Source: Collinsella sp. AF25-2LB (GTDB taxonomy: Bacteria > Actinomycetota > Coriobacteriia > Coriobacteriales > Coriobacteriaceae). Taken from it: a stretch of 64,000 nucleotides of DNA. The position numbers and the translations under genes were made by a program. The notes below the pieces were generated by a model. The model was not told where the DNA came from. It did no database searches and saw only the letters and a program-made list of their open reading frames with translations. Where the stretch lies: NCBI RefSeq assembly GCF_003458415.1, contig NZ_QRUF01000011.1, positions 13,719-77,718 of the forward strand, written 5' to 3'. Shown piece by piece: positions 1 through 64,000 of this stretch (within the stretch, counting starts at the first letter, position 1; each line of letters begins with the position of its first letter).

Positions 1-3
1 TTT

Positions 4-1356
4 GTGCGTCCTATTCTGTACTATCGCCGCCCCCGCGCGATCGATACGACGAGCGACATCACGGGCGTGCTGCTGGTGTCGGCATTGCTGCTGATGATTA
101 TGGCGGTTCGGTTTGAGGTGGTAATTGCCGGCGGTTTGATGGCGTGTTGCACGCTGGGCTACTGCGGATCGACCGCTCACGCCAACTTTGCGCGGCGCTT
201 TGCGCGGACGCCGTACTTGGCGCGCGCGGCGGCGCTTTCATATGCTCTGGGCGTCCTGCTTCAGGTGTTCAGCCACATGGTGATACCCGCGGGGATTCCG
301 CAGCAGTTTGTTTTTGTTGCCTGTGCGGTCGCGCAGGTGGCGCTCCTCCACGGCGTCCGCCGTGCCAAGCTGCGCGGCGAATCTGAGTTTGGGCCTGAAC
401 CCGATATCTCCGAGCTTTCGGTGGATGCATCGGAGTTTGGCGCCAAATGGCAAAACGATCCCGAGTCAACGGCGGCTTTTCGGCGCGCCGTGGTGCGTCT
501 GACGATTGCAACCGCCTGCCTTACCGGGGTGTTTGCCGCCCTCAATGCGGGGCTCACGATCTCGCACGCCGCCGGGTCCGTTGACTTGGGCGATTGGTCG
601 CGCTTGCTGATGGGCGTGAGCGCTCTGCTCGCCGGCGCCCTATTTGACCTGCGCGGGCGCTCGTGTATGAACATCATCATGACCTGCGCCGCCATGTTGT
701 CCACGCTCTCATTCGCTGTGCTTATCACCGATGCCAACGGCGCCAACATACTTGCCGCCACCGTTATCTTCTATCTGGGTGCGGGCTTCTTCGTGGTGTT
801 TTTCACGGCGAAGTTTGCCGCCATTTCGGTGTATGCGCATTGGTCGTATCTGTGGCCGTGCATGGGCTGCGTCATCAATAACGTTTGCGCGATGCTCGTG
901 ACGGCACCGGCGGTGGCGATTGTCTCGAGCCAGAACGTGCTGTTGGCAGTGGGCGTGGGGCTTGTACTGCTTGTGGGCATTGCGATCTCGCTGCTGGGAC
1001 AGTCTGGGCATCAGGTCTATGACGTTGAAGTGCGCGGCGACCTGGCGTTTGCTGCTAGCGACCTTGGCACGGATCCCGTATCCGCCCAGAGCGAGCCCGC
1101 CCCCGCAGAGGTGCCGGAGTCCACACTCGACGAGCGTCTCGATACCTTCGCCGTCGCCTTTGAGCTTACGCAGCGCGAGCGCGATATTTTGGAGGCCTTG
1201 GTCGCATCGCGCGAGAGTGTTCAAGACATCGCCGCAACGCTCTTCCTTTCGCGCTCCACGCTTTACCGTCATATCGCCTCGATCAACAAAAAGACCGGCG
1301 CCTCCTCACGTGTGGCCCTCATCAACTTTTTCTGGTCCTGGGCGCCCAAGGACTAG
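4..1356 (+). CDS. LuxR-family regulator with N-terminal multi-spanning membrane domain
   Basis: The N-terminal ~335 residues form about ten hydrophobic segments in two blocks separated by a charged loop (about residues 120-160), resembling an MFS-like sensor domain. The last ~70 residues are a LuxR/GerE helix-turn-helix (LTQRERDILEAL, then LSRSTLYRHI). Membrane-domain plus LuxR fusions are common in Coriobacteriia and usually stand alone as one-component sensors, often beside transporter or oxidoreductase genes. The target cannot be told here because the upstream neighbour is outside the window. The start is uncertain: GTG at 4 is the first in-frame start, but the frame is open to the window edge and any ribosome binding site would be outside, so the gene may begin earlier. 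The stop overlaps a terminator hairpin. Confidence 0.8.
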   Translation: MRPILYYRRPRAIDTTSDITGVLLVSALLLMIMAVRFEVVIAGGLMACCTLGYCGSTAHANFARRFARTPYLARAAALSYALGVLLQVFSHMVIPAGIPQQFVFVACAVAQVALLHGVRRAKLRGESEFGPEPDISELSVDASEFGAKWQNDPESTAAFRRAVVRLTIATACLTGVFAALNAGLTISHAAGSVDLGDWSRLLMGVSALLAGALFDLRGRSCMNIIMTCAAMLSTLSFAVLITDANGANILAATVIFYLGAGFFVVFFTAKFAAISVYAHWSYLWPCMGCVINNVCAMLVTAPAVAIVSSQNVLLAVGVGLVLLVGIAISLLGQSGHQVYDVEVRGDLAFAASDLGTDPVSAQSEPAPAEVPESTLDERLDTFAVAFELTQRERDILEALVASRESVQDIAATLFLSRSTLYRHIASINKKTGASSRVALINFFWSWAPKD

Positions 1357-1379
1357 CCCATTTGGGACGGGGCTTTTTT
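1355..1379 (+). terminator. Rho-independent terminator after the LuxR gene
   Basis: Arms AGCCC and GGGCT are followed by a run of six T. The hairpin begins inside the stop codon of the upstream gene. Confidence 0.6.
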
Positions 1380-1408
1380 AGCTGTTTTGGGCAGCCACTG
1401 CCAGCGCG

Positions 1409-1445
1409 AACCACCACAAAGGGGACAGGCACCTTTGTGGTGGTT
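1409..1445. repeat. Family-2 palindromic repeat, copy a
   Basis: Perfect 14-bp arms AACCACCACAAAGG and CCTTTGTGGTGGTT surround GGACAGGCA. It sits between two convergent genes. The same unit recurs at 4318, 37481, 37678, 38810, 39677 and 40482. A REP-like identity is inferred. Confidence 0.85.
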
Positions 1446-1466
1446 TTGACGGGAGCGCCTGTGGAG

Positions 1467-4235
1467 TTACAGCAGTTCGCCGTGGCGGGCGATGTAGCGG
1501 CGCTTGGCCAGTTGGGTGAGCGCGATATAGGCGGAAACGATGCCGATGAGCAGCGCGAAAAAGCTCGCTGGTAGCGTCATGAGGCCGAGTGCATCGGCGA
1601 TGGGGCTTGCCGGCAGCCAAGTGACGAGCGCCAGGCCCAGCACGGTGAGAACGCACAGCGCGGGCGCGGCGTGGTCGCGCGCGCTCGGCAGGCGCGGGGA
1701 GCGCAGCATGTGGATCACGAGCGTCTGCGACCACATGGACTCGACAAACCAGCCACTCTGGAAGAGCGCCGCAAAGGTCGCCATACCCGCGACGTCGCCC
1801 GCGGCGGCAAGCTCGGACCAGCTTGCGCCCACGGCGGCGGGGCACACCACAAAGAAGAGCGCGGCGAAGGTCACAATGTCAAACAGCGAGCTCACAGGGC
1901 CCAACTCGAGCATAAAGCCCTTGATGGACGCGGCGTTCCAGGCGCGCGGGCGGGCGGTCCAGGCGTCGTCGACGGTGTCCCACGGCAGCGCGATGCACAC
2001 GATCTCGTAGACCAGCGATAGCAGCACCAGCTGCAGGGCGCTCATGGGCAAAAACGGCAAGAACAGGCTCGCGACGGTCACGGACAGCACGTTACCAAAG
2101 TTTGAGCTCACCGTGGTCTTGAGGTACTTGAGCAGGTTGCCGTAGGTGCGGCGGCCTTCGATGATGCCGCGCTCGAGCACGCCCAGGTCCTTCTGGAGCA
2201 AGATGATATTGGCGGATTCCTTGGCAATGTCGACGGCGGAGTCGACCGAGATGCCGCAGTCGCTCGCGCGCATGGCGGCGGCGTCGTTGATGCCGTCGCC
2301 CATAAAGCCCACGGTGTGGCCGAGCAGCTCGCGCATGACGCGCACCAGGCGCGCCTTCTGCAGCGGCGAGAGCTTGGCGAAGAGGTGGGTGTTCTCAGCG
2401 CGCTCGGCAAGCTCGGCGTCGTCGAGCGCATCGATCTCGGAGCCCAGCAAGACGTTGCTCGCGTCGATGCCGATCTGCTCGCAGACGGTGGTGGCGACAC
2501 GGTCATTGTCGCCGGTCAGGACCTTAACGGCGACGCCCTTGGCCTCGAGGGTGGCGACGGCGCCCGTGGCACTTGCTTTGGGCGGATCGAGGAAGGCCAA
2601 AAAGCCCATCAGCACCATGTCGCACTCGTCGGCGATGCCAAACTCGCCCACGCATCGCGGATTGGTTTTCTGCGCCACGGCAATCACGCGCAGGCCCTCG
2701 GCGTTGAGCCCGGCTACCTGCTTGCGAATCTGGGCGAGCTTATCTTTGGTAAGCGGCTGGGCGGCACCATCGACCTCGACAAAGGAGCAGATCTCGAGCA
2801 TTTCCTCGGCAGCTCCCTTGGTGACCATCTGGGTTTTGCCTTGGGCGTCGGCGACAACTACGCTCAGACGACGGCGCGAGAAATCGAAGGGCACCTCGTC
2901 GACCTTGGTATAGCGGTCGCGCAGGCTCTGGCCCAGCATGGAATCGGGTGCGACAGCCGAGGGCGTCACGTCGGCACGGTCGATGACGGCCAGGTCGATA
3001 AGGTTCTTCAGGCCGGTCTGGAAGAAGCTGTTCAAAAACGCATGGCGCAGCACGCGCGCGTCCTCGTTGCCATCGGTGTTGAGGTAGCGCTCGAGTACGA
3101 TGCGGTCTTCGGTGAGGGTGCCGGTCTTGTCGCAGCACAGGACGTCCATGGCGCCCAGGTTTTGGATTGCCGGCAGCTCCTTGACGATAACCTGGCGACG
3201 AGCGAGGTCCTTGGCGCCCTGTGACAGGCTCGTGGTCACGATGACGGGAAGCATCTGCGGCGTGATGCCCACGGCCACGCTCGTGGCGAACAGCAGCGCG
3301 TCGATGACGTTGCCCTTGGTGGCGGCGTTGATGGCAAAGACGGCTGGCGCCATAACGAGCATGAGGCGTACGAGCAGCATGGAGACGCTCGACACGCCGC
3401 GGTCAAACGCGCTTTTCTCGCCGTGCCCGTTGAGCATCTTGGCGATGCCGCCCAGGTAGGTGTCCGAGCCGGTGGCAACGACAAGCGCCATGGCAGTGCC
3501 GTTTTGCACGGAGGTGCCGGTAAAGACGATGTTCTTGCAGGCAGAGAGCGGCAGCGCGGAGCTGTCGGCGCCCTCGACGACGGTGATGGCAGCGGTCTTC
3601 TCGACGGCCTCGCTCTCGCCGGTGAGTGCGGACTCGATCACAAACAGGTCGCGCGCGGTGATGATGCGGGCATCGGCCGGCACCATATCGCCGGCAGAGA
3701 GGCAGATCACATCGCCGGGGACGAGCTCGTCAAAGGGAATCTCGAGGCGCTCGCCGTCGCGCAGGGCGCAGCAGGTGTTGGAGACCAGGTCCTTGAGGGC
3801 CTCGGCGGCATTGCCGCTGCGGGCTTCCTGGATAAACTTCATGCCGCCCGATACCAGCAGCATGATGCCGATGACGATGACCGTGGAGGGATCGCGCTGG
3901 GGCTCGGGCACGGCGAGCACGTCGATGTAGAGCGAGACCAGCGCGAGCGCGGCGAGGATGCCGGCGAAGGGATCGACAAAGGCGTCGGCGATACGGCGGG
4001 CGAGTGTCTTGGTCGGCGCCTCGATGGTGTTGGGGCCGGAGGCGTCCAGGCGCTCGGTTGCCCGCTCGGCGGTGAGGCCGTTTGCCGTGGCGTCAAGCAG
4101 TACGAGAGTGTCCTCAGCACAATGGGTGGCGGCGAATATGGTGTTCTTGGACAGGCCGGCGTGGGCGGCAGGGCGCGCCGTGCGGCGGTGCTTGGAGATG
4201 GCTTCGAGTACCGTAGCGGTTTTGAGCATCAGCAT
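1467..4235 (-). CDS. mgtA: Magnesium-translocating P-type ATPase (MgtA/MgtB type)
   Basis: A 922-residue P-type ATPase of the IIIB subgroup that imports Mg2+ at the cytoplasmic membrane. Visible landmarks: actuator motif TGES (205-208), phosphorylated Asp369 in DKTGTLT, hinge motif GDGIND (646-651), and the C-terminal signature NFGN...FLPFLPM followed by LPWDTVD, typical of MgtA rather than Ca2+ or K+ pumps. Length matches the family (~900). The start ATG has a strong AAGGAGG site six bases upstream. It is convergent with the LuxR gene and stands alone. I see no M-box Mg2+ riboswitch in the leader, so how it is regulated is unclear. The residues before ~40 are poorly conserved, as is usual. 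Confidence 0.93.
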   Translation of the reverse strand: MLMLKTATVLEAISKHRRTARPAAHAGLSKNTIFAATHCAEDTLVLLDATANGLTAERATERLDASGPNTIEAPTKTLARRIADAFVDPFAGILAALALVSLYIDVLAVPEPQRDPSTVIVIGIMLLVSGGMKFIQEARSGNAAEALKDLVSNTCCALRDGERLEIPFDELVPGDVICLSAGDMVPADARIITARDLFVIESALTGESEAVEKTAAITVVEGADSSALPLSACKNIVFTGTSVQNGTAMALVVATGSDTYLGGIAKMLNGHGEKSAFDRGVSSVSMLLVRLMLVMAPAVFAINAATKGNVIDALLFATSVAVGITPQMLPVIVTTSLSQGAKDLARRQVIVKELPAIQNLGAMDVLCCDKTGTLTEDRIVLERYLNTDGNEDARVLRHAFLNSFFQTGLKNLIDLAVIDRADVTPSAVAPDSMLGQSLRDRYTKVDEVPFDFSRRRLSVVVADAQGKTQMVTKGAAEEMLEICSFVEVDGAAQPLTKDKLAQIRKQVAGLNAEGLRVIAVAQKTNPRCVGEFGIADECDMVLMGFLAFLDPPKASATGAVATLEAKGVAVKVLTGDNDRVATTVCEQIGIDASNVLLGSEIDALDDAELAERAENTHLFAKLSPLQKARLVRVMRELLGHTVGFMGDGINDAAAMRASDCGISVDSAVDIAKESANIILLQKDLGVLERGIIEGRRTYGNLLKYLKTTVSSNFGNVLSVTVASLFLPFLPMSALQLVLLSLVYEIVCIALPWDTVDDAWTARPRAWNAASIKGFMLELGPVSSLFDIVTFAALFFVVCPAAVGASWSELAAAGDVAGMATFAALFQSGWFVESMWSQTLVIHMLRSPRLPSARDHAAPALCVLTVLGLALVTWLPASPIADALGLMTLPASFFALLIGIVSAYIALTQLAKRRYIARHGELL

Positions 4236-4317
4236 AGGGTCCTCCTTGTTGAAGGGAGTTAGCGTACGTGTCGTATTTGCTTCAAAAAACCTAGATGTCG
4301 CTCACGTCAAGCTCGCG

Positions 4318-4354
4318 AACCGCCACAAAGGGGACAGGCACCTTTGTGGCGGTT
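4318..4354. repeat. Family-2 palindromic repeat, copy b
   Basis: Arms AACCGCCACAAAGG and CCTTTGTGGCGGTT. Compared with copy a, an A-to-G change in one arm is matched by T-to-C in the other, so pairing is kept. Confidence 0.85.
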
Positions 4355-4525
4355 TTGACGATCGGTTCGTGACGCTTATGCGAATACGGAATCCTCGTGG
4401 CGTGCCGAGGGCGACATGCAGGTTTTTCGACTATGACTGCCTTCCATGGCACACCTCCCTAAGGCCGGGCGCGGCGCGCTTTGGGTATCTCGTACCCGTT
4501 TTAATCCGCCCGTATTTTTGATGAG

Positions 4526-4556
4526 GGGGTTTGCCGTGTCAACCCCTTTGTTTGGA
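4526..4556 (+). promoter_or_regulatory. Possible attenuator hairpin in the pyrE leader
   Basis: GGGGTT and AACCCC pair across nine bases and are followed by the T-rich TTTGTTTGG, about 120 bp before the pyrE start. It resembles a weak intrinsic terminator, and attenuation is common for pyr genes. No PyrR-binding loop could be confirmed, so this is tentative. Confidence 0.3.
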
Positions 4557-4672
4557 AAACCATTGCCCCTGACAAAGCCTTTACAGAATGCCGTGGCCTC
4601 AAAGCGCGCCCGCATCGACGCTTCGCCTGCGCTAAACTGGAGGGCACGTACGCGATTACGAGAGGAGCCCGC

Positions 4673-5356
4673 ATGGAGGCTTACAAGCAAGAGTTCATCA
4701 AGTTTATGGTCGAGTCCGACGTCCTTAAGTTCGGCAGCTTTACGCTCAAGAGCGGCCGTCAGTCCCCGTTCTTTATGAACGCCGGCGCTTACGTGACGGG
4801 CTACCAGCTCAAGAAGCTGGGCGAGTATTACGCCCAGGCCATTCACGATAACTTTGGCGATGACTTTGATGTGCTGTTTGGACCGGCCTACAAGGGTATT
4901 CCCCTGGCCGTCGTGACCGCGATTGCCTACCACGAGCTGTACGGCAAGGAGGTCAAGTACTGCTGCGACCGCAAGGAGGCCAAGGACCACGGCGCCGACA
5001 AGGGCAACCTGCTGGGCTATGAGCCCCAGGATGGCGACCGCGTGGTCATGGTCGAGGACGTCACCACCAGCGGCAAGTCCATCGACGAGACCTATCCCAA
5101 GGTCAAGGCTGCTGCCGATGTCGAGATCAAGGGCCTGATCGTGTCCCTCAACCGCATGGAGGTCGGCAAGGGCGGCGTGACCACCGCTCAGAAGGAGATC
5201 GAGGCAAAGTACGGTTTCCCCGTCGCGAGCATCGTTTCCATGGCCGAGGTCGTCGAGACCCTCTACAACCACGAGATCGACGGCAAGGTTGTCATCGATG
5301 ACGAGCTCAAGACCGCCATCGACGCCTACTACGAGCAGTACGGAGCTCGGGAGTAG
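4673..5356 (+). CDS. pyrE: Orotate phosphoribosyltransferase
   Basis: A 227-residue enzyme that joins orotate to PRPP, giving orotidine 5'-phosphate in pyrimidine synthesis. The PRPP-binding signature VVMVEDVTTSGKS is at about residues 123-135. The N-terminal FGSFTLKSGRQSPFF block is the substrate-binding hood typical of PyrE. Length fits. GAGAGGAG lies six bases before the ATG. It is a single-gene unit here, with no other pyr genes beside it. The stop is a tandem TAG TAG, and a structured repeat element starts immediately after it. Confidence 0.95.
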   Translation: MEAYKQEFIKFMVESDVLKFGSFTLKSGRQSPFFMNAGAYVTGYQLKKLGEYYAQAIHDNFGDDFDVLFGPAYKGIPLAVVTAIAYHELYGKEVKYCCDRKEAKDHGADKGNLLGYEPQDGDRVVMVEDVTTSGKSIDETYPKVKAAADVEIKGLIVSLNRMEVGKGGVTTAQKEIEAKYGFPVASIVSMAEVVETLYNHEIDGKVVIDDELKTAIDAYYEQYGARE

Positions 5357-5535
5357 TAGTTACGCGGTTTTACCAAATCGCGTAACGGCTCGACGCTGCG
5401 CGGGCCGCATTTGGACAATCTGACGTTCAACTTCAAGGGCACGACCGAAAGGTCAGCGCCCTTTCGTTTCACGTCACCTTGCCTCAAATGCGGCTCGCTC
5501 GCTGGCGTTGCCAAAACATCGGTGTTGCCGTGGTA
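5357..5535 (+). repeat. Family-1 structured 3' element, copy 1
   Basis: Hairpin A has arms TTACGCGGTTT (5360-5370) and AAATCGCGTAA (5375-5385) with loop TACC and one G-T pair. Hairpin B has arms GCCGCATTTG (5404-5413) and CAAATGCGGC (5485-5494) and encloses hairpin C, with AAGGGC/GCCCTT and GACC/GGTC closing loop GAAA. The conserved flanks are CGACGCTGCGCG and CGCTCGCTGGCG. Copies 2 and 3 have the same fold with different arm sequences. Confidence 0.85.
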
Positions 5536-5538
5536 ATC

Positions 5539-5595
5539 ATTGGGGACGTTCTTGTTTGACTAGTCGTTTAAGAACGTCCCCAATGACTAGTCAGA
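5539..5595. repeat. Family-3 palindrome, copy 1
   Basis: Perfect 15-bp arms ATTGGGGACGTTCTT (5539-5553) and AAGAACGTCCCCAAT (5570-5584), with GACTAGTC in the loop and again at the right edge. Related units lie at 5849, 8566 and 34798, three of the four directly after a family-1 element. Confidence 0.85.
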
Positions 5596-5665
5596 AACGA
5601 GCGTGGATAATCTCCCGGTTTTGGCTCGGTGACGGCCTCAAAGTGGGAGATTATCCACGCTCGTT
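5596..5665. repeat. Perfect 21-bp inverted repeat
   Basis: Arms at 5596-5616 and 5645-5665 are exactly complementary (inner part GATAATCTCCC / GGGAGATTATC) with a 28-base spacer. No second copy was found in the window. It lies between the convergent genes pyrE and rpiR. Confidence 0.85.
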
Positions 5666-5763
5666 GGATAGGTGTCCGAAAATCAACGCTCATTCGGTTG
5701 GCGCAGGGGCAAGCTGTTTTCCGCTGTGGTGCCACATGTGAGCCTGGCCTCCTGTGCCAGATT

Positions 5764-5797
5764 CTAATAACGAGTTTACGGAATAAATAGTTATTAG
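5764..5797. repeat. Inverted repeat CTAATAAC / GTTATTAG
   Basis: Eight-base arms flank an 18-base AT-rich spacer. The CTAAT/ATTAG theme recurs in the next palindrome at 5804-5847. Confidence 0.6.
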
Positions 5798-5803
5798 AGC
5801 TGA

Positions 5804-5847
5804 AATGGCCGACCTAATGACGAGAAGTCGTTATTAGGTCGGCCATT
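5804..5847 (-). terminator. Palindrome downstream of rpiR, probable terminator
   Basis: Perfect 15-bp arms AATGGCCGACCTAAT and ATTAGGTCGGCCATT surround a 14-base centre that itself pairs GAC with GTC. It lies ~25 bp past the rpiR stop on the minus strand. No strong T-run follows, so the terminator role is inferred. Confidence 0.5.
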
Positions 5848-5848
5848 A

Positions 5849-5878
5849 GTCATTGAGGACGTTCTTAAATGACTACTT
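5849..5878. repeat. Family-3 half unit at the 3' end of rpiR
   Basis: Reads GTCATTGAGGACGTTCTT followed by AAATGACTAC, a single arm of the family-3 repeat. It overlaps the rpiR stop codon. Confidence 0.7.
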
Positions 5879-6727
5879 GAGCCCGGGCAGGCGGGTGTAG
5901 GGGAACGAGCGCTCCAGGAATTCGGCGCAGCGGGCGTAGTCTTTGGCGAAGTAGCTGCTGTAGAGCGAATCGAGCACGTATTGCACGGCGATGTGGCTTG
6001 CGAACTGCGTGATGCGGTGCGTCATGCTCTCGTGATCGCTCACCGTAAGGTAGGCGGCAAAGCCGGGGTGAATGCGCGCGCAGTAGGGCGTGCCGATGAT
6101 GATGACCGGGACATGCCGGCTGCTGAGGATCGGCAAGATTTTCTTGAGGTTGGGCGCAAGGCCGCTGTAGGAGATAACGATTGCCGCGCGGTCTGAATCC
6201 GAGGTAAGCGCCGTGCGCACCTGTGCCTCGATGTTGCCGTAGCATGTGGCGCTCTTGCCGGCGGAGAGCAGGCGGTCGCGGAACATTCCCGCTGGATAGA
6301 GGTTGTGCGAGCCCGTGTAGATGTCGACCTGTCGGGCGTTCGCGATGAGCTTGGCGGCGTGGTCGAGCTGCGTGGGGTCTAGCAGCTCCTGCGTTTCGGC
6401 CAGCGTGGTCTGGTAGAGCCCCTCCATGCGCTCCATAACCTGCGCAGGCGTGGAAGTGGCATCGAAGGGAAAGTTGATATCCACGTCGCGCCGGTTTCCC
6501 GCCTCGCTTGCTAAGCGAATAAGCTCGACCTTGAGATCTTTGAAGCCCTCGAGGCCGAGCTTTTTGCAAAAACGGTGCACGCTCGCAACAGAAACGTTGG
6601 TGCGCGCGGCAAATTCCTTAATAGAAAGCCCGCGGATGTCCTCGCCGATGGCAAGGGCTGCAATGCCGAGTTGTTGCTCGGTGGGGGTGAGGCCCTGCGC
6701 CTCGGTGATCTTGCGTTTGATATCCAT
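5873..6727 (-). CDS. MurR/RpiR-family transcriptional regulator
   Basis: A 284-residue regulator. The N-terminal ~75 residues are an HTH_6 domain (FAARTNVSVASVHRFCKKLG). Residues ~125-250 form a SIS sugar-phosphate-binding domain (IYTGSHNLYPAG, AIVISYSGLAPN). Such proteins sense phosphosugars and control sugar catabolism genes. The chosen start, ATG at 6727, is preceded by GGGAG; an upstream TTG (6757) would add ten residues without a better site. It is divergent from the PTS IIA gene at 7054, so control of that gene is plausible but unproven. The 3' end runs into the repeat cluster. Confidence 0.88.
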   Translation of the reverse strand: MDIKRKITEAQGLTPTEQQLGIAALAIGEDIRGLSIKEFAARTNVSVASVHRFCKKLGLEGFKDLKVELIRLASEAGNRRDVDINFPFDATSTPAQVMERMEGLYQTTLAETQELLDPTQLDHAAKLIANARQVDIYTGSHNLYPAGMFRDRLLSAGKSATCYGNIEAQVRTALTSDSDRAAIVISYSGLAPNLKKILPILSSRHVPVIIIGTPYCARIHPGFAAYLTVSDHESMTHRITQFASHIAVQYVLDSLYSSYFAKDYARCAEFLERSFPYTRLPGLK

Positions 6728-7053
6728 GCGAACTCCCACACTCGCCAAACCTACCAAAAAGGGATGGGTTTATTTTGGCACGTTTCGGTCGGTATCAGGA
6801 AGTGTCAGGGACGGGGCGGCGGCAGGACTCGAGAGCGAAAAGAAGTATCTGGCTTGGTGCGCCCGCTTCTGCTCGTCCCGTGCGCAGGCGATACTCGGCT
6901 TATCGACCCGCGATGCAAAGGAGATGCTCATCCCACGAGCACTACCGGGAAGGGCTTGCGATTCGAGCCCTCGCCTTAGTATTTTGGTCATTTAGCACTA
7001 TAATCACCATAGGGATGCGCATAACGTTGCGCTTAATCAAGAGGAGAAAACGT
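6728..7053. promoter_or_regulatory. Divergent promoter region, rpiR and PTS IIA
   Basis: The 326-bp spacer carries TATAAT at 6999-7004, 50 bp before the IIA start, with TTAGTA 17 bp upstream as a weak -35. No gene-like coding and no repeat family is seen in it. Confidence 0.5.
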
Positions 7054-7590
7054 ATGGGTCTGTTTGACATGTTCAAGAAGAAGGCTGAGCCCGCGGCTGC
7101 CGCTGCCCCGGCCTCCATCTCTGCTTCTGCCGGCGCCGACGTGCTGTCCTCGCCCGTCAAGGGCAAGGTCATCAAGATGGCCGACGTGCCCGATCCCGTC
7201 TTTGGTGGCGAGGTTCTGGGCAAGGGCTGTGCCGTGTGGCCCGAGGATGATCTGGTCTACGCTCCCTGCGACGGTAAGGTGACCGTCACCATGGGTCACG
7301 CCGTGGGCCTGCAGTCCGATAGCGGCATCGAGGTTCTGGTGCACGTTGGTGTCGATACCGTCAACATGAACGGTGACGGCTTCGAGGGCTTCGTCAAGGC
7401 TGACGACGTCGTGAAGGCCGGCCAGCCCATACTCAAGATCGACCGCGCCAAGATCGCTGCCGCCGGTTACAAGGACTGCGTCGTCGTGGCCGTGTCCAAC
7501 ACCGCCGAGTTTGCTGACGTCGAGCTCGCCGTCGAGGCCGAGTCTGCCGTCGCCGCCGGTGACGCCATCGTCAAGGTCGTCCGCAAGTAA
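7054..7590 (+). CDS. crr: PTS glucose-type EIIA component
   Basis: A 178-residue soluble phosphocarrier that receives phosphate from HPr and passes it to sugar-specific EIIB, and may act in carbon regulation. After a short MGLFDMFKKK start and an Ala-rich linker (residues 11-28), the IIA-Glc fold shows His82 and the phosphorylated His97 in the block VLVHVGVDTVNMNGDGF. The Ala-rich linker could mean it derives from a longer IICBA, but as written it is a stand-alone IIA. The ATG at 7054 follows AGAGGAGAAAACGT; the frame is open upstream but not protein-like. It is monocistronic with a good terminator. The RpiR gene is divergent. Confidence 0.93.
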   Translation: MGLFDMFKKKAEPAAAAAPASISASAGADVLSSPVKGKVIKMADVPDPVFGGEVLGKGCAVWPEDDLVYAPCDGKVTVTMGHAVGLQSDSGIEVLVHVGVDTVNMNGDGFEGFVKADDVVKAGQPILKIDRAKIAAAGYKDCVVVAVSNTAEFADVELAVEAESAVAAGDAIVKVVRK

Positions 7591-7613
7591 ACTGCGGCAT
7601 CCAAAGGATGTGC

Positions 7614-7646
7614 AAGGGTGGTCGGGTTTTCCGGCCACCTTTTTTA
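7614..7646 (+). terminator. Terminator after PTS IIA
   Basis: AAGGGTGGTCGG pairs with CCGGCCACCTT (one G-T pair) and is followed by TTTTTATT. Confidence 0.85.
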
Positions 7647-7826
7647 TTGCACCGCGGGGAAGCGTTTTATTGCACGTTTGGCGGGTTTGCAAACCGTTCG
7701 GACGCTAAAACGAACCGACCGCGCCTTCGCGTTGCCGAGGGTGTTCATAAGTGGATAGTATGGGCTTACTTATTACAACGTGTGCCGCGTCCGGGAAGCG
7801 CGGTGCCGCTCATTGGGAGGAACAAC

Positions 7827-8384
7827 ATGAAAAAGAAGCTGCTGCTTGCGCCCCTCATGGCCGTCTTGGTTGCATGCGTGGTCGTGCTTTCCGGTTGCGG
7901 AGGCCCTTCGGTTGAGGAACTCATCACCGAGGATCTTACGACGCAGTTTGACGAGGTCAAGAACGGTGGCGACGACTTCCTCTCTGGTCTGGAGGAGGCT
8001 TCGGGCGACGAGTTCGAGCAGCTGGGTATCGATCCCAAGGAGTATGCCAAGACCTATCTCGAAGGCTTTGACTACAAGATCGGCGACGTGACGGTCGACG
8101 AGGACAAGGGTGTCGCGACCGCCGAGGTCTCCATCACCTGCAAGTCCATGAACAAGATCGTCGAGGACTTCTCCACCCAGTATCAGGAGAAGGTCGCCGC
8201 GCTTGATGCGGTTCCTTCCGATGACGAGCTGTATAAGATGGCCGGTCAGGTTATGGTCGATGTGACCAAGGCCACCGAGCCCAGGAAGACCACGGTTATC
8301 TTCAAGTACACCTGCAACGACGACGGCGAGTGGTCTGCCGACGACTCCGTCAACTCCGAGATGATGGATGCAATGCTGAGCTAG
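7827..8384 (+). CDS. Secreted lipoprotein, DUF5105-like
   Basis: A 185-residue exported lipoprotein. Residues 1-24 form a type II signal peptide: basic MKKK, a hydrophobic core, then lipobox LSGC with Cys24 as the lipidated residue. The mature part is acidic and helical, with DYKIGDVTVDEDKGVATAEVSITCKS in the middle, a pattern seen in small Coriobacteriia and Firmicutes lipoproteins of the DUF5105 type. The function is unknown. GGGAGG precedes the ATG. It is a single gene, and the stop is followed after four bases by family-1 element copy 2. Confidence 0.8.
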   Translation: MKKKLLLAPLMAVLVACVVVLSGCGGPSVEELITEDLTTQFDEVKNGGDDFLSGLEEASGDEFEQLGIDPKEYAKTYLEGFDYKIGDVTVDEDKGVATAEVSITCKSMNKIVEDFSTQYQEKVAALDAVPSDDELYKMAGQVMVDVTKATEPRKTTVIFKYTCNDDGEWSADDSVNSEMMDAMLS

Positions 8385-8565
8385 TTCGTTGCGGCGTTTT
8401 ACCAAACGCCGCAACTGCTCGACGCTGCGCGGTCACCAGAGCGACAACTTGTCATTCAAAGAGGACGGCATGACCAGAAGGTCAATGCCGCCCTCTTTTC
8501 ATGCCAATTTGTTCGCTCTGGTGACCGCTCGCTGTCGTTGCCAAAACATCGGCGTTGCCATGGCA
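8385..8565 (+). repeat. Family-1 structured 3' element, copy 2
   Basis: The best-formed copy. Hairpin A has perfect 11-bp arms TTGCGGCGTTT (8389-8399) and AAACGCCGCAA (8404-8414) with loop TACC. Hairpin B has arms GCGGTCACCAGAGCGACAA (8429-8447) and TTGTTCGCTCTGGTGACCGC (8509-8528), one base bulged, with CGAC/GTCG pairing outside. Nested hairpin C (8458-8497) has arms AAAGAGG/CCTCTTT, CGGCAT/ATGCCG and GACC/GGTC closing loop AGAA. Confidence 0.88.
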
Positions 8566-8647
8566 GTCATTGGGGATGTTCTTAAATGACTAGTCGTTGG
8601 TGACGTTCTTGTTTGACTAGTCGTTTAAGAACGTCCCCAACGACTAC
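8566..8647. repeat. Family-3 palindrome, copy 2 (tandem)
   Basis: A half unit (GTCATTGGGGATGTTCTT then AAATGACTAGTC) is followed by a fuller palindrome built on GACGTTCTT and AAGAACGTCCCC around GACTAGTC. It directly follows family-1 copy 2 and precedes the end of the gph-like gene. Confidence 0.8.
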
Positions 8648-8693
8648 TTTCCGCGCAACGGTATTGCGGCGGCTGGGTTGAGCAGCACCAGCG

Positions 8694-9362
8694 TTACTCG
8701 CCCAGAATCAGCGCCGTGAGCTCTGCCTGGGTGTCCACCACGTAGTCGGCGCCGGCGGCTTCCAGCTCTGCGCGGCCGCGGAAGCCCCAGCTGACGCCCG
8801 CGCTCTTAAGGCCGGCGTTGTGGCCGGTCAGGATATCGACATTGGAATCGCCTACGTAGAGCGTGGTCGTTGGGTCGGCGCCCAGCTCTTCCATCACATG
8901 CAGCGTAACTGGCGCCTCGGGCTTGGGGGGAAACGCATCGACGCGGCCCTGCACCAGCGCAAAGCGCTCGGAACCAAAATACTTCTCGATAAGCGGAGCG
9001 GCCGAGACGTGGTCCTTGTTGGTGAGCACGGCAAGCTGCACGCCCGCGGCACGCAGGCGGTCGAGCATCTCGATTGTGCCGGCATAGGGGGCGGTGTGGT
9101 CCTCCTTGTGCTCGCCGTAGTAAGCCCTAAACTCGGCAAGCGTCTGCTCAAACATGCGGCCGTCGCCCGCATACTCGGCGGGCATAAAGCGCTCAACCAG
9201 CTTGAGCATGCCGTTTCCCACCTTGTAGCGGTACTCGTCGACGGCAAACGTAGGCCAGCCGTGCGTCTCGCAGGTATGGTTGCCGGCGGCCGCCAGGTCC
9301 TCGAGCGTGTTGAGGATGGTGCCGTCCAGATCAAAGATCACATGGGAAAAGGCTGCTGCCAT
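8694..9362 (-). CDS. gph: HAD hydrolase, phosphoglycolate-phosphatase-like
   Basis: A 222-residue cytoplasmic HAD-family phosphatase. Motif I FDLDGTILNT near the N-terminus carries the nucleophile Asp. Motif II is LTNKDH, and motif IV lies in LYVGDSNVDILTG. A helical cap follows motif I, as in Gph/PGPase. Substrate assignment within this subfamily is loose: phosphoglycolate, pyrophosphate and sugar phosphates are all possible. The ATG at 9362 has GGGAG seven bases upstream; longer in-frame starts lack a site. It is convergent with the lipoprotein gene. Confidence 0.85.
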   Translation of the reverse strand: MAAAFSHVIFDLDGTILNTLEDLAAAGNHTCETHGWPTFAVDEYRYKVGNGMLKLVERFMPAEYAGDGRMFEQTLAEFRAYYGEHKEDHTAPYAGTIEMLDRLRAAGVQLAVLTNKDHVSAAPLIEKYFGSERFALVQGRVDAFPPKPEAPVTLHVMEELGADPTTTLYVGDSNVDILTGHNAGLKSAGVSWGFRGRAELEAAGADYVVDTQAELTALILGE

Positions 9363-9485
9363 GAAAGCTCCCGTCGTTGGGTTTAAAACGCACCTCATAA
9401 TACTGGGCTTATGCGTTGGGCGTGCTTGGAATCTGAACATCTCCAGGGATATCAGGTGACATCGCGCCAATCATGCGATTCCGCC

Positions 9486-9543
9486 CTAGCAAATTCTCGA
9501 CAGCTGCTTTCCCACGAGCATGTCGAGAATGCGGGTCGAGCCC
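9486..9543 (-). pseudogene. Fragment of the hypE 3' end (possible attachment-site copy)
   Basis: Bases 9487-9543 match the hypE 3' end (16048-16104) at 54 of 57 positions in the same orientation. Translated, it ends in LDMLVGKQLSRIC and a stop; hypE ends in LDMLVGEQLPRIC. The fragment stops one base from the licR stop codon. It is not a gene by itself; it marks a duplication at the edge of the beta-glucoside cassette. Confidence 0.9.
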
Positions 9544-9544
9544 T

Positions 9545-11515
9545 CTACCCGATATCATGCGTAAGCGCAGCCAGAAACTCCTCGAACGTGTCGGTCTGCA
9601 TGAGCCTCATCGTTGTCTCTACCGAGGAGAACACCTCGATAATCAGGTCGAGCACATCTCTAAAGAGCCCCATGTCTTCCTGCGCGATGCCTATAAGCAG
9701 CACAAACCGCACGTCGTGGCGTCCCCAGGGAATCGAGGCGTCATTGTGGGCCACGGCGATAAACGAGCGCTCGGGATATACCGAGATCGCGTGAGGCATG
9801 GCAAGGCTGTCGGTAAACGCCGTCGACGAGACACTCTCGCGCAGATGCACGTCAGCGATATACTCGGGCGTTGCGAGCCCCTGAGCGGCCAAAAGCTCTC
9901 CCATTCGGTCGATGCAGCTTGTGGCGTCGTTTGCGTCTACGTTGCGCATAAACAGCCCCGGCTGTAGCAGGCGCCCCAAAAGGCCCTGGGCATAGAGGCG
10001 CCGCCGTTGCTCTTGGATAGCGCAAAGCCGGTCGCGGATCTTTCGCACGTTTTGCTTAGTGAGGATTGGCCCAATCAAGATCTTGGTGCTGCCGCCGCAA
10101 ACCGGCACGTCGATCGTTGCAATCACCACATCGCTCTCGGGAGGATCGGCCAGGTAGCCATCACAGCTCATCACGGCAACAACACTTATGTCGTCGCCAA
10201 ACTCGGACTTGAGGTCGTCGACGAGCCTGCGTGCAAAATCGTGATACTCCTCGATAATCACCGTGCAGGTGATGGCACCGTCGGGCGCAGAGAACTTCTC
10301 AAAGTAGGCGCCGATGTGAAAGGCGATAAACGCGATTTCGTTCTCGCCTACCTCAACATTCATGGCGGTCGAGAAACGGTGGGCGATATAGACCGCCATG
10401 TCGTAGACCGGTGCGTGTTCGCTTTTGATTTGCGCGGCGAGCGGGTTGGGGTAGCTTACGTGGTAGACGGCGCGCTGGTAGGCGTTAAACATATGCAGGA
10501 CGAGCTGCAAGCGCATAGGCTCGTCGATAAAGCGCGGCAGGTTGTAGCGCTCGCCACACTCGTCGAGAATCCCCAGGACCATGTCCATAAAATCGCGGTC
10601 GATGATGCTTGCGAGCTTCTCGCGGTTGAGGTCGCCAAAATCGCAGCGCTCGACGGAAAGCGCCAGAAGCAGCAGGATCTGCTGAAAATCGGCACGCGGG
10701 ACGGCGCAGCCAAACTCCTTCTCAAAGTAGGCGGCGATGCACTGGGCGCAGCGCACAATCTGCTCACGCTGCCCAAGCTGCGCCACCAGGCCGTCTCCGT
10801 CGATGGGGCCGTCCACCTCGCTGAGCTCGTTGTTCGAGGTGAGCCTGATAATGATCACCAGCAGGTGCATGAGCAGGTTGGAGAACGCGTAGTTGTTGAT
10901 AAACAGGTCCGAGCGCTGACAAATCTCGACCAGGCTCGAGAGGATTCCTTGCACATCAAAGCCGGGAAACATGTTCTCGAGCGTCTTGGTCGAGGTGAAG
11001 TAGCCATAGGAGTTGTGCGTGGCTATGTGGCCGAGAAGTTTGCGCTTGTCGGCCTCACGCCCCGTGAGCGTCATGCGGTAGTCATGTGTCTCGATATTGA
11101 GGTCAAACTGTCGCACGAGCGCCCGCGCCTGCGGCATCACGGAACTCTGAAACGTGCTTTCGCTGATAAAGAGCTCGTCGGACACATCGAAGACGGAGAG
11201 TCCGTCGCGCGCGTTCACAAGGCGCGAGATGGTGAAGTCGCGCCGCGAATCGCTGCCAGCGGGGACGATATCGGCGTTGCCGAGGAGGGAGGCCGGGGCA
11301 TTGCCGGCGGCCGACGTTGTTGCAGCAAGACGATACCCCTCTTTAGATGATTCGATATGTCGTGTACCGGCCTCGTTGACCTCGGCAACATAGTTGCGGA
11401 TGCTGCGCTCGCTTGCGCCCAACAAGCTGGCGAGCATAGAGGAAGATATCCAGGAGCTGCTGTTTTCGAGCACATTGATCATGCGGTTGATGCGGTTCTG
11501 CTTGGCGCTCGACAT
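9545..11515 (-). CDS. licR: LicR-type PTS-regulated transcriptional activator
   Basis: A 656-residue multidomain regulator. In order: N-terminal HTH (1-60), a second helical DNA-binding part, PRD1 (about 190-290), PRD2 (about 300-405, with NPLAAQIKSEHAPVYDMA and EIAFIAFHIGAYFE), an EIIB-like domain (about 410-495) and an EIIA-like domain (about 510-656) with MPHA at His575. Proteins of this kind are phosphorylated by HPr and EII components, which couples cellobiose or beta-glucoside operon activation to substrate flux. ATG 11515 follows GGGAG. It is divergent from the celA-type gene, which is its likely target, and three 28-bp-spaced repeats lie between them. The 3' end abuts the hypE fragment. 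Confidence 0.9.
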   Translation of the reverse strand: MSSAKQNRINRMINVLENSSSWISSSMLASLLGASERSIRNYVAEVNEAGTRHIESSKEGYRLAATTSAAGNAPASLLGNADIVPAGSDSRRDFTISRLVNARDGLSVFDVSDELFISESTFQSSVMPQARALVRQFDLNIETHDYRMTLTGREADKRKLLGHIATHNSYGYFTSTKTLENMFPGFDVQGILSSLVEICQRSDLFINNYAFSNLLMHLLVIIIRLTSNNELSEVDGPIDGDGLVAQLGQREQIVRCAQCIAAYFEKEFGCAVPRADFQQILLLLALSVERCDFGDLNREKLASIIDRDFMDMVLGILDECGERYNLPRFIDEPMRLQLVLHMFNAYQRAVYHVSYPNPLAAQIKSEHAPVYDMAVYIAHRFSTAMNVEVGENEIAFIAFHIGAYFEKFSAPDGAITCTVIIEEYHDFARRLVDDLKSEFGDDISVVAVMSCDGYLADPPESDVVIATIDVPVCGGSTKILIGPILTKQNVRKIRDRLCAIQEQRRRLYAQGLLGRLLQPGLFMRNVDANDATSCIDRMGELLAAQGLATPEYIADVHLRESVSSTAFTDSLAMPHAISVYPERSFIAVAHNDASIPWGRHDVRFVLLIGIAQEDMGLFRDVLDLIIEVFSSVETTMRLMQTDTFEEFLAALTHDIG

Positions 11516-11595
11516 GGTTTTCTCCCAGAGATGATCGGCAGATAGGGTGTACCGCCCCATGGTATCTCAGGGAAAGACGGGGCGTCTTTTTCAAT

Positions 11596-11670
11596 TTGCC
11601 GCCCAAGCGGAAAACCGCCCGGCTTGCCGCGCAAGCGGAAAATCTGCCGCCTTGCCGCCATGCGGCAAAA
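11596..11670. promoter_or_regulatory. Three direct dyad repeats, probable regulator-binding array
   Basis: TTGCCGCCCAAGCGGAAAA (11596), TTGCCGCGCAAGCGGAAAA (11624) and TTGCCGCCATGCGGCAAAA (11652) recur at exactly 28-bp spacing, each a dyad of TTGCCGC or CCGC with GCGG or GCGGCAA. They lie between licR and the PTS operon, upstream of the likely -10. Binding by the LicR-type protein is inferred. Confidence 0.65.
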
Positions 11671-11701
11671 AGACGGTTGGCGGCAAGAACCCTCTGCCGC
11701 G

Positions 11702-11707
11702 TATAGT
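11702..11707 (+). promoter_or_regulatory. Probable -10 box of the beta-glucoside operon
   Basis: TATAGT lies 32 bp downstream of the repeat array and ~110 bp before the first start codon. No good -35 is seen, as expected for an activator-dependent promoter. Confidence 0.45.
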
Positions 11708-11816
11708 GCGGTCACGGTCAAGGGCGGCCGGGTCGACACGGACGCTCAAGAACATGGCGGGGACTGCGGCGGCATCGGAGCTGCCTTGGGCCCGCTTATT
11801 GGGAAAGGAGTACCCC

Positions 11817-12158
11817 ATGGCAGACGAGAACGGCACCGTCCGTATTCTCCTCGCTTGCGGCATCGGTGCCTCGACCGGCTTTATGGCGGCGGGCATGCGC
11901 AGGGTCGCAAAGTCCAAGGGCCTTGACTGCACCATCAATGCGGTCAGCAAATCTGAAATTATGGACTATGCCGATAAGATCGATGCCCTCCTCTTGGGGC
12001 CGCATTTTGCCGCCGAGGTTCCGGCGACGCAAAAAATGCTTGAGCCTTACGGTGTAAAGGTAATGTCAATCGACCCTGATTATTATGCGTCGCTTGATGG
12101 CGAGGGGATTCTCGAAGATGCCTACGATCTTCTCGACATAGATTTTGATGGCGAATAG
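11817..12158 (+). CDS. celA: PTS lactose/cellobiose-family EIIB
   Basis: A 113-residue cytoplasmic domain protein that transfers phosphate from EIIA to the incoming sugar. The N-terminal strand ends in ILLACGIGASTG, placing the phosphorylated Cys in the P-loop typical of EIIB-Cel/Lac. It is followed by an LLGPHF block and a C-terminal Asp-rich helix. GGAAAGGAG precedes the ATG. It is the first gene of an operon with EIIC (three bases later), EIIA, 6-phospho-beta-glucosidase and HPr. Confidence 0.92.
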   Translation: MADENGTVRILLACGIGASTGFMAAGMRRVAKSKGLDCTINAVSKSEIMDYADKIDALLLGPHFAAEVPATQKMLEPYGVKVMSIDPDYYASLDGEGILEDAYDLLDIDFDGE

Positions 12159-12170
12159 GGTGTGCTTGAT

Positions 12171-13559
12171 ATGTCTAATGTGATGGAAAAAGTCCAAGGG
12201 AGCATCGAAAAGAACGTTGTCCCCGTTGTCAATAAGCTTACGTCGAGCTATTGGTTTGGAATCGTTGCCAATGCCGTTTTGTATATCGTTCCGTTTACAA
12301 TGGTCTCGGCAATTCCGAGCCTTTTTAATGTGGTTCGTAATTTTGTGCCCGCTCTACCTGACCTGTCAGCGCTTAATACCTACTCGTTTGGTCTCGTAGG
12401 AATGTTCATCGCTTTTATCATTCCTCACAGCGTCTGTGTCAAGGAGGACGATAAAGGTAGGGCCCTGATCGCTGGCTTTACCGGCGTCGGCGCTTTTATG
12501 CTGTGCATGAATCCCCAGACGGTCGATGAGGGCATGGCCTTCGAGATGTGGAAGTTCGGCTCGAGCGGCATGTTTGCGGCTATGGCAGTGGGTATCACGG
12601 TCGGTGCAATCTACAAGTTCGCAGCGCATCATAGCTTCTTCGGTGAAGAATCGGTTATCCCTGATTTTGTTAAAAGCTGGTTCGACAGCATTATCCCAAT
12701 TTTGCTGAGCCTTACAATTGCGTTTCTGCTGACGTTTCTTGTTCGAATTGATGTCTTTACCGTAATTGCGCTGATTCTTTCACCCGTTACCAGTTTTGGC
12801 CAGTCTCTCCCCGGCGTTGTGTTTATGGCTTTGGTGATGGACGTGTTCTACTTCTTTGGTGTTTCGGGCTGGGCGTTTATTTCGGTGACGCTTCCGATCA
12901 CCCAGGGTGGTATGGCTGAGAATATGGCTGCAGTTGCCGCGGGGGCTACGCCGACCAACATCAATGCGTATGGCCTTTCGCGCTACTACATGATTGGCGG
13001 AGAGCTCAACACTTTGCCTCTGGCGTTTATGATGCTGTTCTCGAAATCCAAAAAGAACCGCACGCTCGGTAAGGCGACGTTCGTGCCGTCCCTCTTTAAT
13101 ATCAATGAGCCTCTGGTTTTTTCCACTATCGTTAATAATCCCTATCTGTTCATCCCGGTTATTCTTCAAGCTATCATTCTGCCCGCAAATGCCTATCTGT
13201 GGCTGCAGTTCGACTGGGCAAGTCTCCATACCCAGATGTTTGCGATGAACTTCCTTCCCAACGCGGTTTCGGCTTACTTCCTTTCCAACGGAGATTTTCG
13301 CAACGTGGTGCTTGTCGTGGTGAACCTGATTCTTGCGGCAATCATTTGGTATCCCTTCTTTAAGGTTTTCGACAAACATGCCGCAGAGGACGAGCAGAAA
13401 AGCGAGGCTGAGCGCGCTGCGAAGAAGGCGGCAAAACGTGTCGCTCGTGAGGCAAGGAAGGCTGCAAACATTTCCGAGACTGCTTCTGAGAATGGTCCAT
13501 CCGAAAAAGTTGTGCTGGCAGCTGCAGATTCTACAACGACGGGAGCGAACGATGAGTGA
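12171..13559 (+). CDS. celB: PTS lactose/cellobiose-family EIIC permease
   Basis: A membrane permease of ~462 residues with about ten hydrophobic segments. Conserved EIIC-Cel blocks include FINEPLVFSTIVNNPYLFIPVIL (in part NEPLVF) and PNAVSAYF. It translocates and helps phosphorylate a beta-glucoside such as cellobiose. The ATG at 12171 is chosen over GTG 12162 because the AGGG site fits it better; three extra residues would not change the protein. The C-terminus is a long charged Lys/Ala-rich tail (~60 residues) beyond the last membrane span, longer than usual. Its last 8 bases overlap the EIIA gene. Confidence 0.9.
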   Translation: MSNVMEKVQGSIEKNVVPVVNKLTSSYWFGIVANAVLYIVPFTMVSAIPSLFNVVRNFVPALPDLSALNTYSFGLVGMFIAFIIPHSVCVKEDDKGRALIAGFTGVGAFMLCMNPQTVDEGMAFEMWKFGSSGMFAAMAVGITVGAIYKFAAHHSFFGEESVIPDFVKSWFDSIIPILLSLTIAFLLTFLVRIDVFTVIALILSPVTSFGQSLPGVVFMALVMDVFYFFGVSGWAFISVTLPITQGGMAENMAAVAAGATPTNINAYGLSRYYMIGGELNTLPLAFMMLFSKSKKNRTLGKATFVPSLFNINEPLVFSTIVNNPYLFIPVILQAIILPANAYLWLQFDWASLHTQMFAMNFLPNAVSAYFLSNGDFRNVVLVVVNLILAAIIWYPFFKVFDKHAAEDEQKSEAERAAKKAAKRVAREARKAANISETASENGPSEKVVLAAADSTTTGANDE

Positions 13560-13884
13560 CGCAATTGACATCAGCGCTGTGGCTATGGAAGTCATTTTAA
13601 ATACTGGTGACGGTAGGACTTGTATTGACCAGGCGTTGGATAGCTTGGCGGAGTTTGATTTTGATGCGGCAGAGGAGCACCTTGCCCAAGCGGATGCAAA
13701 GATTCTGACCGCGCATAAAGTGCAGACTGCCACGATTCAAGCCCAAGCGGCAGGTGAGGAAGTCGAGTACTCGTTGCTTTTTACGCATGCTCAGGACACT
13801 CTCATGACCATTAGTGCTGAACTTCATATGGTTAAAAAGATGATGCCGATTGTGCGCGCACTGGCTATCCGCGCCGGTCAGTAA
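13552..13884 (+). CDS. celC: PTS lactose/cellobiose-family EIIA
   Basis: A 110-residue helical-bundle phosphocarrier. The block LLFTHAQDTLMT carries the phosphorylated His, and AHKVQTATIQAQ is the family signature. It accepts phosphate from HPr and passes it to the EIIB encoded first in the operon. The ATG overlaps the end of the EIIC gene by 8 bases, which suggests translational coupling. Length matches the family (~105). Confidence 0.92.
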   Translation: MSDAIDISAVAMEVILNTGDGRTCIDQALDSLAEFDFDAAEEHLAQADAKILTAHKVQTATIQAQAAGEEVEYSLLFTHAQDTLMTISAELHMVKKMMPIVRALAIRAGQ

Positions 13885-13961
13885 TTCGAATCTTCCAATT
13901 GGTTGACGCGAGGGAGATTGCGACAAAGGTCTCCCTCTATTTTTAAGAACTCCATCTTTAA

Positions 13962-15506
<1,545 letters not shown>

Positions 15507-15515
15507 GGAGTAGAG

Positions 15516-15782
15516 ATGGTTTCCAAGACGACGGTCGTCAAGAATCCGAGCGGCATCCACGCGCGCCCTGCATCGCTGTTTGTGCAGGAGGCGAGCAAGT
15601 ACGAGAGCTCGATCACCGTTGGTAAGGTGGGCGGAGACGCCAAAGACGCCAAGTCGATCCTGATGGTTATGAGCCTGGGAATGGCCTGTGGTTGCGAGAT
15701 TGAGATTGCAGCCGACGGCGCCGACGAGGCGGCCGCCGTCGATGCCCTCGTGGCGCTAATCGAGAGCGGCTGCGGGGAGTAG
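15516..15782 (+). CDS. ptsH: HPr-family phosphocarrier
   Basis: An 88-residue HPr. His15 in SGIHARPAS is the PEP-dependent phosphorylation site, and Ser47 in KSILMVMSLG matches the HPr-kinase site position. It starts ten bases after the glucosidase stop with a GGAG site, so it is co-transcribed with the beta-glucoside operon. A dedicated HPr inside a sugar cassette is less common than one next to ptsI. I cannot tell whether it is the only HPr of the genome. Confidence 0.93.
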   Translation: MVSKTTVVKNPSGIHARPASLFVQEASKYESSITVGKVGGDAKDAKSILMVMSLGMACGCEIEIAADGADEAAAVDALVALIESGCGE

Positions 15783-15801
15783 GCGGGCAAAAGCCACGTC
15801 G

Positions 15802-15924
15802 ATGCTCGTTACCTTGCTGCCTATCATGGCGCTTGGAGGCATCGGCGACGTTCGCCAGATTCTCATACAGCTGGGCGTGAGCGTCTCGCTCGTACTGCTG
15901 ACGTATCCAAAGTTCCGAGTGTAG
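15802..15924 (+). pseudogene. Small hydrophobic ORF, possibly a membrane-protein 3' remnant
   Basis: A 40-residue frame of two hydrophobic stretches (VTLLPIMALGGIG and VSVSLVLLTYP) ends in KFRV. The frame is open further upstream, to about 15784, without a convincing ribosome binding site. It reads like the C-terminus of an integral membrane protein left behind when the cassette was assembled. It could also be a genuine small membrane protein or chance. Confidence 0.3.
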
Positions 15925-15950
15925 ATAACGGCAAAGCTCGCAAATGCAAG

Positions 15951-15990
15951 GACCCCCGCGACCGATTCAACTCGGTCGTGGGGGTCTCTT
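15951..15990 (+). terminator. Terminator of the beta-glucoside/HPr operon
   Basis: GACCCCCGCGACCGA and TCGGTCGTGGGGGTC form a 15-bp stem with one mismatch and a six-base loop, followed by TCTTGT. It lies between the operon and the convergent hypE. Confidence 0.7.
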
Positions 15991-16046
15991 GTGCTGAGCG
16001 ATCAAAAGCGCATTGTTCAAAGCGCGGTGGCGCACGGATGCCGTCG

Positions 16047-17081
16047 TTAGCAAATTCTCGGCAGCTGCTCTCCCACGAGCATGTCGAGGATGCGGGTCGA
16101 GCCCCAGCCGGTGCGCACACGCACGGCGGGACGGGCGCCCTCGGCAAGTGGCAGCACGCGACCGATGATGGCGGCGTTTTCGCCGTAGTGGGCGGCGCGC
16201 ATGGCGGTTAGAGCCGCATCGGCCTGCTCGGCCGGCACGACGGCAACCATCTTGCCCTCGTTTGCCACCTGCAGCACATCGTAGCCGAGCATCTCGCAGG
16301 CGGCCTGCACGTCGGGACGCACGGGCACGGCATCCTCGTCGACCTCCATGGCAACGCCGCTGGCCTGCGCAAACTCGTTGAGCGTCGAGGCCAGGCCACC
16401 GCGCGTGGGGTCGCGAAAGCAACGCGTGCCGGGCGCTGCGGCCAGAACGTCGGCAATCAGGTGGTTGAGCGGTGCGGCATCGCTTTCGATCGTGCTCGAA
16501 AACGCCAAGCCCTCGCGCTGGCTCATGATGGCGATGCCGTGGTCGCCCAGTGTGCCCGACACCAGGATGACGTCGCCGGGCCGGCAGTTTGCGCCACTGA
16601 GCGCCACGCCCGCGGGTACCTCGCCCACACCGGCGGTATTGATATAGACGCCGTCGGCCCCGCCGCGCTCGACCACCTTAGTGTCGCCCGTGATTATGGA
16701 CACGCCCGCTTCGTGCGCCGTTTTGGCCATCGTCTGCACAATCTGGTGGAGCTTATCCATGGGATAGCCCTCTTCGAGGATGAAGCCGCACGATAGGTAG
16801 CGCACGTTGGCGCCCGAGGTCGCGACGTCGTTGACGGTTCCGCACACGGCGAGGCGGCCGATGTTGCCACCGGGGAAGAACTGCGGCGAGACTACAAAGC
16901 TGTCGGTCGACATGGCGATGCGCCCGCTCGCGGGCAGCGTGGCGACGCCGGCGTCGTTGCCTTCGAGCAGCTCGGGCGACCCAAAGGCATCCAAAAAGAC
17001 CTCATCGATGATGCGTTTCATCATCTGGCCGCCGGAGCCGTGGCCCAGCAGGACGGTGCTATCGGTAACGCTATGGGACAT
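16047..17081 (-). CDS. hypE: Hydrogenase maturation protein HypE
   Basis: A 344-residue enzyme that, with HypF, makes the cyanide ligand of the Ni-Fe active site: its C-terminal Cys is carbamoylated and dehydrated to thiocyanate. The C-terminus PRIC with Cys344 is intact. N-terminal GHGSGGQMM and the AIRS/PurM-like blocks (GNDAGV, ITGDTKVV, RDPTRGGLA) are present. It is last in the minus-strand run orf82-nikR-hypF-hypC-hypD-hypE. Its last 57 bases are duplicated at 9486-9543. Confidence 0.96.
   Translation of the reverse strand: MSHSVTDSTVLLGHGSGGQMMKRIIDEVFLDAFGSPELLEGNDAGVATLPASGRIAMSTDSFVVSPQFFPGGNIGRLAVCGTVNDVATSGANVRYLSCGFILEEGYPMDKLHQIVQTMAKTAHEAGVSIITGDTKVVERGGADGVYINTAGVGEVPAGVALSGANCRPGDVILVSGTLGDHGIAIMSQREGLAFSSTIESDAAPLNHLIADVLAAAPGTRCFRDPTRGGLASTLNEFAQASGVAMEVDEDAVPVRPDVQAACEMLGYDVLQVANEGKMVAVVPAEQADAALTAMRAAHYGENAAIIGRVLPLAEGARPAVRVRTGWGSTRILDMLVGEQLPRIC
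16048..16104. repeat. 57-bp direct repeat, hypE-side copy
   Basis: Matches 9487-9543 with three mismatches, about 6.56 kb apart in the same orientation. It bounds the beta-glucoside cassette on the right. Confidence 0.9.
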
Positions 17082-17129
17082 ATCGAAAACTCCAATCGTG
17101 GGTGGTGCCAGTGTGCGGGTGCGTCCGGA

Positions 17130-18242
17130 CTAGTTACGGTAGCGGTAGTACGCCGCGCAGCTGCCCTCGGAGCTCACCATGCACGGGCCGACGGGGTGCT
17201 CGGGCGTGCAGGTGCGGCCAAAGAGCGGGCAGCTGCTCGGCGTAATGGCCCCGCGCAGCACGTCGCCGCAGCGGCATCCACGCGGCTCGACCGTCGCCTC
17301 AACGGGCACGTCAAAGCGAGCGCGGGCATCAAAACGCAAGAACTCGGGGCGGATGGAAAGGCCCGAGTTGGCAATCGGCCCCAGACCGCGCCACGTGGTG
17401 TCGCATGGTTCAAACACCTGCTCGACCAGCTGGCGCGCCACGGGATTGCCGTCTGCGTTGACGCCACGGCGGTAGGCGTTGTCAATCGCCGGCCTGTCCT
17501 CGACAACCATCTGGACCAGCATGCAGATGCCCTGCAGGATATCGACCGGTTCAAATCCCGTGACCACGCCCGGGGTATTGAATTCGTCGACCAAAAAGCT
17601 AAAGGGCGCCAAGCCCGTGATGGTGGCGACGTGGCCCGGTAGGATAAAGCCGTCGATGGTGGTCTCGGGGTCGTTGGCGATGGCGCGCAACGCCGGCGGC
17701 GTGGTCTTGTGGGCGCAATAGACCGAGAAGTTCAAAAGCCCGCGCGCCTCGGCCTCCAAGATGGCGGCGGCGATGGTGGGCGTCGTAGTCTCAAAGCCCA
17801 CGCCCATAAAAATGACCGGGCGATCAGGGTTTTGCTCGGCAATGTCGAGCGCGTCGAGCGGGGAATAGACGATGCGGATATCGCGCCCCGCCGCCTTTTG
17901 CGCAGCGAGCGAGGTGGATGATCCGGGCACGCGCATCATGTCGCCAAAGGTGGTGATGATGGCGCCGTCTATGTTGGCGAGCGCGATTGCGTGGTCGATG
18001 TCGCGGTTGGCGGTGACGCAGACGGGGCAGCCCGGGCCGCTCAGCAGCTTGAGCCCGGCCGGCATAATGGAGCGAAAGCCATAGCGTCCGATGCTCACGG
18101 TATGCGTGCCGCAGACTTCCATAAGGTTGATGGTGCGGTCGCCGACAAGCTCATGAATGCGCTCGATGAGCTCGCGAGCCAGCTTGGGATCGCGGAATGC
18201 CGAGAAATCGATACCGGAGCGCGCCGGCTGCTCGGGCGCCAC
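17130..18242 (-). CDS. hypD: Hydrogenase maturation protein HypD
   Basis: A 370-residue 4Fe-4S protein that, with HypC, builds the Fe(CN)2CO unit. The family Cys motifs are visible: EVCGTHT, GPGCPVC and the C-terminal Cys cluster (RGCRCGDVL, CPLFGRTC). The start is GTG; its first bases overlap the hypC stop, implying translational coupling. The length equals the family norm. Confidence 0.96.
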   Translation of the reverse strand: MAPEQPARSGIDFSAFRDPKLARELIERIHELVGDRTINLMEVCGTHTVSIGRYGFRSIMPAGLKLLSGPGCPVCVTANRDIDHAIALANIDGAIITTFGDMMRVPGSSTSLAAQKAAGRDIRIVYSPLDALDIAEQNPDRPVIFMGVGFETTTPTIAAAILEAEARGLLNFSVYCAHKTTPPALRAIANDPETTIDGFILPGHVATITGLAPFSFLVDEFNTPGVVTGFEPVDILQGICMLVQMVVEDRPAIDNAYRRGVNADGNPVARQLVEQVFEPCDTTWRGLGPIANSGLSIRPEFLRFDARARFDVPVEATVEPRGCRCGDVLRGAITPSSCPLFGRTCTPEHPVGPCMVSSEGSCAAYYRYRN

Positions 18243-18502
18243 TAGTAAGCCTCCGCCGGGTTGGTGGTCAGCTGGTCTTCTTCGACCAGCTCGGACATGG
18301 CATTAACAAGCTCGAGCGTTTCCTGTGCTTCCTGCTCGTCGACAATCTGGATGCCAAAGCCGGCGTGTACGAGAATATAGTCGCCAACCTGCGCCGTCGG
18401 CACGAGTCGCAGCGACACGGGGCGCTCGATGCCCATCATGTCGACGGTGGCCTTGAGGTCGTCGTCGCGTTTGACTACTTTACCGGGAACGGCAAGGCAC
18501 AT
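18242..18502 (-). CDS. hypC: Hydrogenase maturation chaperone HypC
   Basis: An 86-residue chaperone that begins MCLAVPGKVV; Cys2 (after Met) binds the Fe unit and the hydrogenase large-subunit precursor. The conserved ILVHAGFGI block is present. It overlaps the HypD start and lies 134 bp downstream of hypF. Confidence 0.96.
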   Translation of the reverse strand: MCLAVPGKVVKRDDDLKATVDMMGIERPVSLRLVPTAQVGDYILVHAGFGIQIVDEQEAQETLELVNAMSELVEEDQLTTNPAEAY

Positions 18503-18636
18503 ATTGTTCCCCTTTTATACGCTTTGCGCTGGACGGGCGCTCAATAATCCATCAGTTGATGGTAGCGCTCGCGGGGTTCGCGGGCAAACGCGTTACGCCT
18601 GTGAGACGGCTGGGCGCGGCGGCGTGCGAGGGCGAG

Positions 18637-21108
18637 CTACTGTGATGCAATCTGCGCAAGACGAGTGCGTGCGACTGCTGCCTGACCGTAGGCGATGCAG
18701 CCGTCATTGACGGGTACGGTGTGGGGGACAAGGACAGTAAAGCCTGCGCTTTTGAGCTCGCGGGTGAGAAGCTGAAGCAGAAGTCGGTTCATGAACACGC
18801 CGCCCGAGAGCGCGACGGTGTCGATGCCCTCGTGCACGCAGATATCGCTGGCGATGCGCGCCGAGGAGCGCGCGACGGCGACATGGAAATCGAGTGCGAG
18901 CCTGTCGGCGGGCGCTCCGGCTTCAATTCCTCCCAAAAGTGCCTCAAAGAGCGCTTTCTGGTCCAGAACATCGGGGCCGTCCAGCCGCGATGGGTCAGAT
19001 GTGGAATAGCCGGCATTGTCGTCGGGAAAATGGACGCCTTCGCTGTCGAGCGCGCGCCAGGCGGCGGCTTCGAGCTCGATGGCGGGTTCGCCCTCGTAGG
19101 TTGCCTTGTCGCAGATGTCCAGAATTGCTGCCGCGGCATCAAAGAGACGCCCCATGCTGCTGGTACGCGGGCTGTTGATGCCGCGCTCGATCATGGTGGC
19201 TGTCACGCTGCGCGTTTGCTCGTCGAGGCTGCCCAAAAGCCGAGCGGCACCTGGGTGCTCGAGCAGGCCGAGCTCACTGAGCAGGGCAAAGGCGTTGCGG
19301 CGGGCGTCGCGCACGGAGGCCGCCCCACCGGGGAGCGCCCAGGTGCGCAAATGCGCGGTGCGCTCAAAGCCGCCAAGGCTGGCAACAAGAAACTCGCCGC
19401 CCCAAATGGTCCCATCGGTGCCGGCGCCGGTGCCGTCAAAGGCGATGCCAAGGACGCGCGCGTCGGTTGTAAGCTGGCCCGCGGCGATGGCTTCGGCCAT
19501 TACGCTCGCGATATGCGCATGATGGTGCTGCACCTCGACGAGCGGCAGATTGCATTTTCGCGCCTGCTCGCGCGCCCACTGGCCCGATAGATAACTGGGG
19601 TGTACATCGCAAGCCAAGGCGGCGGGCGCCAAATCAAAGAGATCTTCCAAGCGCGTGCGCGCAGCGTTCCAGGCATCGAAGGTCCCGCCGTTTTCAACAT
19701 CGCCGATATGCTGCGACACAAAACAGGTCGCCTCGCCGTTCGTCCCTTCACGCGTGAGCGCAATCGTGGCCTTTTGTTGTGGCCCGCAGGCGAGCACGCA
19801 GGACGGAGCGCGGTCGAGCGCCGGCAACGGCAGCGGCTGGGGTGCATATCCGCGAGCGCGGCGAACGGGCATAACGGCGCCGTTGACCACGCGCACCACG
19901 GAATCGTCATAGCGCGAGAGAATCGCTCGATCGTTGCCGAGCAGCGCGTCGGCAATGCCGGCGGCAACGAGGCGCTCCCAGGCAAGATCGTCATCGGTCT
20001 CGATGGGCTCTTCGCTCAGGTTGCCGCTGGTCATGACGAGCGCGTGCATACCGCAGGCTTCTGCCACGGCAAGCAACAGATGTTGAAGCGGCGTATAGGG
20101 GAGCATAACGCCAAGCTCGGGCAGGTCGCGCGCGACGGACGGTGCGAGTACGAGGGCGTCGGAAGAATCGCCGTCGTTCCCGCAAACAGCCCGCCGGCGC
20201 AGCAGCACGATTGGGCGGATACTGCCAGCGAGCAGATTGCGTTCAGCATCGTCGATATGACACAGGCGCCCGGCATCGGCAAGACTGCGCACCATGACGG
20301 CAAGCGGCTTATTGCTGCGACGCTTGCGACGGCGCAGCTCAGCCACCGCCTGCTCGTTGGCAGCGTCACAGGATAGATGGAATCCGCCCAGGCCCTTGAT
20401 GGCGACGATGCCACCGCTGGCCAGCAGCTCAACACAGCGGTCGATAATGGCGTCGCTGGCCTCGCGTGTGGTGCCGACGGCCAGCGACGCGGCGGCTTCG
20501 CCCGGCCCATCGCCCACGCCCGCTTCGCGCCACGTAATATGCGGTCCGCAATCAAAGCAGGCATCGGGCTGCGCGTGAAAACGCCGGTCGAGTGGGTCGG
20601 CATACTCCGCGGCGCACTTGGGACACATGGGAAAACGGTCCATCGAGGTAGCCGCTCGATCGTAAGGTAGCGAGCGGATGATGGTAAAGCGTGGGCCACA
20701 GTTAGTGCAGTTGATAAAGGGGTAGTGATAGCGTCGGTCGGCGGGATCGAACAACTCGCGCAGGCAATCGTCACAGGTGGCGATATCGGGCGAGACGAGC
20801 GTCGTGTGCGCGGTCTGGTCCTGCGATGCTACGATGCGAAAGCCCTGTTCATTGGCAGCGCTCCAGCCGCCAGGCCCCAAATCCGCAATATCGACTCGCT
20901 CAACGCGGGCTGCCGCAGGCGCATGCTCAGAAAGCGCGGCAACAAAAGCATCGAGCGCATCGGCCGGAGCGTGCGCCTCGATATGCACGCCGTCGCCCGC
21001 GTTGAGCACCCAGCCGCAAATGCCGTGCGCCATGGCCTCGCGATACACAAACGGCCGCATGCCGACGCCCTGCACAATGCCCGTTACATGGATATGCGCA
21101 TGTCGCAT
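18637..21108 (-). CDS. hypF: Carbamoyltransferase HypF
   Basis: An 823-residue enzyme that converts carbamoyl phosphate and ATP into carbamoyl adenylate and transfers it to HypE. Domains in order: acylphosphatase (1-95, VQGVGMRPFVYR), two C4 zinc fingers (Cys112/115/134/137 and Cys162/165/184/187), a YrdC-like domain (about 230-415), and a Kae1-like domain with GIAFDGTGAGTDGTIWGGE. The ATG at 21108 has AAGGAGG upstream; a longer in-frame start (21171) overlaps nikR. It is slightly longer than typical (~760). It is co-directional with nikR 29 bp upstream. Confidence 0.95.
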   Translation of the reverse strand: MRHAHIHVTGIVQGVGMRPFVYREAMAHGICGWVLNAGDGVHIEAHAPADALDAFVAALSEHAPAAARVERVDIADLGPGGWSAANEQGFRIVASQDQTAHTTLVSPDIATCDDCLRELFDPADRRYHYPFINCTNCGPRFTIIRSLPYDRAATSMDRFPMCPKCAAEYADPLDRRFHAQPDACFDCGPHITWREAGVGDGPGEAAASLAVGTTREASDAIIDRCVELLASGGIVAIKGLGGFHLSCDAANEQAVAELRRRKRRSNKPLAVMVRSLADAGRLCHIDDAERNLLAGSIRPIVLLRRRAVCGNDGDSSDALVLAPSVARDLPELGVMLPYTPLQHLLLAVAEACGMHALVMTSGNLSEEPIETDDDLAWERLVAAGIADALLGNDRAILSRYDDSVVRVVNGAVMPVRRARGYAPQPLPLPALDRAPSCVLACGPQQKATIALTREGTNGEATCFVSQHIGDVENGGTFDAWNAARTRLEDLFDLAPAALACDVHPSYLSGQWAREQARKCNLPLVEVQHHHAHIASVMAEAIAAGQLTTDARVLGIAFDGTGAGTDGTIWGGEFLVASLGGFERTAHLRTWALPGGAASVRDARRNAFALLSELGLLEHPGAARLLGSLDEQTRSVTATMIERGINSPRTSSMGRLFDAAAAILDICDKATYEGEPAIELEAAAWRALDSEGVHFPDDNAGYSTSDPSRLDGPDVLDQKALFEALLGGIEAGAPADRLALDFHVAVARSSARIASDICVHEGIDTVALSGGVFMNRLLLQLLTRELKSAGFTVLVPHTVPVNDGCIAYGQAAVARTRLAQIASQ

Positions 21109-21137
21109 GCGACCCTCCTTCGTTGAAATGTGTGCTG

Positions 21138-21650
21138 TTACAGCCCCAGGCTCTGCTTGGTGGCGGCGCACGTGAGCTCGCCGTGCTTAACGCCGCGCAG
21201 GCCCAGCAGGCGGTCGGCTAGTTCGTAGACGCGCTCGCCGCGACCTTTGAGCGCCAGGATCTCCAAGCAGTTGTGGTGATCCAGATGCACGTGCATGGTC
21301 GATACGATTTCATCGGTGTAGTCGTGCTGCACCTCGTCCAGGCGGCGCGTCAGGTCGCCGGTGTGATGGTCGTAAATCATGGTGAGCGACCCGATAACGT
21401 GCTCATCGGGCGTGCGCATCTGCTCCTTGGCGATCGAGGCGCGAATCAGGTCGCGCACGGCCTCGGATCGGTTGGCCACGTCGCCGCGGCGCGCGATCTG
21501 CTCGTCAAAACGGCGCAGCAGGTCGTCGGGTGCGGTAACCGAAAAGCGGACCAGCTCGGAGCCGGAGCCACTACAGTGGCAGCCTGCGTCGCCGTCCGCC
21601 CCGTGCGGATGCTCGTGCTCGTACCCGCAGCCGTGCTCATGTTCGGCCAC
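21138..21650 (-). CDS. nikR: Nickel-responsive regulator NikR
   Basis: A 170-residue NikR: a ribbon-helix-helix DNA-binding domain (about 32-75, LVRFSVTAPDDLLRRFDE) and a C-terminal ACT nickel-binding domain. Ni ligands are conserved: His109, His120, His122 and Cys128 correspond to E. coli His76, His87, His89 and Cys95 by a constant shift of 33. The extra N-terminal ~30 residues are His/Cys-rich (HEHGCGYEHEHPHG, GCHCSGSG), an unusual possible metal-binding tail. It sits at the head of the hyp run, linking maturation gene expression or nickel uptake to Ni2+. Confidence 0.94.
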   Translation of the reverse strand: MAEHEHGCGYEHEHPHGADGDAGCHCSGSGSELVRFSVTAPDDLLRRFDEQIARRGDVANRSEAVRDLIRASIAKEQMRTPDEHVIGSLTMIYDHHTGDLTRRLDEVQHDYTDEIVSTMHVHLDHHNCLEILALKGRGERVYELADRLLGLRGVKHGELTCAATKQSLGL

Positions 21651-21651
21651 G

Positions 21652-21900
21652 TTACACCAGCTTCACGGAGCCGACGGAGTTGTGGTCGGCCTCGATGGCT
21701 TCCTCGTAGCCCTCGAGCGCGTCATGCGCCTCGTGCAGCGCGGCCATGGCGGCCTCGAGCTTGGCGCCGATGCGCTCCATGTCAAAATTCTCGGTCGCAT
21801 GCAGCAGCTGATGGCTCCACTCATGAGCGAGCTCGATGGTGTCGTCGACCTGTTTGACGCTCATGGCAAGCTGGCTCATGTTCATTCCAACATCATGCAT
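21652..21900 (-). CDS. Small helical protein of unknown function in the hyp cluster
   Basis: An 82-residue, mostly helical acidic protein (ENFDMERIGAKLEAAMAALH, then LEGYEEAIEADHN) with no family I recognise. It is directly upstream of nikR (one base between stop and start) and presumably co-transcribed with the hyp genes. The start could be Met1, or Met6/Met8 (MNMSQLAMSV). Several His residues are present, but no clear metal motif. A role in hydrogenase maturation or nickel handling is only a guess from position. Confidence 0.6.
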   Translation of the reverse strand: MHDVGMNMSQLAMSVKQVDDTIELAHEWSHQLLHATENFDMERIGAKLEAAMAALHEAHDALEGYEEAIEADHNSVGSVKLV

Positions 21901-22121
21901 GGAAAATCTCCTTTTGTATGGGGCAGTTCAGTGGTTCAGATTTTACTACGCCCGCTCTGCGCGCAGCTGCATAAGAAAACGGGTACGAGTCTGTGCGACC
22001 CGCACCCGTTCACTGGGGGCTGTTTGTAACTACCATACTATCCGTGGTCGTCCGCGCCGCGCCCGGCAGTCCGGCGAGCGGTGCAAAACCGCTCATGGAC
22101 GGCGGGTAAGTAACAAGCGTA
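21901..22121. promoter_or_regulatory. Upstream region of the hyp/nikR run
   Basis: On the minus strand TAAAAT is present ~40 bp before orf82 as a possible -10. AACGGGT and ACCCGTT (about 21979-22010) form a hairpin. No recognisable NikR operator (GTATGA with spaced TCATAC) was found. Confidence 0.3.
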
Positions 22122-22442
22122 TTACAGATGCTTCTCCAGCAGCGCCTGCAGCCTCGCCTTGGGCAGAGCGCCAACCGAGCGGTCAATCTCCTCGCCGTTC
22201 TTAAACACAATCAGCGTGGGGATGCTCATGACGCCATACTTCATGGCCAGGTCCTGGTTGTCGTCGACGTTGCATTTGGCAACGGCAAGCTTGCCCGCCA
22301 GCTCATCGGCAACCTCGTCAACGATGGGCGAGAGGGATCGACAGGGCCCGCACCACGGTGCCCAAAAATCGACCAGCACGGGCAGGCTGTCGTTAACGAT
22401 GGAATCGAAGTTCTCGGGGGTAATCTGATTAATGTCAGCCAT
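22122..22442 (-). CDS. trxA: Thioredoxin
   Basis: A 106-residue classical thioredoxin with the redox motif WCGPC (Cys31, Cys34), the cis-Pro region SIPTLIVFKNG and a normal length. It reduces cytoplasmic disulfides with NADPH via thioredoxin reductase, which is not in this window. ATG 22442 follows GGAGG; an upstream in-frame extension to 22526 has no credible site. Confidence 0.96.
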   Translation of the reverse strand: MADINQITPENFDSIVNDSLPVLVDFWAPWCGPCRSLSPIVDEVADELAGKLAVAKCNVDDNQDLAMKYGVMSIPTLIVFKNGEEIDRSVGALPKARLQALLEKHL

Positions 22443-22505
22443 GGTGACCTCCATAATGCGACGCGGTCCGGCCGCGTAAAACTCAGTACGACCGTGCTTA
22501 TACCC

Positions 22506-22543
22506 AGCCGCCCGCAAAGCAACCACTCGCGGGCGGCTCTTTT
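22506..22543 (+). terminator. Orphan terminator-like hairpin in a leader
   Basis: Perfect 10-bp arms AGCCGCCCGC and GCGGGCGGCT are followed by CTTTT, then at once by TATAAT (22545-22550) and the start of the next gene at 22579. No plus-strand gene lies upstream. Confidence 0.55.
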
Positions 22544-22578
22544 ATATAATGGTGGGCACGCAAACGATTGGAGAGCGC

Positions 22579-23154
22579 ATGCCCACGTCACAAAGCCAGA
22601 AAAAAGAAGCCATCGCCCAGGCGGCCGAGCAGGAGCTCACATCGCTTGCGGTCCGTGGCGTGCGTATCGCGGGCAACGCGTGCTCGCCGATCGTGCTGGT
22701 CAAAGGCGATTTGGACGAGGCCGAGCGTTCGGGTGGCGAGCTTGCTGCCGGCCCGGATGGCGCGGCGTTACGCAAGGCGCTCGGGGCCATCGGCTACGCG
22801 CCCGAGGATTTTTGCGTGCTGGCAAGCGTCGCCGGCGTGGGTGACGGAGCGGTCGCGGTGGGCGAGACTCTGCCGTGCGAGCTGTTCCGCGAGGCGCTTG
22901 AGGCTTTGGACCCCGAGGCAGTGCTACTGCTCGACAACAACGCGGCTGACGCCATGCGCGAGACCTACGCCGATATGCTCGTGGCGATCGATGACTTCGA
23001 CACCGCCATGCTCAAGCCCGGCCTGGTCGCCCATGTGCAGGGCCGCCGCGTGCTCGCGCTCGACGGCTTTGAGGCGGCACTCACCGACAAGGCCGCTAAG
23101 CAGCGCATGTGGGCCTACATCAAGCAGCTGACTCCGGCGGCCGCCCCGCTGTAG
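22579..23154 (+). CDS. Unknown protein, possibly a degenerate uracil-DNA-glycosylase-like fold
   Basis: A 191-residue protein with no signal peptide or membrane span. The order of blocks SPIVLVKGDLDEAERSGGEL, ALRKALGAIGYAPEDFCVLA and EALDPEAVLLLDNNAADAMR recalls the layout of family-4 uracil-DNA glycosylases (P-loop-like strand, an aiGL.red.D-like block, an ldP..iv.LG-like block). However, the catalytic GEAPG motif and Fe-S cysteines are missing. The match is my inference by eye. The ATG at 22579 follows GGAGAGC. It is divergent from trxA. Confidence 0.6.
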   Translation: MPTSQSQKKEAIAQAAEQELTSLAVRGVRIAGNACSPIVLVKGDLDEAERSGGELAAGPDGAALRKALGAIGYAPEDFCVLASVAGVGDGAVAVGETLPCELFREALEALDPEAVLLLDNNAADAMRETYADMLVAIDDFDTAMLKPGLVAHVQGRRVLALDGFEAALTDKAAKQRMWAYIKQLTPAAAPL

Positions 23155-23228
23155 CGAGCCCGCGTCGACAAGCGACCCCGAGCGGGCGAGCCGTACCCGC
23201 GGAACGCAAATCCGTCGCGCCCGCGCCC

Positions 23229-24506
23229 TTACATCACAGCGCGCAGCTCAAACCGATCGCCGTTAATGCGGAACTGACAGTTGCCGTTCATGCGCTCCAC
23301 GGCAAGTTTGATGCTCTTGGTGCCAAAGCCGTGGCCCGCATGCCGGGTCACGGGCATGCCGTCGACCATGCGCGGCGCGCGGTCAAACGTATTGGAAACT
23401 AACAGCAGCAGCTGGCCGTCCTCTAATCGCAGGTCAAAGTCGACGAATCGCTTTCCTTGGGGTGCGGCGCTTGCGGCGGTGATAGCGTTTTCCAAGGCAT
23501 TTGAGAGCACGCTAAACAGGTCGGCGTCACCTACATGGATGGTTTCGGGCACGGCGGCGCGCAGGTTGGCGGTAATGCCGTTTCTATTGATTTCCGAGTT
23601 AAATGACGAAAGCGCAATGTTTACCGTTTCGTTGGCGCAGAAGCGGCGTACGGCGGTGCGGTCGCCGGCTTCGCAGAGTTCATCGATGCGTTTGAGCGCC
23701 TCGTCGGTGTGGCCCTCCTCAATTAAAGCGGCCAGGCCGCGTAGGAAGTGGCGCATGTCGTGGCGAAGAATCGACAGCTCGCGCCCAGATTGACGCCAGG
23801 CCTCGAGCTCTTTAATGGCGGCGCTGTCGCGGGTTTCGAGCATCCAGCGCTCTCGCTCGGCGGTTTCCTTTTCTTCGTATTCGCGCAGGTAAACGGCAAG
23901 AAACATAAGATAGAAGGCACAGAGCGCAAAGGCCAAAAACTCAACCGTCACCACCGAGCCCGAGTGGAACAGCGTGGTGTAGACGTTGGTGGCGTAGTCA
24001 AAGACGTAATAGACGAGCGGCAGGATTAAAAGGATGCCCAGCTCGGTGGTGCTTTTAATCGCCAAGCGTGGACCGATGTCGCCGGCCCAATGCAACAGGA
24101 CGGCAAAGACGGCGAGTGTGGTCGCGATGCGCGCCAGATAGTACGCGATCTGAGAATCGGTTGCGGCAAATGCGGCGATGCCCATCCAATTGCTGAACTG
24201 GCAGCTCAGATAGGCGCTCGTAATGCCGAGCACGGCAAGCAGCGGGCTCAGGCGGTAGCGCGCGCACAAATAGATGACGAGCGGCAGATGCACGACGAGC
24301 GGATAGACCTGACGGGCAAAAAGCTCTCCGCCGACGGCATTGGCGAGGCCAAATGCGCATCCGGTTGCGGCTCCGACCCCCACCAACTCGAGCGCATGAC
24401 GCCGGTTGATCTCGACACCGCACAGCGCCGCCGAGGCAAAGACGCCAAAGAGCAGCGTCGTGGCGTGGTGGATTGCCCAAAGGACCATTTCGACCGAGGA
24501 GACCAT
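23229..24506 (-). CDS. GHKL-type sensor histidine kinase (AgrC-like)
   Basis: A 425-residue membrane kinase. Six or so hydrophobic spans cover residues 1-210, followed by a coiled linker. The phosphoacceptor His is in ILRHDMRHFLRG (about residue 250), the N box in SNALENAI, and the G box in GHGFGTKSIKLAVERMNG. This is the HATPase_c_5/AgrC type. It is paired with the LytTR response regulator just upstream, with overlapping ATGA. No AgrD-like peptide gene or AgrB processing protease is seen nearby, so the signal is unknown. Confidence 0.9.
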   Translation of the reverse strand: MVSSVEMVLWAIHHATTLLFGVFASAALCGVEINRRHALELVGVGAATGCAFGLANAVGGELFARQVYPLVVHLPLVIYLCARYRLSPLLAVLGITSAYLSCQFSNWMGIAAFAATDSQIAYYLARIATTLAVFAVLLHWAGDIGPRLAIKSTTELGILLILPLVYYVFDYATNVYTTLFHSGSVVTVEFLAFALCAFYLMFLAVYLREYEEKETAERERWMLETRDSAAIKELEAWRQSGRELSILRHDMRHFLRGLAALIEEGHTDEALKRIDELCEAGDRTAVRRFCANETVNIALSSFNSEINRNGITANLRAAVPETIHVGDADLFSVLSNALENAITAASAAPQGKRFVDFDLRLEDGQLLLLVSNTFDRAPRMVDGMPVTRHAGHGFGTKSIKLAVERMNGNCQFRINGDRFELRAVM

Positions 24507-25228
24507 CAGTGTCTCCCGCCCTCAAAGCGCACCGCAAAGTAGGCGTCTTGGAATCCCTGCTTGCAGCTGCGCGACAGCGGAATGCACGCGCCGGAGCGCA
24601 TGACGATGTCCGTGCGATCGAAGTGGTCGATGTTGCGCAAGTTGACCTGGTAGCTACGGTGGCATTTAAAGAAGGTGGCATTTTGCGCCAAACGGTCCTC
24701 GACGCTGCGGAACGATTCGAGTGCCTCGATATCGCGTCCGTCGCGCAGGTGGAAGACCACGTGCTTGTTGCGCGCCTCGGCATATTCGATGTCGGACAGG
24801 CGCAGGGCGTGGTAGCCAAAGGAAGTTTTAATCACGAGCTCGTCGGTTGCCGCCGGGCGCATGCTCGAAAGCTCGTCGAGTAACTGCGCCAGGCGTTCGT
24901 AAGTCACGGGCTTGAGCAGATAGTCGAAGGCACGGACCTCGTAGGACTCCAGTGCGAACTCGGGCGACGAGGTGAGAAACACCAGGCGCACGGCGGTGTC
25001 GGCCTGGCGCAGTTCGCGTGCGGTGTCCATGCCGTTGACGAGCGGCATGATCATGTCGAGCAGAATGATGTCGGCGCGCGATGCGGCATGGCGGGCCAGC
25101 AGGTCCTCGCCGCGCGTGACGAGCGCAACATCGACCGCCGTGCCCGTCTCGGTCGACCAACGGTCGATCATCCGGTGCAGTCTATCTAGAAAAGCGACAT
25201 CATCGTCGCAGGCAATAATCTTGAGCAT
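24506..25228 (-). CDS. LytTR-family response regulator (AgrA-like)
   Basis: A 240-residue response regulator. The receiver domain (1-120) has acidic pocket DDD (8-10) and phosphoacceptor Asp58 in ILLDMIMPL. The C-terminal LytTR DNA-binding domain spans ~135-235 (FFKCHRSYQVNLRNIDHFDR). The ATG at 25228 has AAGGGGG upstream; a longer open frame to 25381 reads as non-coding. It is the first gene of the two-gene unit with the kinase. Confidence 0.92.
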   Translation of the reverse strand: MLKIIACDDDVAFLDRLHRMIDRWSTETGTAVDVALVTRGEDLLARHAASRADIILLDMIMPLVNGMDTARELRQADTAVRLVFLTSSPEFALESYEVRAFDYLLKPVTYERLAQLLDELSSMRPAATDELVIKTSFGYHALRLSDIEYAEARNKHVVFHLRDGRDIEALESFRSVEDRLAQNATFFKCHRSYQVNLRNIDHFDRTDIVMRSGACIPLSRSCKQGFQDAYFAVRFEGGRH

Positions 25229-25436
25229 TCTGAGCCCCCTTAGTAGTTCGATTTTGCCACATTGGGTGCGGACCGCTCGCGGAGGCGTGTCCCATTTGCG
25301 CCCCACGTCGCGCAACTCGCGCCGAGCGGTATTGCGGTGGCGAAAGATGCCTCCTGCGCTATCGAGAACTCGGCTATCCATAGCTTGCCGGTTCGAAAAT
25401 GGACCCGCCCCAAGATTGAATCTTTATTCCAACTTT

Positions 25437-25480
25437 ACACCTGGCTTTACAGCTGTCTTGTCAGCTGTAAAGCCAGGTGT
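25437..25480. promoter_or_regulatory. Perfect 19-bp palindrome over the nad promoter, probable NiaR operator
   Basis: Arms ACACCTGGCTTTACAGCTG (25437-25455) and CAGCTGTAAAGCCAGGTGT (25462-25480) flank six bases. TTGTCA (25458-25463) and CATACT (25481-25486) at 17-bp spacing form a plausible promoter inside and next to it. The niaR repressor gene is the last gene of the operon, so autoregulated repression is inferred. Confidence 0.75.
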
Positions 25481-25521
25481 CATACTAAAGCCCCAAGATT
25501 CGCCAAAAGAGAGGGGCCTTG

Positions 25522-26547
25522 ATGGCGCAGAGCGCGAACATGGATGCGTCGGAGCTTGCACGCGATATCGCGGCCGGCCTGGCATCGGCAACGACGGCAA
25601 CGGAGCGCGCGGCATTGGTGCCCGCAGAGCTCGTCGAGGCCATTCGGCAACTTAAAACCCAACGCGACGCGGTGATCCTGGCGCACTATTACGTGGCGCC
25701 CGAGGTCCAGGCTGTGGCCGATTACGTCGGCGACAGCTTCTACCTGGCAAAGCTTGCCAAGAGCCTGCCGCAGCAGACCATCGTGCTGTGCGGCGTGGAG
25801 TTTATGGGCGAGAGCGCCAAGCTGCTCAATCCCACCAAGACGGTGCTGTTGCCCGAGCCAGGCGCGGACTGTCCCATGGCGCACATGGTCAAGCGCGAGA
25901 CGGTCGATGCGGCGCGCGCCGAGTACGGCGACGACCTAGCTGTCGTCTGCTACGTCAACTCGACGGTCGAAATCAAGAGCTGGAGTGACGTGTGCGTTAC
26001 CAGCTCTAACGCCGTCAAGATCGTCTCCGAGCTGCCACAGCAGCACATCTTGTTCATTCCCGACCAGAACCTGGGCCGCTTTGTGGCCGAGCAGGTGCCC
26101 CAAAAGCACGTCATCCTCAACAACGGCTACTGCCCGCGTCATCACATCATTACCGTCGAGCAGATCGTCGACGCGCAGGAGGCCCACCCCGACGCGCTCG
26201 TGCTGGCGCACCCCGAGTGCAAGGCCGACGTCCTGGCCGAGGCCGACTACATCGGCTCTACTGCCGGCATCATCAAATATGCCGAGGAGTCGGACGCCAG
26301 CGAGTTCATCATCGTGACGGTCCGTGGCGTGCTCTACGAACTCGAGCGCCGCTGCCAGGGCACCGGCAAGAAGTTCTACTTCCCTGCGGTGCAGCCCACT
26401 TGCGTCAACATGGATCTCATCACGCTCGAAAAGCTCGTGCACTGCCTGGAGACGGGCGAGAGCGAGGTGCAGATTGGCGTGTCGGACGAGGCCGCCGATC
26501 AGGCCAAGCTCACGCTCGACCGCATGCTCGAGTACGCGGCGCGCTAA
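25522..26547 (+). CDS. nadA: Quinolinate synthase NadA
   Basis: A 341-residue 4Fe-4S enzyme that condenses iminoaspartate with dihydroxyacetone phosphate into quinolinate, the first committed product of NAD synthesis. Landmarks: ILAHYYVAPEVQ, the Cys of LCGVEFMGESAK, LAHPECKADV, and the C-terminal Cys of QPTCVNMDLITLEKL. ATG 25522 is preferred over TTG 25519 by spacing from GAGAGGGG. It is first in nadA-nadB-nadC-niaR. Confidence 0.95.
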   Translation: MAQSANMDASELARDIAAGLASATTATERAALVPAELVEAIRQLKTQRDAVILAHYYVAPEVQAVADYVGDSFYLAKLAKSLPQQTIVLCGVEFMGESAKLLNPTKTVLLPEPGADCPMAHMVKRETVDAARAEYGDDLAVVCYVNSTVEIKSWSDVCVTSSNAVKIVSELPQQHILFIPDQNLGRFVAEQVPQKHVILNNGYCPRHHIITVEQIVDAQEAHPDALVLAHPECKADVLAEADYIGSTAGIIKYAEESDASEFIIVTVRGVLYELERRCQGTGKKFYFPAVQPTCVNMDLITLEKLVHCLETGESEVQIGVSDEAADQAKLTLDRMLEYAAR

Positions 26548-26550
26548 GCC

Positions 26551-26585
26551 AATGTGACATGAGGGACCATTCCTTATGTCACATT
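26551..26585. repeat. Inverted repeat between nadA and nadB
   Basis: Perfect arms AATGTGACAT and ATGTCACATT flank 15 bases. The right arm contains the upstream candidate ATG of nadB (26576). It could be an RNA hairpin that tunes nadB translation or an operator; the role is unknown. Confidence 0.6.
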
Positions 26586-26602
26586 CAAGGGAGAGGATTC
26601 CT

Positions 26603-27979
26603 GTGGAAACCAAGCAATACCCCGATATGGAGTGCGACGTCGTCATTGCCGGCTGCGGCGTGGCGGGCCTGTACGCGGCGCTCAACCTGCCGACGAGTAC
26701 GCGCGTGATCATGCTCTCCAAGGGCGCGGTCGACGAGTGCGATTCGATGCTCGCGCAGGGCGGCATCTGCGTGCTGCCCGAGGGCTCGGACTACGATGCC
26801 TTCTTTGAGGACACCATGCACGCCGGCCATTACGAGAACCGCCGCGAGAGCGTCGACATCATGATCCGCTCGAGCCGCTCGGTCATCAACGACCTGCTAG
26901 CGATGGGCGTGGATTTTGAGCGCAAGGCCGATGGCGGCCTCGACTTTACCCGCGAGGGCGCGCACAGCCGTCCGCGCATTGCCTTCCATGCCGACATTAC
27001 GGGCAAGGAGATTACGACCAAGCTGCTTCAGGCCGTCCGCAAGCTGGACAACGTGCAGATTCTCGAACACGTTGCCATGACCGACATCCTGACGGCCGAG
27101 CGCGATGGGGCCACGGTGTGCACTGGTGTCGTCGCTGTTGCCGTGGACGAGGACGATTCAGCTCGCCCCGCCGACGAGCTGGCAAATGCCGCTGAGGGCG
27201 TGCATGTCGGTAAGCCGTTTAAGATCCATGCCCGCCATACGCTGTGGGCGACGGGCGGCATCGGTGGCGTATACGACCATTCGACCAACTACCCGCAGCT
27301 CACGGGCGACGCCTGCTACATCGCGCAGGAGCACGGCATTAAGATGGAGCACCTGGACTACGTGCAGATCCATCCCACGGGCCTGTTCTCGCCGCAGCCA
27401 GGCCGTACGTTCCTGATCAGCGAGAGCTGCCGCGGTGAGGGCGCGATTCTGCTCAATGCCGCCGGCGAGCGTTTTGCCGACGAGTTGCAGCCGCGCGACG
27501 TTGTCGCTGCCGCCATCCGCGAGCAGATGAAGCAGGACGGCACCGAGCACGAGTGGCTGAGCTTTGCCCCCGTCGAGCGCGACGTGGTGACTGGGCACTT
27601 TGCCAACATTCGCGCGCGCTGCCTTGAGGACGGCCGCGACATCTTGGACGAGCCCATCCCCGTTACGCCCACGCAGCACTACTTTATGGGCGGCGTATGG
27701 GTCGATAAGGACGGCCGCACTTCGATGCCCGAGCTCTACGCCGCGGGCGAGACGGCTTGCAACGGCGTTCACGGCAAGAATCGCCTTGCATCAAATAGTC
27801 TGCTCGAGGCGCTGGTCTGGGGTCGTCGCGCCGCGTGGTACATGCGCACCGGCGAGTCGCTGGCCGTGGAGCAGGCGGGCGAGCCCGCGCTCGATGGACG
27901 CCATCGCGCCCTGAGTTCCGATACCCTTGCAATCGATGATTTGGCCCGTGCCGCCGGCACGCAGGCCGCAGAGGAGTAG
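26603..27979 (+). CDS. nadB: L-aspartate oxidase NadB
   Basis: A flavoenzyme of 458 residues that oxidises L-aspartate to iminoaspartate for NadA. The FAD-binding VVIAGCGVAGLYAALNL is near the N-terminus, and the active-site region HPTGL...LISESCRGEGAILLN and MGGVWVDKDGRTSMPELYAAGE are present. The GTG start at 26603 is chosen because GGGAGAGG lies just upstream; ATG 26576 falls inside a palindrome without a site. It lacks the longer C-terminal helical domain of some NadB enzymes, as is common in Gram-positive types. Confidence 0.92.
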   Translation: METKQYPDMECDVVIAGCGVAGLYAALNLPTSTRVIMLSKGAVDECDSMLAQGGICVLPEGSDYDAFFEDTMHAGHYENRRESVDIMIRSSRSVINDLLAMGVDFERKADGGLDFTREGAHSRPRIAFHADITGKEITTKLLQAVRKLDNVQILEHVAMTDILTAERDGATVCTGVVAVAVDEDDSARPADELANAAEGVHVGKPFKIHARHTLWATGGIGGVYDHSTNYPQLTGDACYIAQEHGIKMEHLDYVQIHPTGLFSPQPGRTFLISESCRGEGAILLNAAGERFADELQPRDVVAAAIREQMKQDGTEHEWLSFAPVERDVVTGHFANIRARCLEDGRDILDEPIPVTPTQHYFMGGVWVDKDGRTSMPELYAAGETACNGVHGKNRLASNSLLEALVWGRRAAWYMRTGESLAVEQAGEPALDGRHRALSSDTLAIDDLARAAGTQAAEE

Positions 27980-27982
27980 ACC

Positions 27983-28843
27983 ATGAATCCCATTACCATG
28001 AAGCTCGTCGTCGATGATCTGATTTTGCAGGCTCTGCGCGAGGACATTACGTTTGAGGACGTGAGCACGGCGAGCGTGTGCCCCACGGCGCGTCCCGCCA
28101 CGGTGGAGCTTATCGCCAAGGCCGACGGCATCATCGCCGGCTTGGATGTGTTTGCCCGTACCTTTGAGCTGCTGGATTCGCAGAGCTCGGTGCTGCTCGA
28201 CGTTGCCGATGGCGACGAGGTGCACGCCGGCGACCATGTGGGTCAGGTGCGCGGCGATGCGCGCGTGCTGCTTTCGGGTGAGCGCGTGGCGCTCAACTAC
28301 CTGCAGCGCATGAGCGGCATCGCTACCTACACGCACAGCATGGCCGCGGCGCTCGAGGGAACCAAGACCGTGCTCGTCGACACGCGCAAGACCACGCCGG
28401 GCATGCGCGTCTTCGAGAAGGCAGCAGTCGAGATCGGCGGTGGCAGCAACCACCGCTATAACCTGTCGACGGCCGTCATGCTCAAGGACAACCACATCGA
28501 TGCAGCCGGTGGCGTGACGCGCGCGATCGAGATGGCGCGCGCCCATGCGTCGTTTACCACGACGGTCGAGATTGAGTGCGAGAACCTGGATATGGTGCGC
28601 GAGGCAGTTGAGGCCGGTGCCGATATCATCATGCTCGACAACATGACCCACGACGACATGGCCGCCGCTATCGAGCTTATCGCCGGTCGCGCCAAGACCG
28701 AGTGCTCGGGCAATGTGGACGCCAGCAATATCCGTGCACTCGCCGACCTGGGCGTTGACTTTATTAGCTCGGGGGCGCTGACGCACTCTGCGCCGATTCT
28801 CGACCTCTCGCTTAAGCACCTGCGTCTGCTGGACGGTAAATAA
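27983..28843 (+). CDS. nadC: Nicotinate-nucleotide pyrophosphorylase NadC
   Basis: A 286-residue quinolinate phosphoribosyltransferase that forms nicotinate mononucleotide. The signature DTRKTTPGMRVFEKAAVEIGG (in part) with HRYNLS and LKDNHI is intact. GAGGAG precedes the ATG, three bases after nadB. Its TAA stop shares its last base with the niaR ATG. Confidence 0.96.
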   Translation: MNPITMKLVVDDLILQALREDITFEDVSTASVCPTARPATVELIAKADGIIAGLDVFARTFELLDSQSSVLLDVADGDEVHAGDHVGQVRGDARVLLSGERVALNYLQRMSGIATYTHSMAAALEGTKTVLVDTRKTTPGMRVFEKAAVEIGGGSNHRYNLSTAVMLKDNHIDAAGGVTRAIEMARAHASFTTTVEIECENLDMVREAVEAGADIIMLDNMTHDDMAAAIELIAGRAKTECSGNVDASNIRALADLGVDFISSGALTHSAPILDLSLKHLRLLDGK

Positions 28844-29388
28844 TGAACGCCCGCGAGCGCCGTCGTGCCATCATGGGCGTGCTCGAGGGAGCCAGGGAGC
28901 CCGTTTCGGGCAGCGCACTTGCCCGCGAGGTTGGCGTGAGCCGCCAGGTCGTGGTTCAGGATATTGCCCTGTTGCGCGCCGATGGGCACGATGTCGTGGC
29001 AACCAACCGCGGCTACGTGCTGCAGGAGGCCCCCAGCAGCCCCGCCGTGCCCACGCGCTTGGTCAAGGTTCGCCACAGCGTGGAGCAGGCAGGCGATGAG
29101 CTCACGAGTATCGTCGACGCCGGCGGCGCCGTGCTCAACGTGATCGTCAATCACCGCGTGTACGGTAAGATCACGGCCGACCTGGACATTCGCAATCGTC
29201 GCGATGTTGAGCGCTACCTGCACGATATCGAGAGCGGCAAGAGCTTTCCACTATTAACGGTGACGAGCGGCTATCACTTCCATCGCATTGCGGCAGAGGA
29301 TGAGCAAACCCTCGACGAGATCGAGGCCATGCTCAAGGAGAAGGGCTACCTTGCCGATTTAATGCCCTACGAGGATGATTTGTCCTAG
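28843..29388 (+). CDS. niaR: Niacin-responsive repressor NiaR
   Basis: A 181-residue regulator: an HTH_11 domain (1-60, GSALAREVGVSRQVVVQDIALLR) and a 3H domain with three conserved His residues (VRHSVEQA, VNHRVYGK, GYHFHRI), the NiaR/YrxA architecture. It represses NAD synthesis or niacin uptake genes when nicotinate is plentiful. It is co-transcribed with nadABC by one-base overlap, and the 19-bp palindrome before nadA is the likely operator. Confidence 0.93.
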   Translation: MNARERRRAIMGVLEGAREPVSGSALAREVGVSRQVVVQDIALLRADGHDVVATNRGYVLQEAPSSPAVPTRLVKVRHSVEQAGDELTSIVDAGGAVLNVIVNHRVYGKITADLDIRNRRDVERYLHDIESGKSFPLLTVTSGYHFHRIAAEDEQTLDEIEAMLKEKGYLADLMPYEDDLS

Positions 29389-29397
29389 AACACATGC

Positions 29398-29435
29398 AAA
29401 AGGAGGCCTCCGCGGCGATGCGGAGGCCTCCTTTT
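29398..29435. terminator. Bidirectional terminator between niaR and the ferredoxin
   Basis: Perfect 16-bp arms AAAAGGAGGCCTCCGC and GCGGAGGCCTCCTTTT flank six bases. The A and T runs serve both convergent genes. Confidence 0.9.
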
Positions 29436-29474
29436 GTGCACGGTGTACTTGTGAGTGTGCAAGCGGGGGAGTTG

Positions 29475-29660
29475 TTACTCCTCGACGATCTCGGTGATCG
29501 CGCCAGCGGGGCAAGCGTCCTGGCAAGCGCCACAGGCGACGCAGGAATCCTCGTCAGCGACGGTGGCGACGTCCTGAAGCTCCAGAACGCCAGCGGGGCA
29601 GGAGTCGACGCAAACGCCACAAGCGATGCACTCGTCGGCATCAATTACGGGATGAGCCAT
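29475..29660 (-). CDS. Two-[4Fe-4S] ferredoxin
   Basis: A 61-residue clostridial-type ferredoxin with two CxxCxxCxxxCP motifs: CIACGVCVDSCPAG and CVACGACQDACPAG. It is a cytoplasmic one-electron carrier for low-potential redox enzymes. ATG 29660 follows GAGG; the in-frame extension to 29726 is not protein-like. Single gene. Confidence 0.95.
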   Translation of the reverse strand: MAHPVIDADECIACGVCVDSCPAGVLELQDVATVADEDSCVACGACQDACPAGAITEIVEE

Positions 29661-29880
29661 GGTAGTTTCCTCTCTGTTGACCGACGCTACAGGCGATGCG
29701 CGTCGGTTTGATTCGGGCAAAAACATACCACGGGAGCGACCGTTTGCAATACCCTCTGACCGGCATCTTCATACCGTTCGCCGAGTATGCCACGGCTTAC
29801 TAAAAAATATGCAGGTGAGGCCGTTGAGCTGCGCAAATGTTAGCTATAGGTGACTTGAAATATAGGGCGATTGAGCGCAC
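29661..29880. other. Intergenic region upstream of the ferredoxin
   Basis: About 220 bp with no gene-like coding. It should hold the ferredoxin promoter on the minus strand; no convincing box pair was found. The next 437 bp hold the tandem hairpins and the dnaK promoter. Confidence 0.4.
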
Positions 29881-29884
29881 TTGC

Positions 29885-30054
29885 GGAAAGCGCATCCCAT
29901 AAATTTGCCGAAAAACGGGCCCCAGTTTCCGGTTGGACCGCCCGGCGGAAGCTGCGTCCCGGAATCGGTGCTCAAACTGGGATGTAGCTTCCGGCTGAGC
30001 CTTCAAGAGGAAACTGTGTCCCGGAATCCACGCTCAAACCGGGACGAGCTTTCC
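29885..30054. repeat. Three tandem related hairpins upstream of dnaK
   Basis: Units at about 29885-29931, 29947-29992 and 30009-30054 recur every ~62 bp. Each begins GGAA, contains a CCC(GG) block, then a (CCG)GGGA-type partner, and ends TTCC. Unit 3 pairs GGAAACTGTGTCCCGG with CCGGGACGAGCTTTCC. The loops of units 2 and 3 share GGAATC then GCTCAAAC. Confidence 0.7.
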
Positions 30055-30181
30055 GCAAGGCAGCCCCAGGCACCCTCGGACCCAAACCTCAGCCATCTCT
30101 ACATAGATCTCGATAGATTTGCCGAGAACTCAAACAGTGCGTCTACCTGCGTATTTGCGAACCTAAACTCTCGGCAATAAG

Positions 30182-30218
30182 AAATCTTATATGAATTGAC
30201 TTAGATTTTGTATATTCC
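30182..30218 (+). promoter_or_regulatory. dnaK upstream element shared with clpB
   Basis: AAATCTTATAT, five variable bases, GACTTAGATTT, then TGTATA; the same arrangement is at 40541-40578 before clpB. It lies ~100 bp before the dnaK start. Shared control, for example by HspR encoded at the end of this locus, is inferred. The classical HAIR sequence CTTGAGT with spaced ACTCAAG is not present. Confidence 0.55.
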
Positions 30219-30317
30219 AGCCCATAAGGGGATACACTACATCCTGAAAGACAAGCCGAAGCGCCGCGCGACAGACCGTCGAGGCGGCGCGAACGCAAAA
30301 GAGAGAGGGAATTTCTA

Positions 30318-32210
<1,893 letters not shown>

Positions 32211-32212
32211 TC

Positions 32213-33055
32213 ATGTCCGCCCGTAAAGCTCGCACGGAGGCGGCCGCCGCTGGCGCCGCCCCCGTTGACTCTGAGGAGAAGGACGTGAAGATTCCCGTAG
32301 AGGCCGTTGACGATACCGTGGCCAACGAGGCCCCGGCCGCCGAGGCTGCCGAGAACCAGGTAGAGGATTCCAACAAGGAGGCGACGATGACCGAGGACGA
32401 GATGGTGGAAGCCGCTATCCGCGCCGGTGAGGAAGCCGCCGACAACGACTTTAAGCTCAAGTTCGAGCAGGCTCAGAAAGAGCTTGCCGACGTGCGCAAT
32501 GAGCTCGATGCTGCGGCAGAGGCTCAGAAGGCCGCCGAGGACAAGGCAAAGGACGCCACCGAGCGTACCGCCCGTCTGCAGGCCGACTGGGAGAACTTCC
32601 GTCGCCGCACCGCCAATGAGCGTATCGCCGAGCGCGAGCGCGCGACCGAGAAGCTTGTTACCGCGCTGTTGCCGGTGATTGACGATATCGAGCGCGCGAT
32701 CGACCATGCCCGTAGCCAGGAGCTTTCCGACGACTTTAAGCAGTTCGTCGATGGCGTCGATGCGGTGCATGCCAAGCTGCTCGATGTGTTTGCGCACGAG
32801 GGCGTTGAGCCCATCGACCCCAAGGGCGAGGCGTTCGATCCGCTCGAGCACCAGGCCGTGGGGCGTGTCGAGGACGCATCGCAGTACGACGAGACTGTCA
32901 ACGACGTGTACCAGAAGGGCTACCGCATGGCGGATCGCATCCTGCGTTCCGCGATGGTGACGGTGACCTACGGTGGCGAGAAGCGCCCCGCACCGGAGCC
33001 CGAAGCGGCGCCCGAGGATGCTACGGCCGATACGGCCGAGAGCACCGAGGAGTAA
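32213..33055 (+). CDS. grpE: Nucleotide exchange factor GrpE
   Basis: A 280-residue DnaK nucleotide-exchange factor. The first ~80 residues are an acidic, Ala-rich extension; then comes the long dimerisation helix (about 85-140) and the beta domain with HQAVGRVEDASQYDETVNDVYQKGY (in part), the conserved GrpE C-terminal signature. It is longer than the usual ~200 because of the leader and an acidic ~30-residue tail. It starts two bases after dnaK. Confidence 0.95.
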   Translation: MSARKARTEAAAAGAAPVDSEEKDVKIPVEAVDDTVANEAPAAEAAENQVEDSNKEATMTEDEMVEAAIRAGEEAADNDFKLKFEQAQKELADVRNELDAAAEAQKAAEDKAKDATERTARLQADWENFRRRTANERIAERERATEKLVTALLPVIDDIERAIDHARSQELSDDFKQFVDGVDAVHAKLLDVFAHEGVEPIDPKGEAFDPLEHQAVGRVEDASQYDETVNDVYQKGYRMADRILRSAMVTVTYGGEKRPAPEPEAAPEDATADTAESTEE

Positions 33056-33060
33056 TTGAG

Positions 33061-33090
33061 AAGGGCCCCGGGGCAACACCCGGGGCCCTT
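33061..33090 (+). terminator. GC-rich hairpin between grpE and dnaJ
   Basis: Perfect 12-bp arms AAGGGCCCCGGG and CCCGGGGCCCTT with a six-base loop, followed by TCTGG. It may partially terminate after grpE and lower dnaJ-hspR expression. Confidence 0.6.
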
Positions 33091-33162
33091 TCTGGCCTAG
33101 TGCCATATGAAAGCATGAGCCGCCGCCCGCTGGGCGGCGGATGAAACAGGAGAGGAGCTACG

Positions 33163-34128
33163 ATGGCTGCAGGCAAAACCTTCTATGACATCCTGGGCGT
33201 ATCCAAGAGCGCCTCCGACAAAGAGATCAAGAGCGCGTTTCGCAAGCTCGCGCAAAAATATCACCCCGATGCCGGAGGCGACGAGGCCAAGTTCAAGGAG
33301 ATTAGCGAGGCCTACGAGACGCTTTCGGACGAGAAGAAGCGCAAAGAGTACGACCAGATGCTCATGTTTGGCGGCATGCCGGGCGCGGGCGGCGCGTATG
33401 GCGGCGGCTACGGTGCCGGCGCTGGTGCCAGCGGCTGGGGCGACATCTTCGACAGCATCTTTAGCGGCAACGGCGCCTGGGGCAGCGATTGGGGCTCGGG
33501 CTTTGCCGGGGCTGCGGGCGCTGCCGGTGCCGGCGCTGGCCGCAGCCGCGCTCGCAAGGGCGGCGACCTGTCGCTGACCGTCGATGTGACGGCCGAGGAC
33601 GCGTTTCGCGGTGTGACGCACAAGGTCACCTACCGCATTCCCTCGACAGGCGAGCAGCAGACCATTACGGTCTCGGTGCCTGCAGGCGCGGTCGACGGCG
33701 GCAAGCTGCGTTACAAACGTCGCGGCGAGTATGGCGTTGCCGGCGGCGAGCGCGGCGACCTGGTCGTGACCACGCATGTGGAGGAGCATCCGCTGTTTAG
33801 GCGCAAAGGCGCCGACGTGACCATGGAGGTACCGGTCTCGGTCTACGAGGCGGCGCTCGGCTGCACGGTGGACGTGCCCACGCCCGGCGGTGCGACGGTC
33901 CGTTTGAAAGTGCCCGCGGGTACCCAGACGGGCAAGAAGTTCCGCTTTAAGGAGATGGGAGCGCCCGACGTTAAGCACCGTGGCCGTACGGGCGCGCTGC
34001 TCGTCGAGATCAAGGTGCAGGTCCCCACGAACCTATCCGATGACGAGCGCGATGCCATGACCAAGCTGCGCGAGGCCGACACGCGCGACTATCGCGAGAA
34101 GGTCAACCGTTACAAGGCGACGTACTAG
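33163..34128 (+). CDS. dnaJ: DnaJ-family co-chaperone without zinc finger
   Basis: A 321-residue J-protein: J domain (1-70) with HPD at residues 34-36, a Gly/Ala-rich linker (about 75-135), and the C-terminal substrate-binding beta domains. The four CxxCxGxG repeats of type I DnaJ are absent, so it is a type II (CbpA-like) protein although it occupies the dnaJ position of the operon. It stimulates the DnaK ATPase. AGGAG precedes the ATG. Confidence 0.92.
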
Positions 34129-34200
34129 GGCGGTCGCGGCGCGCGCCCGCGCCCGCGGGCTTATGATGGACGATAACGAGACGGAAAGGGGTCAGGTAGC

Positions 34201-34617
34201 ATGGCCGAGGACAATAGGAACAAACCGCTGTACATGATCAGCGTGGCGGCCGAGCTGACCGGCATGCATCCGCAGACTCTGCGCGTCTACGAGTCTAAGG
34301 GCCTGGTGAACCCCCAGCGCTCGGGCGGTAACACACGCCTGTATTCGCGTGCCGATATCGAGCGTCTGGAGCTCATCAACCAGCTGACTGACGAGGGTAT
34401 CAACCTTGCCGGCGTGGTGCGCATTCTCGATATGAAGGAGCGTGCCGAGGAGCGCGAGCGCGAGAACGAGAAGCTCCGCGCTCGCGTGCGCCAGCTCGAG
34501 GATGAGCTGCACGAGTACAAGATGCAGAAGAAGATCACCGCCCTGGCCCCGCGCGATGGCTCGGTTAACCCCGAGCAAGTCATGCGCAAGCTACTGGGCG
34601 CCGGCGGAGATCTCTAG
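34201..34617 (+). CDS. hspR: MerR-family heat-shock repressor HspR
   Basis: A 138-residue MerR-type regulator: an N-terminal HTH (MISVAAELTGMHPQTLRVYESKGLV), the typical HspR block RSGGNTRLYS, then a coiled coil (about 75-110). In Actinobacteria HspR, with DnaK as co-repressor, represses dnaK and clpB. It is last in dnaK-grpE-dnaJ-hspR, 72 bp after dnaJ. AAAGGGG precedes the ATG. Three bases after its stop begins family-1 element copy 3. Confidence 0.93.
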   Translation: MAEDNRNKPLYMISVAAELTGMHPQTLRVYESKGLVNPQRSGGNTRLYSRADIERLELINQLTDEGINLAGVVRILDMKERAEERERENEKLRARVRQLEDELHEYKMQKKITALAPRDGSVNPEQVMRKLLGAGGDL

Positions 34618-34797
34618 GTTCCGCCGTTCTACCGAACGGCCGACGCTGCGCGACGTCCGGAGCGACAATTTGTCATTCAAAGGGCAAGGCATGACCAGAA
34701 GGTCTATGCCTTGCCTTTTTCATGCCAACTTGTTCGCTCCGGACGTCGCTCGCTGTCCGTCCTCTACCTGCGGCGTTGCCTTGCTCCGGATGCGGTA
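34618..34797 (+). repeat. Family-1 structured 3' element, copy 3
   Basis: Hairpin A: CCGTTC (34624-34629), loop TACC, GAACGG (34634-34639). Hairpin B: GCGACGTCCGGAGCGACAA (34650-34668) with TTGTTCGCTCCGGACGTCGC (34730-34749). Hairpin C: CAAGGCAT and GACC against GGTC and ATGCCTTG, closing loop AGAA. Arms differ from copies 1 and 2 but pair; CGACGCTGCGCG and TCGCTCGCTGTC flank as before. Confidence 0.88.
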
Positions 34798-34827
34798 GTC
34801 ATTGGGGACGTTCTTAAATGACTAGTC
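34798..34827. repeat. Family-3 half unit, copy after hspR
   Basis: GTCATTGGGGACGTTCTT then AAATGACTAGTC, directly after family-1 copy 3. The next ~170 bp up to the hydratase gene show no further gene; GGGACACTC at about 34832 may be a decayed partner arm. Confidence 0.75.
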
Positions 34828-34997
34828 GAAAGGGACACTCTTGCGCCAAATCTGTCGGCCCACACCGGGCTCGTCCTTTGCTTTACTGAGATAAAGTGAA
34901 CGCGCAGATTCGTAACCCGCTCGCAACCGTTCTATGGCACGATATTGAACGAATGTATGCTATGCGCCCGAGCCTTTCGGGCAGAGTGGGAGACAGT

Positions 34998-37298
34998 ATG
35001 GTTAAGCTGTACGAGGACGGCATCTACCTGCGCGGCGGCAGCGAGGTTGTGCCTGCAGCCGAGGCCGCTGAGCGCGGCATTACGCAGACGCCCGAGGATG
35101 CCAAGCGCGGCACCATCGCGTATTCGATCCTTCAGGCACACAATACGTCCGGCGACCCCGAGGCGCTCAAGATTCGCTTCGACGCCATGGCGAGCCACGA
35201 CATCACCTTTGTCGGCATCATCCAGACGGCGCGCGCCTCGGGCATGGAGCAGTTCCCGCTGCCCTACGTGCTCACCAACTGCCATAATTCGCTGTGCGCC
35301 GTGGGCGGCACCATCAACGAGGACGACCACGTCTTTGGCCTCTCTGCGGCCAAGAAGTACGGCGGCATCTTCGTCCCGCCGCACATCGCCGTCATCCACT
35401 CCTTTATGCGCGAGAACTTTGCCGGTTGCGGCAAGATGATCTTGGGTTCCGACTCGCACACCCGCTACGGCGCTCTGGGCACTATGGCCGTGGGCGAGGG
35501 CGGCGGCGAGCTGGCAAAGCAACTGCTGCGCGACACCTACGACGTCGCCTATCCCGGCGTTGTCGCCATCTACCTCACGGGCGCCCCGCGCCCCGGCGTC
35601 GGCCCGCACGACGTTGCGCTCGCCATCATCCGCGCTGTCTTTGCCAAGGGTTACGTCAAGAACAAGGTCATGGAGTTTGTGGGCCCCGGCATCGCGAGCA
35701 TGACGACCGATTACCGCAACGGCGTCGACGTCATGACCACCGAGACCACCTGCCTGTCGAGCATCTGGGCCACTGACGAGGACACGCATGCATTCCTGAC
35801 CATGCACGGCCGCGGCGACGACTACCGCGAGCTCAAGCCCGCCGATGTCGCCTACTACGACGGCTGCGTCGAGGTCGATCTGTCGAGCATCAAGCCCATG
35901 ATCGCGCTGCCGTTCCATCCTTCCAACGGCTTTGAGATCGACGAGCTCAACGAGAACCTCGAGGACATCCTGCACGAGGTCGAGCTCGAGGCCGCCAAGA
36001 TCGGCGAGGGCAAGACACACTTTAGCCTGCTCGACAAGATCGTCGACGGCAAACTGCGCGTGCAGCAGGGCGTTATCGCCGGCTGCTCGGGCGGCAACTA
36101 CGACTCCGTGGTCCAGGCTGCCCGCGTGCTCAAGGGCGCCAACACCGGCTGCGGCGAGTTCTCGCTGTCGGTCTATCCCACGAGCCAGCCCGTGGCGCTC
36201 GAACTCACGCGCCGTGGCTACATTTACGACCTTATGGAGGCCGGCGCGATCGTGCGCACGGCGTTCTGCGGCCCGTGCTTTGGCGCCGGCGACACGCCTG
36301 CCAACAACGGCCTGTCCATCCGCCACACCACGCGCAATTTCCCCAACCGTGAGGGCTCCAAGCCGGGCAATGGCCAGTTGAGCGCCGTGGCTCTGATGGA
36401 CGCTCGCTCCATTGCGGCGACGGCTGCCAACGGCGGCGTCCTGACGCCGGCGACCGACCTACCCGAGGAGACTTGGGACGAGGCCTGCGAGTACACCTTC
36501 GACGACGCTCCCTACAAGAAGCGCGTGTACTGGGGCTTTGGCAAGGCTGAGCCCGCCGACGAGCTGGTCGAGGGCCCCAACATCAAGCCGTGGCCCGCGA
36601 TGGAGCCGCTCGGCGACGATATCCTGCTCAAGGTTTGCTCCAAGATCATGGACCCGGTCACTACGACCGACGAGCTCATTCCCTCGGGCGAGACGAGCTC
36701 CTTCCGCTCCAACCCGCTGGGCCTGGCCGAGTTTACGCTGAGCCGCCGCGACCCGGCCTACGTGGGCCGTTCCAAGGAGGTTGACGCGGTAGAAAAGCGC
36801 CGCGTGGCCGGCGAGGCCACGGGCGACCTGGCGGCGCTCGATGCCGAGCTTGCCGGCGTGTTTGAGGCGCTGGCCGGCGCGGGCATCGCGGCCGATGCCA
36901 AGGCGACCGAGTATGGCTCCATGCTCTACGCCAAGAAGCCGGGCGACGGTTCTGCCCGCGAGCAGGCCGCGAGCTGCCAGCGCGTAATTGGCGGCCTGGC
37001 CAACATCGTCCACGAGTACGCCACCAAGCGCTATCGCTCCAACGTGATGAACTGGGGCATGGTGCCCTTCCAGATGGAGACGGAGCCCAACTTTGAGGTG
37101 GGCGACTACGTCTTTGTGCCGGGTATCCGTGCCGCGCTCGATGGCGACCTCAAGAACATCGCCGCCTACGTGGCGCGCGCCGACGGCACGGTCGAGCAGA
37201 TTGAGCTCTACATTGCCGATATGACGGCAGAGGAGCGTGCCATCGTCAAGGCCGGCTGCCTGATCAACTACAACAAGTTCAAGGCCGCTGCCGAGTAA
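34998..37298 (+). CDS. Aconitase-family hydratase (YbhJ-like)
   Basis: A 766-residue protein of the aconitase superfamily, expected to bind a [4Fe-4S] cluster and hydrate or dehydrate a hydroxy-acid. Cluster Cys candidates are in [12 protein letters not shown] and [31 protein letters not shown] (in part) is the conserved active-site block. It resembles E. coli YbhJ-type hydratases more than AcnA or AcnB, and no other TCA-cycle gene is near, so the substrate is unknown. ATG 34998 follows GGGAG; a GTG at 34896 would add 34 unlikely residues. A 22-bp palindrome follows. Confidence 0.85.
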
Positions 37299-37313
37299 CG
37301 CACTTAATTGTCC

Positions 37314-37387
37314 GCCCGGGGCTTACCCTTTCCCGCCCGCTCACGCGCTTCGCGAGGGTCGCGTTCGGGAAAGGGTAAGCCCCGGGC
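37314..37387 (+). terminator. Large 22-bp palindrome after the hydratase
   Basis: Arms at 37314-37335 and 37366-37387 are perfectly complementary (core GGGCTTACCCTTTCCCG / CGGGAAAGGGTAAGCCC) around 30 bases that can also pair internally (GCG, CGC). A weak T-run follows. It acts as a terminator or REP-like unit. Confidence 0.6.
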
Positions 37388-37394
37388 TACATTT

Positions 37395-37487
37395 CTGCGT
37401 TCTCGTTGGGTCTTGAGGGACGCTAATAAATAGACTTGCTTGATGCCGCCTCTGTTATCGGGGCGGCTTCTTTTGTCGAAAACCACC
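37395..37487. repeat. 93-bp direct repeat, left copy
   Basis: Nearly identical to 38722-38815. Contains TTGAGGGACGCTAATAAATA and a terminator-like GCCGCC / GGGGCGGC hairpin with TTCTTTT. Both copies end where a family-2 palindrome begins. Confidence 0.85.
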
Positions 37488-37517
37488 ATGAAGGGGTAGG
37501 CGCCTTTGCGGTGGTTC
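37481..37517. repeat. Family-2 palindromic repeat, copy c (degenerate)
   Basis: AACCACCATGAAGG and CCTTTGCGGTGGTT keep the outline of the unit with several mismatches. Confidence 0.65.
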
Positions 37518-37518
37518 C

Positions 37519-37658
37519 GTTTGTCTCGACCTGTAACATCTGGGCCCCTATTTGACGAGCGGTTGTTACAGATTGAGACAAACGATCGCCGCCGATCATT
37601 TCATCTCAATCTGTAACATCTAGGATCGAAAAGGGCCGCTAGATGTTACAGATCGAGA
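37519..37658. repeat. Two tandem hairpins with TCTCAATCTGTAAC arms
   Basis: First: GTTTGTCTCGACCTGTAAC (37519-37537) with GTTACAGATTGAGACAAAC (37565-37583). Second: TCTCAATCTGTAACATCTAG (37604-37623) with CTAGATGTTACAGATCGAGA (37639-37658). The arms are variants of one sequence. Not seen elsewhere in the window. Confidence 0.75.
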
Positions 37659-37677
37659 CAGTGGAACATCGGAGCCG

Positions 37678-37704
37678 AAACCACCACAAAGGTGCCTGCC
37701 CGGC
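37678..37704. repeat. Family-2 half unit, copy d
   Basis: AAACCACCACAAAGG then TGCCTGCCC, one arm plus part of the loop, just past the 3' end of the minus-strand gene. Confidence 0.6.
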
Positions 37705-37710
37705 GGGTCC

Positions 37711-38358
37711 TTATTTCGATGGGGTCCAGGTTATTTCATCGTCAAATAGCCAAGTGCGTGCCGAGCCACTGTTGCGCGCTGTCTGCGGATCGGGCTCGCA
37801 GGTTTGTTCGTAGGCATCCTCGGTACACCGATCCATAAAATCGACGACTGCCGTCTGGTCGCCCTCCATGACGTAGATTACGTCGCCATCCGAGATATAG
37901 ACCCCCGGTCCTTCATTGTCCACGCAGCCGGGGTCGTATGAGACGTTGCACAATTTGCTCCCGTTTGCCGCATCGAGCTCAAGGGTCGAATGATACCCGC
38001 CAACCATTTGGCCGTTCTTGGCTCGATATGTTGCGGCGCCGTACCACCGCTTAAACGTCTTGCCTTTGAGTAAACTGGTTGCCTTACCGATAAGCTGCTC
38101 ATCTTGGGTATAGCGCGTGGCTCCAAGTTCGATTCGGGGATAGTTACTGACCCCAAGCGCTGCGGGCGTACCGTCGAAATCGACGGTGATCGAATCGGGT
38201 TTGACGATATCGGTGAGGATTTCGATGGGGTAGCTTACGGTTTCAACCGCCGCCTGCGTTGCCGAGGCAGGGAGAAATGCGAGATAGATAATTCCTACGC
38301 CGACTGCGGTAATCGCAAACGCTAAGACGAGCAGGCCGATATAGGTGGAGCGTTTCAC
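37711..38358 (-). CDS. Membrane-anchored protein, paralogue A
   Basis: A 215-residue protein with one N-terminal hydrophobic segment (YIGLLVLAFAITAVGVGIIY) and an extracytoplasmic domain of unknown function. It is clearly homologous to the protein at 39802: shared blocks ITVDFD.PAALG.SNYPRI, LLKGK.FKRWYG, SYDPG..DNEGPG.YI and SGSARTWLF. Both start at GTG after a GAGGT site. No family recognised; Cys pairs in the domain suggest disulfides. It is flanked by repeats on both sides. Confidence 0.75.
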   Translation of the reverse strand: MKRSTYIGLLVLAFAITAVGVGIIYLAFLPASATQAAVETVSYPIEILTDIVKPDSITVDFDGTPAALGVSNYPRIELGATRYTQDEQLIGKATSLLKGKTFKRWYGAATYRAKNGQMVGGYHSTLELDAANGSKLCNVSYDPGCVDNEGPGVYISDGDVIYVMEGDQTAVVDFMDRCTEDAYEQTCEPDPQTARNSGSARTWLFDDEITWTPSK

Positions 38359-38721
38359 GGCGGGTACCTCGCAAACAGTATGCATTCATTAAGATAAGTG
38401 ATACCAGCTTACGACAATATTCAAAAGAAAGCGATCGGTCGAAATGACGGGGCGAAAAGGCCCTATTGGGCTTCGATTTGACCTCTAATAGGAATATTTG
38501 CCCCACTCATTCTGGGCGAGAGGTCAATAATTCAGTTCACGAGTCTTGAGCGATACTATTCTCACTAAACTCACTATTTTCACAGTAAGCACTATAAATA
38601 CGATAGGGAGGACGACGAGAACGTTGTGACGTGCGATAGCTAAGCCGTTTAAGCCGGACTCTGACCTTGAATCTCCGCCTCTATCTGTGCGAACGGGCTA
38701 TTGTCGGTTCTCGATTCCATC
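38359..38721. other. Intergenic region upstream of paralogue A
   Basis: AT-richer, with an inverted repeat TTGACCTC / GAGGTCAA enclosing GGGGC and GCCCC blocks (about 38460-38530). Near 38590-38612 there is a TATAAA and a strong AGGGAGGA, but only a five-codon frame follows, as if a plus-strand gene had been lost here. Confidence 0.4.
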
Positions 38722-38815
38722 GCTGCGTTTTCGTTGGGTCTTGAGGGACGCTAATAAATAGGCTTGCTTGATGCCGCCTCTGTTATCGGGGCGGCTTCTT
38801 TTTGTCGAAAACCGC
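38722..38815. repeat. 93-bp direct repeat, right copy
   Basis: Matches 37395-37487 apart from a few substitutions and one extra T. The two copies bracket paralogue A. Confidence 0.85.
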
Positions 38816-38846
38816 CACAAAGGGGACAGGCACCTTTGTGGCGGTG
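38810..38846. repeat. Family-2 palindromic repeat, copy e
   Basis: AACCGCCACAAAGG, GGACAGGCA, CCTTTGTGGCGGT. It uses the same GCC/GGC-paired variant as copy b. Confidence 0.8.
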
Positions 38847-38898
38847 GGGACGAGCTCGATGTTGTTGTGATCGTTGAGCGGCATGTTAATGGGCACCT

Positions 38899-39567
38899 CT
38901 ACAGAATTTCATCTGGGCTGGCGGGTTTGGTTGTTTTGGGGATGCCGAGTTTGGATGACGCGAAATCGTCAACATTGTCCTTAATTCCGTCTTTGGTGTA
39001 GACAGTGACCATATAGGTGCTGTGTCCGAATTCGCCCTTGTCGCGTGTTGCCCAGGCATCCCAGTAGGCGGCCCCGTTTCGCCCTTTGATTTTTCCGACA
39101 CGGCGGAGTTCTGTTCGCTTTAATTTCTGGTTGCTATAGATGGTTCGACCGGCTTCCGCGGTGAGCCCGCACTGTCCAAGCAGCTTGTCGAGGACTTGGT
39201 TCATGTGGCGCTCATCGGTGTTTGGTGCGTAGTCGTAGGCGAGGGTGATGGAGTCAAGGGGCTGGTCGTCGATCAGATAATTCATTGTCTGAGGTTCGAG
39301 GCAGAAATAAGGAGAGCATCCGTCGACCTTGCCGAGCAACGGTAACTTGGACTGCCAACTTCCGGTGGGAATTGCATATTCGTAGAACACGCCACGGCAG
39401 ACAAAGGAGAGCGAGGTGGCACGCGAGCCGGCGTCGATCATCCCGCAAAGATCGAAGGGCGAGGCGATACCAAAAGAAAAGGGCGTGATGACGATAAGGA
39501 AGAGCATCACGATGGGTATGGCGAGAATGGCGATGACGTTGCGACCGGTGGAATGAGACGGCTTCAT
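38899..39567 (-). CDS. Unknown membrane-anchored protein
   Basis: A 222-residue protein with one N-terminal membrane segment (VIAILAIPIVMLFLIVITPF) and an exported domain. The overall plan (short cytoplasmic start, one span, ~190-residue domain, remarks such as Y-rich DYAPNTDERHMNQVLDKLLG) parallels the two flanking paralogues, but I see no clear sequence match to them. ATG 39567 follows GAGGAG. It lies between copies e and f of the family-2 repeat. Confidence 0.65.
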   Translation of the reverse strand: MKPSHSTGRNVIAILAIPIVMLFLIVITPFSFGIASPFDLCGMIDAGSRATSLSFVCRGVFYEYAIPTGSWQSKLPLLGKVDGCSPYFCLEPQTMNYLIDDQPLDSITLAYDYAPNTDERHMNQVLDKLLGQCGLTAEAGRTIYSNQKLKRTELRRVGKIKGRNGAAYWDAWATRDKGEFGHSTYMVTVYTKDGIKDNVDDFASSKLGIPKTTKPASPDEIL

Positions 39568-39676
39568 ATGCGCTCCTCGAGACAAAGAGCTGTTGAGGAT
39601 AGGCAGAAATGGATATGTTCAGAGAACAATTCAAGTTTAATCTCATGGCGTGAGATGGTCGACCGTTAGCGTCGAA

Positions 39677-39712
39677 AACCACCACAAAGGTGCCTGTCCC
39701 CTTTGTGGTGGT
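39677..39712. repeat. Family-2 palindromic repeat, copy f (inverted loop)
   Basis: AACCACCACAAAGG and CCTTTGTGGTGGT flank TGCCTGTCC, the reverse complement of the loop in copies a and b, so the unit is inserted the other way round. Confidence 0.8.
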
Positions 39713-39801
39713 GGGGAGCGCGCGGCTTCTTTTGGTGATAGTGTTAGCCGGCGGTATCATTAGGACAAATGGCGCGGGTTTGCATTGTGAGGTGCTTTGC
39801 T

Positions 39802-40473
39802 GTGAGAAGTCCTGCCCGTATTGGATTGATTGTCTTGGCGCTTGCGATCGCTGTGGTTGGCGCGGGCGCTGTCGGTATGGCATTTCTACCTGCTGCGGTG
39901 ACGGAGCCGGTGGTCAAGCCTGTGACTCAATCTGTCGAACTTCTGACCGGCGACGACAAGCCTGAGACCATTACCGTTGATTTTGATGAGCAACCGGCTG
40001 CGCTGGGCATTAGTAATTATCCACGCATTCAGCTTGGGGCTATGCGCTATACCACGGATTCTGGTCTGATCGACAGGGCGTCCGAGCTGCTCAAGGGCAA
40101 AATCTTTAAGCGCTGGTATGGATATGCGTCCTATCGGGCAAAAGCGAACGACATGGTTGGCGGATGCCACTCTTCCATCGAGCTGGACACTGCAAACGGC
40201 GCAAAGTTATGTGATGTCTCGTACGATCCGGGCTACGAGGACAATGAGGGTCCGGGCATCTACATCATGGACGGCGATGTCGCCTATGTCATGGAGGGCG
40301 ACCAGACCGAGCTCAACGATTTTATGGGCCAGTGTATCCAAGATGCCTATAAACAGACCTGCTTGCCTGACCCGCAGGCTGCACGCGATAGTGGGTCTGC
40401 CCGTACATGGCTGTTCGAGGATGAGATGCCCTGGACCGTCGAATCGGGAAGTACGGGTCCGGCGAAGGAGTAG
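39802..40473 (+). CDS. Membrane-anchored protein, paralogue B
   Basis: A 223-residue protein: one N-terminal span (ARIGLIVLALAIAVVGAGAV) and the same exported domain as paralogue A, on the opposite strand, giving an inverted gene pair ~1.4 kb apart. By eye roughly 60 percent of domain positions are identical. The GTG start at 39802 follows GAGGT as in A. Function unknown; the conserved RWYG, GPG.Y and EGDQT blocks mark the domain. Confidence 0.75.
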   Translation: MRSPARIGLIVLALAIAVVGAGAVGMAFLPAAVTEPVVKPVTQSVELLTGDDKPETITVDFDEQPAALGISNYPRIQLGAMRYTTDSGLIDRASELLKGKIFKRWYGYASYRAKANDMVGGCHSSIELDTANGAKLCDVSYDPGYEDNEGPGIYIMDGDVAYVMEGDQTELNDFMGQCIQDAYKQTCLPDPQAARDSGSARTWLFEDEMPWTVESGSTGPAKE

Positions 40474-40481
40474 AGACCGCG

Positions 40482-40517
40482 ACCACCACAAAGGTGTCTG
40501 TCCCCTTTGTGGTGGTT
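40482..40517. repeat. Family-2 palindromic repeat, copy g
   Basis: ACCACCACAAAGG and CCTTTGTGGTGGTT with loop TGTCTGTCC, in the orientation of copy f, just after the paralogue B stop. Confidence 0.8.
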
Positions 40518-40540
40518 TGCATGTCGTGGGAACACTCAGA

Positions 40541-40578
40541 AAATCTTATATATAGAGACTTAGATTTATGTATAAGAT
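40541..40578 (+). promoter_or_regulatory. clpB upstream element shared with dnaK
   Basis: AAATCTTATAT, five bases, GACTTAGATTT, A, TGTATA, then AGAT. ATCTTATA at the left and TATAAGAT at the right also form an 8-bp inverted repeat here. It lies ~80 bp before clpB. Confidence 0.55.
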
Positions 40579-40656
40579 CGCACAAAGCTGGCAACAATAC
40601 TTCTCAAACAACGTGAAGCCGCCCCGTAGGGCGGCCGCCCCAAGAGAGGTGATTCC

Positions 40657-43284
40657 ATGAGAATCGATAAGCTAGCAATGACGTCGCGCGAGGCGTTGCA
40701 GACCGCCATGAGCACGGCTGCCGATGCGCAGGCCGGCGCGGTGGAGCCGATTCACCTGCTGTCTGCCCTGCTCGGTGCCGGCGAGCGCAATATCTCCGTG
40801 ATCATCGAGCGCATCGGCGCTGATCCGGCCCAGCTCGCACGCTCCACGCAGGATGCCGTCGACCGCGCGCCCAAGGTTTCGGGCGAGGGTCAGCAGATGG
40901 GCCTGTCCAACGAGCTCGTCCGCGTCATCGAGAAGGCCGAGAAGAAGGCCACCAAGATGGGCGACAGCTTTGTGGTGACCGAGCATCTGCTGATGGCGCT
41001 TGCCGAGGACAAGGGCGAGGCGGGCCGTGTGCTGCGCGACGCCGGCGTCACCAAGGAGCGCATCGAGCAGGTCTACGAGGAGCTGCGCGGCGATGACCGC
41101 GTGACGTCCGCCGAGGACAAGACCCAGTTTGAGGCGCTGGAACAGTACGGCCGCAATATCTGCGACCTTGCCCGCGCCGGCAAGCTCGACCCGGTCATTG
41201 GCCGTACCGACGAGATCCGTCGCACCATTCAGGTCCTGTCCCGCCGCACCAAGAACAACCCCGTGCTCATCGGCGAGCCGGGTGTCGGCAAGACGGCCAT
41301 CGTCGAGGGCATCGCCCAGCGTATCGTGGCCGGCGACGTGCCGAGTACCCTGCGCGACCGCGACCTTATCGAGCTCGACATGAGCGCGCTGGTCGCCGGC
41401 GCTAAGTACCGCGGCGAGTTCGAGGACCGCTTGAAGGCTGTGCTCAAGGAGGTACAGAAGTCCGAAGGCAAGGTCATCCTGTTCATCGATGAGCTCCACA
41501 CCATCGTGGGCGCTGGTGCCACCGAGGGCTCCATGGACGCCGGCAACATCCTCAAGCCGGCGCTTGCCCGTGGCGACTTGCACGCGATCGGCGCGACCAC
41601 GCTCGACGAGTATCGCAAGTACATCGAGAAGGACGCGGCGCTCGCCCGTCGTTTCCAGACCGTTATGGTGAGCGAGCCTACCGTCGAGGACACCATCTCG
41701 ATCCTGCGTGGCCTCAAGGAGAAGTACGAGATCTTCCACGGTGTGCACATCACCGATAGCGCGCTCGTGGCCGCTGCTGACCTCTCCGATCGCTATATCG
41801 CCGACCGCTTTCTGCCCGACAAGGCCATCGACCTGGTCGATGAGGCCGCAAGCCGCCTGCGCATGGAACTCGACAGCATGCCGGTCGAGATTGACGCCAC
41901 CACGCGTCAGCTCACCCAGCTGCAGATCGAGGAGCAGGCGCTCATGAAGGAGACCGACGACGCCTCCAAGGAGCGTCTGGAGGCCCTGCGCCAAGAGATC
42001 GCCGAGGTCCAAGAAAAGCTCAACGTGCAAAAGGCCGGCTGGCTCAACCAGAAGAACGCCATCGACCACGTGCAGGAGCTTAAGGGACAGCTCGACGAGG
42101 CCAGAAGCGAAGAGGAGCGCGCGACGCGCAACGGCGACCTGGGCCGTGCGTCCGAGCTGCGCTACTCCGTGATTCCGGGTCTGCAGCAGCAGATTCAGGA
42201 TTCCGAGGCTGCGCTCGAGGCACAAAAGCAGAAGGACGGCGAGGGTCTCAACGAGCAGGTGACCTCCGATGAGATCGCCGAGGTCGTGAGTGCCTGGACC
42301 GGCGTGCCCGTGTCCAAGATGATGCAGGGCGAGCTCGACAAGCTGAAGGGCCTGGAGGGTGAGCTGCATAAGCGCGTCATCGGCCAGGACGAGGCCGTCT
42401 CCGCCGTCGCCGCGGCTGTGCGCCGCAGCCGTGCGGGCCTCTCCGATCCGGACAAGCCCATCGGCAGCTTCTTCTTCCTGGGCCCCACCGGCGTGGGCAA
42501 GACCGAGCTCGCCAAGGCACTTGCCGAGTGCCTGTTCGACGACGAGCGCGCGCTCGTGCGTATCGACATGTCCGAGTACATGGAGAAGTTCAGCGTCCAG
42601 CGTCTGATCGGTGCGCCCCCAGGATACGTGGGTTACGACGAGGGCGGCCAGCTCACTGAGGCCGTGCGCCGTCGTCCGTACTCCGTGATCTTGCTCGACG
42701 AGATGGAGAAGGCTCATCCTGATGTCTTCAACGTGCTGCTGCAGGTGCTCGACGACGGCCGTCTGACCGATGGCCAGGGTCGCCAGGTGTCCTTCAAGAA
42801 CACGATTATCATCATGACGTCCAACGTGGGCTCCAAGGCCATCGCCGATCTGTCCGGTAAGGACGAGGAGGAGATGCGCCATCAGGTCGACGCCGCCATG
42901 GCTCAGACCTTCCGCCCCGAGTTCCTCAACCGTATCGACGATATCGTGGTGTTCCATCCGCTCGGCATGGCGCAGATCGAGAAGATTGTCGACATCCAGC
43001 TTGCCGACGTTCGCGCACGCCTGGCCAAGGAGCGCATGACGCTTGCCATCACCCCGGCGGCCAAGCAGATGCTCGCCGTGGGTGGCCTGGACCCCGTGTT
43101 CGGTGCCCGTCCGCTCAAGCGCCTGGTTCAGCGCGAGGTCGTGGATGCCATCGCCGCCGCTATCATCGACGGCACGGTGCGCGAGGGCGATCAGGTGACG
43201 GTCGATGCCGACAAGGACGGCGGCTTTACCGTCGTGTGCGACAACACGCCGGCGGCCACCTACGAGGTCCCCGACGCCGAGTAG
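40657..43284 (+). CDS. clpB: ATP-dependent disaggregase ClpB
   Basis: An 875-residue Hsp100 hexamer that rescues aggregated proteins with DnaK. N-terminal Clp_N repeats (1-145), first AAA domain with Walker A GEPGVGKT at residue 206, middle coiled coil (about 400-530) that is diagnostic of ClpB, and second AAA domain with Walker A GPTGVGKT at 609, then the C-terminal ClpB D2-small domain. AGAGAGGTG precedes the ATG. The leader carries the block shared with dnaK, fitting an HspR regulon. Confidence 0.97.
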
Positions 43285-43328
43285 GTTTTGGGCCATGCCT
43301 TAAAATCTACCAGCCGTCTCTAAACGCC

Positions 43329-43365
43329 AAGGGCGGCGGATCCAATTGGGTCCGCCGCCCTTTTT
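43329..43365 (+). terminator. Terminator after clpB
   Basis: AAGGGCGGCGGATCC and GGGTCCGCCGCCCTT flank AATT and are followed by TTT. Confidence 0.9.
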
Positions 43366-43415
43366 CGTGCGACAATCGATGATATTGAACGGATGCGATG
43401 CGAGGAGCTATGCAG

Positions 43416-43610
43416 ATGAAAGACGAGATCAAGACAAGCGCGCCGGCGACCGATGCCGCACCCGCCGCACCCAAGCCTGTGCCTAAGCCGGCGCCCAAGC
43501 CGCGCGACCCCTACATCCGTGCCGAGAACGAGGACGATGACGGCTACGATCCCTACAGCGATCGCCGCCCCGAGCGCGAGCCGCTGTTCGAAGCCGACCC
43601 CTGGCGCTAG
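43416..43610 (+). CDS. Small proline-rich protein of unknown function
   Basis: A 64-residue hydrophilic protein: an Ala/Pro/Lys-rich first half (PKPVPKPAPKPR) and an acidic, aromatic second half (ENEDDDGYDPYSDRRPE). It has no membrane span and is likely disordered. The ATG at 43416 is eight bases from GAGGAG; ATG 43410 is too close to the site. Third-position GC is as high as in neighbours, supporting real coding. Function unknown. Confidence 0.6.
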   Translation: MKDEIKTSAPATDAAPAAPKPVPKPAPKPRDPYIRAENEDDDGYDPYSDRRPEREPLFEADPWR

Positions 43611-43643
43611 TTGCATCAAGTAGCTAATTTGGCGATGATTTCC

Positions 43644-43675
43644 TGGGACGGGGTAGTCAAAAAAGTCCCGTCCCA
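43644..43675. repeat. Inverted repeat TGGGACGGG / CCCGTCCCA
   Basis: Nine-base perfect arms around 14 bases, 33 bp after the small proline-rich gene. No T-run follows, so a terminator role is doubtful. Confidence 0.5.
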
Positions 43676-43768
43676 AATCGACTGTCCAGGGAGTCGCATT
43701 CGAGCTTGGTTGCCCTCTCAGCCACTCGGCATCCTTCGAGCAGTAATAGTGAAAAAACTTGCTTAAGT

Positions 43769-43822
43769 GTTAATCAAGTCAGACATAATCTTGATCTCTA
43801 ATTAATCAAGAATCGCTATAAT
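43769..43822 (+). promoter_or_regulatory. Promoter of the AAA/DUF4143 gene with TTAATCAAG repeats
   Basis: TTAATCAAG occurs twice (about 43771 and 43803). CTTGAT and ATCAAG form an inverted repeat just before TATAAT (43817-43822), with another GATTA after it. This suggests a bound regulator. The region is much AT-richer than the rest. Confidence 0.45.
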
Positions 43823-43854
43823 TTTGATTAGCTAGAGAGCAAGATTGGAGAATC

Positions 43855-45207
43855 ATGGCATTCAACGACTTGATCGCCCAGAAAATAAAGGACTTTGAAC
43901 AGCAGGGGGTTCCGCAGGTCTTTGAGCGAGACCTTGATCTAGGAAACCCACAGGAGCCAAAGCGCGACAACATCGTAAATGTGATTGTGGGGGCCCGCCG
44001 TTGTGGAAAGACGTATCGCCTGTATCAGGAGATGCGGCGGCTTCAGAGCCGGGGCGTCGAGCTTGACCGGATGCTTTACTTCAATTTTGAGGATGAGCGC
44101 TTGCGCCCGTATGAGCCATCGCTGCTGGCGGACGTGCTCGACACGTTCTATGCGCTGTATCCTGTTGCTCGAACCGAGGGCGCTTACATTTTCTTTGACG
44201 AGATCCAGGAAATTCCCGAATGGGGTGCGTTTCTGCGGCGTGTAGTCGATACGGAGAAAGCGACCGTCTATGTGACGGGATCTTCTTCTAAGATGCTGTC
44301 CTCAGAACTTAAGAGCGAGTTCAGGGGTCGTTCTCTTGTGCGAGAGCTTTTTCCGTTGAGTTTTTCGGAATACGTTCGATATAAGACGGGGAGCGTTCTC
44401 GAGTCAGATGCGACCTTTTCCCCGAGCGATGCAGCGCTGCTTCGACATCATCTGATCGGGTATCTTGAACGAGGGGGATTCATCGCGACACTTGAGCAGA
44501 CGCCTGCAGACGCGATTCAGCTGCTACAGGAATATGCTTCGCGAACGGTCGCCATGGACGTCGTTGAACGTTACGACGTCAAGAACCCTCGCCTGGCATC
44601 GCTGTTCTTGACGCGGTGTATGGCATCTTCGGGACGAGAGCTGTCAGTGAACAAAGTGTACAACGAGTTCAAGAGCAGACAGATACCCGTCAGTCGTAAT
44701 TCGCTCAGCGACTTACTTGAGTATTATGAGGACGCCTACCTGTTATTTTCTGTGCCGGAGTTCACGCGTTCACTGGCAAATAACATGCGGTCTGCGTCTA
44801 AGGTCTACGCTGTCGACCCTGCGATGTTTGGAGCATTCTCTCCCGCATCGGCATTGGACCAGGGCCAGAGGCTCGAGACCGCAGTGTTCAATGCGCTAAG
44901 AAGAAGGACTCCCGCGGTGAGGACCGGCTCGGTCTGCCGCCTGCTAATCAAAGAGAAGAGCAAAAGCCATGAGGTGGACTTTGTGGCTGGGGATGCGCTT
45001 CTCATGCGGGCTTATAGCCTGATTCAGGTGAGTGCGGATATGGCAAGTGAGAAAACGCGCGAGCGCGAAATCGCCGCGCTTGATGCCTCGATGGCCCAGT
45101 TTGATCTTGGCGAGTCGGCAATCGTTACCATGGATGAACAGACCGATATTCCATGCGAGCACGGTGTGGTACACGTTATGCCCGCATGGAAGTGGCTCCT
45201 TGCCTAA
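43855..45207 (+). CDS. AAA ATPase with DUF4143 domain
   Basis: A 450-residue protein of the AAA_14/DUF4143 group. Walker A GARRCGKTYR begins at residue 46, Walker B IFFDEIQEI is near 113-121, sensor-like VTGSSSKML follows, and the DUF4143 C-terminal domain occupies about 215-400. These ATPases are widespread in gut bacteria and archaea, often transferred, and their role is unknown. The AT-rich promoter and less GC-biased codons than neighbours suggest acquisition. Single gene; GGAG precedes the ATG. Confidence 0.85.
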   Translation: MAFNDLIAQKIKDFEQQGVPQVFERDLDLGNPQEPKRDNIVNVIVGARRCGKTYRLYQEMRRLQSRGVELDRMLYFNFEDERLRPYEPSLLADVLDTFYALYPVARTEGAYIFFDEIQEIPEWGAFLRRVVDTEKATVYVTGSSSKMLSSELKSEFRGRSLVRELFPLSFSEYVRYKTGSVLESDATFSPSDAALLRHHLIGYLERGGFIATLEQTPADAIQLLQEYASRTVAMDVVERYDVKNPRLASLFLTRCMASSGRELSVNKVYNEFKSRQIPVSRNSLSDLLEYYEDAYLLFSVPEFTRSLANNMRSASKVYAVDPAMFGAFSPASALDQGQRLETAVFNALRRRTPAVRTGSVCRLLIKEKSKSHEVDFVAGDALLMRAYSLIQVSADMASEKTREREIAALDASMAQFDLGESAIVTMDEQTDIPCEHGVVHVMPAWKWLLA

Positions 45208-45280
45208 TCATCTATGGGCCTGTGGGGTCAGGACCTCCTGGCTCCTTCATCACGGTTGGGGAGCACCTTGCTGCGCCAGG

Positions 45281-46777
45281 CTAGTCCTGGGCTTTGATAC
45301 TCGGCAGCAGGATCTGCGCGAGGTAGTCGGTTTCGAGCTTAGTGGCACCATCGGCCTTGCCGTCTTTACCCACCAGGTCGTTCTTGATCTGGCTATACGT
45401 ATAGCGGTTGCCGGTCGTCAGCTCGACAAGCTCAATGGCCGTATCCATGGGGTAGGTCGACACGGGATTCTGCGTCCGCCCGTTGATGGTCTGGGGCACC
45501 ACGTACGGATAGACGGGGCCGCTGGCGTAGACGGTATAACCGTTGCCTAGATTGGCCGCACCCAAAACCGTATCGCCTTCATCGGGCGTAAAGCTCTCGC
45601 CCTCGCGCACCGCGACGAGCGTCACGAGCGGCGTATTGGCGTCGTCGCCCAGATAGATGCATAGCGTGCTTCCGTTTTGCCAAGTTGCGACCTTGCCGTA
45701 CCACTCGACGGGAATATCGAGCTGGTAGAGGTCGGTTGCCTTGTGGCGAGCGTCAGCATCACGGGACGCCTGTGCCTTTTGCGCGCTCACGGCATTGACG
45801 GCGGCGTCGCGCCGCGCGGTTGCTGCCTGCTGGAGCACTTTGGCAGCCGCGGCGGAGCTCGCACCGCCCTCCTCGGCATACTTGGCGGCGGCATCGATCT
45901 GGTCGTCAGTCACCGTGTCGGCCGAAGGCACCTTGAGCTTAAAGGTGGCCTGGGCACTTAAATCCTGTCCATCGCTCTTAACGGTGACCTGCGTCTTGGT
46001 GGTCGGGACGGTATAGATGGTGCCGTCGGCCGCGATGGGGGAGGCAGCGATGGAGAGCGTGTAATCGCCGGGCAGCAGTTTGATGCCGCGGCCGTGCTCG
46101 TCAACATAGAGCGTTTCGCTCACGGAGGAGCCGTCAGAATCCTGACCGCTCACCTGTACGGGAATCTTGGAGCCAGTGGAACAGTCGAGGCCCGCGGCAT
46201 GCATGCCAATCTGCACCGACATCATCGTGTGGGCATTGGCGGCGACAGCGGCAGCCTGCTCTTGCTGATATCCGTTCCAGGCAGCATAGCCTGCACCGCC
46301 GGCGACGAGCGCGACGGCCACGACACCGGCGACCATCAGATTGCGGCGCTTGGGCGACATCTTGCGATGGCGGACCTCGGCCTCGCGTGCCGAGGGAACG
46401 GACGGCAGGGGTATATCGCCCATGGCGATGGTCTCGTCCACGGCTGGTGCGGAACCCAGGCCAGGAAGCTCGCGAGTCAGCGAATCCTCGGCCGGCAAGC
46501 TGTCGAGCAAGACGGTTTCCTCGCCCGTGTCGGATTCGGGCTGGTTGCCGGCCTCGCTTTCGGTGCCTTCGTGATCTGCCTCATCCTCGGCAGGCTCAAC
46601 GTCGCCTGCATCCTGATTATCGGATTGCGCCTCGGTTTCCGGCTCATCCTGCACATCAACGCCCGAATCGTCAAACGCAATCTCATCGAGTGAAATCCGG
46701 TCTAAGCTCTCCAAGGCCTCAGCGCAAGCTTCTGCATCTTGGGCCGCATCCTCTTGGCCCATCGTCTCATCATTCAT
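45281..46777 (-). CDS. Large single-span membrane protein of unknown function
   Basis: A 498-residue protein. Residues 1-135 are acidic and low-complexity, likely cytoplasmic; a basic stretch (RHRKMSPKRRN) precedes one membrane span at about 147-168; the remaining ~330 residues are outside. The outer part has a beta-rich region (KLLPGDYTLSIAASPIAADG), an Ala-rich helical region (about 295-345) and a C-terminal domain (LDIPVEWYGKVATWQNGSTLCIYLGDD). The basic-inside topology and acidic leader recall actinobacterial Ser/Thr kinase substrates, but no family is recognised. It is convergent with the DUF4143 gene. Confidence 0.75.
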   Translation of the reverse strand: MNDETMGQEDAAQDAEACAEALESLDRISLDEIAFDDSGVDVQDEPETEAQSDNQDAGDVEPAEDEADHEGTESEAGNQPESDTGEETVLLDSLPAEDSLTRELPGLGSAPAVDETIAMGDIPLPSVPSAREAEVRHRKMSPKRRNLMVAGVVAVALVAGGAGYAAWNGYQQEQAAAVAANAHTMMSVQIGMHAAGLDCSTGSKIPVQVSGQDSDGSSVSETLYVDEHGRGIKLLPGDYTLSIAASPIAADGTIYTVPTTKTQVTVKSDGQDLSAQATFKLKVPSADTVTDDQIDAAAKYAEEGGASSAAAAKVLQQAATARRDAAVNAVSAQKAQASRDADARHKATDLYQLDIPVEWYGKVATWQNGSTLCIYLGDDANTPLVTLVAVREGESFTPDEGDTVLGAANLGNGYTVYASGPVYPYVVPQTINGRTQNPVSTYPMDTAIELVELTTGNRYTYSQIKNDLVGKDGKADGATKLETDYLAQILLPSIKAQD

Positions 46778-46904
46778 ACATCCCCCAAGCTCAATATCGG
46801 GACAACACTGTACCCAAAAATGGAGCCATATAAAGCGCGTGCGAAATATAAGATCCGATTTAACCTGAGCGCATCGTTCGGCCGCATCCTCGCGGCGGCA
46901 AAAG

Positions 46905-46939
46905 GCCCCCGGAACGCGAACGAATCACATTCCGGGGGC
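46905..46939 (-). terminator. Terminator after the DUF5692-like gene (minus strand)
   Basis: Arms GCCCCCGGAA and TTCCGGGGGC. Read on the minus strand the stem is followed by CTTTT. Confidence 0.75.
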
Positions 46940-47010
46940 TCTACAATGCGTTGAGTTGCGCGGAGCCGGCTATGCTGCTTCGTGCTCAAGCGATGTCTGC
47001 GCCGGGCGCG

Positions 47011-48018
47011 TTACTCGGCGTGTGCGTAATCCACCTTGGCGCGGCGAGCGGTAGCCTTCTCCCAATCGCTGGTGCCCTCAAAGACATCCTGCTTGTAGGG
47101 ATTGCGGCCGAGCTTCTTGGCGCGGTAGGCGATGTAGATGATCGCGGCGACGTTGGCGACCAGTGCGGCGATCGAGACCGCGGTAGCGGCGCCGGGGTCG
47201 AGCGTGGAGTGGGTCACAAAGATGGACTCCTCCTGGAAGTAGGGGAATACCTGGGCAAACATGCACCAAATAGCCAGCGTAAAGGCGCGGTTCTGGATCC
47301 AGCCGCCCTTGTTCCAGATAAAGGCGGCGACGGTGGGCGCCAGCAGCAGCGCAAAGCCGCAGAACCAGGAGTGGGTGGGCAGGCAGTTGTAGGTGTAGCA
47401 GAAGTTCCAGATATCGTAGGCGATGATGTAGACCCAGGTCATGTCGGGCCACAGCATATCGGTCTGATCCTCGGAGGCGTAGACGCTCCACCAACCGGTC
47501 ATGCAGAAGATGTTGATGAGACCGGCGATGCCGTTGAACACGTTGTTCCAGCCGGCCAGCTGCGTAGCACCTTCGGAGGTGACCCAGGTGGACTCGCCCA
47601 GGACAAAGAAGTGATAGGCGCTCTCAAAGTCGGATACGACGGCGATCATGATGTTGATGGCGACGATCACAAACGGCCATGCGCGGAACCAATGCGCCTT
47701 GCCGATCTTTCCCCACTGGTACTTAATGGCAATGAAGCCCCAGCAACCGGCGAGCGCCGCGTATACCTTGGCGTAGTGGAACCAGCTGTTCTGGTACACA
47801 TGGGTGGGGTTGGTGAGCGCCCACTCGGCGCCTTGCGAAACGCCCACGGCGATGGCGACGCAGTAGATGGTCATGGCCAGCGGAGCCACGCCAAAGATGA
47901 TTGCCGCGCCCAGCTTGGTGCGGCGGCCGACTTCGTTGAGCACGATCAGGCCAATAAAGACCATGGCCCAGCCGGCCCAGTGGATAAGGGTATCGCTACC
48001 CCAAACATCGAACAGCAT
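47011..48018 (-). CDS. Integral membrane protein, DUF5692-like
   Basis: A 335-residue protein with about nine hydrophobic segments and many Trp/Tyr residues (WNFCYTYNCLPTHSWFCG, FMTGWWSVY-like). It matches what I know of the DUF5692 group, found near TetR regulators in Coriobacteriia and Clostridia; its activity is unknown. AAAGGAG precedes the ATG. It lies 63 bp after the TetR gene in the same direction and is probably co-transcribed with it, opposite the flavin oxidoreductase gene. Confidence 0.75.
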   Translation of the reverse strand: MLFDVWGSDTLIHWAGWAMVFIGLIVLNEVGRRTKLGAAIIFGVAPLAMTIYCVAIAVGVSQGAEWALTNPTHVYQNSWFHYAKVYAALAGCWGFIAIKYQWGKIGKAHWFRAWPFVIVAINIMIAVVSDFESAYHFFVLGESTWVTSEGATQLAGWNNVFNGIAGLINIFCMTGWWSVYASEDQTDMLWPDMTWVYIIAYDIWNFCYTYNCLPTHSWFCGFALLLAPTVAAFIWNKGGWIQNRAFTLAIWCMFAQVFPYFQEESIFVTHSTLDPGAATAVSIAALVANVAAIIYIAYRAKKLGRNPYKQDVFEGTSDWEKATARRAKVDYAHAE

Positions 48019-48081
48019 GCTGCTCTCCTTTCACACGCCCGCGGCCCCTCTTCTGATCGCGGGCAGTTTGGCCAAATGTCG

Positions 48082-48744
48082 TCAGTTCTGGGGCTTGCGC
48101 TCCGGATACTTGGCGGTATAGCCCTCGATGTGGAGTGTCGAGGCGATGATTTCCTTGACCGTTTCGTCGGGCACATCGGGGTGCGTGCGGATATACATCA
48201 AAAGGCCCATAATGAGGGTGTAGAACGTCTCGTAGACATGGTCGATGCGTAGCTCATGATGGGCGACAAAATCCACTACGGTGGTGTCGCAGATATACTG
48301 CGCCACGCGCTGGACCACGTTGTGCAAAAAGCCGCCGTAGAGCGCGCCGCTGCTCGAGGTAAGCGTGCTCGGCAGCTCGTGGCCGCTGGCGACCAGGCGC
48401 TTAAAGAGCGGGGCGACGGTGTCGAGCGCGCCCTCGATATCACCGACGGTGCGGTCGGCGTTCCACCGCTCGAGTTCGGAGATAAAGTCGTCGATCGCCT
48501 CGTCCATAACAGCGGTGACGGCGGCGTCCATGTCGGCGAAGTAGTGGTAGAACAATGAACGCGTGCAGCCGGCTCGCTTGGTCACGGCCGATACCGATAG
48601 GTGGGACACGCCCAGCTCGGAGCTTACGGTGCGCACGGCATCGAGGATCTCGCGACGGCGTTCGTCGCCCGTCAGGCGCTTTGCCGCGCTATCGGATGCG
48701 GGGACGGCATCGACCACAGAGGTACCTGCTGTGTTATTGCCCAT
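48082..48744 (-). CDS. TetR-family transcriptional regulator
   Basis: A 220-residue regulator. After a ~22-residue disordered start, the HTH (about 28-75) contains ILDAVRTVSSELGVSHLSVSAVTKRAGCTRSLFYHYF (in part); the C-terminal ligand domain is divergent and helical. The gene is divergent from the 925-residue oxidoreductase. Two identical-type palindromes in the spacer are its probable operators, so it likely represses itself, the DUF5692-like gene and the oxidoreductase until an unknown ligand is bound. Confidence 0.9.
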   Translation of the reverse strand: MGNNTAGTSVVDAVPASDSAAKRLTGDERRREILDAVRTVSSELGVSHLSVSAVTKRAGCTRSLFYHYFADMDAAVTAVMDEAIDDFISELERWNADRTVGDIEGALDTVAPLFKRLVASGHELPSTLTSSSGALYGGFLHNVVQRVAQYICDTTVVDFVAHHELRIDHVYETFYTLIMGLLMYIRTHPDVPDETVKEIIASTLHIEGYTAKYPERKPQN

Positions 48745-48802
48745 GTTTTGCCGCCTTTCATCCTCTTTTGCCTGACCGTTCGCCTAACAGTCTTGAATAT
48801 TG

Positions 48803-48840
48803 TTGACGGTTCGTCAATACTATTTTTGACACAATGTCAA
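48803..48840. promoter_or_regulatory. Two TTGAC-N5-GTCAA palindromes, probable TetR operators
   Basis: TTGACGGTTCGTCAA (48803-48817) and TTGACACAATGTCAA (48826-48840) are 15-bp dyads with 23-bp centre spacing, between the divergent TetR and oxidoreductase genes. Confidence 0.75.
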
Positions 48841-48933
48841 CAATGGCGGGTGAACGGCATGGGGGCATGTCCGGCCTGCAAAAAAAGAGGGGCGCTGCGG
48901 TCCCGCCGGGCTGCGGCAAGAGAAGGGACAACC

Positions 48934-51711
48934 ATGATTCTCAACGGACCGGGGATTAGTTACACCGAGCCCGACATCGGTTCGGAGTTCGTGCCGCCGC
49001 TGCCGGAGCATCCGCGCGAGGCCATCGTCAAGCTGTGCGAGCACTGCACCAACCGTCTGCTGCATCGCGACGAGCTGCTGGGCTACGAGTACTGGTCGTT
49101 TGCCGAGGCCGCAACCGACGAGCAGGCCGAAGTGCTCTGCAAGATGAAGATGCGCCGTCCCTATACGCTGCCCGAGATGGTCAAGCTCACCGGCATGCCC
49201 GAAGCCGATATCGAGAAGATGCTCGACGACATGAGCTACACGGGTCTGCTCGAGTACAACTGGGAAAACCCCGAGCGCGCCAAGCAATGGGTGTTGCCCA
49301 TGCTGGTGCCGGGTTCTGCCGAGTTCCTCAACATGCGCGTGAGCCAGCTCGAGGAGCACCCGGTCTATGCCAAGTTCTTTGAGCAGGCGTCCAAGGGACC
49401 GCTGTCCAAGGCCACGCCGATGGTGCCGCCCGGAGGCGCCGGCATCGGCATGCACGTCATTCCGGTCGAGAAGGCCATCGACGCCGCGAGCACCTCGGTG
49501 CCGATCGAGCATATCGAGCATTGGCTCGACAAATACGATGGCAAATATGCCGCCAGCACCTGCAGCTGCCGCGCGAGCCGTCGCGTGATGGGTGAGGGCT
49601 GCGCCGACGACCCGGCCGATTGGTGCATCGCCGTGGGCGATATGGCCGACTACGTGGTTGAGACCGATCGTGGCCATTACGTGACCCGCGACGAGGTTTA
49701 CGACATCTTGCGCCAGGCCGAGGACAACGGCTTTGTGCACCAGATCACTAATATCGACGGCGAGAACAAGATCTTCGCCATCTGCAACTGCAACGTCAAC
49801 GTGTGCTACGCCCTGCGCACCTCGCAGCTGTTCAACACGCCCAACCTGTCGCGCTCGGCCTATGTCGCTAAGGTCGAGAAGGACAAGTGCGTGGCCTGCG
49901 GTCGCTGCGTCGAGGTGTGTCCGGCCGGCGCCGCCAAGCTGGGCCAGAAGCTCTGCAGCAAAAAGGCCGGCGGACAGGTGCCCGAGTATCCGCGCCAGGA
50001 GCTGCCCGATGCCACCAAGTGGGACCACACCAAGTGGTCGCCCAACTACCGCAACGACAACCGCATCGAGACGCATGAGTCCGGCACCGCTCCCTGCAAG
50101 ACGGCCTGCCCCGCGCACGTTGCCGTTCAGGGCTATTTGAAGCTCGCGGCTCAGGGTCGCTATGACGAGGCGCTGGCACTCATTAAGCGCGAGAACCCGC
50201 TGCCCGCTATCTGCGGCCGTGTGTGCAACCGCCGCTGCGAGGACGCCTGCACCCGCGGCCGTGTGGACGCCGCCGTGGCCATCGACGAGGTCAAGAAGTT
50301 CATCGCCCAGCGCGATCTGGATGCCGCGACCCGCTACGTCCCGCCCGTGGTGACGCCGACGCGCGCTGGCGGCTTTGATCAGAAGATCGCCATCATCGGT
50401 GCCGGTCCGGCCGGCCTGTCCTGCGCTTTCTATCTGGCCGAGAAGGGCTACAAGCCCGTCGTCTTCGAGAAAAACGAGCGCCCGGGCGGCATGCTCACCT
50501 ACGGCATTCCCAGCTTTAAGCTGCAGAAGGACGTCATTGAGGCCGAGGTCGAGATCATTCGCCTGATGGGTGCCGAGTTCCGCTATGGCGTGGAGGTCGG
50601 TCGTGATGTGACGCTCGACGAGCTGCGCGCGCAGGGCTTTAAGGCCTTTTACGTGGCCATCGGCTGCCAGGGCGGCCGCCTTGCCGGTATTCCGGGCGAG
50701 GATGCCGTGGACGTGACCGTGGCCGTCGACTTCCTTCGCGAGGTTAACAGCGGCAAGATCGATACCCTGTCCGGCCGCACCATTGTGGTGGGCGGCGGCA
50801 ACGTGGCCATCGACGTTGCCCGCAACGCCTGCCGTCTGGGCTCTGGGCACGTTGAGATGTTCTGCCTGGAGAGCGAGGTCCAGATGCCCGCCAGCGAGGA
50901 AGAACGTCGCGAGGCCGTTGAGGACGGCGCTCACATCAGCTGCGGCTGGGGCCCCAAGGAGATTCACCTGGACGAGGCCGGTCGTGTGTGCGGTATCACC
51001 TTCAAGCGCTGCACGCGTGTCTTTGACGACGAGGGCCGTTTTGCGCCCGAGTACGACGAGAACGATCTGCGCCGTGTCGATGCCGACCGTGTCGTCATGT
51101 CGATTGGCCAGTCCATTGTGTGGGGCGACCTGCTGGCTGGCTCCAAGGTGGAGCTCGGCCGCGGCCAGGGCGCCCTTGCCGATCCCCAGACTTACCAGAC
51201 CGCCGAACCCGACATCTTTGTGGGTGGTGACGTCTACACTGGCCCCAGCTTTGCCATCGACGCTATCGCCGCCGGCCACGAGGCCGCGGTGTCCATCCAT
51301 CGCTTTGTGCAGCCGGGCTCCACGCTCACCATCGGCCGCAATCAGCGCCGCTACACCGCGCTCGACCGCGACGACGTTGTGCTCGAGAGCTACGACAACG
51401 CGAGCCGCGAGGTTGCCCACGTGGACCGCGAGCGCGAGAAGGCTGCGCCGTTTAGCGAGTACGTCGAGACCTTTACCGAAGAGCAGGTGCGCGCCGAGAC
51501 CGCCCGTTGCCTGGGTTGCGGTGCCTCGATCGTCGACCCCAACAAGTGCATCGGCTGCGGCCTGTGCACCACCAAGTGCGCGTTCGACGCCATCCATCTG
51601 GATCGCGACCGCCCCGAGTGCTCCACGATGGTCAAATACGAGCAAAAGCTCCCAAGCCTCGGCAAGTACGCTCTAAAGCGTGCCATCAAGATTAAATTTG
51701 GTCGTAAATAG
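48934..51711 (+). CDS. Multi-cluster Fe-S/flavin oxidoreductase (GltD-like core)
   Basis: A 925-residue protein built of: an N-terminal domain with unusual Cys groups (Cys210, 212, 223, 231; Cys284, 286, 291); a ferredoxin-like 4Fe-4S motif CVACGRCVEVCPAG (319-329); the GltD-type Fe-S domain (Cys388, 392, 427, 431, 435, 439); an FAD Rossmann fold GAGPAG (489-494); an NAD(P) fold with VVGGGNVAIDVARNA; and a C-terminal ferredoxin segment CIGCGLCTTKC. It likely moves electrons from NAD(P)H through FAD to several clusters and an unknown partner. ATG 48934 follows AAGGGA; the frame is open far upstream but not coding there. It may be regulated by the divergent TetR. Confidence 0.85.
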   Translation: MILNGPGISYTEPDIGSEFVPPLPEHPREAIVKLCEHCTNRLLHRDELLGYEYWSFAEAATDEQAEVLCKMKMRRPYTLPEMVKLTGMPEADIEKMLDDMSYTGLLEYNWENPERAKQWVLPMLVPGSAEFLNMRVSQLEEHPVYAKFFEQASKGPLSKATPMVPPGGAGIGMHVIPVEKAIDAASTSVPIEHIEHWLDKYDGKYAASTCSCRASRRVMGEGCADDPADWCIAVGDMADYVVETDRGHYVTRDEVYDILRQAEDNGFVHQITNIDGENKIFAICNCNVNVCYALRTSQLFNTPNLSRSAYVAKVEKDKCVACGRCVEVCPAGAAKLGQKLCSKKAGGQVPEYPRQELPDATKWDHTKWSPNYRNDNRIETHESGTAPCKTACPAHVAVQGYLKLAAQGRYDEALALIKRENPLPAICGRVCNRRCEDACTRGRVDAAVAIDEVKKFIAQRDLDAATRYVPPVVTPTRAGGFDQKIAIIGAGPAGLSCAFYLAEKGYKPVVFEKNERPGGMLTYGIPSFKLQKDVIEAEVEIIRLMGAEFRYGVEVGRDVTLDELRAQGFKAFYVAIGCQGGRLAGIPGEDAVDVTVAVDFLREVNSGKIDTLSGRTIVVGGGNVAIDVARNACRLGSGHVEMFCLESEVQMPASEEERREAVEDGAHISCGWGPKEIHLDEAGRVCGITFKRCTRVFDDEGRFAPEYDENDLRRVDADRVVMSIGQSIVWGDLLAGSKVELGRGQGALADPQTYQTAEPDIFVGGDVYTGPSFAIDAIAAGHEAAVSIHRFVQPGSTLTIGRNQRRYTALDRDDVVLESYDNASREVAHVDREREKAAPFSEYVETFTEEQVRAETARCLGCGASIVDPNKCIGCGLCTTKCAFDAIHLDRDRPECSTMVKYEQKLPSLGKYALKRAIKIKFGRK

Positions 51712-51807
51712 GTAGCCATGGCGGGTAAGGGGACGGCGCAGACTAGATCTCGTCGTCCCCTTGCTTTGAGTTTGCATCGAATCAACCTCTGCAGAAAGGG
51801 TTTCGCC

Positions 51808-52236
51808 TTGCATGAATTGGGAATCGTCTATCACATCATTCGCGATGTCGAGAACGTGGCGCGCGCCAATGGCGTGCGTCGCGTTTCGAGCGTCACGCTG
51901 CTGCTGGGCGAGGTCTCGGGCGTCGTTCCCGACTTGCTACTCGACGCTTGGCGCTGGGCGGCAGATAAAAAGCCCATCACCGAGGGTGCGGAGCTTATCG
52001 TGGAGCCCGTTGAGGCCGTGACACATTGCGAGGCGTGTGGCTGCGACTACGCGACGGTCGAGCACGGCAAGGCCTGTCCCCATTGCGGTAGCGGCGAGAC
52101 CTATTTGCTGCAGGGCCAAGAGGTAATGATCAAACAGATCGAGACCCCCGAAGAGGATCCGGCAGGCGCTGCCCCCGACGGCCCTTCCGACGCGCCCGAT
52201 GCCGTCGACGCCGCCAACCCACTCCACATCGTCTAG
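51808..52236 (+). CDS. hypA: Hydrogenase/urease nickel metallochaperone HypA
   Basis: A 142-residue nickel chaperone. The start is TTG: HypA must begin Met-His, because His2 and the N-terminus bind Ni2+, and the only frame giving MHELGIVYH starts at TTG 51808, with AGAAAGGG upstream. The zinc site is Cys74, Cys77, Cys90, Cys93. A ~30-residue acidic/Pro-Ala tail ending HIV is extra to the family. It is 30 kb from hypCDEF and 96 bp after the oxidoreductase; hypB is not in the window. Confidence 0.92.
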   Translation: MHELGIVYHIIRDVENVARANGVRRVSSVTLLLGEVSGVVPDLLLDAWRWAADKKPITEGAELIVEPVEAVTHCEACGCDYATVEHGKACPHCGSGETYLLQGQEVMIKQIETPEEDPAGAAPDGPSDAPDAVDAANPLHIV

Positions 52237-52246
52237 GATCCCCTAT

Positions 52247-52319
52247 AAGTTGCGGTGAAATAGTTCCTAAATCCAGCCTTCTGGCTCTTAAACAAGAACT
52301 ATTTCACCGCAACTTTTTT
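52247..52319 (+). terminator. Family-4 palindrome copy 1, hypA terminator
   Basis: Perfect 20-bp arms AAGTTGCGGTGAAATAGTTC (52247-52266) and GAACTATTTCACCGCAACTT (52296-52315), with AGCC/GGCT pairing inside the loop, followed by TTTT. A near copy lies at 55933-56001. Confidence 0.85.
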
Positions 52320-52641
52320 GAGTAGTTTTGTTGAGCATAAGTCGTGCAAATAGTCAAGCCATGTCTGTTTAAACAAAATAGTGACAGTACGAGCACATTC
52401 GCACTTGCTTAATATCGATATTAATGAACAGCTTGCTTGTATCTATAAAATACATAGCTTGATGAGCGACGCCTTGTCGTGTAATGAGTCAAAAAGCAGT
52501 AACGTAATCAACTTGTAACAAACCTAGACGTTTAAACAAATAATCCAACCTTTTGCGGATTTAGCTATAATTCCACAATCCAAACAGGTATACTCCTTTC
52601 ATGTCGTGTAGGAAATACGTAGACAAAAAGGAGGTTATGTG
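52320..52641 (+). promoter_or_regulatory. AT-rich leader of the mannose-family PTS operon
   Basis: It is markedly AT-rich. It holds a repeated GTTTAAACAAA motif (52367-52380 and 52530-52543), a perfect 16-bp palindrome TTAATATCGATATTAA (52409-52424), and TATAAT at 52566-52571, 70 bp before the first start. No good -35 and no sigma-54 type -24/-12 boxes were found. Control by an unknown regulator is inferred. Confidence 0.5.
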
Positions 52642-53631
52642 ATGGTAAGTATTGTTCTTGCTAGCCACGGGGACTTGGCAGCTGGAATCAAGCAGACGGG
52701 CTCGATGGTCTTTGGCGATCAGCCGTCTGTTGCCGTGGTCTCGCTCGAGCCGAGCATGGGCCCCGACGACTTCCGTGCCAAGGTCGAGGAAGCAGTCGCT
52801 TCCTTCGAGGACCAGGAGCAGGTGCTCTTCCTCGTTGATCTGTGGGGCGGCACGCCGTTCAACCAGATCAGCGGGCTCATCGAGGGCCACGATTCCTGGG
52901 CTATCGTCACCGGTGTCAACCTGCCTATGCTCATCGAGGCATATTCGCAGCGCTTTGACGCAAAGAACACTGCACATGCGATCGCAAAACATCTCGTGAC
53001 TGAGGCTAAGGCTGGCGTGCGCGTCAAGCCCGAGTCTCTGGAGCCCGAGGAGAAGAAGCCGGCTACGGCCGCCGCTGCTCCTGCAGGCGCCATCCCTCCG
53101 GGAACGGTCATCGGCGACGGGCACATCAAGATCGCCCACGTCCGTATCGACACCCGTCTGCTGCATGGTCAGGTGGCCACCACGTGGACCAAGCAGATTA
53201 ACCCCAACCGCATCATCGTGGTTTCCGACGGCGTTGCTCACGACGAGCTTCGCAAGACGATGATCGAGCAGGCTGCCCCTCCGGGAGTCCATGCCAACGT
53301 CGTGCCCATCAAGAAGATGGCCGAGGTCGTCAAGGACACGCGTTTTGGTGACACCAAGGCCATGCTGCTCTTCGAGAACCCGCAGGATCTGCTCAAGGCC
53401 ATCGAGGCCGGCGTCGACATCAAGGAAGTCAACATCGGTTCCATGGCTCACTCCAAGGGCAAGGTCGTCGTCACCAACGCCGTCGCTATGGGCGATGACG
53501 ACGTTAAGACCCTCGAGGCCCTCAAGGCCAAGGGCGTCAAGTTCGAGGTCCGCAAGGTTCCTTCGGATGCTTCCGAGGATCTCGACGCCATGTTGAAGAA
53601 AGCTAAGGCCGAACTGGCCGCTCAAGCATAG
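52642..53631 (+). CDS. manX: PTS mannose-family EIIAB
   Basis: A 329-residue fused phosphocarrier. The EIIA domain (1-130) has phosphorylated His in LASHGDLAAG. An Ala/Pro-rich linker (about 140-160) leads to the EIIB domain (165-329) with phosphorylated His in DTRLLHGQV. It phosphorylates hexoses such as mannose, glucose or glucosamine imported by the IIC and IID products downstream. AAGGAGG precedes ATG 52642; a GTG one codon earlier is possible. Confidence 0.94.
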   Translation: MVSIVLASHGDLAAGIKQTGSMVFGDQPSVAVVSLEPSMGPDDFRAKVEEAVASFEDQEQVLFLVDLWGGTPFNQISGLIEGHDSWAIVTGVNLPMLIEAYSQRFDAKNTAHAIAKHLVTEAKAGVRVKPESLEPEEKKPATAAAAPAGAIPPGTVIGDGHIKIAHVRIDTRLLHGQVATTWTKQINPNRIIVVSDGVAHDELRKTMIEQAAPPGVHANVVPIKKMAEVVKDTRFGDTKAMLLFENPQDLLKAIEAGVDIKEVNIGSMAHSKGKVVVTNAVAMGDDDVKTLEALKAKGVKFEVRKVPSDASEDLDAMLKKAKAELAAQA

Positions 53632-53649
53632 TAAAGGAGGGTCCGATAC

Positions 53650-54468
53650 ATGTCTGCAATCACTATTCTGCTTGTTGCGATTGTCGCGTTGCTTGCCGGT
53701 ATGGAAGGCATTCTGGATGAGTTCCAGTTCCATCAGCCGCTCGTGGCATGCACGCTTATCGGTCTCGTAACCGGTCACCTTCAGGAGGGCATCCTCCTGG
53801 GCGGTTCGCTCCAGATGATGGCCCTTGGCTGGGCTAACGTCGGCGCCGCCGTCGCGCCTGACGCCGCTCTGGCCTCGGTCGCTTCTTCGATCATCATGGT
53901 GCTCGCCCTCAACGGCGGCGCCACTGATTCGGCCAAGGCCGTTACCGCGGCCATCGCCGTCGCCGTCCCGCTGTCGGTCGCTGGTCTGTTCCTGACCATG
54001 ATCTGCCGTACCATTGCTACCGCTATCGCTCACGCCATGGACGGTTGCGCCGAGAAGGGCGACTTCTCCGGCATCGAGCGCTGGCAGTACGCTGCCATCC
54101 TCATGCAGGGCCTTCGTATCGCCATCCCGGCAGTACTTCTGTGCATCATCCCGGCCGAGGCCGTTACCAACGCGCTTAACGCTATGCCCGACTGGCTGTC
54201 CGGCGGCATGGCTGTCGGCGGCGGCATGGTCGCTTCCGTCGGTTACGCCATGGTCATCAACATGATGGCCACCAAGGAGACCTGGCCGTTCTTCATCCTC
54301 GGCTTTGTCCTTGCTGCCATCCCTCAGCTCACGCTGATCGCCCTTGGCCTCATCGGCATCTCCCTTGCCCTCATCTACCTTGGCCTTAAGGATCTGGCCA
54401 AGCAGGGTGGCGGCATGGGCGGTGGCTCCGGCGACCCGCTCGGCGACATTCTGAACGATTACGAGTAG
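53650..54468 (+). CDS. manY: PTS mannose-family EIIC
   Basis: A 272-residue membrane permease of the Man family: LLAGMEGILDEFQFHQPLVACTLIGLVTG (in part) is the signature, followed by about seven further hydrophobic segments and a Gly-rich cytoplasmic end. It forms the sugar channel with EIID. AAAGGAGG lies nine bases before the ATG, 19 bp after the EIIAB gene. Confidence 0.94.
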   Translation: MSAITILLVAIVALLAGMEGILDEFQFHQPLVACTLIGLVTGHLQEGILLGGSLQMMALGWANVGAAVAPDAALASVASSIIMVLALNGGATDSAKAVTAAIAVAVPLSVAGLFLTMICRTIATAIAHAMDGCAEKGDFSGIERWQYAAILMQGLRIAIPAVLLCIIPAEAVTNALNAMPDWLSGGMAVGGGMVASVGYAMVINMMATKETWPFFILGFVLAAIPQLTLIALGLIGISLALIYLGLKDLAKQGGGMGGGSGDPLGDILNDYE

Positions 54469-54484
54469 GAGGGGAGTGATACAT

Positions 54485-55405
54485 ATGGCAGAGAACAAGA
54501 TTCAGCTCACCAAGGCTGACCGCAAGAAGGTTTGCTTCCGTCATCAGTTCCTTCAGGGCTCGTGGAACTACGAGCGTATGCAGAACGGCGGCTGGTGCTT
54601 CGCAATGATCCCTGCGATCAAGAAGCTCTACACCAGCAAGGATGACCAGATTGCCGCTCTTAAGCGCCACCTGGAGTTCTATAACACCCACCCCTATGTT
54701 TCCGCCCCCGTCATTGGCGTTACCCTCGCTCTCGAGGAGGAGCGCGCCAACGGTGCCCCGATTGACGACGTCGCCATTCAGGGCGTCAAGGTCGGTATGA
54801 TGGGCCCGCTCGCCGGTGTCGGCGACCCCGCCTTCTGGTTCACCCTTCGCCCGATTCTGGGTGCTCTGGGCGCTTCCCTGGCCCTGTCCGGCAGCATCGC
54901 CGGTCCGCTGCTGTTCTTCTTCGCGTGGAACATCATCCGTTACGCCTTCCTGTGGTACACGCAGGAGTTTGGCTACAAGGTCGGCTCCTCCATCGCCAAG
55001 GACCTCTCCGGCGGTCTGATGGGCAAGGTCACCGAGGGTGCTTCCATCCTGGGTATGTTCATCATCGGCGCCCTGGTCGAGCGCTGGGTGTCCATCTCCT
55101 TCACCCCGGTCGTCTCCAAGGTCACGCAGTCTGCTGGCGCCTTTATCGACTGGGCTAACCTGCCCTCCGGTTCTGAGGGTGTCAAGGAAGCACTGACGAT
55201 GTATAACTCCATCGGTGCTAACGCCCTTGATCAGGTGAAGGTCACCACGCTTCAGGCCAACCTCGATCAGCTCATCCCCGGCCTTGCCGCCGTGTGCCTG
55301 ACCCTGCTGGTCTGCAAGCTCCTCAAGAAGAAGGTCAGCCCGATCGTCATCATCCTGGCTCTCTTCGCCATCGGCATCATCGGTCGCGTCTGCGGCTTCA
55401 TGTAA
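54485..55405 (+). CDS. manZ: PTS mannose-family EIID
   Basis: A 306-residue EIID: the N-terminal FLQGSWNYERMQNGGWCFAMIPA block (in part) and the GVGDPAFWFTLRPI signature are intact, and one or two membrane spans lie at the C-terminus. It completes the translocation unit with EIIC. ATG 54485 follows GGAGGGGAG; the earlier GTG at 54476 would overlap that site. It is the last PTS gene before the terminator. Confidence 0.94.
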   Translation: MAENKIQLTKADRKKVCFRHQFLQGSWNYERMQNGGWCFAMIPAIKKLYTSKDDQIAALKRHLEFYNTHPYVSAPVIGVTLALEEERANGAPIDDVAIQGVKVGMMGPLAGVGDPAFWFTLRPILGALGASLALSGSIAGPLLFFFAWNIIRYAFLWYTQEFGYKVGSSIAKDLSGGLMGKVTEGASILGMFIIGALVERWVSISFTPVVSKVTQSAGAFIDWANLPSGSEGVKEALTMYNSIGANALDQVKVTTLQANLDQLIPGLAAVCLTLLVCKLLKKKVSPIVIILALFAIGIIGRVCGFM

Positions 55406-55461
55406 GCACGTTTCGGCTTAAGACCGAGAATTGCTAGGCAAGGGCTTTTGAGCCATTGAAA

Positions 55462-55509
55462 CGGACCGCACCCGGTGGGTACACTGGATGCGGTCCGATT
55501 GTTTTATTT
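55462..55509 (+). terminator. Terminator of the mannose-family PTS operon
   Basis: CGGACCGCA and TGCGGTCCG flank 18 bases, followed by ATTGTTTTATTT. The next gene starts only 17 bp further, so read-through may set its level. Confidence 0.75.
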
Positions 55510-55525
55510 GGAGGGCGAGGCGCGC

Positions 55526-55924
55526 ATGGCGCAATCTCAGAACAGCACGGTCGATCTGGCAACGCCGGCAACCTGCCTGATGGGGCTTACCAGCCACGGC
55601 AACGTGATGGTGGGCAATAAGGCGTTCGAGTATTACAACGAGCGCAATCCCGAGGATTATATTCAAATCCCGTGGGATGAGGTCGACTATATTGCCGCCG
55701 AGGTTTTACGCGGCACCAAGAAGATCACGCGTTTTGCCATCTTCACCAAGGACAACGGTCACTTTACGTTTTCGACGCGCGACGACAAAGAGACGCTTCG
55801 TGCTGTCCGCAAGTACGTCGACGAGGATAAGCTTGTGCGTTCGCCCGACTTTATCGATGTGACGGCCAAGGGCGCCAAGAGCATCCCCTCCGTTATCAAA
55901 AACCTCTTCCACAAAGGTAACTAG
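55526..55924 (+). CDS. DUF956 family protein (ManO-like)
   Basis: A 132-residue cytoplasmic protein of the DUF956 type that accompanies mannose-family PTS operons in Firmicutes and Coriobacteriia (ManO). It shows TCLMGLTSHGNVMVGNKAFEYYN (in part), WDEVDYIAAEVL and TRFAIFTKDNGHFTFSTRD (in part), a PH-like beta fold. Its role is probably PTS regulation. The ATG at 55526 follows GGAGGGCGAGG. It may depend on read-through of the hairpin just before it. Confidence 0.88.
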   Translation: MAQSQNSTVDLATPATCLMGLTSHGNVMVGNKAFEYYNERNPEDYIQIPWDEVDYIAAEVLRGTKKITRFAIFTKDNGHFTFSTRDDKETLRAVRKYVDEDKLVRSPDFIDVTAKGAKSIPSVIKNLFHKGN

Positions 55925-55932
55925 CTCCTCAT

Positions 55933-56001
55933 AAGTTGCGGTGAAATAGTTCCTAAATACGGCTTTAGATGCTTCAGACAGGAACTATTCCACCGCAACT
56001 T
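55933..56001. repeat. Family-4 palindrome, copy 2
   Basis: AAGTTGCGGTGAAATAGTTC and GAACTATTCCACCGCAACTT (one mismatch), loop different from copy 1. It sits after the DUF956 gene and before the tRNA. Arms are conserved, loop is not. Confidence 0.8.
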
Positions 56002-56059
56002 CGAAGTCTAGTCATGCGACGTATTGCGATGCAGTAAATCTGCTACACTAGTACAACAT

Positions 56060-56135
56060 GCCTCCGTAGCTCAGGGGATAGAGCACCGCTCTCCTAAAGC
56101 GGGTGTCGACGGTTCGAATCCGCCCGGGGGCACCA
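56060..56135 (+). tRNA. tRNA-Arg (anticodon CCT)
   Basis: A 76-base cloverleaf: acceptor GCCTCCG with CGGGGGC, anticodon stem CCGCT / AGCGG with loop CTCCTAA giving anticodon CCT (56093-56095, codon AGG), TpsiC arm with GGTTCGAATCC, and encoded CCA end. Confidence 0.95.
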
Positions 56136-56145
56136 GAGGAATATC

Positions 56146-56177
56146 GAGCCCGGTACCGCTACGGTGCCGGGTTCTTC
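56146..56177 (+). terminator. Terminator after tRNA-Arg
   Basis: GAGCCCGGTACCG and CGGTGCCGGGTTC form a 13-bp stem with two G-T pairs and a 3-base loop, followed by TTCT. Confidence 0.75.
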
Positions 56178-56203
56178 TGGTTCAATGCCATGTCAAAAAC
56201 GAA

Positions 56204-56234
56204 GCGCCCGCTTGCTGGGGGAGCAAGCGGGCGC
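56204..56234 (-). terminator. Terminator after pknB (minus strand)
   Basis: Perfect 13-bp arms GCGCCCGCTTGCT and AGCAAGCGGGCGC around five bases. On the minus strand the stem is followed by TTCGTTTTTG. Confidence 0.85.
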
Positions 56235-56286
56235 CTGTGAGCGAATATGTTTGCGGCGAGAGCCGTGATGAGCGGTGGGGTGGCGA

Positions 56287-58248
56287 CTAGTTGGTCGTAC
56301 CGGAATCGTCACCCGTGCCCGAGCCAGAGCCCGAACCCGAGCCAGAAAGTGCGACCGTCAGCGTAATCGTGCTGTCGGTGGACTGCTTGCCAGTGGGGGA
56401 GACGCCCGTAACGGTGGCATCCTCGTTACCGCTTACGGGATTGCCGTTCTGGTCACAGAAGCCGATGTTATAGAAACCGGCGTTGTTGAGCGCGGTGACG
56501 GCGGCGGAGATGCTCTTGCCGTACAGGTTGCCCGGAACACTGGCCTTGCCGGACTTCTTGGCAATGACGACGGTAATCGTGGCGCCGGGCTTCTGCTTGC
56601 CACTGGGGTTCCAGCTGATCACGGTGCCCTCGGTAACCGAGTCGTTCTCCTGGTAGCTAACGTCGACGCCAAAGCCTGCCATATCGAGGGCGTTGCGCGC
56701 CTGGGCCTCGGTCATGTCGGTCAGATCGGGGACGGACGTGGTATCCGGGCCGCTCGAGACCTTGTACGAGATGGTCGTGCCCTTCGCGACTTCCTTACCG
56801 GCTTCGGTGCCCTGCTCAAAGACCTGGCCCTCATCGGCCTCGTTGGCCTCCTCGGAGGCGTTGCCCTTCAGGCCAACGCTTGCCAGCGCGGCCTCGGCCT
56901 GGTCCTTGGTCAGGCCGACAAGCCGGGGAACCTCAACCTTCTCGGAGGGCTTGGGACCCTTGGAGATTACCAGGTTCACCTTGGTGCCCTTGGCCTTCTT
57001 GGTGTTGCCGTTGGGCGTCTGCTCGGCGACCTTGCCCTCGTCGACATCGTCGTTGTAGCTTTGGTCGATGGTGCCGACCTCGAGGCCGGCTTCCTTGATC
57101 AGCTCGACGGCAGTCTGCTGGTCCTTGCCCAGCACATCGGGCACGGTGACCTGCTCGCCGCCAAAGAGTCCTGTGGCAAAGGCCACCACGATGCCGATGA
57201 CGGCAACGGCTGCCACCACGGCGGCGATGATCTTGTTCTTGTTGGATTTGGGCTTTTCGACCTCGTAGGAGCCGGTGGAGCCCGAAACCGAGCTACGGGC
57301 GGTATTCTGGCCGCTCACGCCCGAGACGGGACGCACCATGGCGCGCGTCTGATCGGAAAGCTCGCGAGTCTTGGTGGCGCCCAGCTCACCGGGGGCACCG
57401 ATGATGCGCGTGGGCTCCGAGACGTTGACGGCACGGCCCGACAGGTAGCTGTTGAGCACCTGACGAAGCTCGTCGGCGGTCTGGAAGCGGTTTGCCGGGT
57501 CCTTCTCCATGCACTTGAGGATGATGCGCTCAAGGTCGGCGTCGACACCGGAGTTGATCTGGCTCGGCGGAATAGGCAGCTCGTTGACTTGCTTGAGTGC
57601 GACCGAGATGGCGTCGTCACCGTCAAAGGGAACGCGGCCGGTGGCGCACTCGTACATCACGACGCCCAGCGAGTAGATATCCGAGGTGGGGCCGAGGTCC
57701 TGACCGCGGGTCTGCTCGGGGCTGACGTAGTGGGCGGTTCCCAGCACGTTGTTGTCTTGCGTGAGGTGGCTGTTCTTGGCGCGCGCGATGCCAAAGTCCA
57801 TCACCTTGATGTTGCCGTCGGGCAGCACCATGATGTTCTGCGGCTTAATGTCGCGGTGGATGATCTCGTGCTTGTGGGCGACCGAAAGCGCGGAGCTGAT
57901 CTGCGAGCCGATCTGGGCGACCTTCTTGGGGTCGAGGGCGCCGTGGCTCTTGATGCCGCTCTTAAGGTCGGTGCCGCGCAGGTACTCCATGACGATGTAA
58001 TAGGTGTCGCCGTCCTTGCCCCAATCGTAGACGCCCACGATATAGGGGGAGGAGAGACCGGCTGCTGCCTGGGCCTCCTGCTTAAAGCGTGCGGCGAAGG
58101 TTGCGTCGCCAGCATACTGCGGCAGCATGATCTTGACGGCAACCGTGCGGTCGAGGACCTGGTCCTGTGCACGGTAGACGGTCGCCATGCCGCCTGTTCC
58201 CACCTTATCCTTGAGGAGGTATCTTCCCCCGAGGACCCTCTGTTCCAT
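56287..58248 (-). CDS. pknB: PASTA-domain Ser/Thr protein kinase PknB
   Basis: A 653-residue membrane kinase. Kinase domain 1-270 with glycine loop GTGGMATVY, catalytic HRDIKPQN near residue 130 and DFG in VMDFGIARA; juxtamembrane linker to ~330; one membrane span (about 340-362); then four PASTA repeats that bind muropeptides outside the cell; and a Ser-Gly repeat tail. It phosphorylates division and wall proteins and is opposed by PstP. ATG 58248 follows TAGGAG. It is last in the minus-strand cluster. Confidence 0.95.
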   Translation of the reverse strand: MEQRVLGGRYLLKDKVGTGGMATVYRAQDQVLDRTVAVKIMLPQYAGDATFAARFKQEAQAAAGLSSPYIVGVYDWGKDGDTYYIVMEYLRGTDLKSGIKSHGALDPKKVAQIGSQISSALSVAHKHEIIHRDIKPQNIMVLPDGNIKVMDFGIARAKNSHLTQDNNVLGTAHYVSPEQTRGQDLGPTSDIYSLGVVMYECATGRVPFDGDDAISVALKQVNELPIPPSQINSGVDADLERIILKCMEKDPANRFQTADELRQVLNSYLSGRAVNVSEPTRIIGAPGELGATKTRELSDQTRAMVRPVSGVSGQNTARSSVSGSTGSYEVEKPKSNKNKIIAAVVAAVAVIGIVVAFATGLFGGEQVTVPDVLGKDQQTAVELIKEAGLEVGTIDQSYNDDVDEGKVAEQTPNGNTKKAKGTKVNLVISKGPKPSEKVEVPRLVGLTKDQAEAALASVGLKGNASEEANEADEGQVFEQGTEAGKEVAKGTTISYKVSSGPDTTSVPDLTDMTEAQARNALDMAGFGVDVSYQENDSVTEGTVISWNPSGKQKPGATITVVIAKKSGKASVPGNLYGKSISAAVTALNNAGFYNIGFCDQNGNPVSGNEDATVTGVSPTGKQSTDSTITLTVALSGSGSGSGSGTGDDSGTTN

Positions 58249-58380
58249 TCCTGCTCCTAACATAACTATTCGCTCAACGATGTGTGTAGTACCTACGATG
58301 TGGCCGCTGGGGCCGTGTGGCGCGTTGCCGCTAACTCTTCGGCCGCGGCGCGCCTCGGGTGTCCGATTCGATCATGGGCA

Positions 58381-61251
58381 TCACGCTCCCTGTGCGGCAA
58401 GCGCCGCGGTCAGGACGATACCGGCGATCTTGGCGGCCTTGACGTCATGCTTGTCGAAATCCTCCAAGGCCACCGAGATGGCGACCGTGGGTGAATCGTA
58501 AGGTGCAAAGCCAACGAACATCGAGTTGACGTTGGTGCCGCCGGTCTCGGCCGAGCCGGTCTTGCCGGCGACCTTGACGCCGGGGATCTGGGCATCGGTG
58601 CCGGTGCCGGACTGGACGACGGCAAGCATGGCCTGCTTGACCTGGTCGGCCGTGGCGGAGCTGACGGCCTGACCCAGCGAGCGGGACTGCGTGGTCTTGA
58701 CCACGGTTCCGTCCGGGGCGAGTACCTGGGCTACAAAGTACGGGTCCATGACCACGCCGCTGTTAGCGATGGCGGCGGCAATCACGGCGTTTTGCATGAC
58801 GGTGGTCTGCGGGCCGGGCGTGTGGTCCATGCCGACAGGCTGGCCGGCGCCGGCCCAGGCGGTCTCCCACTCGGTCATGAGCGACGGGTCGGCCATGATG
58901 GAGGCCGCGGAGGTCAGGTCCTGGCCGAGCTTTTGGCCGTAGCCAAAGGCGTTGGCAAACTGTACGAGCGTGTTTGCGCCAACTTCGTTTGCCACCTGGC
59001 CAAAGACGACGTTGGAGGACACGGCAAAGGCCTGCTGCAGGCTGATGGTGCCGTAGCTCTCGTTGGCATAGTTGGTGACCGGTGCGTTGCCGATGTCCAT
59101 GGAGCCGGGCGCCTGGTAGGTGCTGGTAAGGCTGGCGGCACCGGTCTCGAGTGCCGCGGAAAGCGTAACGACCTTAAACGTTGAGCCCGGCGTGTACAGC
59201 GCGTCCATGGCGCGATTGTACATGGAGCCGTCCTCGCCGCCGCCCGTCTGCAGCAGGGCATCGATGTTGGTGTTGTCGTAGGTGGGCGAGCTGGCACATG
59301 CGAGCACCGCGCCGGTACGCGGGTCGATGACCACTACAGCGCCCTTAAAGCCCTTGAGTGCCTGCTCGGCAGCCGTCTGGATGCGCGAGTCGATGGTGAG
59401 CTTGGCGGTGTTGCCCGGCTGGGTCTGGCCCGCGAGCGACGCGATGGCGTTGTTCCAGCTGGAGTAATCCTTAGAGCCGGTGAGCGTGTCGTTCATGACG
59501 CTCTCGATGGCGGTGGTGCCATACTGCTGGCTCACGTAGCCAACCACGTGCGCTGCCAGGTTACCGTTGGGGTAGGAGCGTACGTAGGTGCCGTCCTCCT
59601 GTTGCAGCGACTCGGCCAGCGTCACGCCGTCGGACGTGATGATGGAACCGCGCTGGATGTACTTGGAGCGGGCGATGGTGTGGTTGTTGGTCGGCATGTC
59701 CTGATAGTCCTTGGCCTTGATGACCTGGACATAGGTGAGGTTGCCGATAAGGATGGCGAACAGCGCCGTAAAGGCGAGCACCGCGCGGGTTAGACGGTTG
59801 GCGAGCGCCACGCGGCCGAGCACACCGGATTCAGGTGTGTCGAGCAGGCGACGGCGCATGCGCGAGCCGACGGAATGGCTGCCGCTGCCGTAGGAAGACG
59901 AGGTGGCAAAGCGCGTGCCCGTCGGGGCGGCGGCAGATGCGACCTGATCATCGGTGATGGCGGCCATGGTGCCGGTGCCGGTAAGCTCGGCCTCGCGTCC
60001 GGTCGCCTCGTCACCGGCGCGCAGCAGGAGCGCGACGATGATAAAGCTCGCCAGCAGCGAGGAGCCGCCCTGGCTCATAAAGGGCAAGGTGACGCCGGTC
60101 AGCGGGATCAGGCGGGTAACGCCGCCAACGATCAAGAAGGCCTGGAAGCTGATGGCGGCCGTAAGGCCCGTGGCGCTAAAGGCGGCGAGGTCGGATTTAG
60201 CGCGGGCAGCCGTGGTGAGGCCACGCACGGCAAAGAGCATAAACAGGATGAGCACGGCGCCGCCGCCCAAAAGACCCATCTCCTCGCCGATGGCCGAGAA
60301 GATAAAGTCGGACTCGACGACGGGGATGTTGTTGGCCATCCCGTTGCCGATGCCAACGCCGACCAGACCGCCGTCGGCAAGCGAGAAGAGCGACTGGACG
60401 ATCTGGTAGCCCTGGCCCTGGGCGTCCTTAAACGGATCGACCCAAACCTGGAAACGCACCTGAACGTGCGACAGGAACTTGTAGGCGCCCACGGCTCCAA
60501 CGGCTAAGAGCGCAAGGCCGATAACGACATACGAAAAGCGCCCCGTGGCAACGTAGAGCATCAGCAAGAAGATGGTGTAGAACAGCACGGCCGAACCCAG
60601 GTCGCGTTCGAAGACGACGACGAGCAGGCACACACCCCACACGGCAAACAGCGGCAGCAGCAGTCGCAGGCGAGGGATCTTAAAGCCCAGGATCTTGCGG
60701 TTGGAGATGGAGAGTAGCTCGCGGTTCTCGGCCAGGTACCCGGCCAGGAACAGCACGATAAAGACCTTGGCGAACTCGCCAGGCTGGATGGTAAAGCCCG
60801 CGATGCGAATCCACAGCTTGGAGCCCGAGATCGTGGTGCCGATAAAGATAGGCAGCATCAGCAGAATGATGCCGATGATGCCAAAGGTGTACTTGTAGCG
60901 CATGACCACGTCGAGGTTTTTGACTAGTGCAAGCGTTCCCACCATGAGCGCCACCGAGACAAACAGGATGATGAGCTGTGAGATGGCGAGAGCGGGGGCG
61001 AGACGCGTCACGAACGTGATGCCGATGCCCGAAAGTATAAATACGATGGGCAGGATGGCGGGGTCGGCACCGGGCGCCAAGATGCGCACGGCAATGTGGG
61101 CCGCGGCAAAGGCGGCAAAGAGGCCGATCGGTACGGCGAGCGTCTCAAAGGAGATGGCAGCGCCCGCGGTGAGGACGTACATCGCATACAGCAGGATGAC
61201 GGGGAACGCCGAGGCGATGAGCAAGAGCAGCTCGGTGTTGCGGCGACTCAT
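58381..61251 (-). CDS. Fused RodA/FtsW glycosyltransferase and class B penicillin-binding protein
   Basis: One 956-residue frame joins two enzymes normally separate. Residues 1-~415 are a SEDS polymerase with about ten spans (SDFIFSAIGEEMGLLGG, FERDLGSAVLFY with the catalytic-type Asp, LPFMSQGGSS). After a ~65-residue linker a single span (about 485-505) leads to a transpeptidase with STFK (Ser690), SSN (745-747) and KTG (897-899). It would polymerise glycan and crosslink it. ATG 61251 follows GGGAG. It lies between pstP and pknB where rodA and pbpA sit in other Actinobacteria. Confidence 0.93.
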   Translation of the reverse strand: MSRRNTELLLLIASAFPVILLYAMYVLTAGAAISFETLAVPIGLFAAFAAAHIAVRILAPGADPAILPIVFILSGIGITFVTRLAPALAISQLIILFVSVALMVGTLALVKNLDVVMRYKYTFGIIGIILLMLPIFIGTTISGSKLWIRIAGFTIQPGEFAKVFIVLFLAGYLAENRELLSISNRKILGFKIPRLRLLLPLFAVWGVCLLVVVFERDLGSAVLFYTIFLLMLYVATGRFSYVVIGLALLAVGAVGAYKFLSHVQVRFQVWVDPFKDAQGQGYQIVQSLFSLADGGLVGVGIGNGMANNIPVVESDFIFSAIGEEMGLLGGGAVLILFMLFAVRGLTTAARAKSDLAAFSATGLTAAISFQAFLIVGGVTRLIPLTGVTLPFMSQGGSSLLASFIIVALLLRAGDEATGREAELTGTGTMAAITDDQVASAAAPTGTRFATSSSYGSGSHSVGSRMRRRLLDTPESGVLGRVALANRLTRAVLAFTALFAILIGNLTYVQVIKAKDYQDMPTNNHTIARSKYIQRGSIITSDGVTLAESLQQEDGTYVRSYPNGNLAAHVVGYVSQQYGTTAIESVMNDTLTGSKDYSSWNNAIASLAGQTQPGNTAKLTIDSRIQTAAEQALKGFKGAVVVIDPRTGAVLACASSPTYDNTNIDALLQTGGGEDGSMYNRAMDALYTPGSTFKVVTLSAALETGAASLTSTYQAPGSMDIGNAPVTNYANESYGTISLQQAFAVSSNVVFGQVANEVGANTLVQFANAFGYGQKLGQDLTSAASIMADPSLMTEWETAWAGAGQPVGMDHTPGPQTTVMQNAVIAAAIANSGVVMDPYFVAQVLAPDGTVVKTTQSRSLGQAVSSATADQVKQAMLAVVQSGTGTDAQIPGVKVAGKTGSAETGGTNVNSMFVGFAPYDSPTVAISVALEDFDKHDVKAAKIAGIVLTAALAAQGA

Positions 61252-61267
61252 AAGCGGCACTCCCTTT

Positions 61268-63067
61268 CTAATTCTTATCGGAGGCTTCGGCCTCGGCGGA
61301 CTGTTCGGCGGTTTTCTCGGAATCTGATTCGGAGGTCGATCCCTGATTGGTGTTGTCGCGAATCGTTTGCGCGTCGATCACCTGGCGGGTCTGCTCCTCG
61401 TCGATCTGGTGGCGGTACTTGGATATCGTGTCCTGCGCATCGTCGACACTTGTTTGCGGAATGCCCGCCTTGAGGCGGTTTTGCGTGTCTTCGGGCAGGT
61501 CGGACAGCTTGATGCTGGTTTCGCTTTCGAGCCAGTGGAGCTTGAGTCCGAGTGGCTTGCCGGGCAGGCCGCGCCAGACGGCGACATTGCCCTGGTAGGT
61601 ACCCAGGTAGTACGAGCCGGTGACACCCGTGTAGGCCCAGATGCCAGCTGCCAGCACAAAGACGAGGGCCAGGATGGCGGCGATAGTAACGTTGCGGCGA
61701 CGCACGCGTTGCGCCTCGCGCATGACGCCATCGTCAACCAGGTCAACGACTACTACGGTCACGTTGTCGTGGCCGCCGGCGGCAAGCGCCGCGTCCACTA
61801 GGTTGTCGACGCAGATTTGCGCGGTTGAGGACTGCGTGGCGATGTTCTCGATATCGCTATCGGGAATCATGCTCGAAAGGCCGTCGGAGCACAGGATCAG
61901 GCGGTCGCCTTCCTCGATATGCAGAGTGAAGTGGTCGGCATACATGGCGGGGTCCGAGCCCAGTGCGCGGGTGATGACCGAACGGTTGGGGTGGACGCGA
62001 GCCTCGTCTGCCGTGATCTCGCCGGCGTCCACGAGCTCCTCCACGTAGGAGTGGTCGCGGGTCACGCGGATGAGCGTGCCCTCGTGGAGCAGGTAGGCGC
62101 GCGAGTCGCCCACGTGGGCGATGGCGAGCGTATCGTTTTCGATATAGGCGCAGGTGGCTGTGCAGCCCATGCCGGGCTTGCCCAGGCCGTTCAGGGCCGC
62201 CTCGATTACGGCGGCGTTGGCTGCCTCGACGGCTGCGGCCAGGCGTGCTGCGTCGGCGGACTGTGGGGCCGTCTTGGCTATAGTCTCGACAGCGATAGAA
62301 GAGGCTACCTCGCCGGCGGCGTGACCACCCATGCCGTCGCATACGCAAAAGAGCGGCGACTGCACCAGGTAGGAATCCTCATTGTGCGGGCGCACACAGC
62401 CAACGTCGGAGCGGGCGCCCCACATGAGTTGCGTGGTGGTACCGGCATCATAGGTCGAGTCGGTCTCGATGCGCTCCTCGGTCAGGGGCTCAAAGCTCAT
62501 GGTCGAGCCGGGGTCTTTGAGCTTGGCCTCAACGGCAGCAACGTCGATCTCGGCGGTGTCACCGGGAGAGACGGTGTCGGTCTCGGCGTTTGATTCGGAA
62601 TTGTCGGTGTCCGGGGAGTCGGGCTCCTCGGACACGCGGGCGGTCGACTCGTCGTCTTGCGGGCTGACGTCTATAGGCTCGGGCGCCGGCGTAGACGCGG
62701 GCGCAACCTCGGATGCCGGGGCTATGGGAAACGCCGGCGCGGCGGGCTCGGGTGCCGCAAACACCGCAGCGCTCTCGTTGATTGCCGCGGCGACGGGCTC
62801 TGCAAAGTGAGCCGGCGCCGGGGTTGCTTCGGGCGCTGTGGGCTGTTCCGCAGCATGTGCGCCGATGGGCGCCGCTACGGCATCCTCTTCGTCCTCGTTA
62901 TCGGCGAGATCCGAAATATCATGCGTTACATGCGAAAGAGGCAGGGAGAACACGGTGTCCTCGGGCTCCACGGGTGCGGAGCCCGCCGGAGCGGCGTGGG
63001 CCGGTGCAGCTACGGCGGCAGCCGGTGCCTCGGTCATAGTTGCGGACTTGTTCTCCTCGTCGATCAT
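61268..63067 (-). CDS. pstP: PP2C-type Ser/Thr phosphatase PstP with long acidic leader
   Basis: A 599-residue protein: an acidic Ala/Pro-rich N-terminal leader (1-~210), then a PP2C domain (about 215-450: GARSDVGCVRPHNEDSYLV, CDGMGGHAAGE, VGDSRAYL, LCSDGLSSM), one membrane span near 475-495 and a ~100-residue outer tail. It removes phosphates placed by PknB. Usual PstP starts with the PP2C domain, so the leader is unusual. The ATG overlaps the FhaB stop by four bases. Confidence 0.92.
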   Translation of the reverse strand: MIDEENKSATMTEAPAAAVAAPAHAAPAGSAPVEPEDTVFSLPLSHVTHDISDLADNEDEEDAVAAPIGAHAAEQPTAPEATPAPAHFAEPVAAAINESAAVFAAPEPAAPAFPIAPASEVAPASTPAPEPIDVSPQDDESTARVSEEPDSPDTDNSESNAETDTVSPGDTAEIDVAAVEAKLKDPGSTMSFEPLTEERIETDSTYDAGTTTQLMWGARSDVGCVRPHNEDSYLVQSPLFCVCDGMGGHAAGEVASSIAVETIAKTAPQSADAARLAAAVEAANAAVIEAALNGLGKPGMGCTATCAYIENDTLAIAHVGDSRAYLLHEGTLIRVTRDHSYVEELVDAGEITADEARVHPNRSVITRALGSDPAMYADHFTLHIEEGDRLILCSDGLSSMIPDSDIENIATQSSTAQICVDNLVDAALAAGGHDNVTVVVVDLVDDGVMREAQRVRRRNVTIAAILALVFVLAAGIWAYTGVTGSYYLGTYQGNVAVWRGLPGKPLGLKLHWLESETSIKLSDLPEDTQNRLKAGIPQTSVDDAQDTISKYRHQIDEEQTRQVIDAQTIRDNTNQGSTSESDSEKTAEQSAEAEASDKN

Positions 63068-63480
63068 CGACGGTTCACCTTCATGACCACGTCGCCAATC
63101 TGGACTTCGTCGCCCTCACGCAGCGTCGCGGGCTCCACGAGTTGGCGGCCGTTGACGAGCGTGCCGTTAAGTGAGTTGAGGTCCTCGATGATGAGCGCCG
63201 GGCCCTGCAGCGAAAAGCGCGCGTGCGAGGCTGAAACGAACGGTTCGTTGATGCAGATGTCCGAAGATGGCGAGCGACCGACGATGACGGGGCCGAGCAT
63301 GTCTACGTGGATGCCGCGGATACCGCGCGGACCCTTGTCCACATCGATCGTCCAGATAGCCGAGTCGCGGCGCTGTCCACGCACAAGTCCCACGCCGGTC
63401 TTCATGACGGCGAACAGAAAGATATAGAGCAGGGCGACCAGGACGATGCGGCCTGCAAAAAGGACGATATCGATGTTCAT
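63064..63480 (-). CDS. fhaB: FHA-domain membrane-anchored protein FhaB-like
   Basis: A 138-residue protein with an N-terminal membrane span (VLFAGRIVLVALLYIFLFAV) and a cytoplasmic FHA domain (about 55-136) with GRSPSSDI, SHARF and NGTLVNGRQL, the phosphothreonine-binding residues. It likely docks phosphorylated partners of PknB at the membrane, as FhaB (FipA) does at septa. It is six bases after the upstream FHA gene. Confidence 0.92.
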   Translation of the reverse strand: MNIDIVLFAGRIVLVALLYIFLFAVMKTGVGLVRGQRRDSAIWTIDVDKGPRGIRGIHVDMLGPVIVGRSPSSDICINEPFVSASHARFSLQGPALIIEDLNSLNGTLVNGRQLVEPATLREGDEVQIGDVVMKVNRR

Positions 63481-63486
63481 AAGCGA

Positions 63487-64000
63487 CTATCCCCTAAATT
63501 CAAAGGTACTCAGGCCAAACGTCAGCAGATCGCCGTTGCGCAGCGGGCAGCGCGTAATGCGGCGGTTGTTGACGAGCGTGCCGTTGGTGGAATTGAGGTC
63601 CTCGATCGACCAATCCGAGCCCGTAAAGGTGAGCTGGGCGTGGCGGCGCGACACGTTGGGGTCGCGCAGGGCAATGTCGGAAACTGAGCGCTCGCGACCG
63701 ATGGTCACCTGTGCGGAGGTGATGCTATGGCTCTCGCCGCTCACGACGTCGACGAGCTGGGCGAGCGGGCGCTGCGGGGCGCGAGTGCTCGCCATGTTGG
63801 AGGCGATGCCGGCTGCGGCGCCTAGGCCCACGGCGGCACCGGTCGCGGCGGCTCCGCCCATGCCGGCAAGCGCGTCGCGCGAGACGGTCTGCGGCACTGG
63901 GATGGGTGCGGCGGCGGGGTCGGGGACGCTAGGCGCGAAGGGGTCTGCCACGGCAAGCGGGTCGGGAGCGGCGGCGCGAGGCGTCGGCTGCTGCTGGGGC
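63487..64000 (-). CDS. fhaA: FHA-domain protein, FhaA-like, partial at window edge
   Basis: A C-terminal FHA domain (GRERSVSDIALRDPNVSRRHAQL in part, LNSTNGTLVNNRRI) preceded by a Pro/Ala/Gln-rich linker. The frame stays open to the end of the window, so the start is outside; an internal GTG at 63951 is unlikely to be the true start. FhaA proteins carry an N-terminal DUF3662 domain, which would lie beyond the edge. First gene in this window of the FHA-PstP-RodA/Pbp-PknB run. Confidence 0.85.
   Translation of the reverse strand, partial: PQQQPTPRAAAPDPLAVADPFAPSVPDPAAAPIPVPQTVSRDALAGMGGAAATGAAVGLGAAAGIASNMASTRAPQRPLAQLVDVVSGESHSITSAQVTIGRERSVSDIALRDPNVSRRHAQLTFTGSDWSIEDLNSTNGTLVNNRRITRCPLRNGDLLTFGLSTFEFRG

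Follow-up and report, generated by a model that had tools for sequence, protein, structure and literature searches.

Palindromic elements behind stop codons in Coriobacteriales, probably small non-autonomous mobile units whose fold is better kept on the strand opposite the gene

Results

Three window copies and their neighbouring genes

The window analysed here is a stretch of 64,000 nucleotides from Collinsella sp. AF25-2LB, and three copies of one folded element lie in it, all on the plus strand, at 5359-5504, 8388-8534 and 34618-34755. A sequence-only reading of this DNA had reported three plus-strand copies right after stop codons, with arms that are unlike between copies and still pair; strand, stop codons and pairing were all confirmed for the three copies. 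The genes and parts concerned are the following.

4673-5356, plus strand: gene upstream of copy 1, phosphoribosyltransferase domain (Pfam), pyrE-like; stop codon TAG at 5354-5356
5359-5504, plus strand: core of copy 1; hairpin A at 5359-5386, linker CGACGCTGC at 5391-5399
about 5395-5502, plus strand: long hairpin of copy 1; apex loop at 5447-5450, ends CGCTG
5505-5530, plus strand: right tail of copy 1 (GCGTTGCCAAAACATCGG...), conserved less than the core
7608-8384, plus strand: gene upstream of copy 2, without Pfam match; stop codon TAG at 8382-8384
8388-8534, plus strand: core of copy 2; hairpin A at 8388-8415, linker at 8420-8428, long hairpin to about 8532
8535-8559, plus strand: right tail of copy 2, conserved less than the core
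34201-34617, plus strand: gene upstream of copy 3, MerR-type regulator (Pfam), hspR-like; stop codon TAG at 34615-34617
34618-34755, plus strand: core of copy 3; hairpin A at 34618-34640 with its 3' side shortened, linker at 34641-34649

The order of parts in the window copies is hairpin A (GTTNCG..GTTN, the loop TACC and the complement), CGACGCTGC, one long hairpin and CGCTCGCTG. Several details of the sequence-only reading had to be revised. Hairpin A, which it had drawn in every copy, is 28 nt long in copies 1 and 2 and shorter in copy 3, where part of the 3' arm is missing; its hairpins B and C are a single long hairpin with internal loops; and its order of the arms was swapped, as TTGCGGCGTTT belongs to the copy at 8388 and TTACGCGGTTT to the copy at 5359. 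Among the motifs that it had called constant, CGACGCTGC and TCGCTG are nearly so over 26 copies, whereas the GCG beside the linker varies (AAG, AAA, GAG). The domains found fit its pyrE and hspR, and its 'lipoprotein' gene is the one that gives no Pfam match.

None of 200 dinucleotide shuffles of each window copy folds as well as the copy itself (z between -8.2 and -13.4, both strands). The predicted RNA fold is stronger on the bottom strand, that opposite the gene, than on the sense strand in copy 1 (-78.3 versus -72.6 kcal/mol), copy 2 (-98 versus -89.4 kcal/mol) and copy 3 (-88.4 versus -85.8 kcal/mol). The covariance model described below returns the three copies with E values of 2.9e-34, 1.5e-37 and 4.8e-31, values that are circular in part because all three copies helped to build it.

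Other repeats share the window. After each element stands a second family, GTAGTCATTGGGGACGTTCTTAAATGACTAC and its kin (5534-5593, 5847-5880, 8564-8651 and 34796-34829), which resembles GTAG-tagged REP units and of which a 16-mer, allowing up to 2 mismatches, has 7 matches against 0.01 expected. Copies of a third palindromic repeat, ACCACCACAAAGGGGACAGGCACCTTTGTGGTGGT, lie at 1405-1451, 4314-4360, 38806-38852, 39673-39719 and 40477-40523, and a palindrome, AACGAGCGTGGATAATCTCCC ... GGGAGATTATCCACGCTCGTT, at 5596-5665 adjoins elements in related loci too.

A covarying family confined to one order

The nearest genome available for comparison (G001) served as reference. Compared with it by BLAST, copy 2 gave 49 matches at E <= 10 and 31 at E < 1e-5, with 1.3e-61 as the best, some of these matches being one site read on both strands. 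A covariance model (R1) built from 26 aligned copies had matches in 39 of 43 Collinsella genomes, in 104 of 296 from the class and in 11 of 296 from the phylum; every matched genome of the class and phylum samples belongs to the order of G001. Such a model and a search of relatives had been proposed with the sequence-only reading, and the search did yield many further copies in related genomes. Within the genomes searched, the family is restricted to one order, Coriobacteriales. Matches per genome overstate the number of copies, as antisense and partial matches are counted (43 matches in G001 for 26 sites counted by hand). In a pattern scan of genomes with at least 120 matches, the 80 listed come from Collinsella, Gordonibacter, Slackia and uncultured relatives, and all names among those 80 appear to belong to this class.

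The general layout is a core of about 146 bp, or about 165 bp with the tail, that begins with a left hairpin (stem of about 12 bp, loop mostly TNNC, which is GNNA on the other strand), continues with the near-fixed linker and a long hairpin interrupted by conserved internal loops, and ends in ...TCGCTG. Rfam found one tRNA in the window and no family above the gathering score at the elements, which agrees with the earlier remark that no described family has this layout; 11 matches fell below the threshold, one of which (17.6 bits) overlies hairpin A of copy 2. Nor did Rfam match anything at ten loci that carry more distant copies. No description of this element was found among the papers listed by a limited literature search, and the family is apparently undescribed so far. 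Viral contigs gave no match to the one exact pattern used, a weak test.

Over the 26 copies RNAalifold found 52 pairs, 33 of them changed on both sides, and one-sided changes were few. With 97 copies drawn from two of the order's families, 50 of the 52 pairs had changed on both sides and 90.2% of the cells pair, in an alignment that leans towards the proposed structure because it was fitted to the model. The covariation score of the 97 copies is 0.676 versus 0.173 when shuffled and falls to 0.073-0.114 when the partner is slid by 1 to 3 columns, and none of 500 shuffles reached any of five pairing and covariation measures. The covariation supports selection on structure, as the sequence-only reading had supposed.

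Placement of the copies at stop codons

Two sets of copies were used. The Collinsella set holds 164 unique copies, 159 of which gave a hairpin start; it includes loci fetched for pyrE, hspR and a third upstream gene, which are therefore over-represented, and for this reason counts per upstream gene (38 clusters) are given as well. For the distant set 98 loci were tried, 94 gave a candidate and 88 passed, 8 of them (L053-L060) coming from other Collinsella and standing also among the 159. Common descent of the copies and overlap between the sets (L053-L060 and some others) mean that the counts are not independent and that the p-values are too small.

In the Collinsella set 141 of 159 copies have their first nucleotide at -1 to +5 nt relative to a stop codon that is in frame and on the same strand; counted per upstream gene, a copy stands at the stop codon in 33 of 38 clusters. 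Among the other 18 copies, judged by eye, some follow a terminator-like T run, some a truncated older copy and some no more than a short frame. Fifty-nine of the 88 distant copies lie between -3 and +7 of a stop codon. The expectation of many copies behind stop codons in relatives was accordingly borne out in both sets. The stop codon is TAG in 121 of the 141 copies, and the majority stop over the 33 upstream genes is TAG in 28, TAA in 4 and TGA in 1, against a background of 146 TAG, 136 TAA and 40 TGA in 322 genes of G001 (simple script). This bias is trivial in part, since 48 of the 121 copies start within the codon and contribute its G. RelE-like enzymes cleave at UAG; a link to such cleavage was considered because of the TAG bias and set aside.

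With origin and terminus placed by eye from GC skew, 24 of the 26 sites in G001 lie with the leading strand, versus 212 of 322 genes (P = 0.002). Among the cases giving a call, a convergent gene lies downstream in 64 of 151 from Collinsella and 24 of 88 from the distant set. A consensus scan for intrinsic terminators (G+C-rich hairpin, then T run) around copies 1 and 2 found none.

The fold is better kept on the strand opposite the gene

An A·C or C·A mismatch on the sense strand is a G·U pair on the bottom strand. When the long hairpins of the 88 distant copies were aligned with a strand-blind aligner, isolated A·C and C·A mismatches numbered 84 versus 36 sense G·U pairs, and were in excess in 43 elements versus 8. 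The 117 unique Collinsella bodies gave 64 versus 32, and 47 versus 26 elements, part of the excess stemming from chimaeric arms (positions 6-7). The alignment fitted to the model shows the same, despite its lean to the sense strand (172 versus 95; 25 versus 8 pair columns; 52 versus 17 sequences). Hairpin A has no such asymmetry (11 G·U versus 5 A·C, p 0.21), and its bottom strand is slightly more stable in 77 of 97 copies.

Of the two strands, RNA folding predicts the bottom one to be more stable in 93 of 97 and 137 of 143 copies, and DNA parameters favour it in 94 of 97 and 139 of 143. Control palindromes carrying random substitutions in the same arms gave a stronger bottom strand in 43 of 97. 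The bias has the same direction in both copy sets. In the conserved internal loops of the Collinsella copies the bottom strand has G·A, A·G and G·G where the sense strand has the mismatches T·C, C·T and C·C, and one of these is a tandem G·A. The fold of the long hairpin is better preserved by the bottom strand than by the sense strand.

Copies in frame within protein genes

Nine of the 88 distant copies sit in frame within, or at the end of, protein genes, which were identified by Pfam in five cases and named by likeness in the remaining four.

CarA, towards the C-terminus: L280, L281, L287, L322
RecQ: L298, L347
Acetyltransferase domain in a TsaD fusion, which we take to be RimI: L277
PhnJ, at the C-terminus: L342
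Dxr: L355

Compared with solved relatives, Dxr aligned at residues 6-141 and 202-387 and RecQ at residues 7-399 and 456-518, leaving about 60 and about 56 residues, respectively, almost without counterpart; both stretches contain the element. A survey of RecQ covered 30 fetched loci from 60 genomes searched, plus G163, and the linker was readable in 27 of the 31 loci. The element is recognisable in G163 (L298), G107 and G308, the loci concerned being L298, L347 (the same as L383) and L382. At L384, L385 and L386 the linker peptide is like the one that the element encodes (CGESPTKRPSGREEGLEPQDSAP in L385) and may be a decayed, retained insert, and the other readable linkers are short or unrelated. 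At three further loci (L293, L296 and L327) the frame of a gene that is presumably purC enters hairpin A, whose loop holds TAG or TGA in some.

Turnover at fixed sites

Truncated copies are followed by complete ones at L002, L005 and L092, and copies are nested within other copies at L330 and L353. Behind pyrE a copy stands at 19 of 20 loci of the copy-rich group, with a remnant at the twentieth, and at none of 10 loci in other Collinsella. Among 28 upstream genes seen more than once, hairpin A arms are non-identical in 17 and outer arms in 24, counts that take in single-base differences, and bodies of different type are found at one site; sister species thus carry unlike sequences at a shared site. 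Recombination between copies is suggested by chimaeric arms, for example CCGC facing ACGT. Three loci compared gave no clean empty site in a close relative, and no terminal inverted repeats were seen by eye.

At 13 loci, 10 of them distinct sites by their coordinates, an IS110-like element or its shared left end follows TCGCT, before a C, always in one orientation; the IS110-like element at L093 (2062-2850) scores 24.6 bits against PF01548, whose cut-off is 29, in a single frame that is partly masked. IS110 elements are known to target REP repeats. At another locus (L252, within 1204-2100) an IS200-like element (Y1_Tnp) splits a copy after the T-rich stretch behind the apex.

Candidate mobilising enzymes

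A comparison of Y1_Tnp and RVT_1 with copy number in 42 Collinsella genomes identified no mobilising enzyme. Reverse transcriptase was rejected in this role, as RVT_1 does not track copy number: among low-copy genomes 3 of 14 have it, among high-copy genomes 8 of 28, and 31 of the 42, including G001, lack it. A template-switching model was dropped along with it.

That some resident enzyme still serves the element, with a Y1 transposase (RAYT or IS200-type) as sole lead, seems unlikely. Y1 enzymes read single-strand hairpins, and the presence of Y1_Tnp goes with copy number: all 28 genomes whose model matches exceed 3 have it, and 6 of the 14 with 3 or fewer lack it, a pattern that is nevertheless confounded by kinship. 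In 20 fetched Y1_Tnp loci the single strong element match is the copy split by the IS200-like insertion, and two further matches are weak (E 0.038 and 0.82); these loci do not show the element flanking its own RAYT gene, and RAYT was not supported as a flanking partner. The GTAG-like repeats of the same genomes may be likelier partners of Y1. In relatives, GGGGACAGGC strings flank two Y1_Tnp genes (L262 and L264) in inverted order.

Discussion

We consider that these elements are probably small non-autonomous mobile palindromes of one order of Actinomycetota. The sequence-only reading had offered two options, a 3'-UTR RNA and a palindromic mobile unit, and it is the latter that we favour, because copies are nested, lie in frame within genes and show turnover at the same sites. 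A simple terminator or 3'-UTR RNA accounts less well than a mobile element for nested copies, for turnover at orthologous sites and for the IS110-like insertion at one fixed point. Some recombination machinery would recognise the bottom strand in its folded form, whether as single-stranded DNA or as RNA; recognition of that strand would let the stems drift as long as they still pair, while loops and linker stay, copies would last where the protein is left unbroken, and arm swaps would arise by recombination between copies. Put at its most specific, the proposal is a mobile Coriobacteriales element whose active form is the folded bottom strand (single-stranded DNA or antisense RNA) and which inserts at stop codons, the TAG bias perhaps reflecting how the target is chosen; this version is tentative, and we give it rather less than even chances. 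Against mobility, copies hold the same loci across sister species, as behind pyrE (19 of 20, plus the remnant), and the near-exact placement at stop codons would also fit a function at gene ends.

The explanations that compete with a mobile palindrome do not all exclude it, and their probabilities overlap. Hairpins that act in the sense strand of the 3'-UTR, ending transcription or protecting the 3' end of the mRNA, with arms that covary for RNA folding, would explain why the 141 copies at stop codons lie in the sense of the gene; the strong covariation, a sense strand that also folds far better than its shuffles, and an apex and T-rich 3' side that look terminator-like by eye are in keeping with such an RNA. 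It is nonetheless unlikely, as the fold is better kept on the opposite strand, the scan of copies 1 and 2 found no terminator-like site and some copies lie in frame within coding regions. Slightly better placed, although still improbable on balance, is an RNA of the antisense strand acting at the gene boundary, for example by halting antisense transcription before it enters the gene. The tolerance of G·U on the bottom strand and its stronger fold argue for this, as do the GNNA loop of hairpin A on that strand and the position of copies at gene ends. Behind copy 1 there are 2 promoter-like sites versus 0.3 expected, one of them, on the minus strand at 5678-5650, reading towards the element, whereas the same scan found none behind copy 2. 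Convergent genes are no general source of antisense RNA, given how few of the downstream genes are convergent (64 of 151 and 24 of 88), and copies in frame inside genes also speak against a boundary function.

It is less probable still that there is no selection on structure at all and that recombination or template switching between arms and between copies keeps dispersed inverted repeats palindromic. The chimaeric arms joining two alleles, the few one-sided changes in the 26 copies and the swapping of alleles among loci would follow from such a process. Being blind to strand, it predicts no excess on the bottom strand, whereas such an excess is seen in 93 of 97 and 137 of 143 copies, and the conserved mismatched internal loops would be corrected away.

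By their descriptions, the nearest kin of these mobile palindromes would be the Rickettsia palindromic elements (RPE) and REP and MITE repeats, and we assign the element to none of them. RPE are described as palindromic repeats of about 105-150 bp in several families, intergenic and in frame in conserved genes (PMC10969869, PMC2229807). Two of the families are CGTC repeats, a kind with no known dedicated transposase (PMC3733652). The likeness extends to the copies in frame in conserved protein genes here (Dxr, RecQ, the acetyltransferase, and the ends of CarA and PhnJ), but RPE belong to another phylum, and the resemblance is drawn from their descriptions. Most copies here, in contrast, stand directly behind stop codons, and the excerpted RPE accounts mention no fold of one strand, whereas this element keeps its fold better on the bottom strand.

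REP repeats are many-copy hairpins with fixed unpaired motifs, some within genes (PMC3733652), and targets of insertion sequences (PMC1525189). The GTAG- and CGTC-tagged kinds are given there as units of 20-40 bp with the tag at the stem end, whereas the element has two hairpins over about 146 bp with a linker between. CGTC-tagged REP are defined by an unpaired CGTC ending a stem of 8-9 bp with A/T pairs first and a loop of 4-5 nt (PMC3733652); here the bottom-strand CGTC is separated by about 4-5 nt from a stem that has about 12 bp and begins G-C, T-A, and the element falls outside that definition. Bacterial MITEs (ERIC/RU, YPAL, Correia, RUP) are described as about 100-200 bp long, with long stem-loops and some frames fused to genes (PMC2229807); most have terminal inverted repeats and many have target duplications, whereas terminal repeats were not seen by eye here. 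The double-hairpin elements of mitochondria are hairpin pairs held to be mobile, which lie in genes and spacers and stay in transcripts (PMC2800124, citing Paquin 2000); their layout is alike, but they are organellar, and the excerpt mentions no placement at stop codons.

The attC sites of integrons fold on the bottom strand, lie behind stop codons and have stems that vary and still pair. Their likeness to the element would be one of way of working only.

Protein-coding palindromes are best known from Rickettsia, and the system described here, in gut commensals, would be a second and larger one. With dozens of model matches per genome, near-exact placement at stop codons and a strand-specific fold, its mechanism is open to test. 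For annotation, it means that hairpin-rich 3' ends, and inserts of about 55 residues in the Dxr or RecQ of some of these bacteria, derive from the element.
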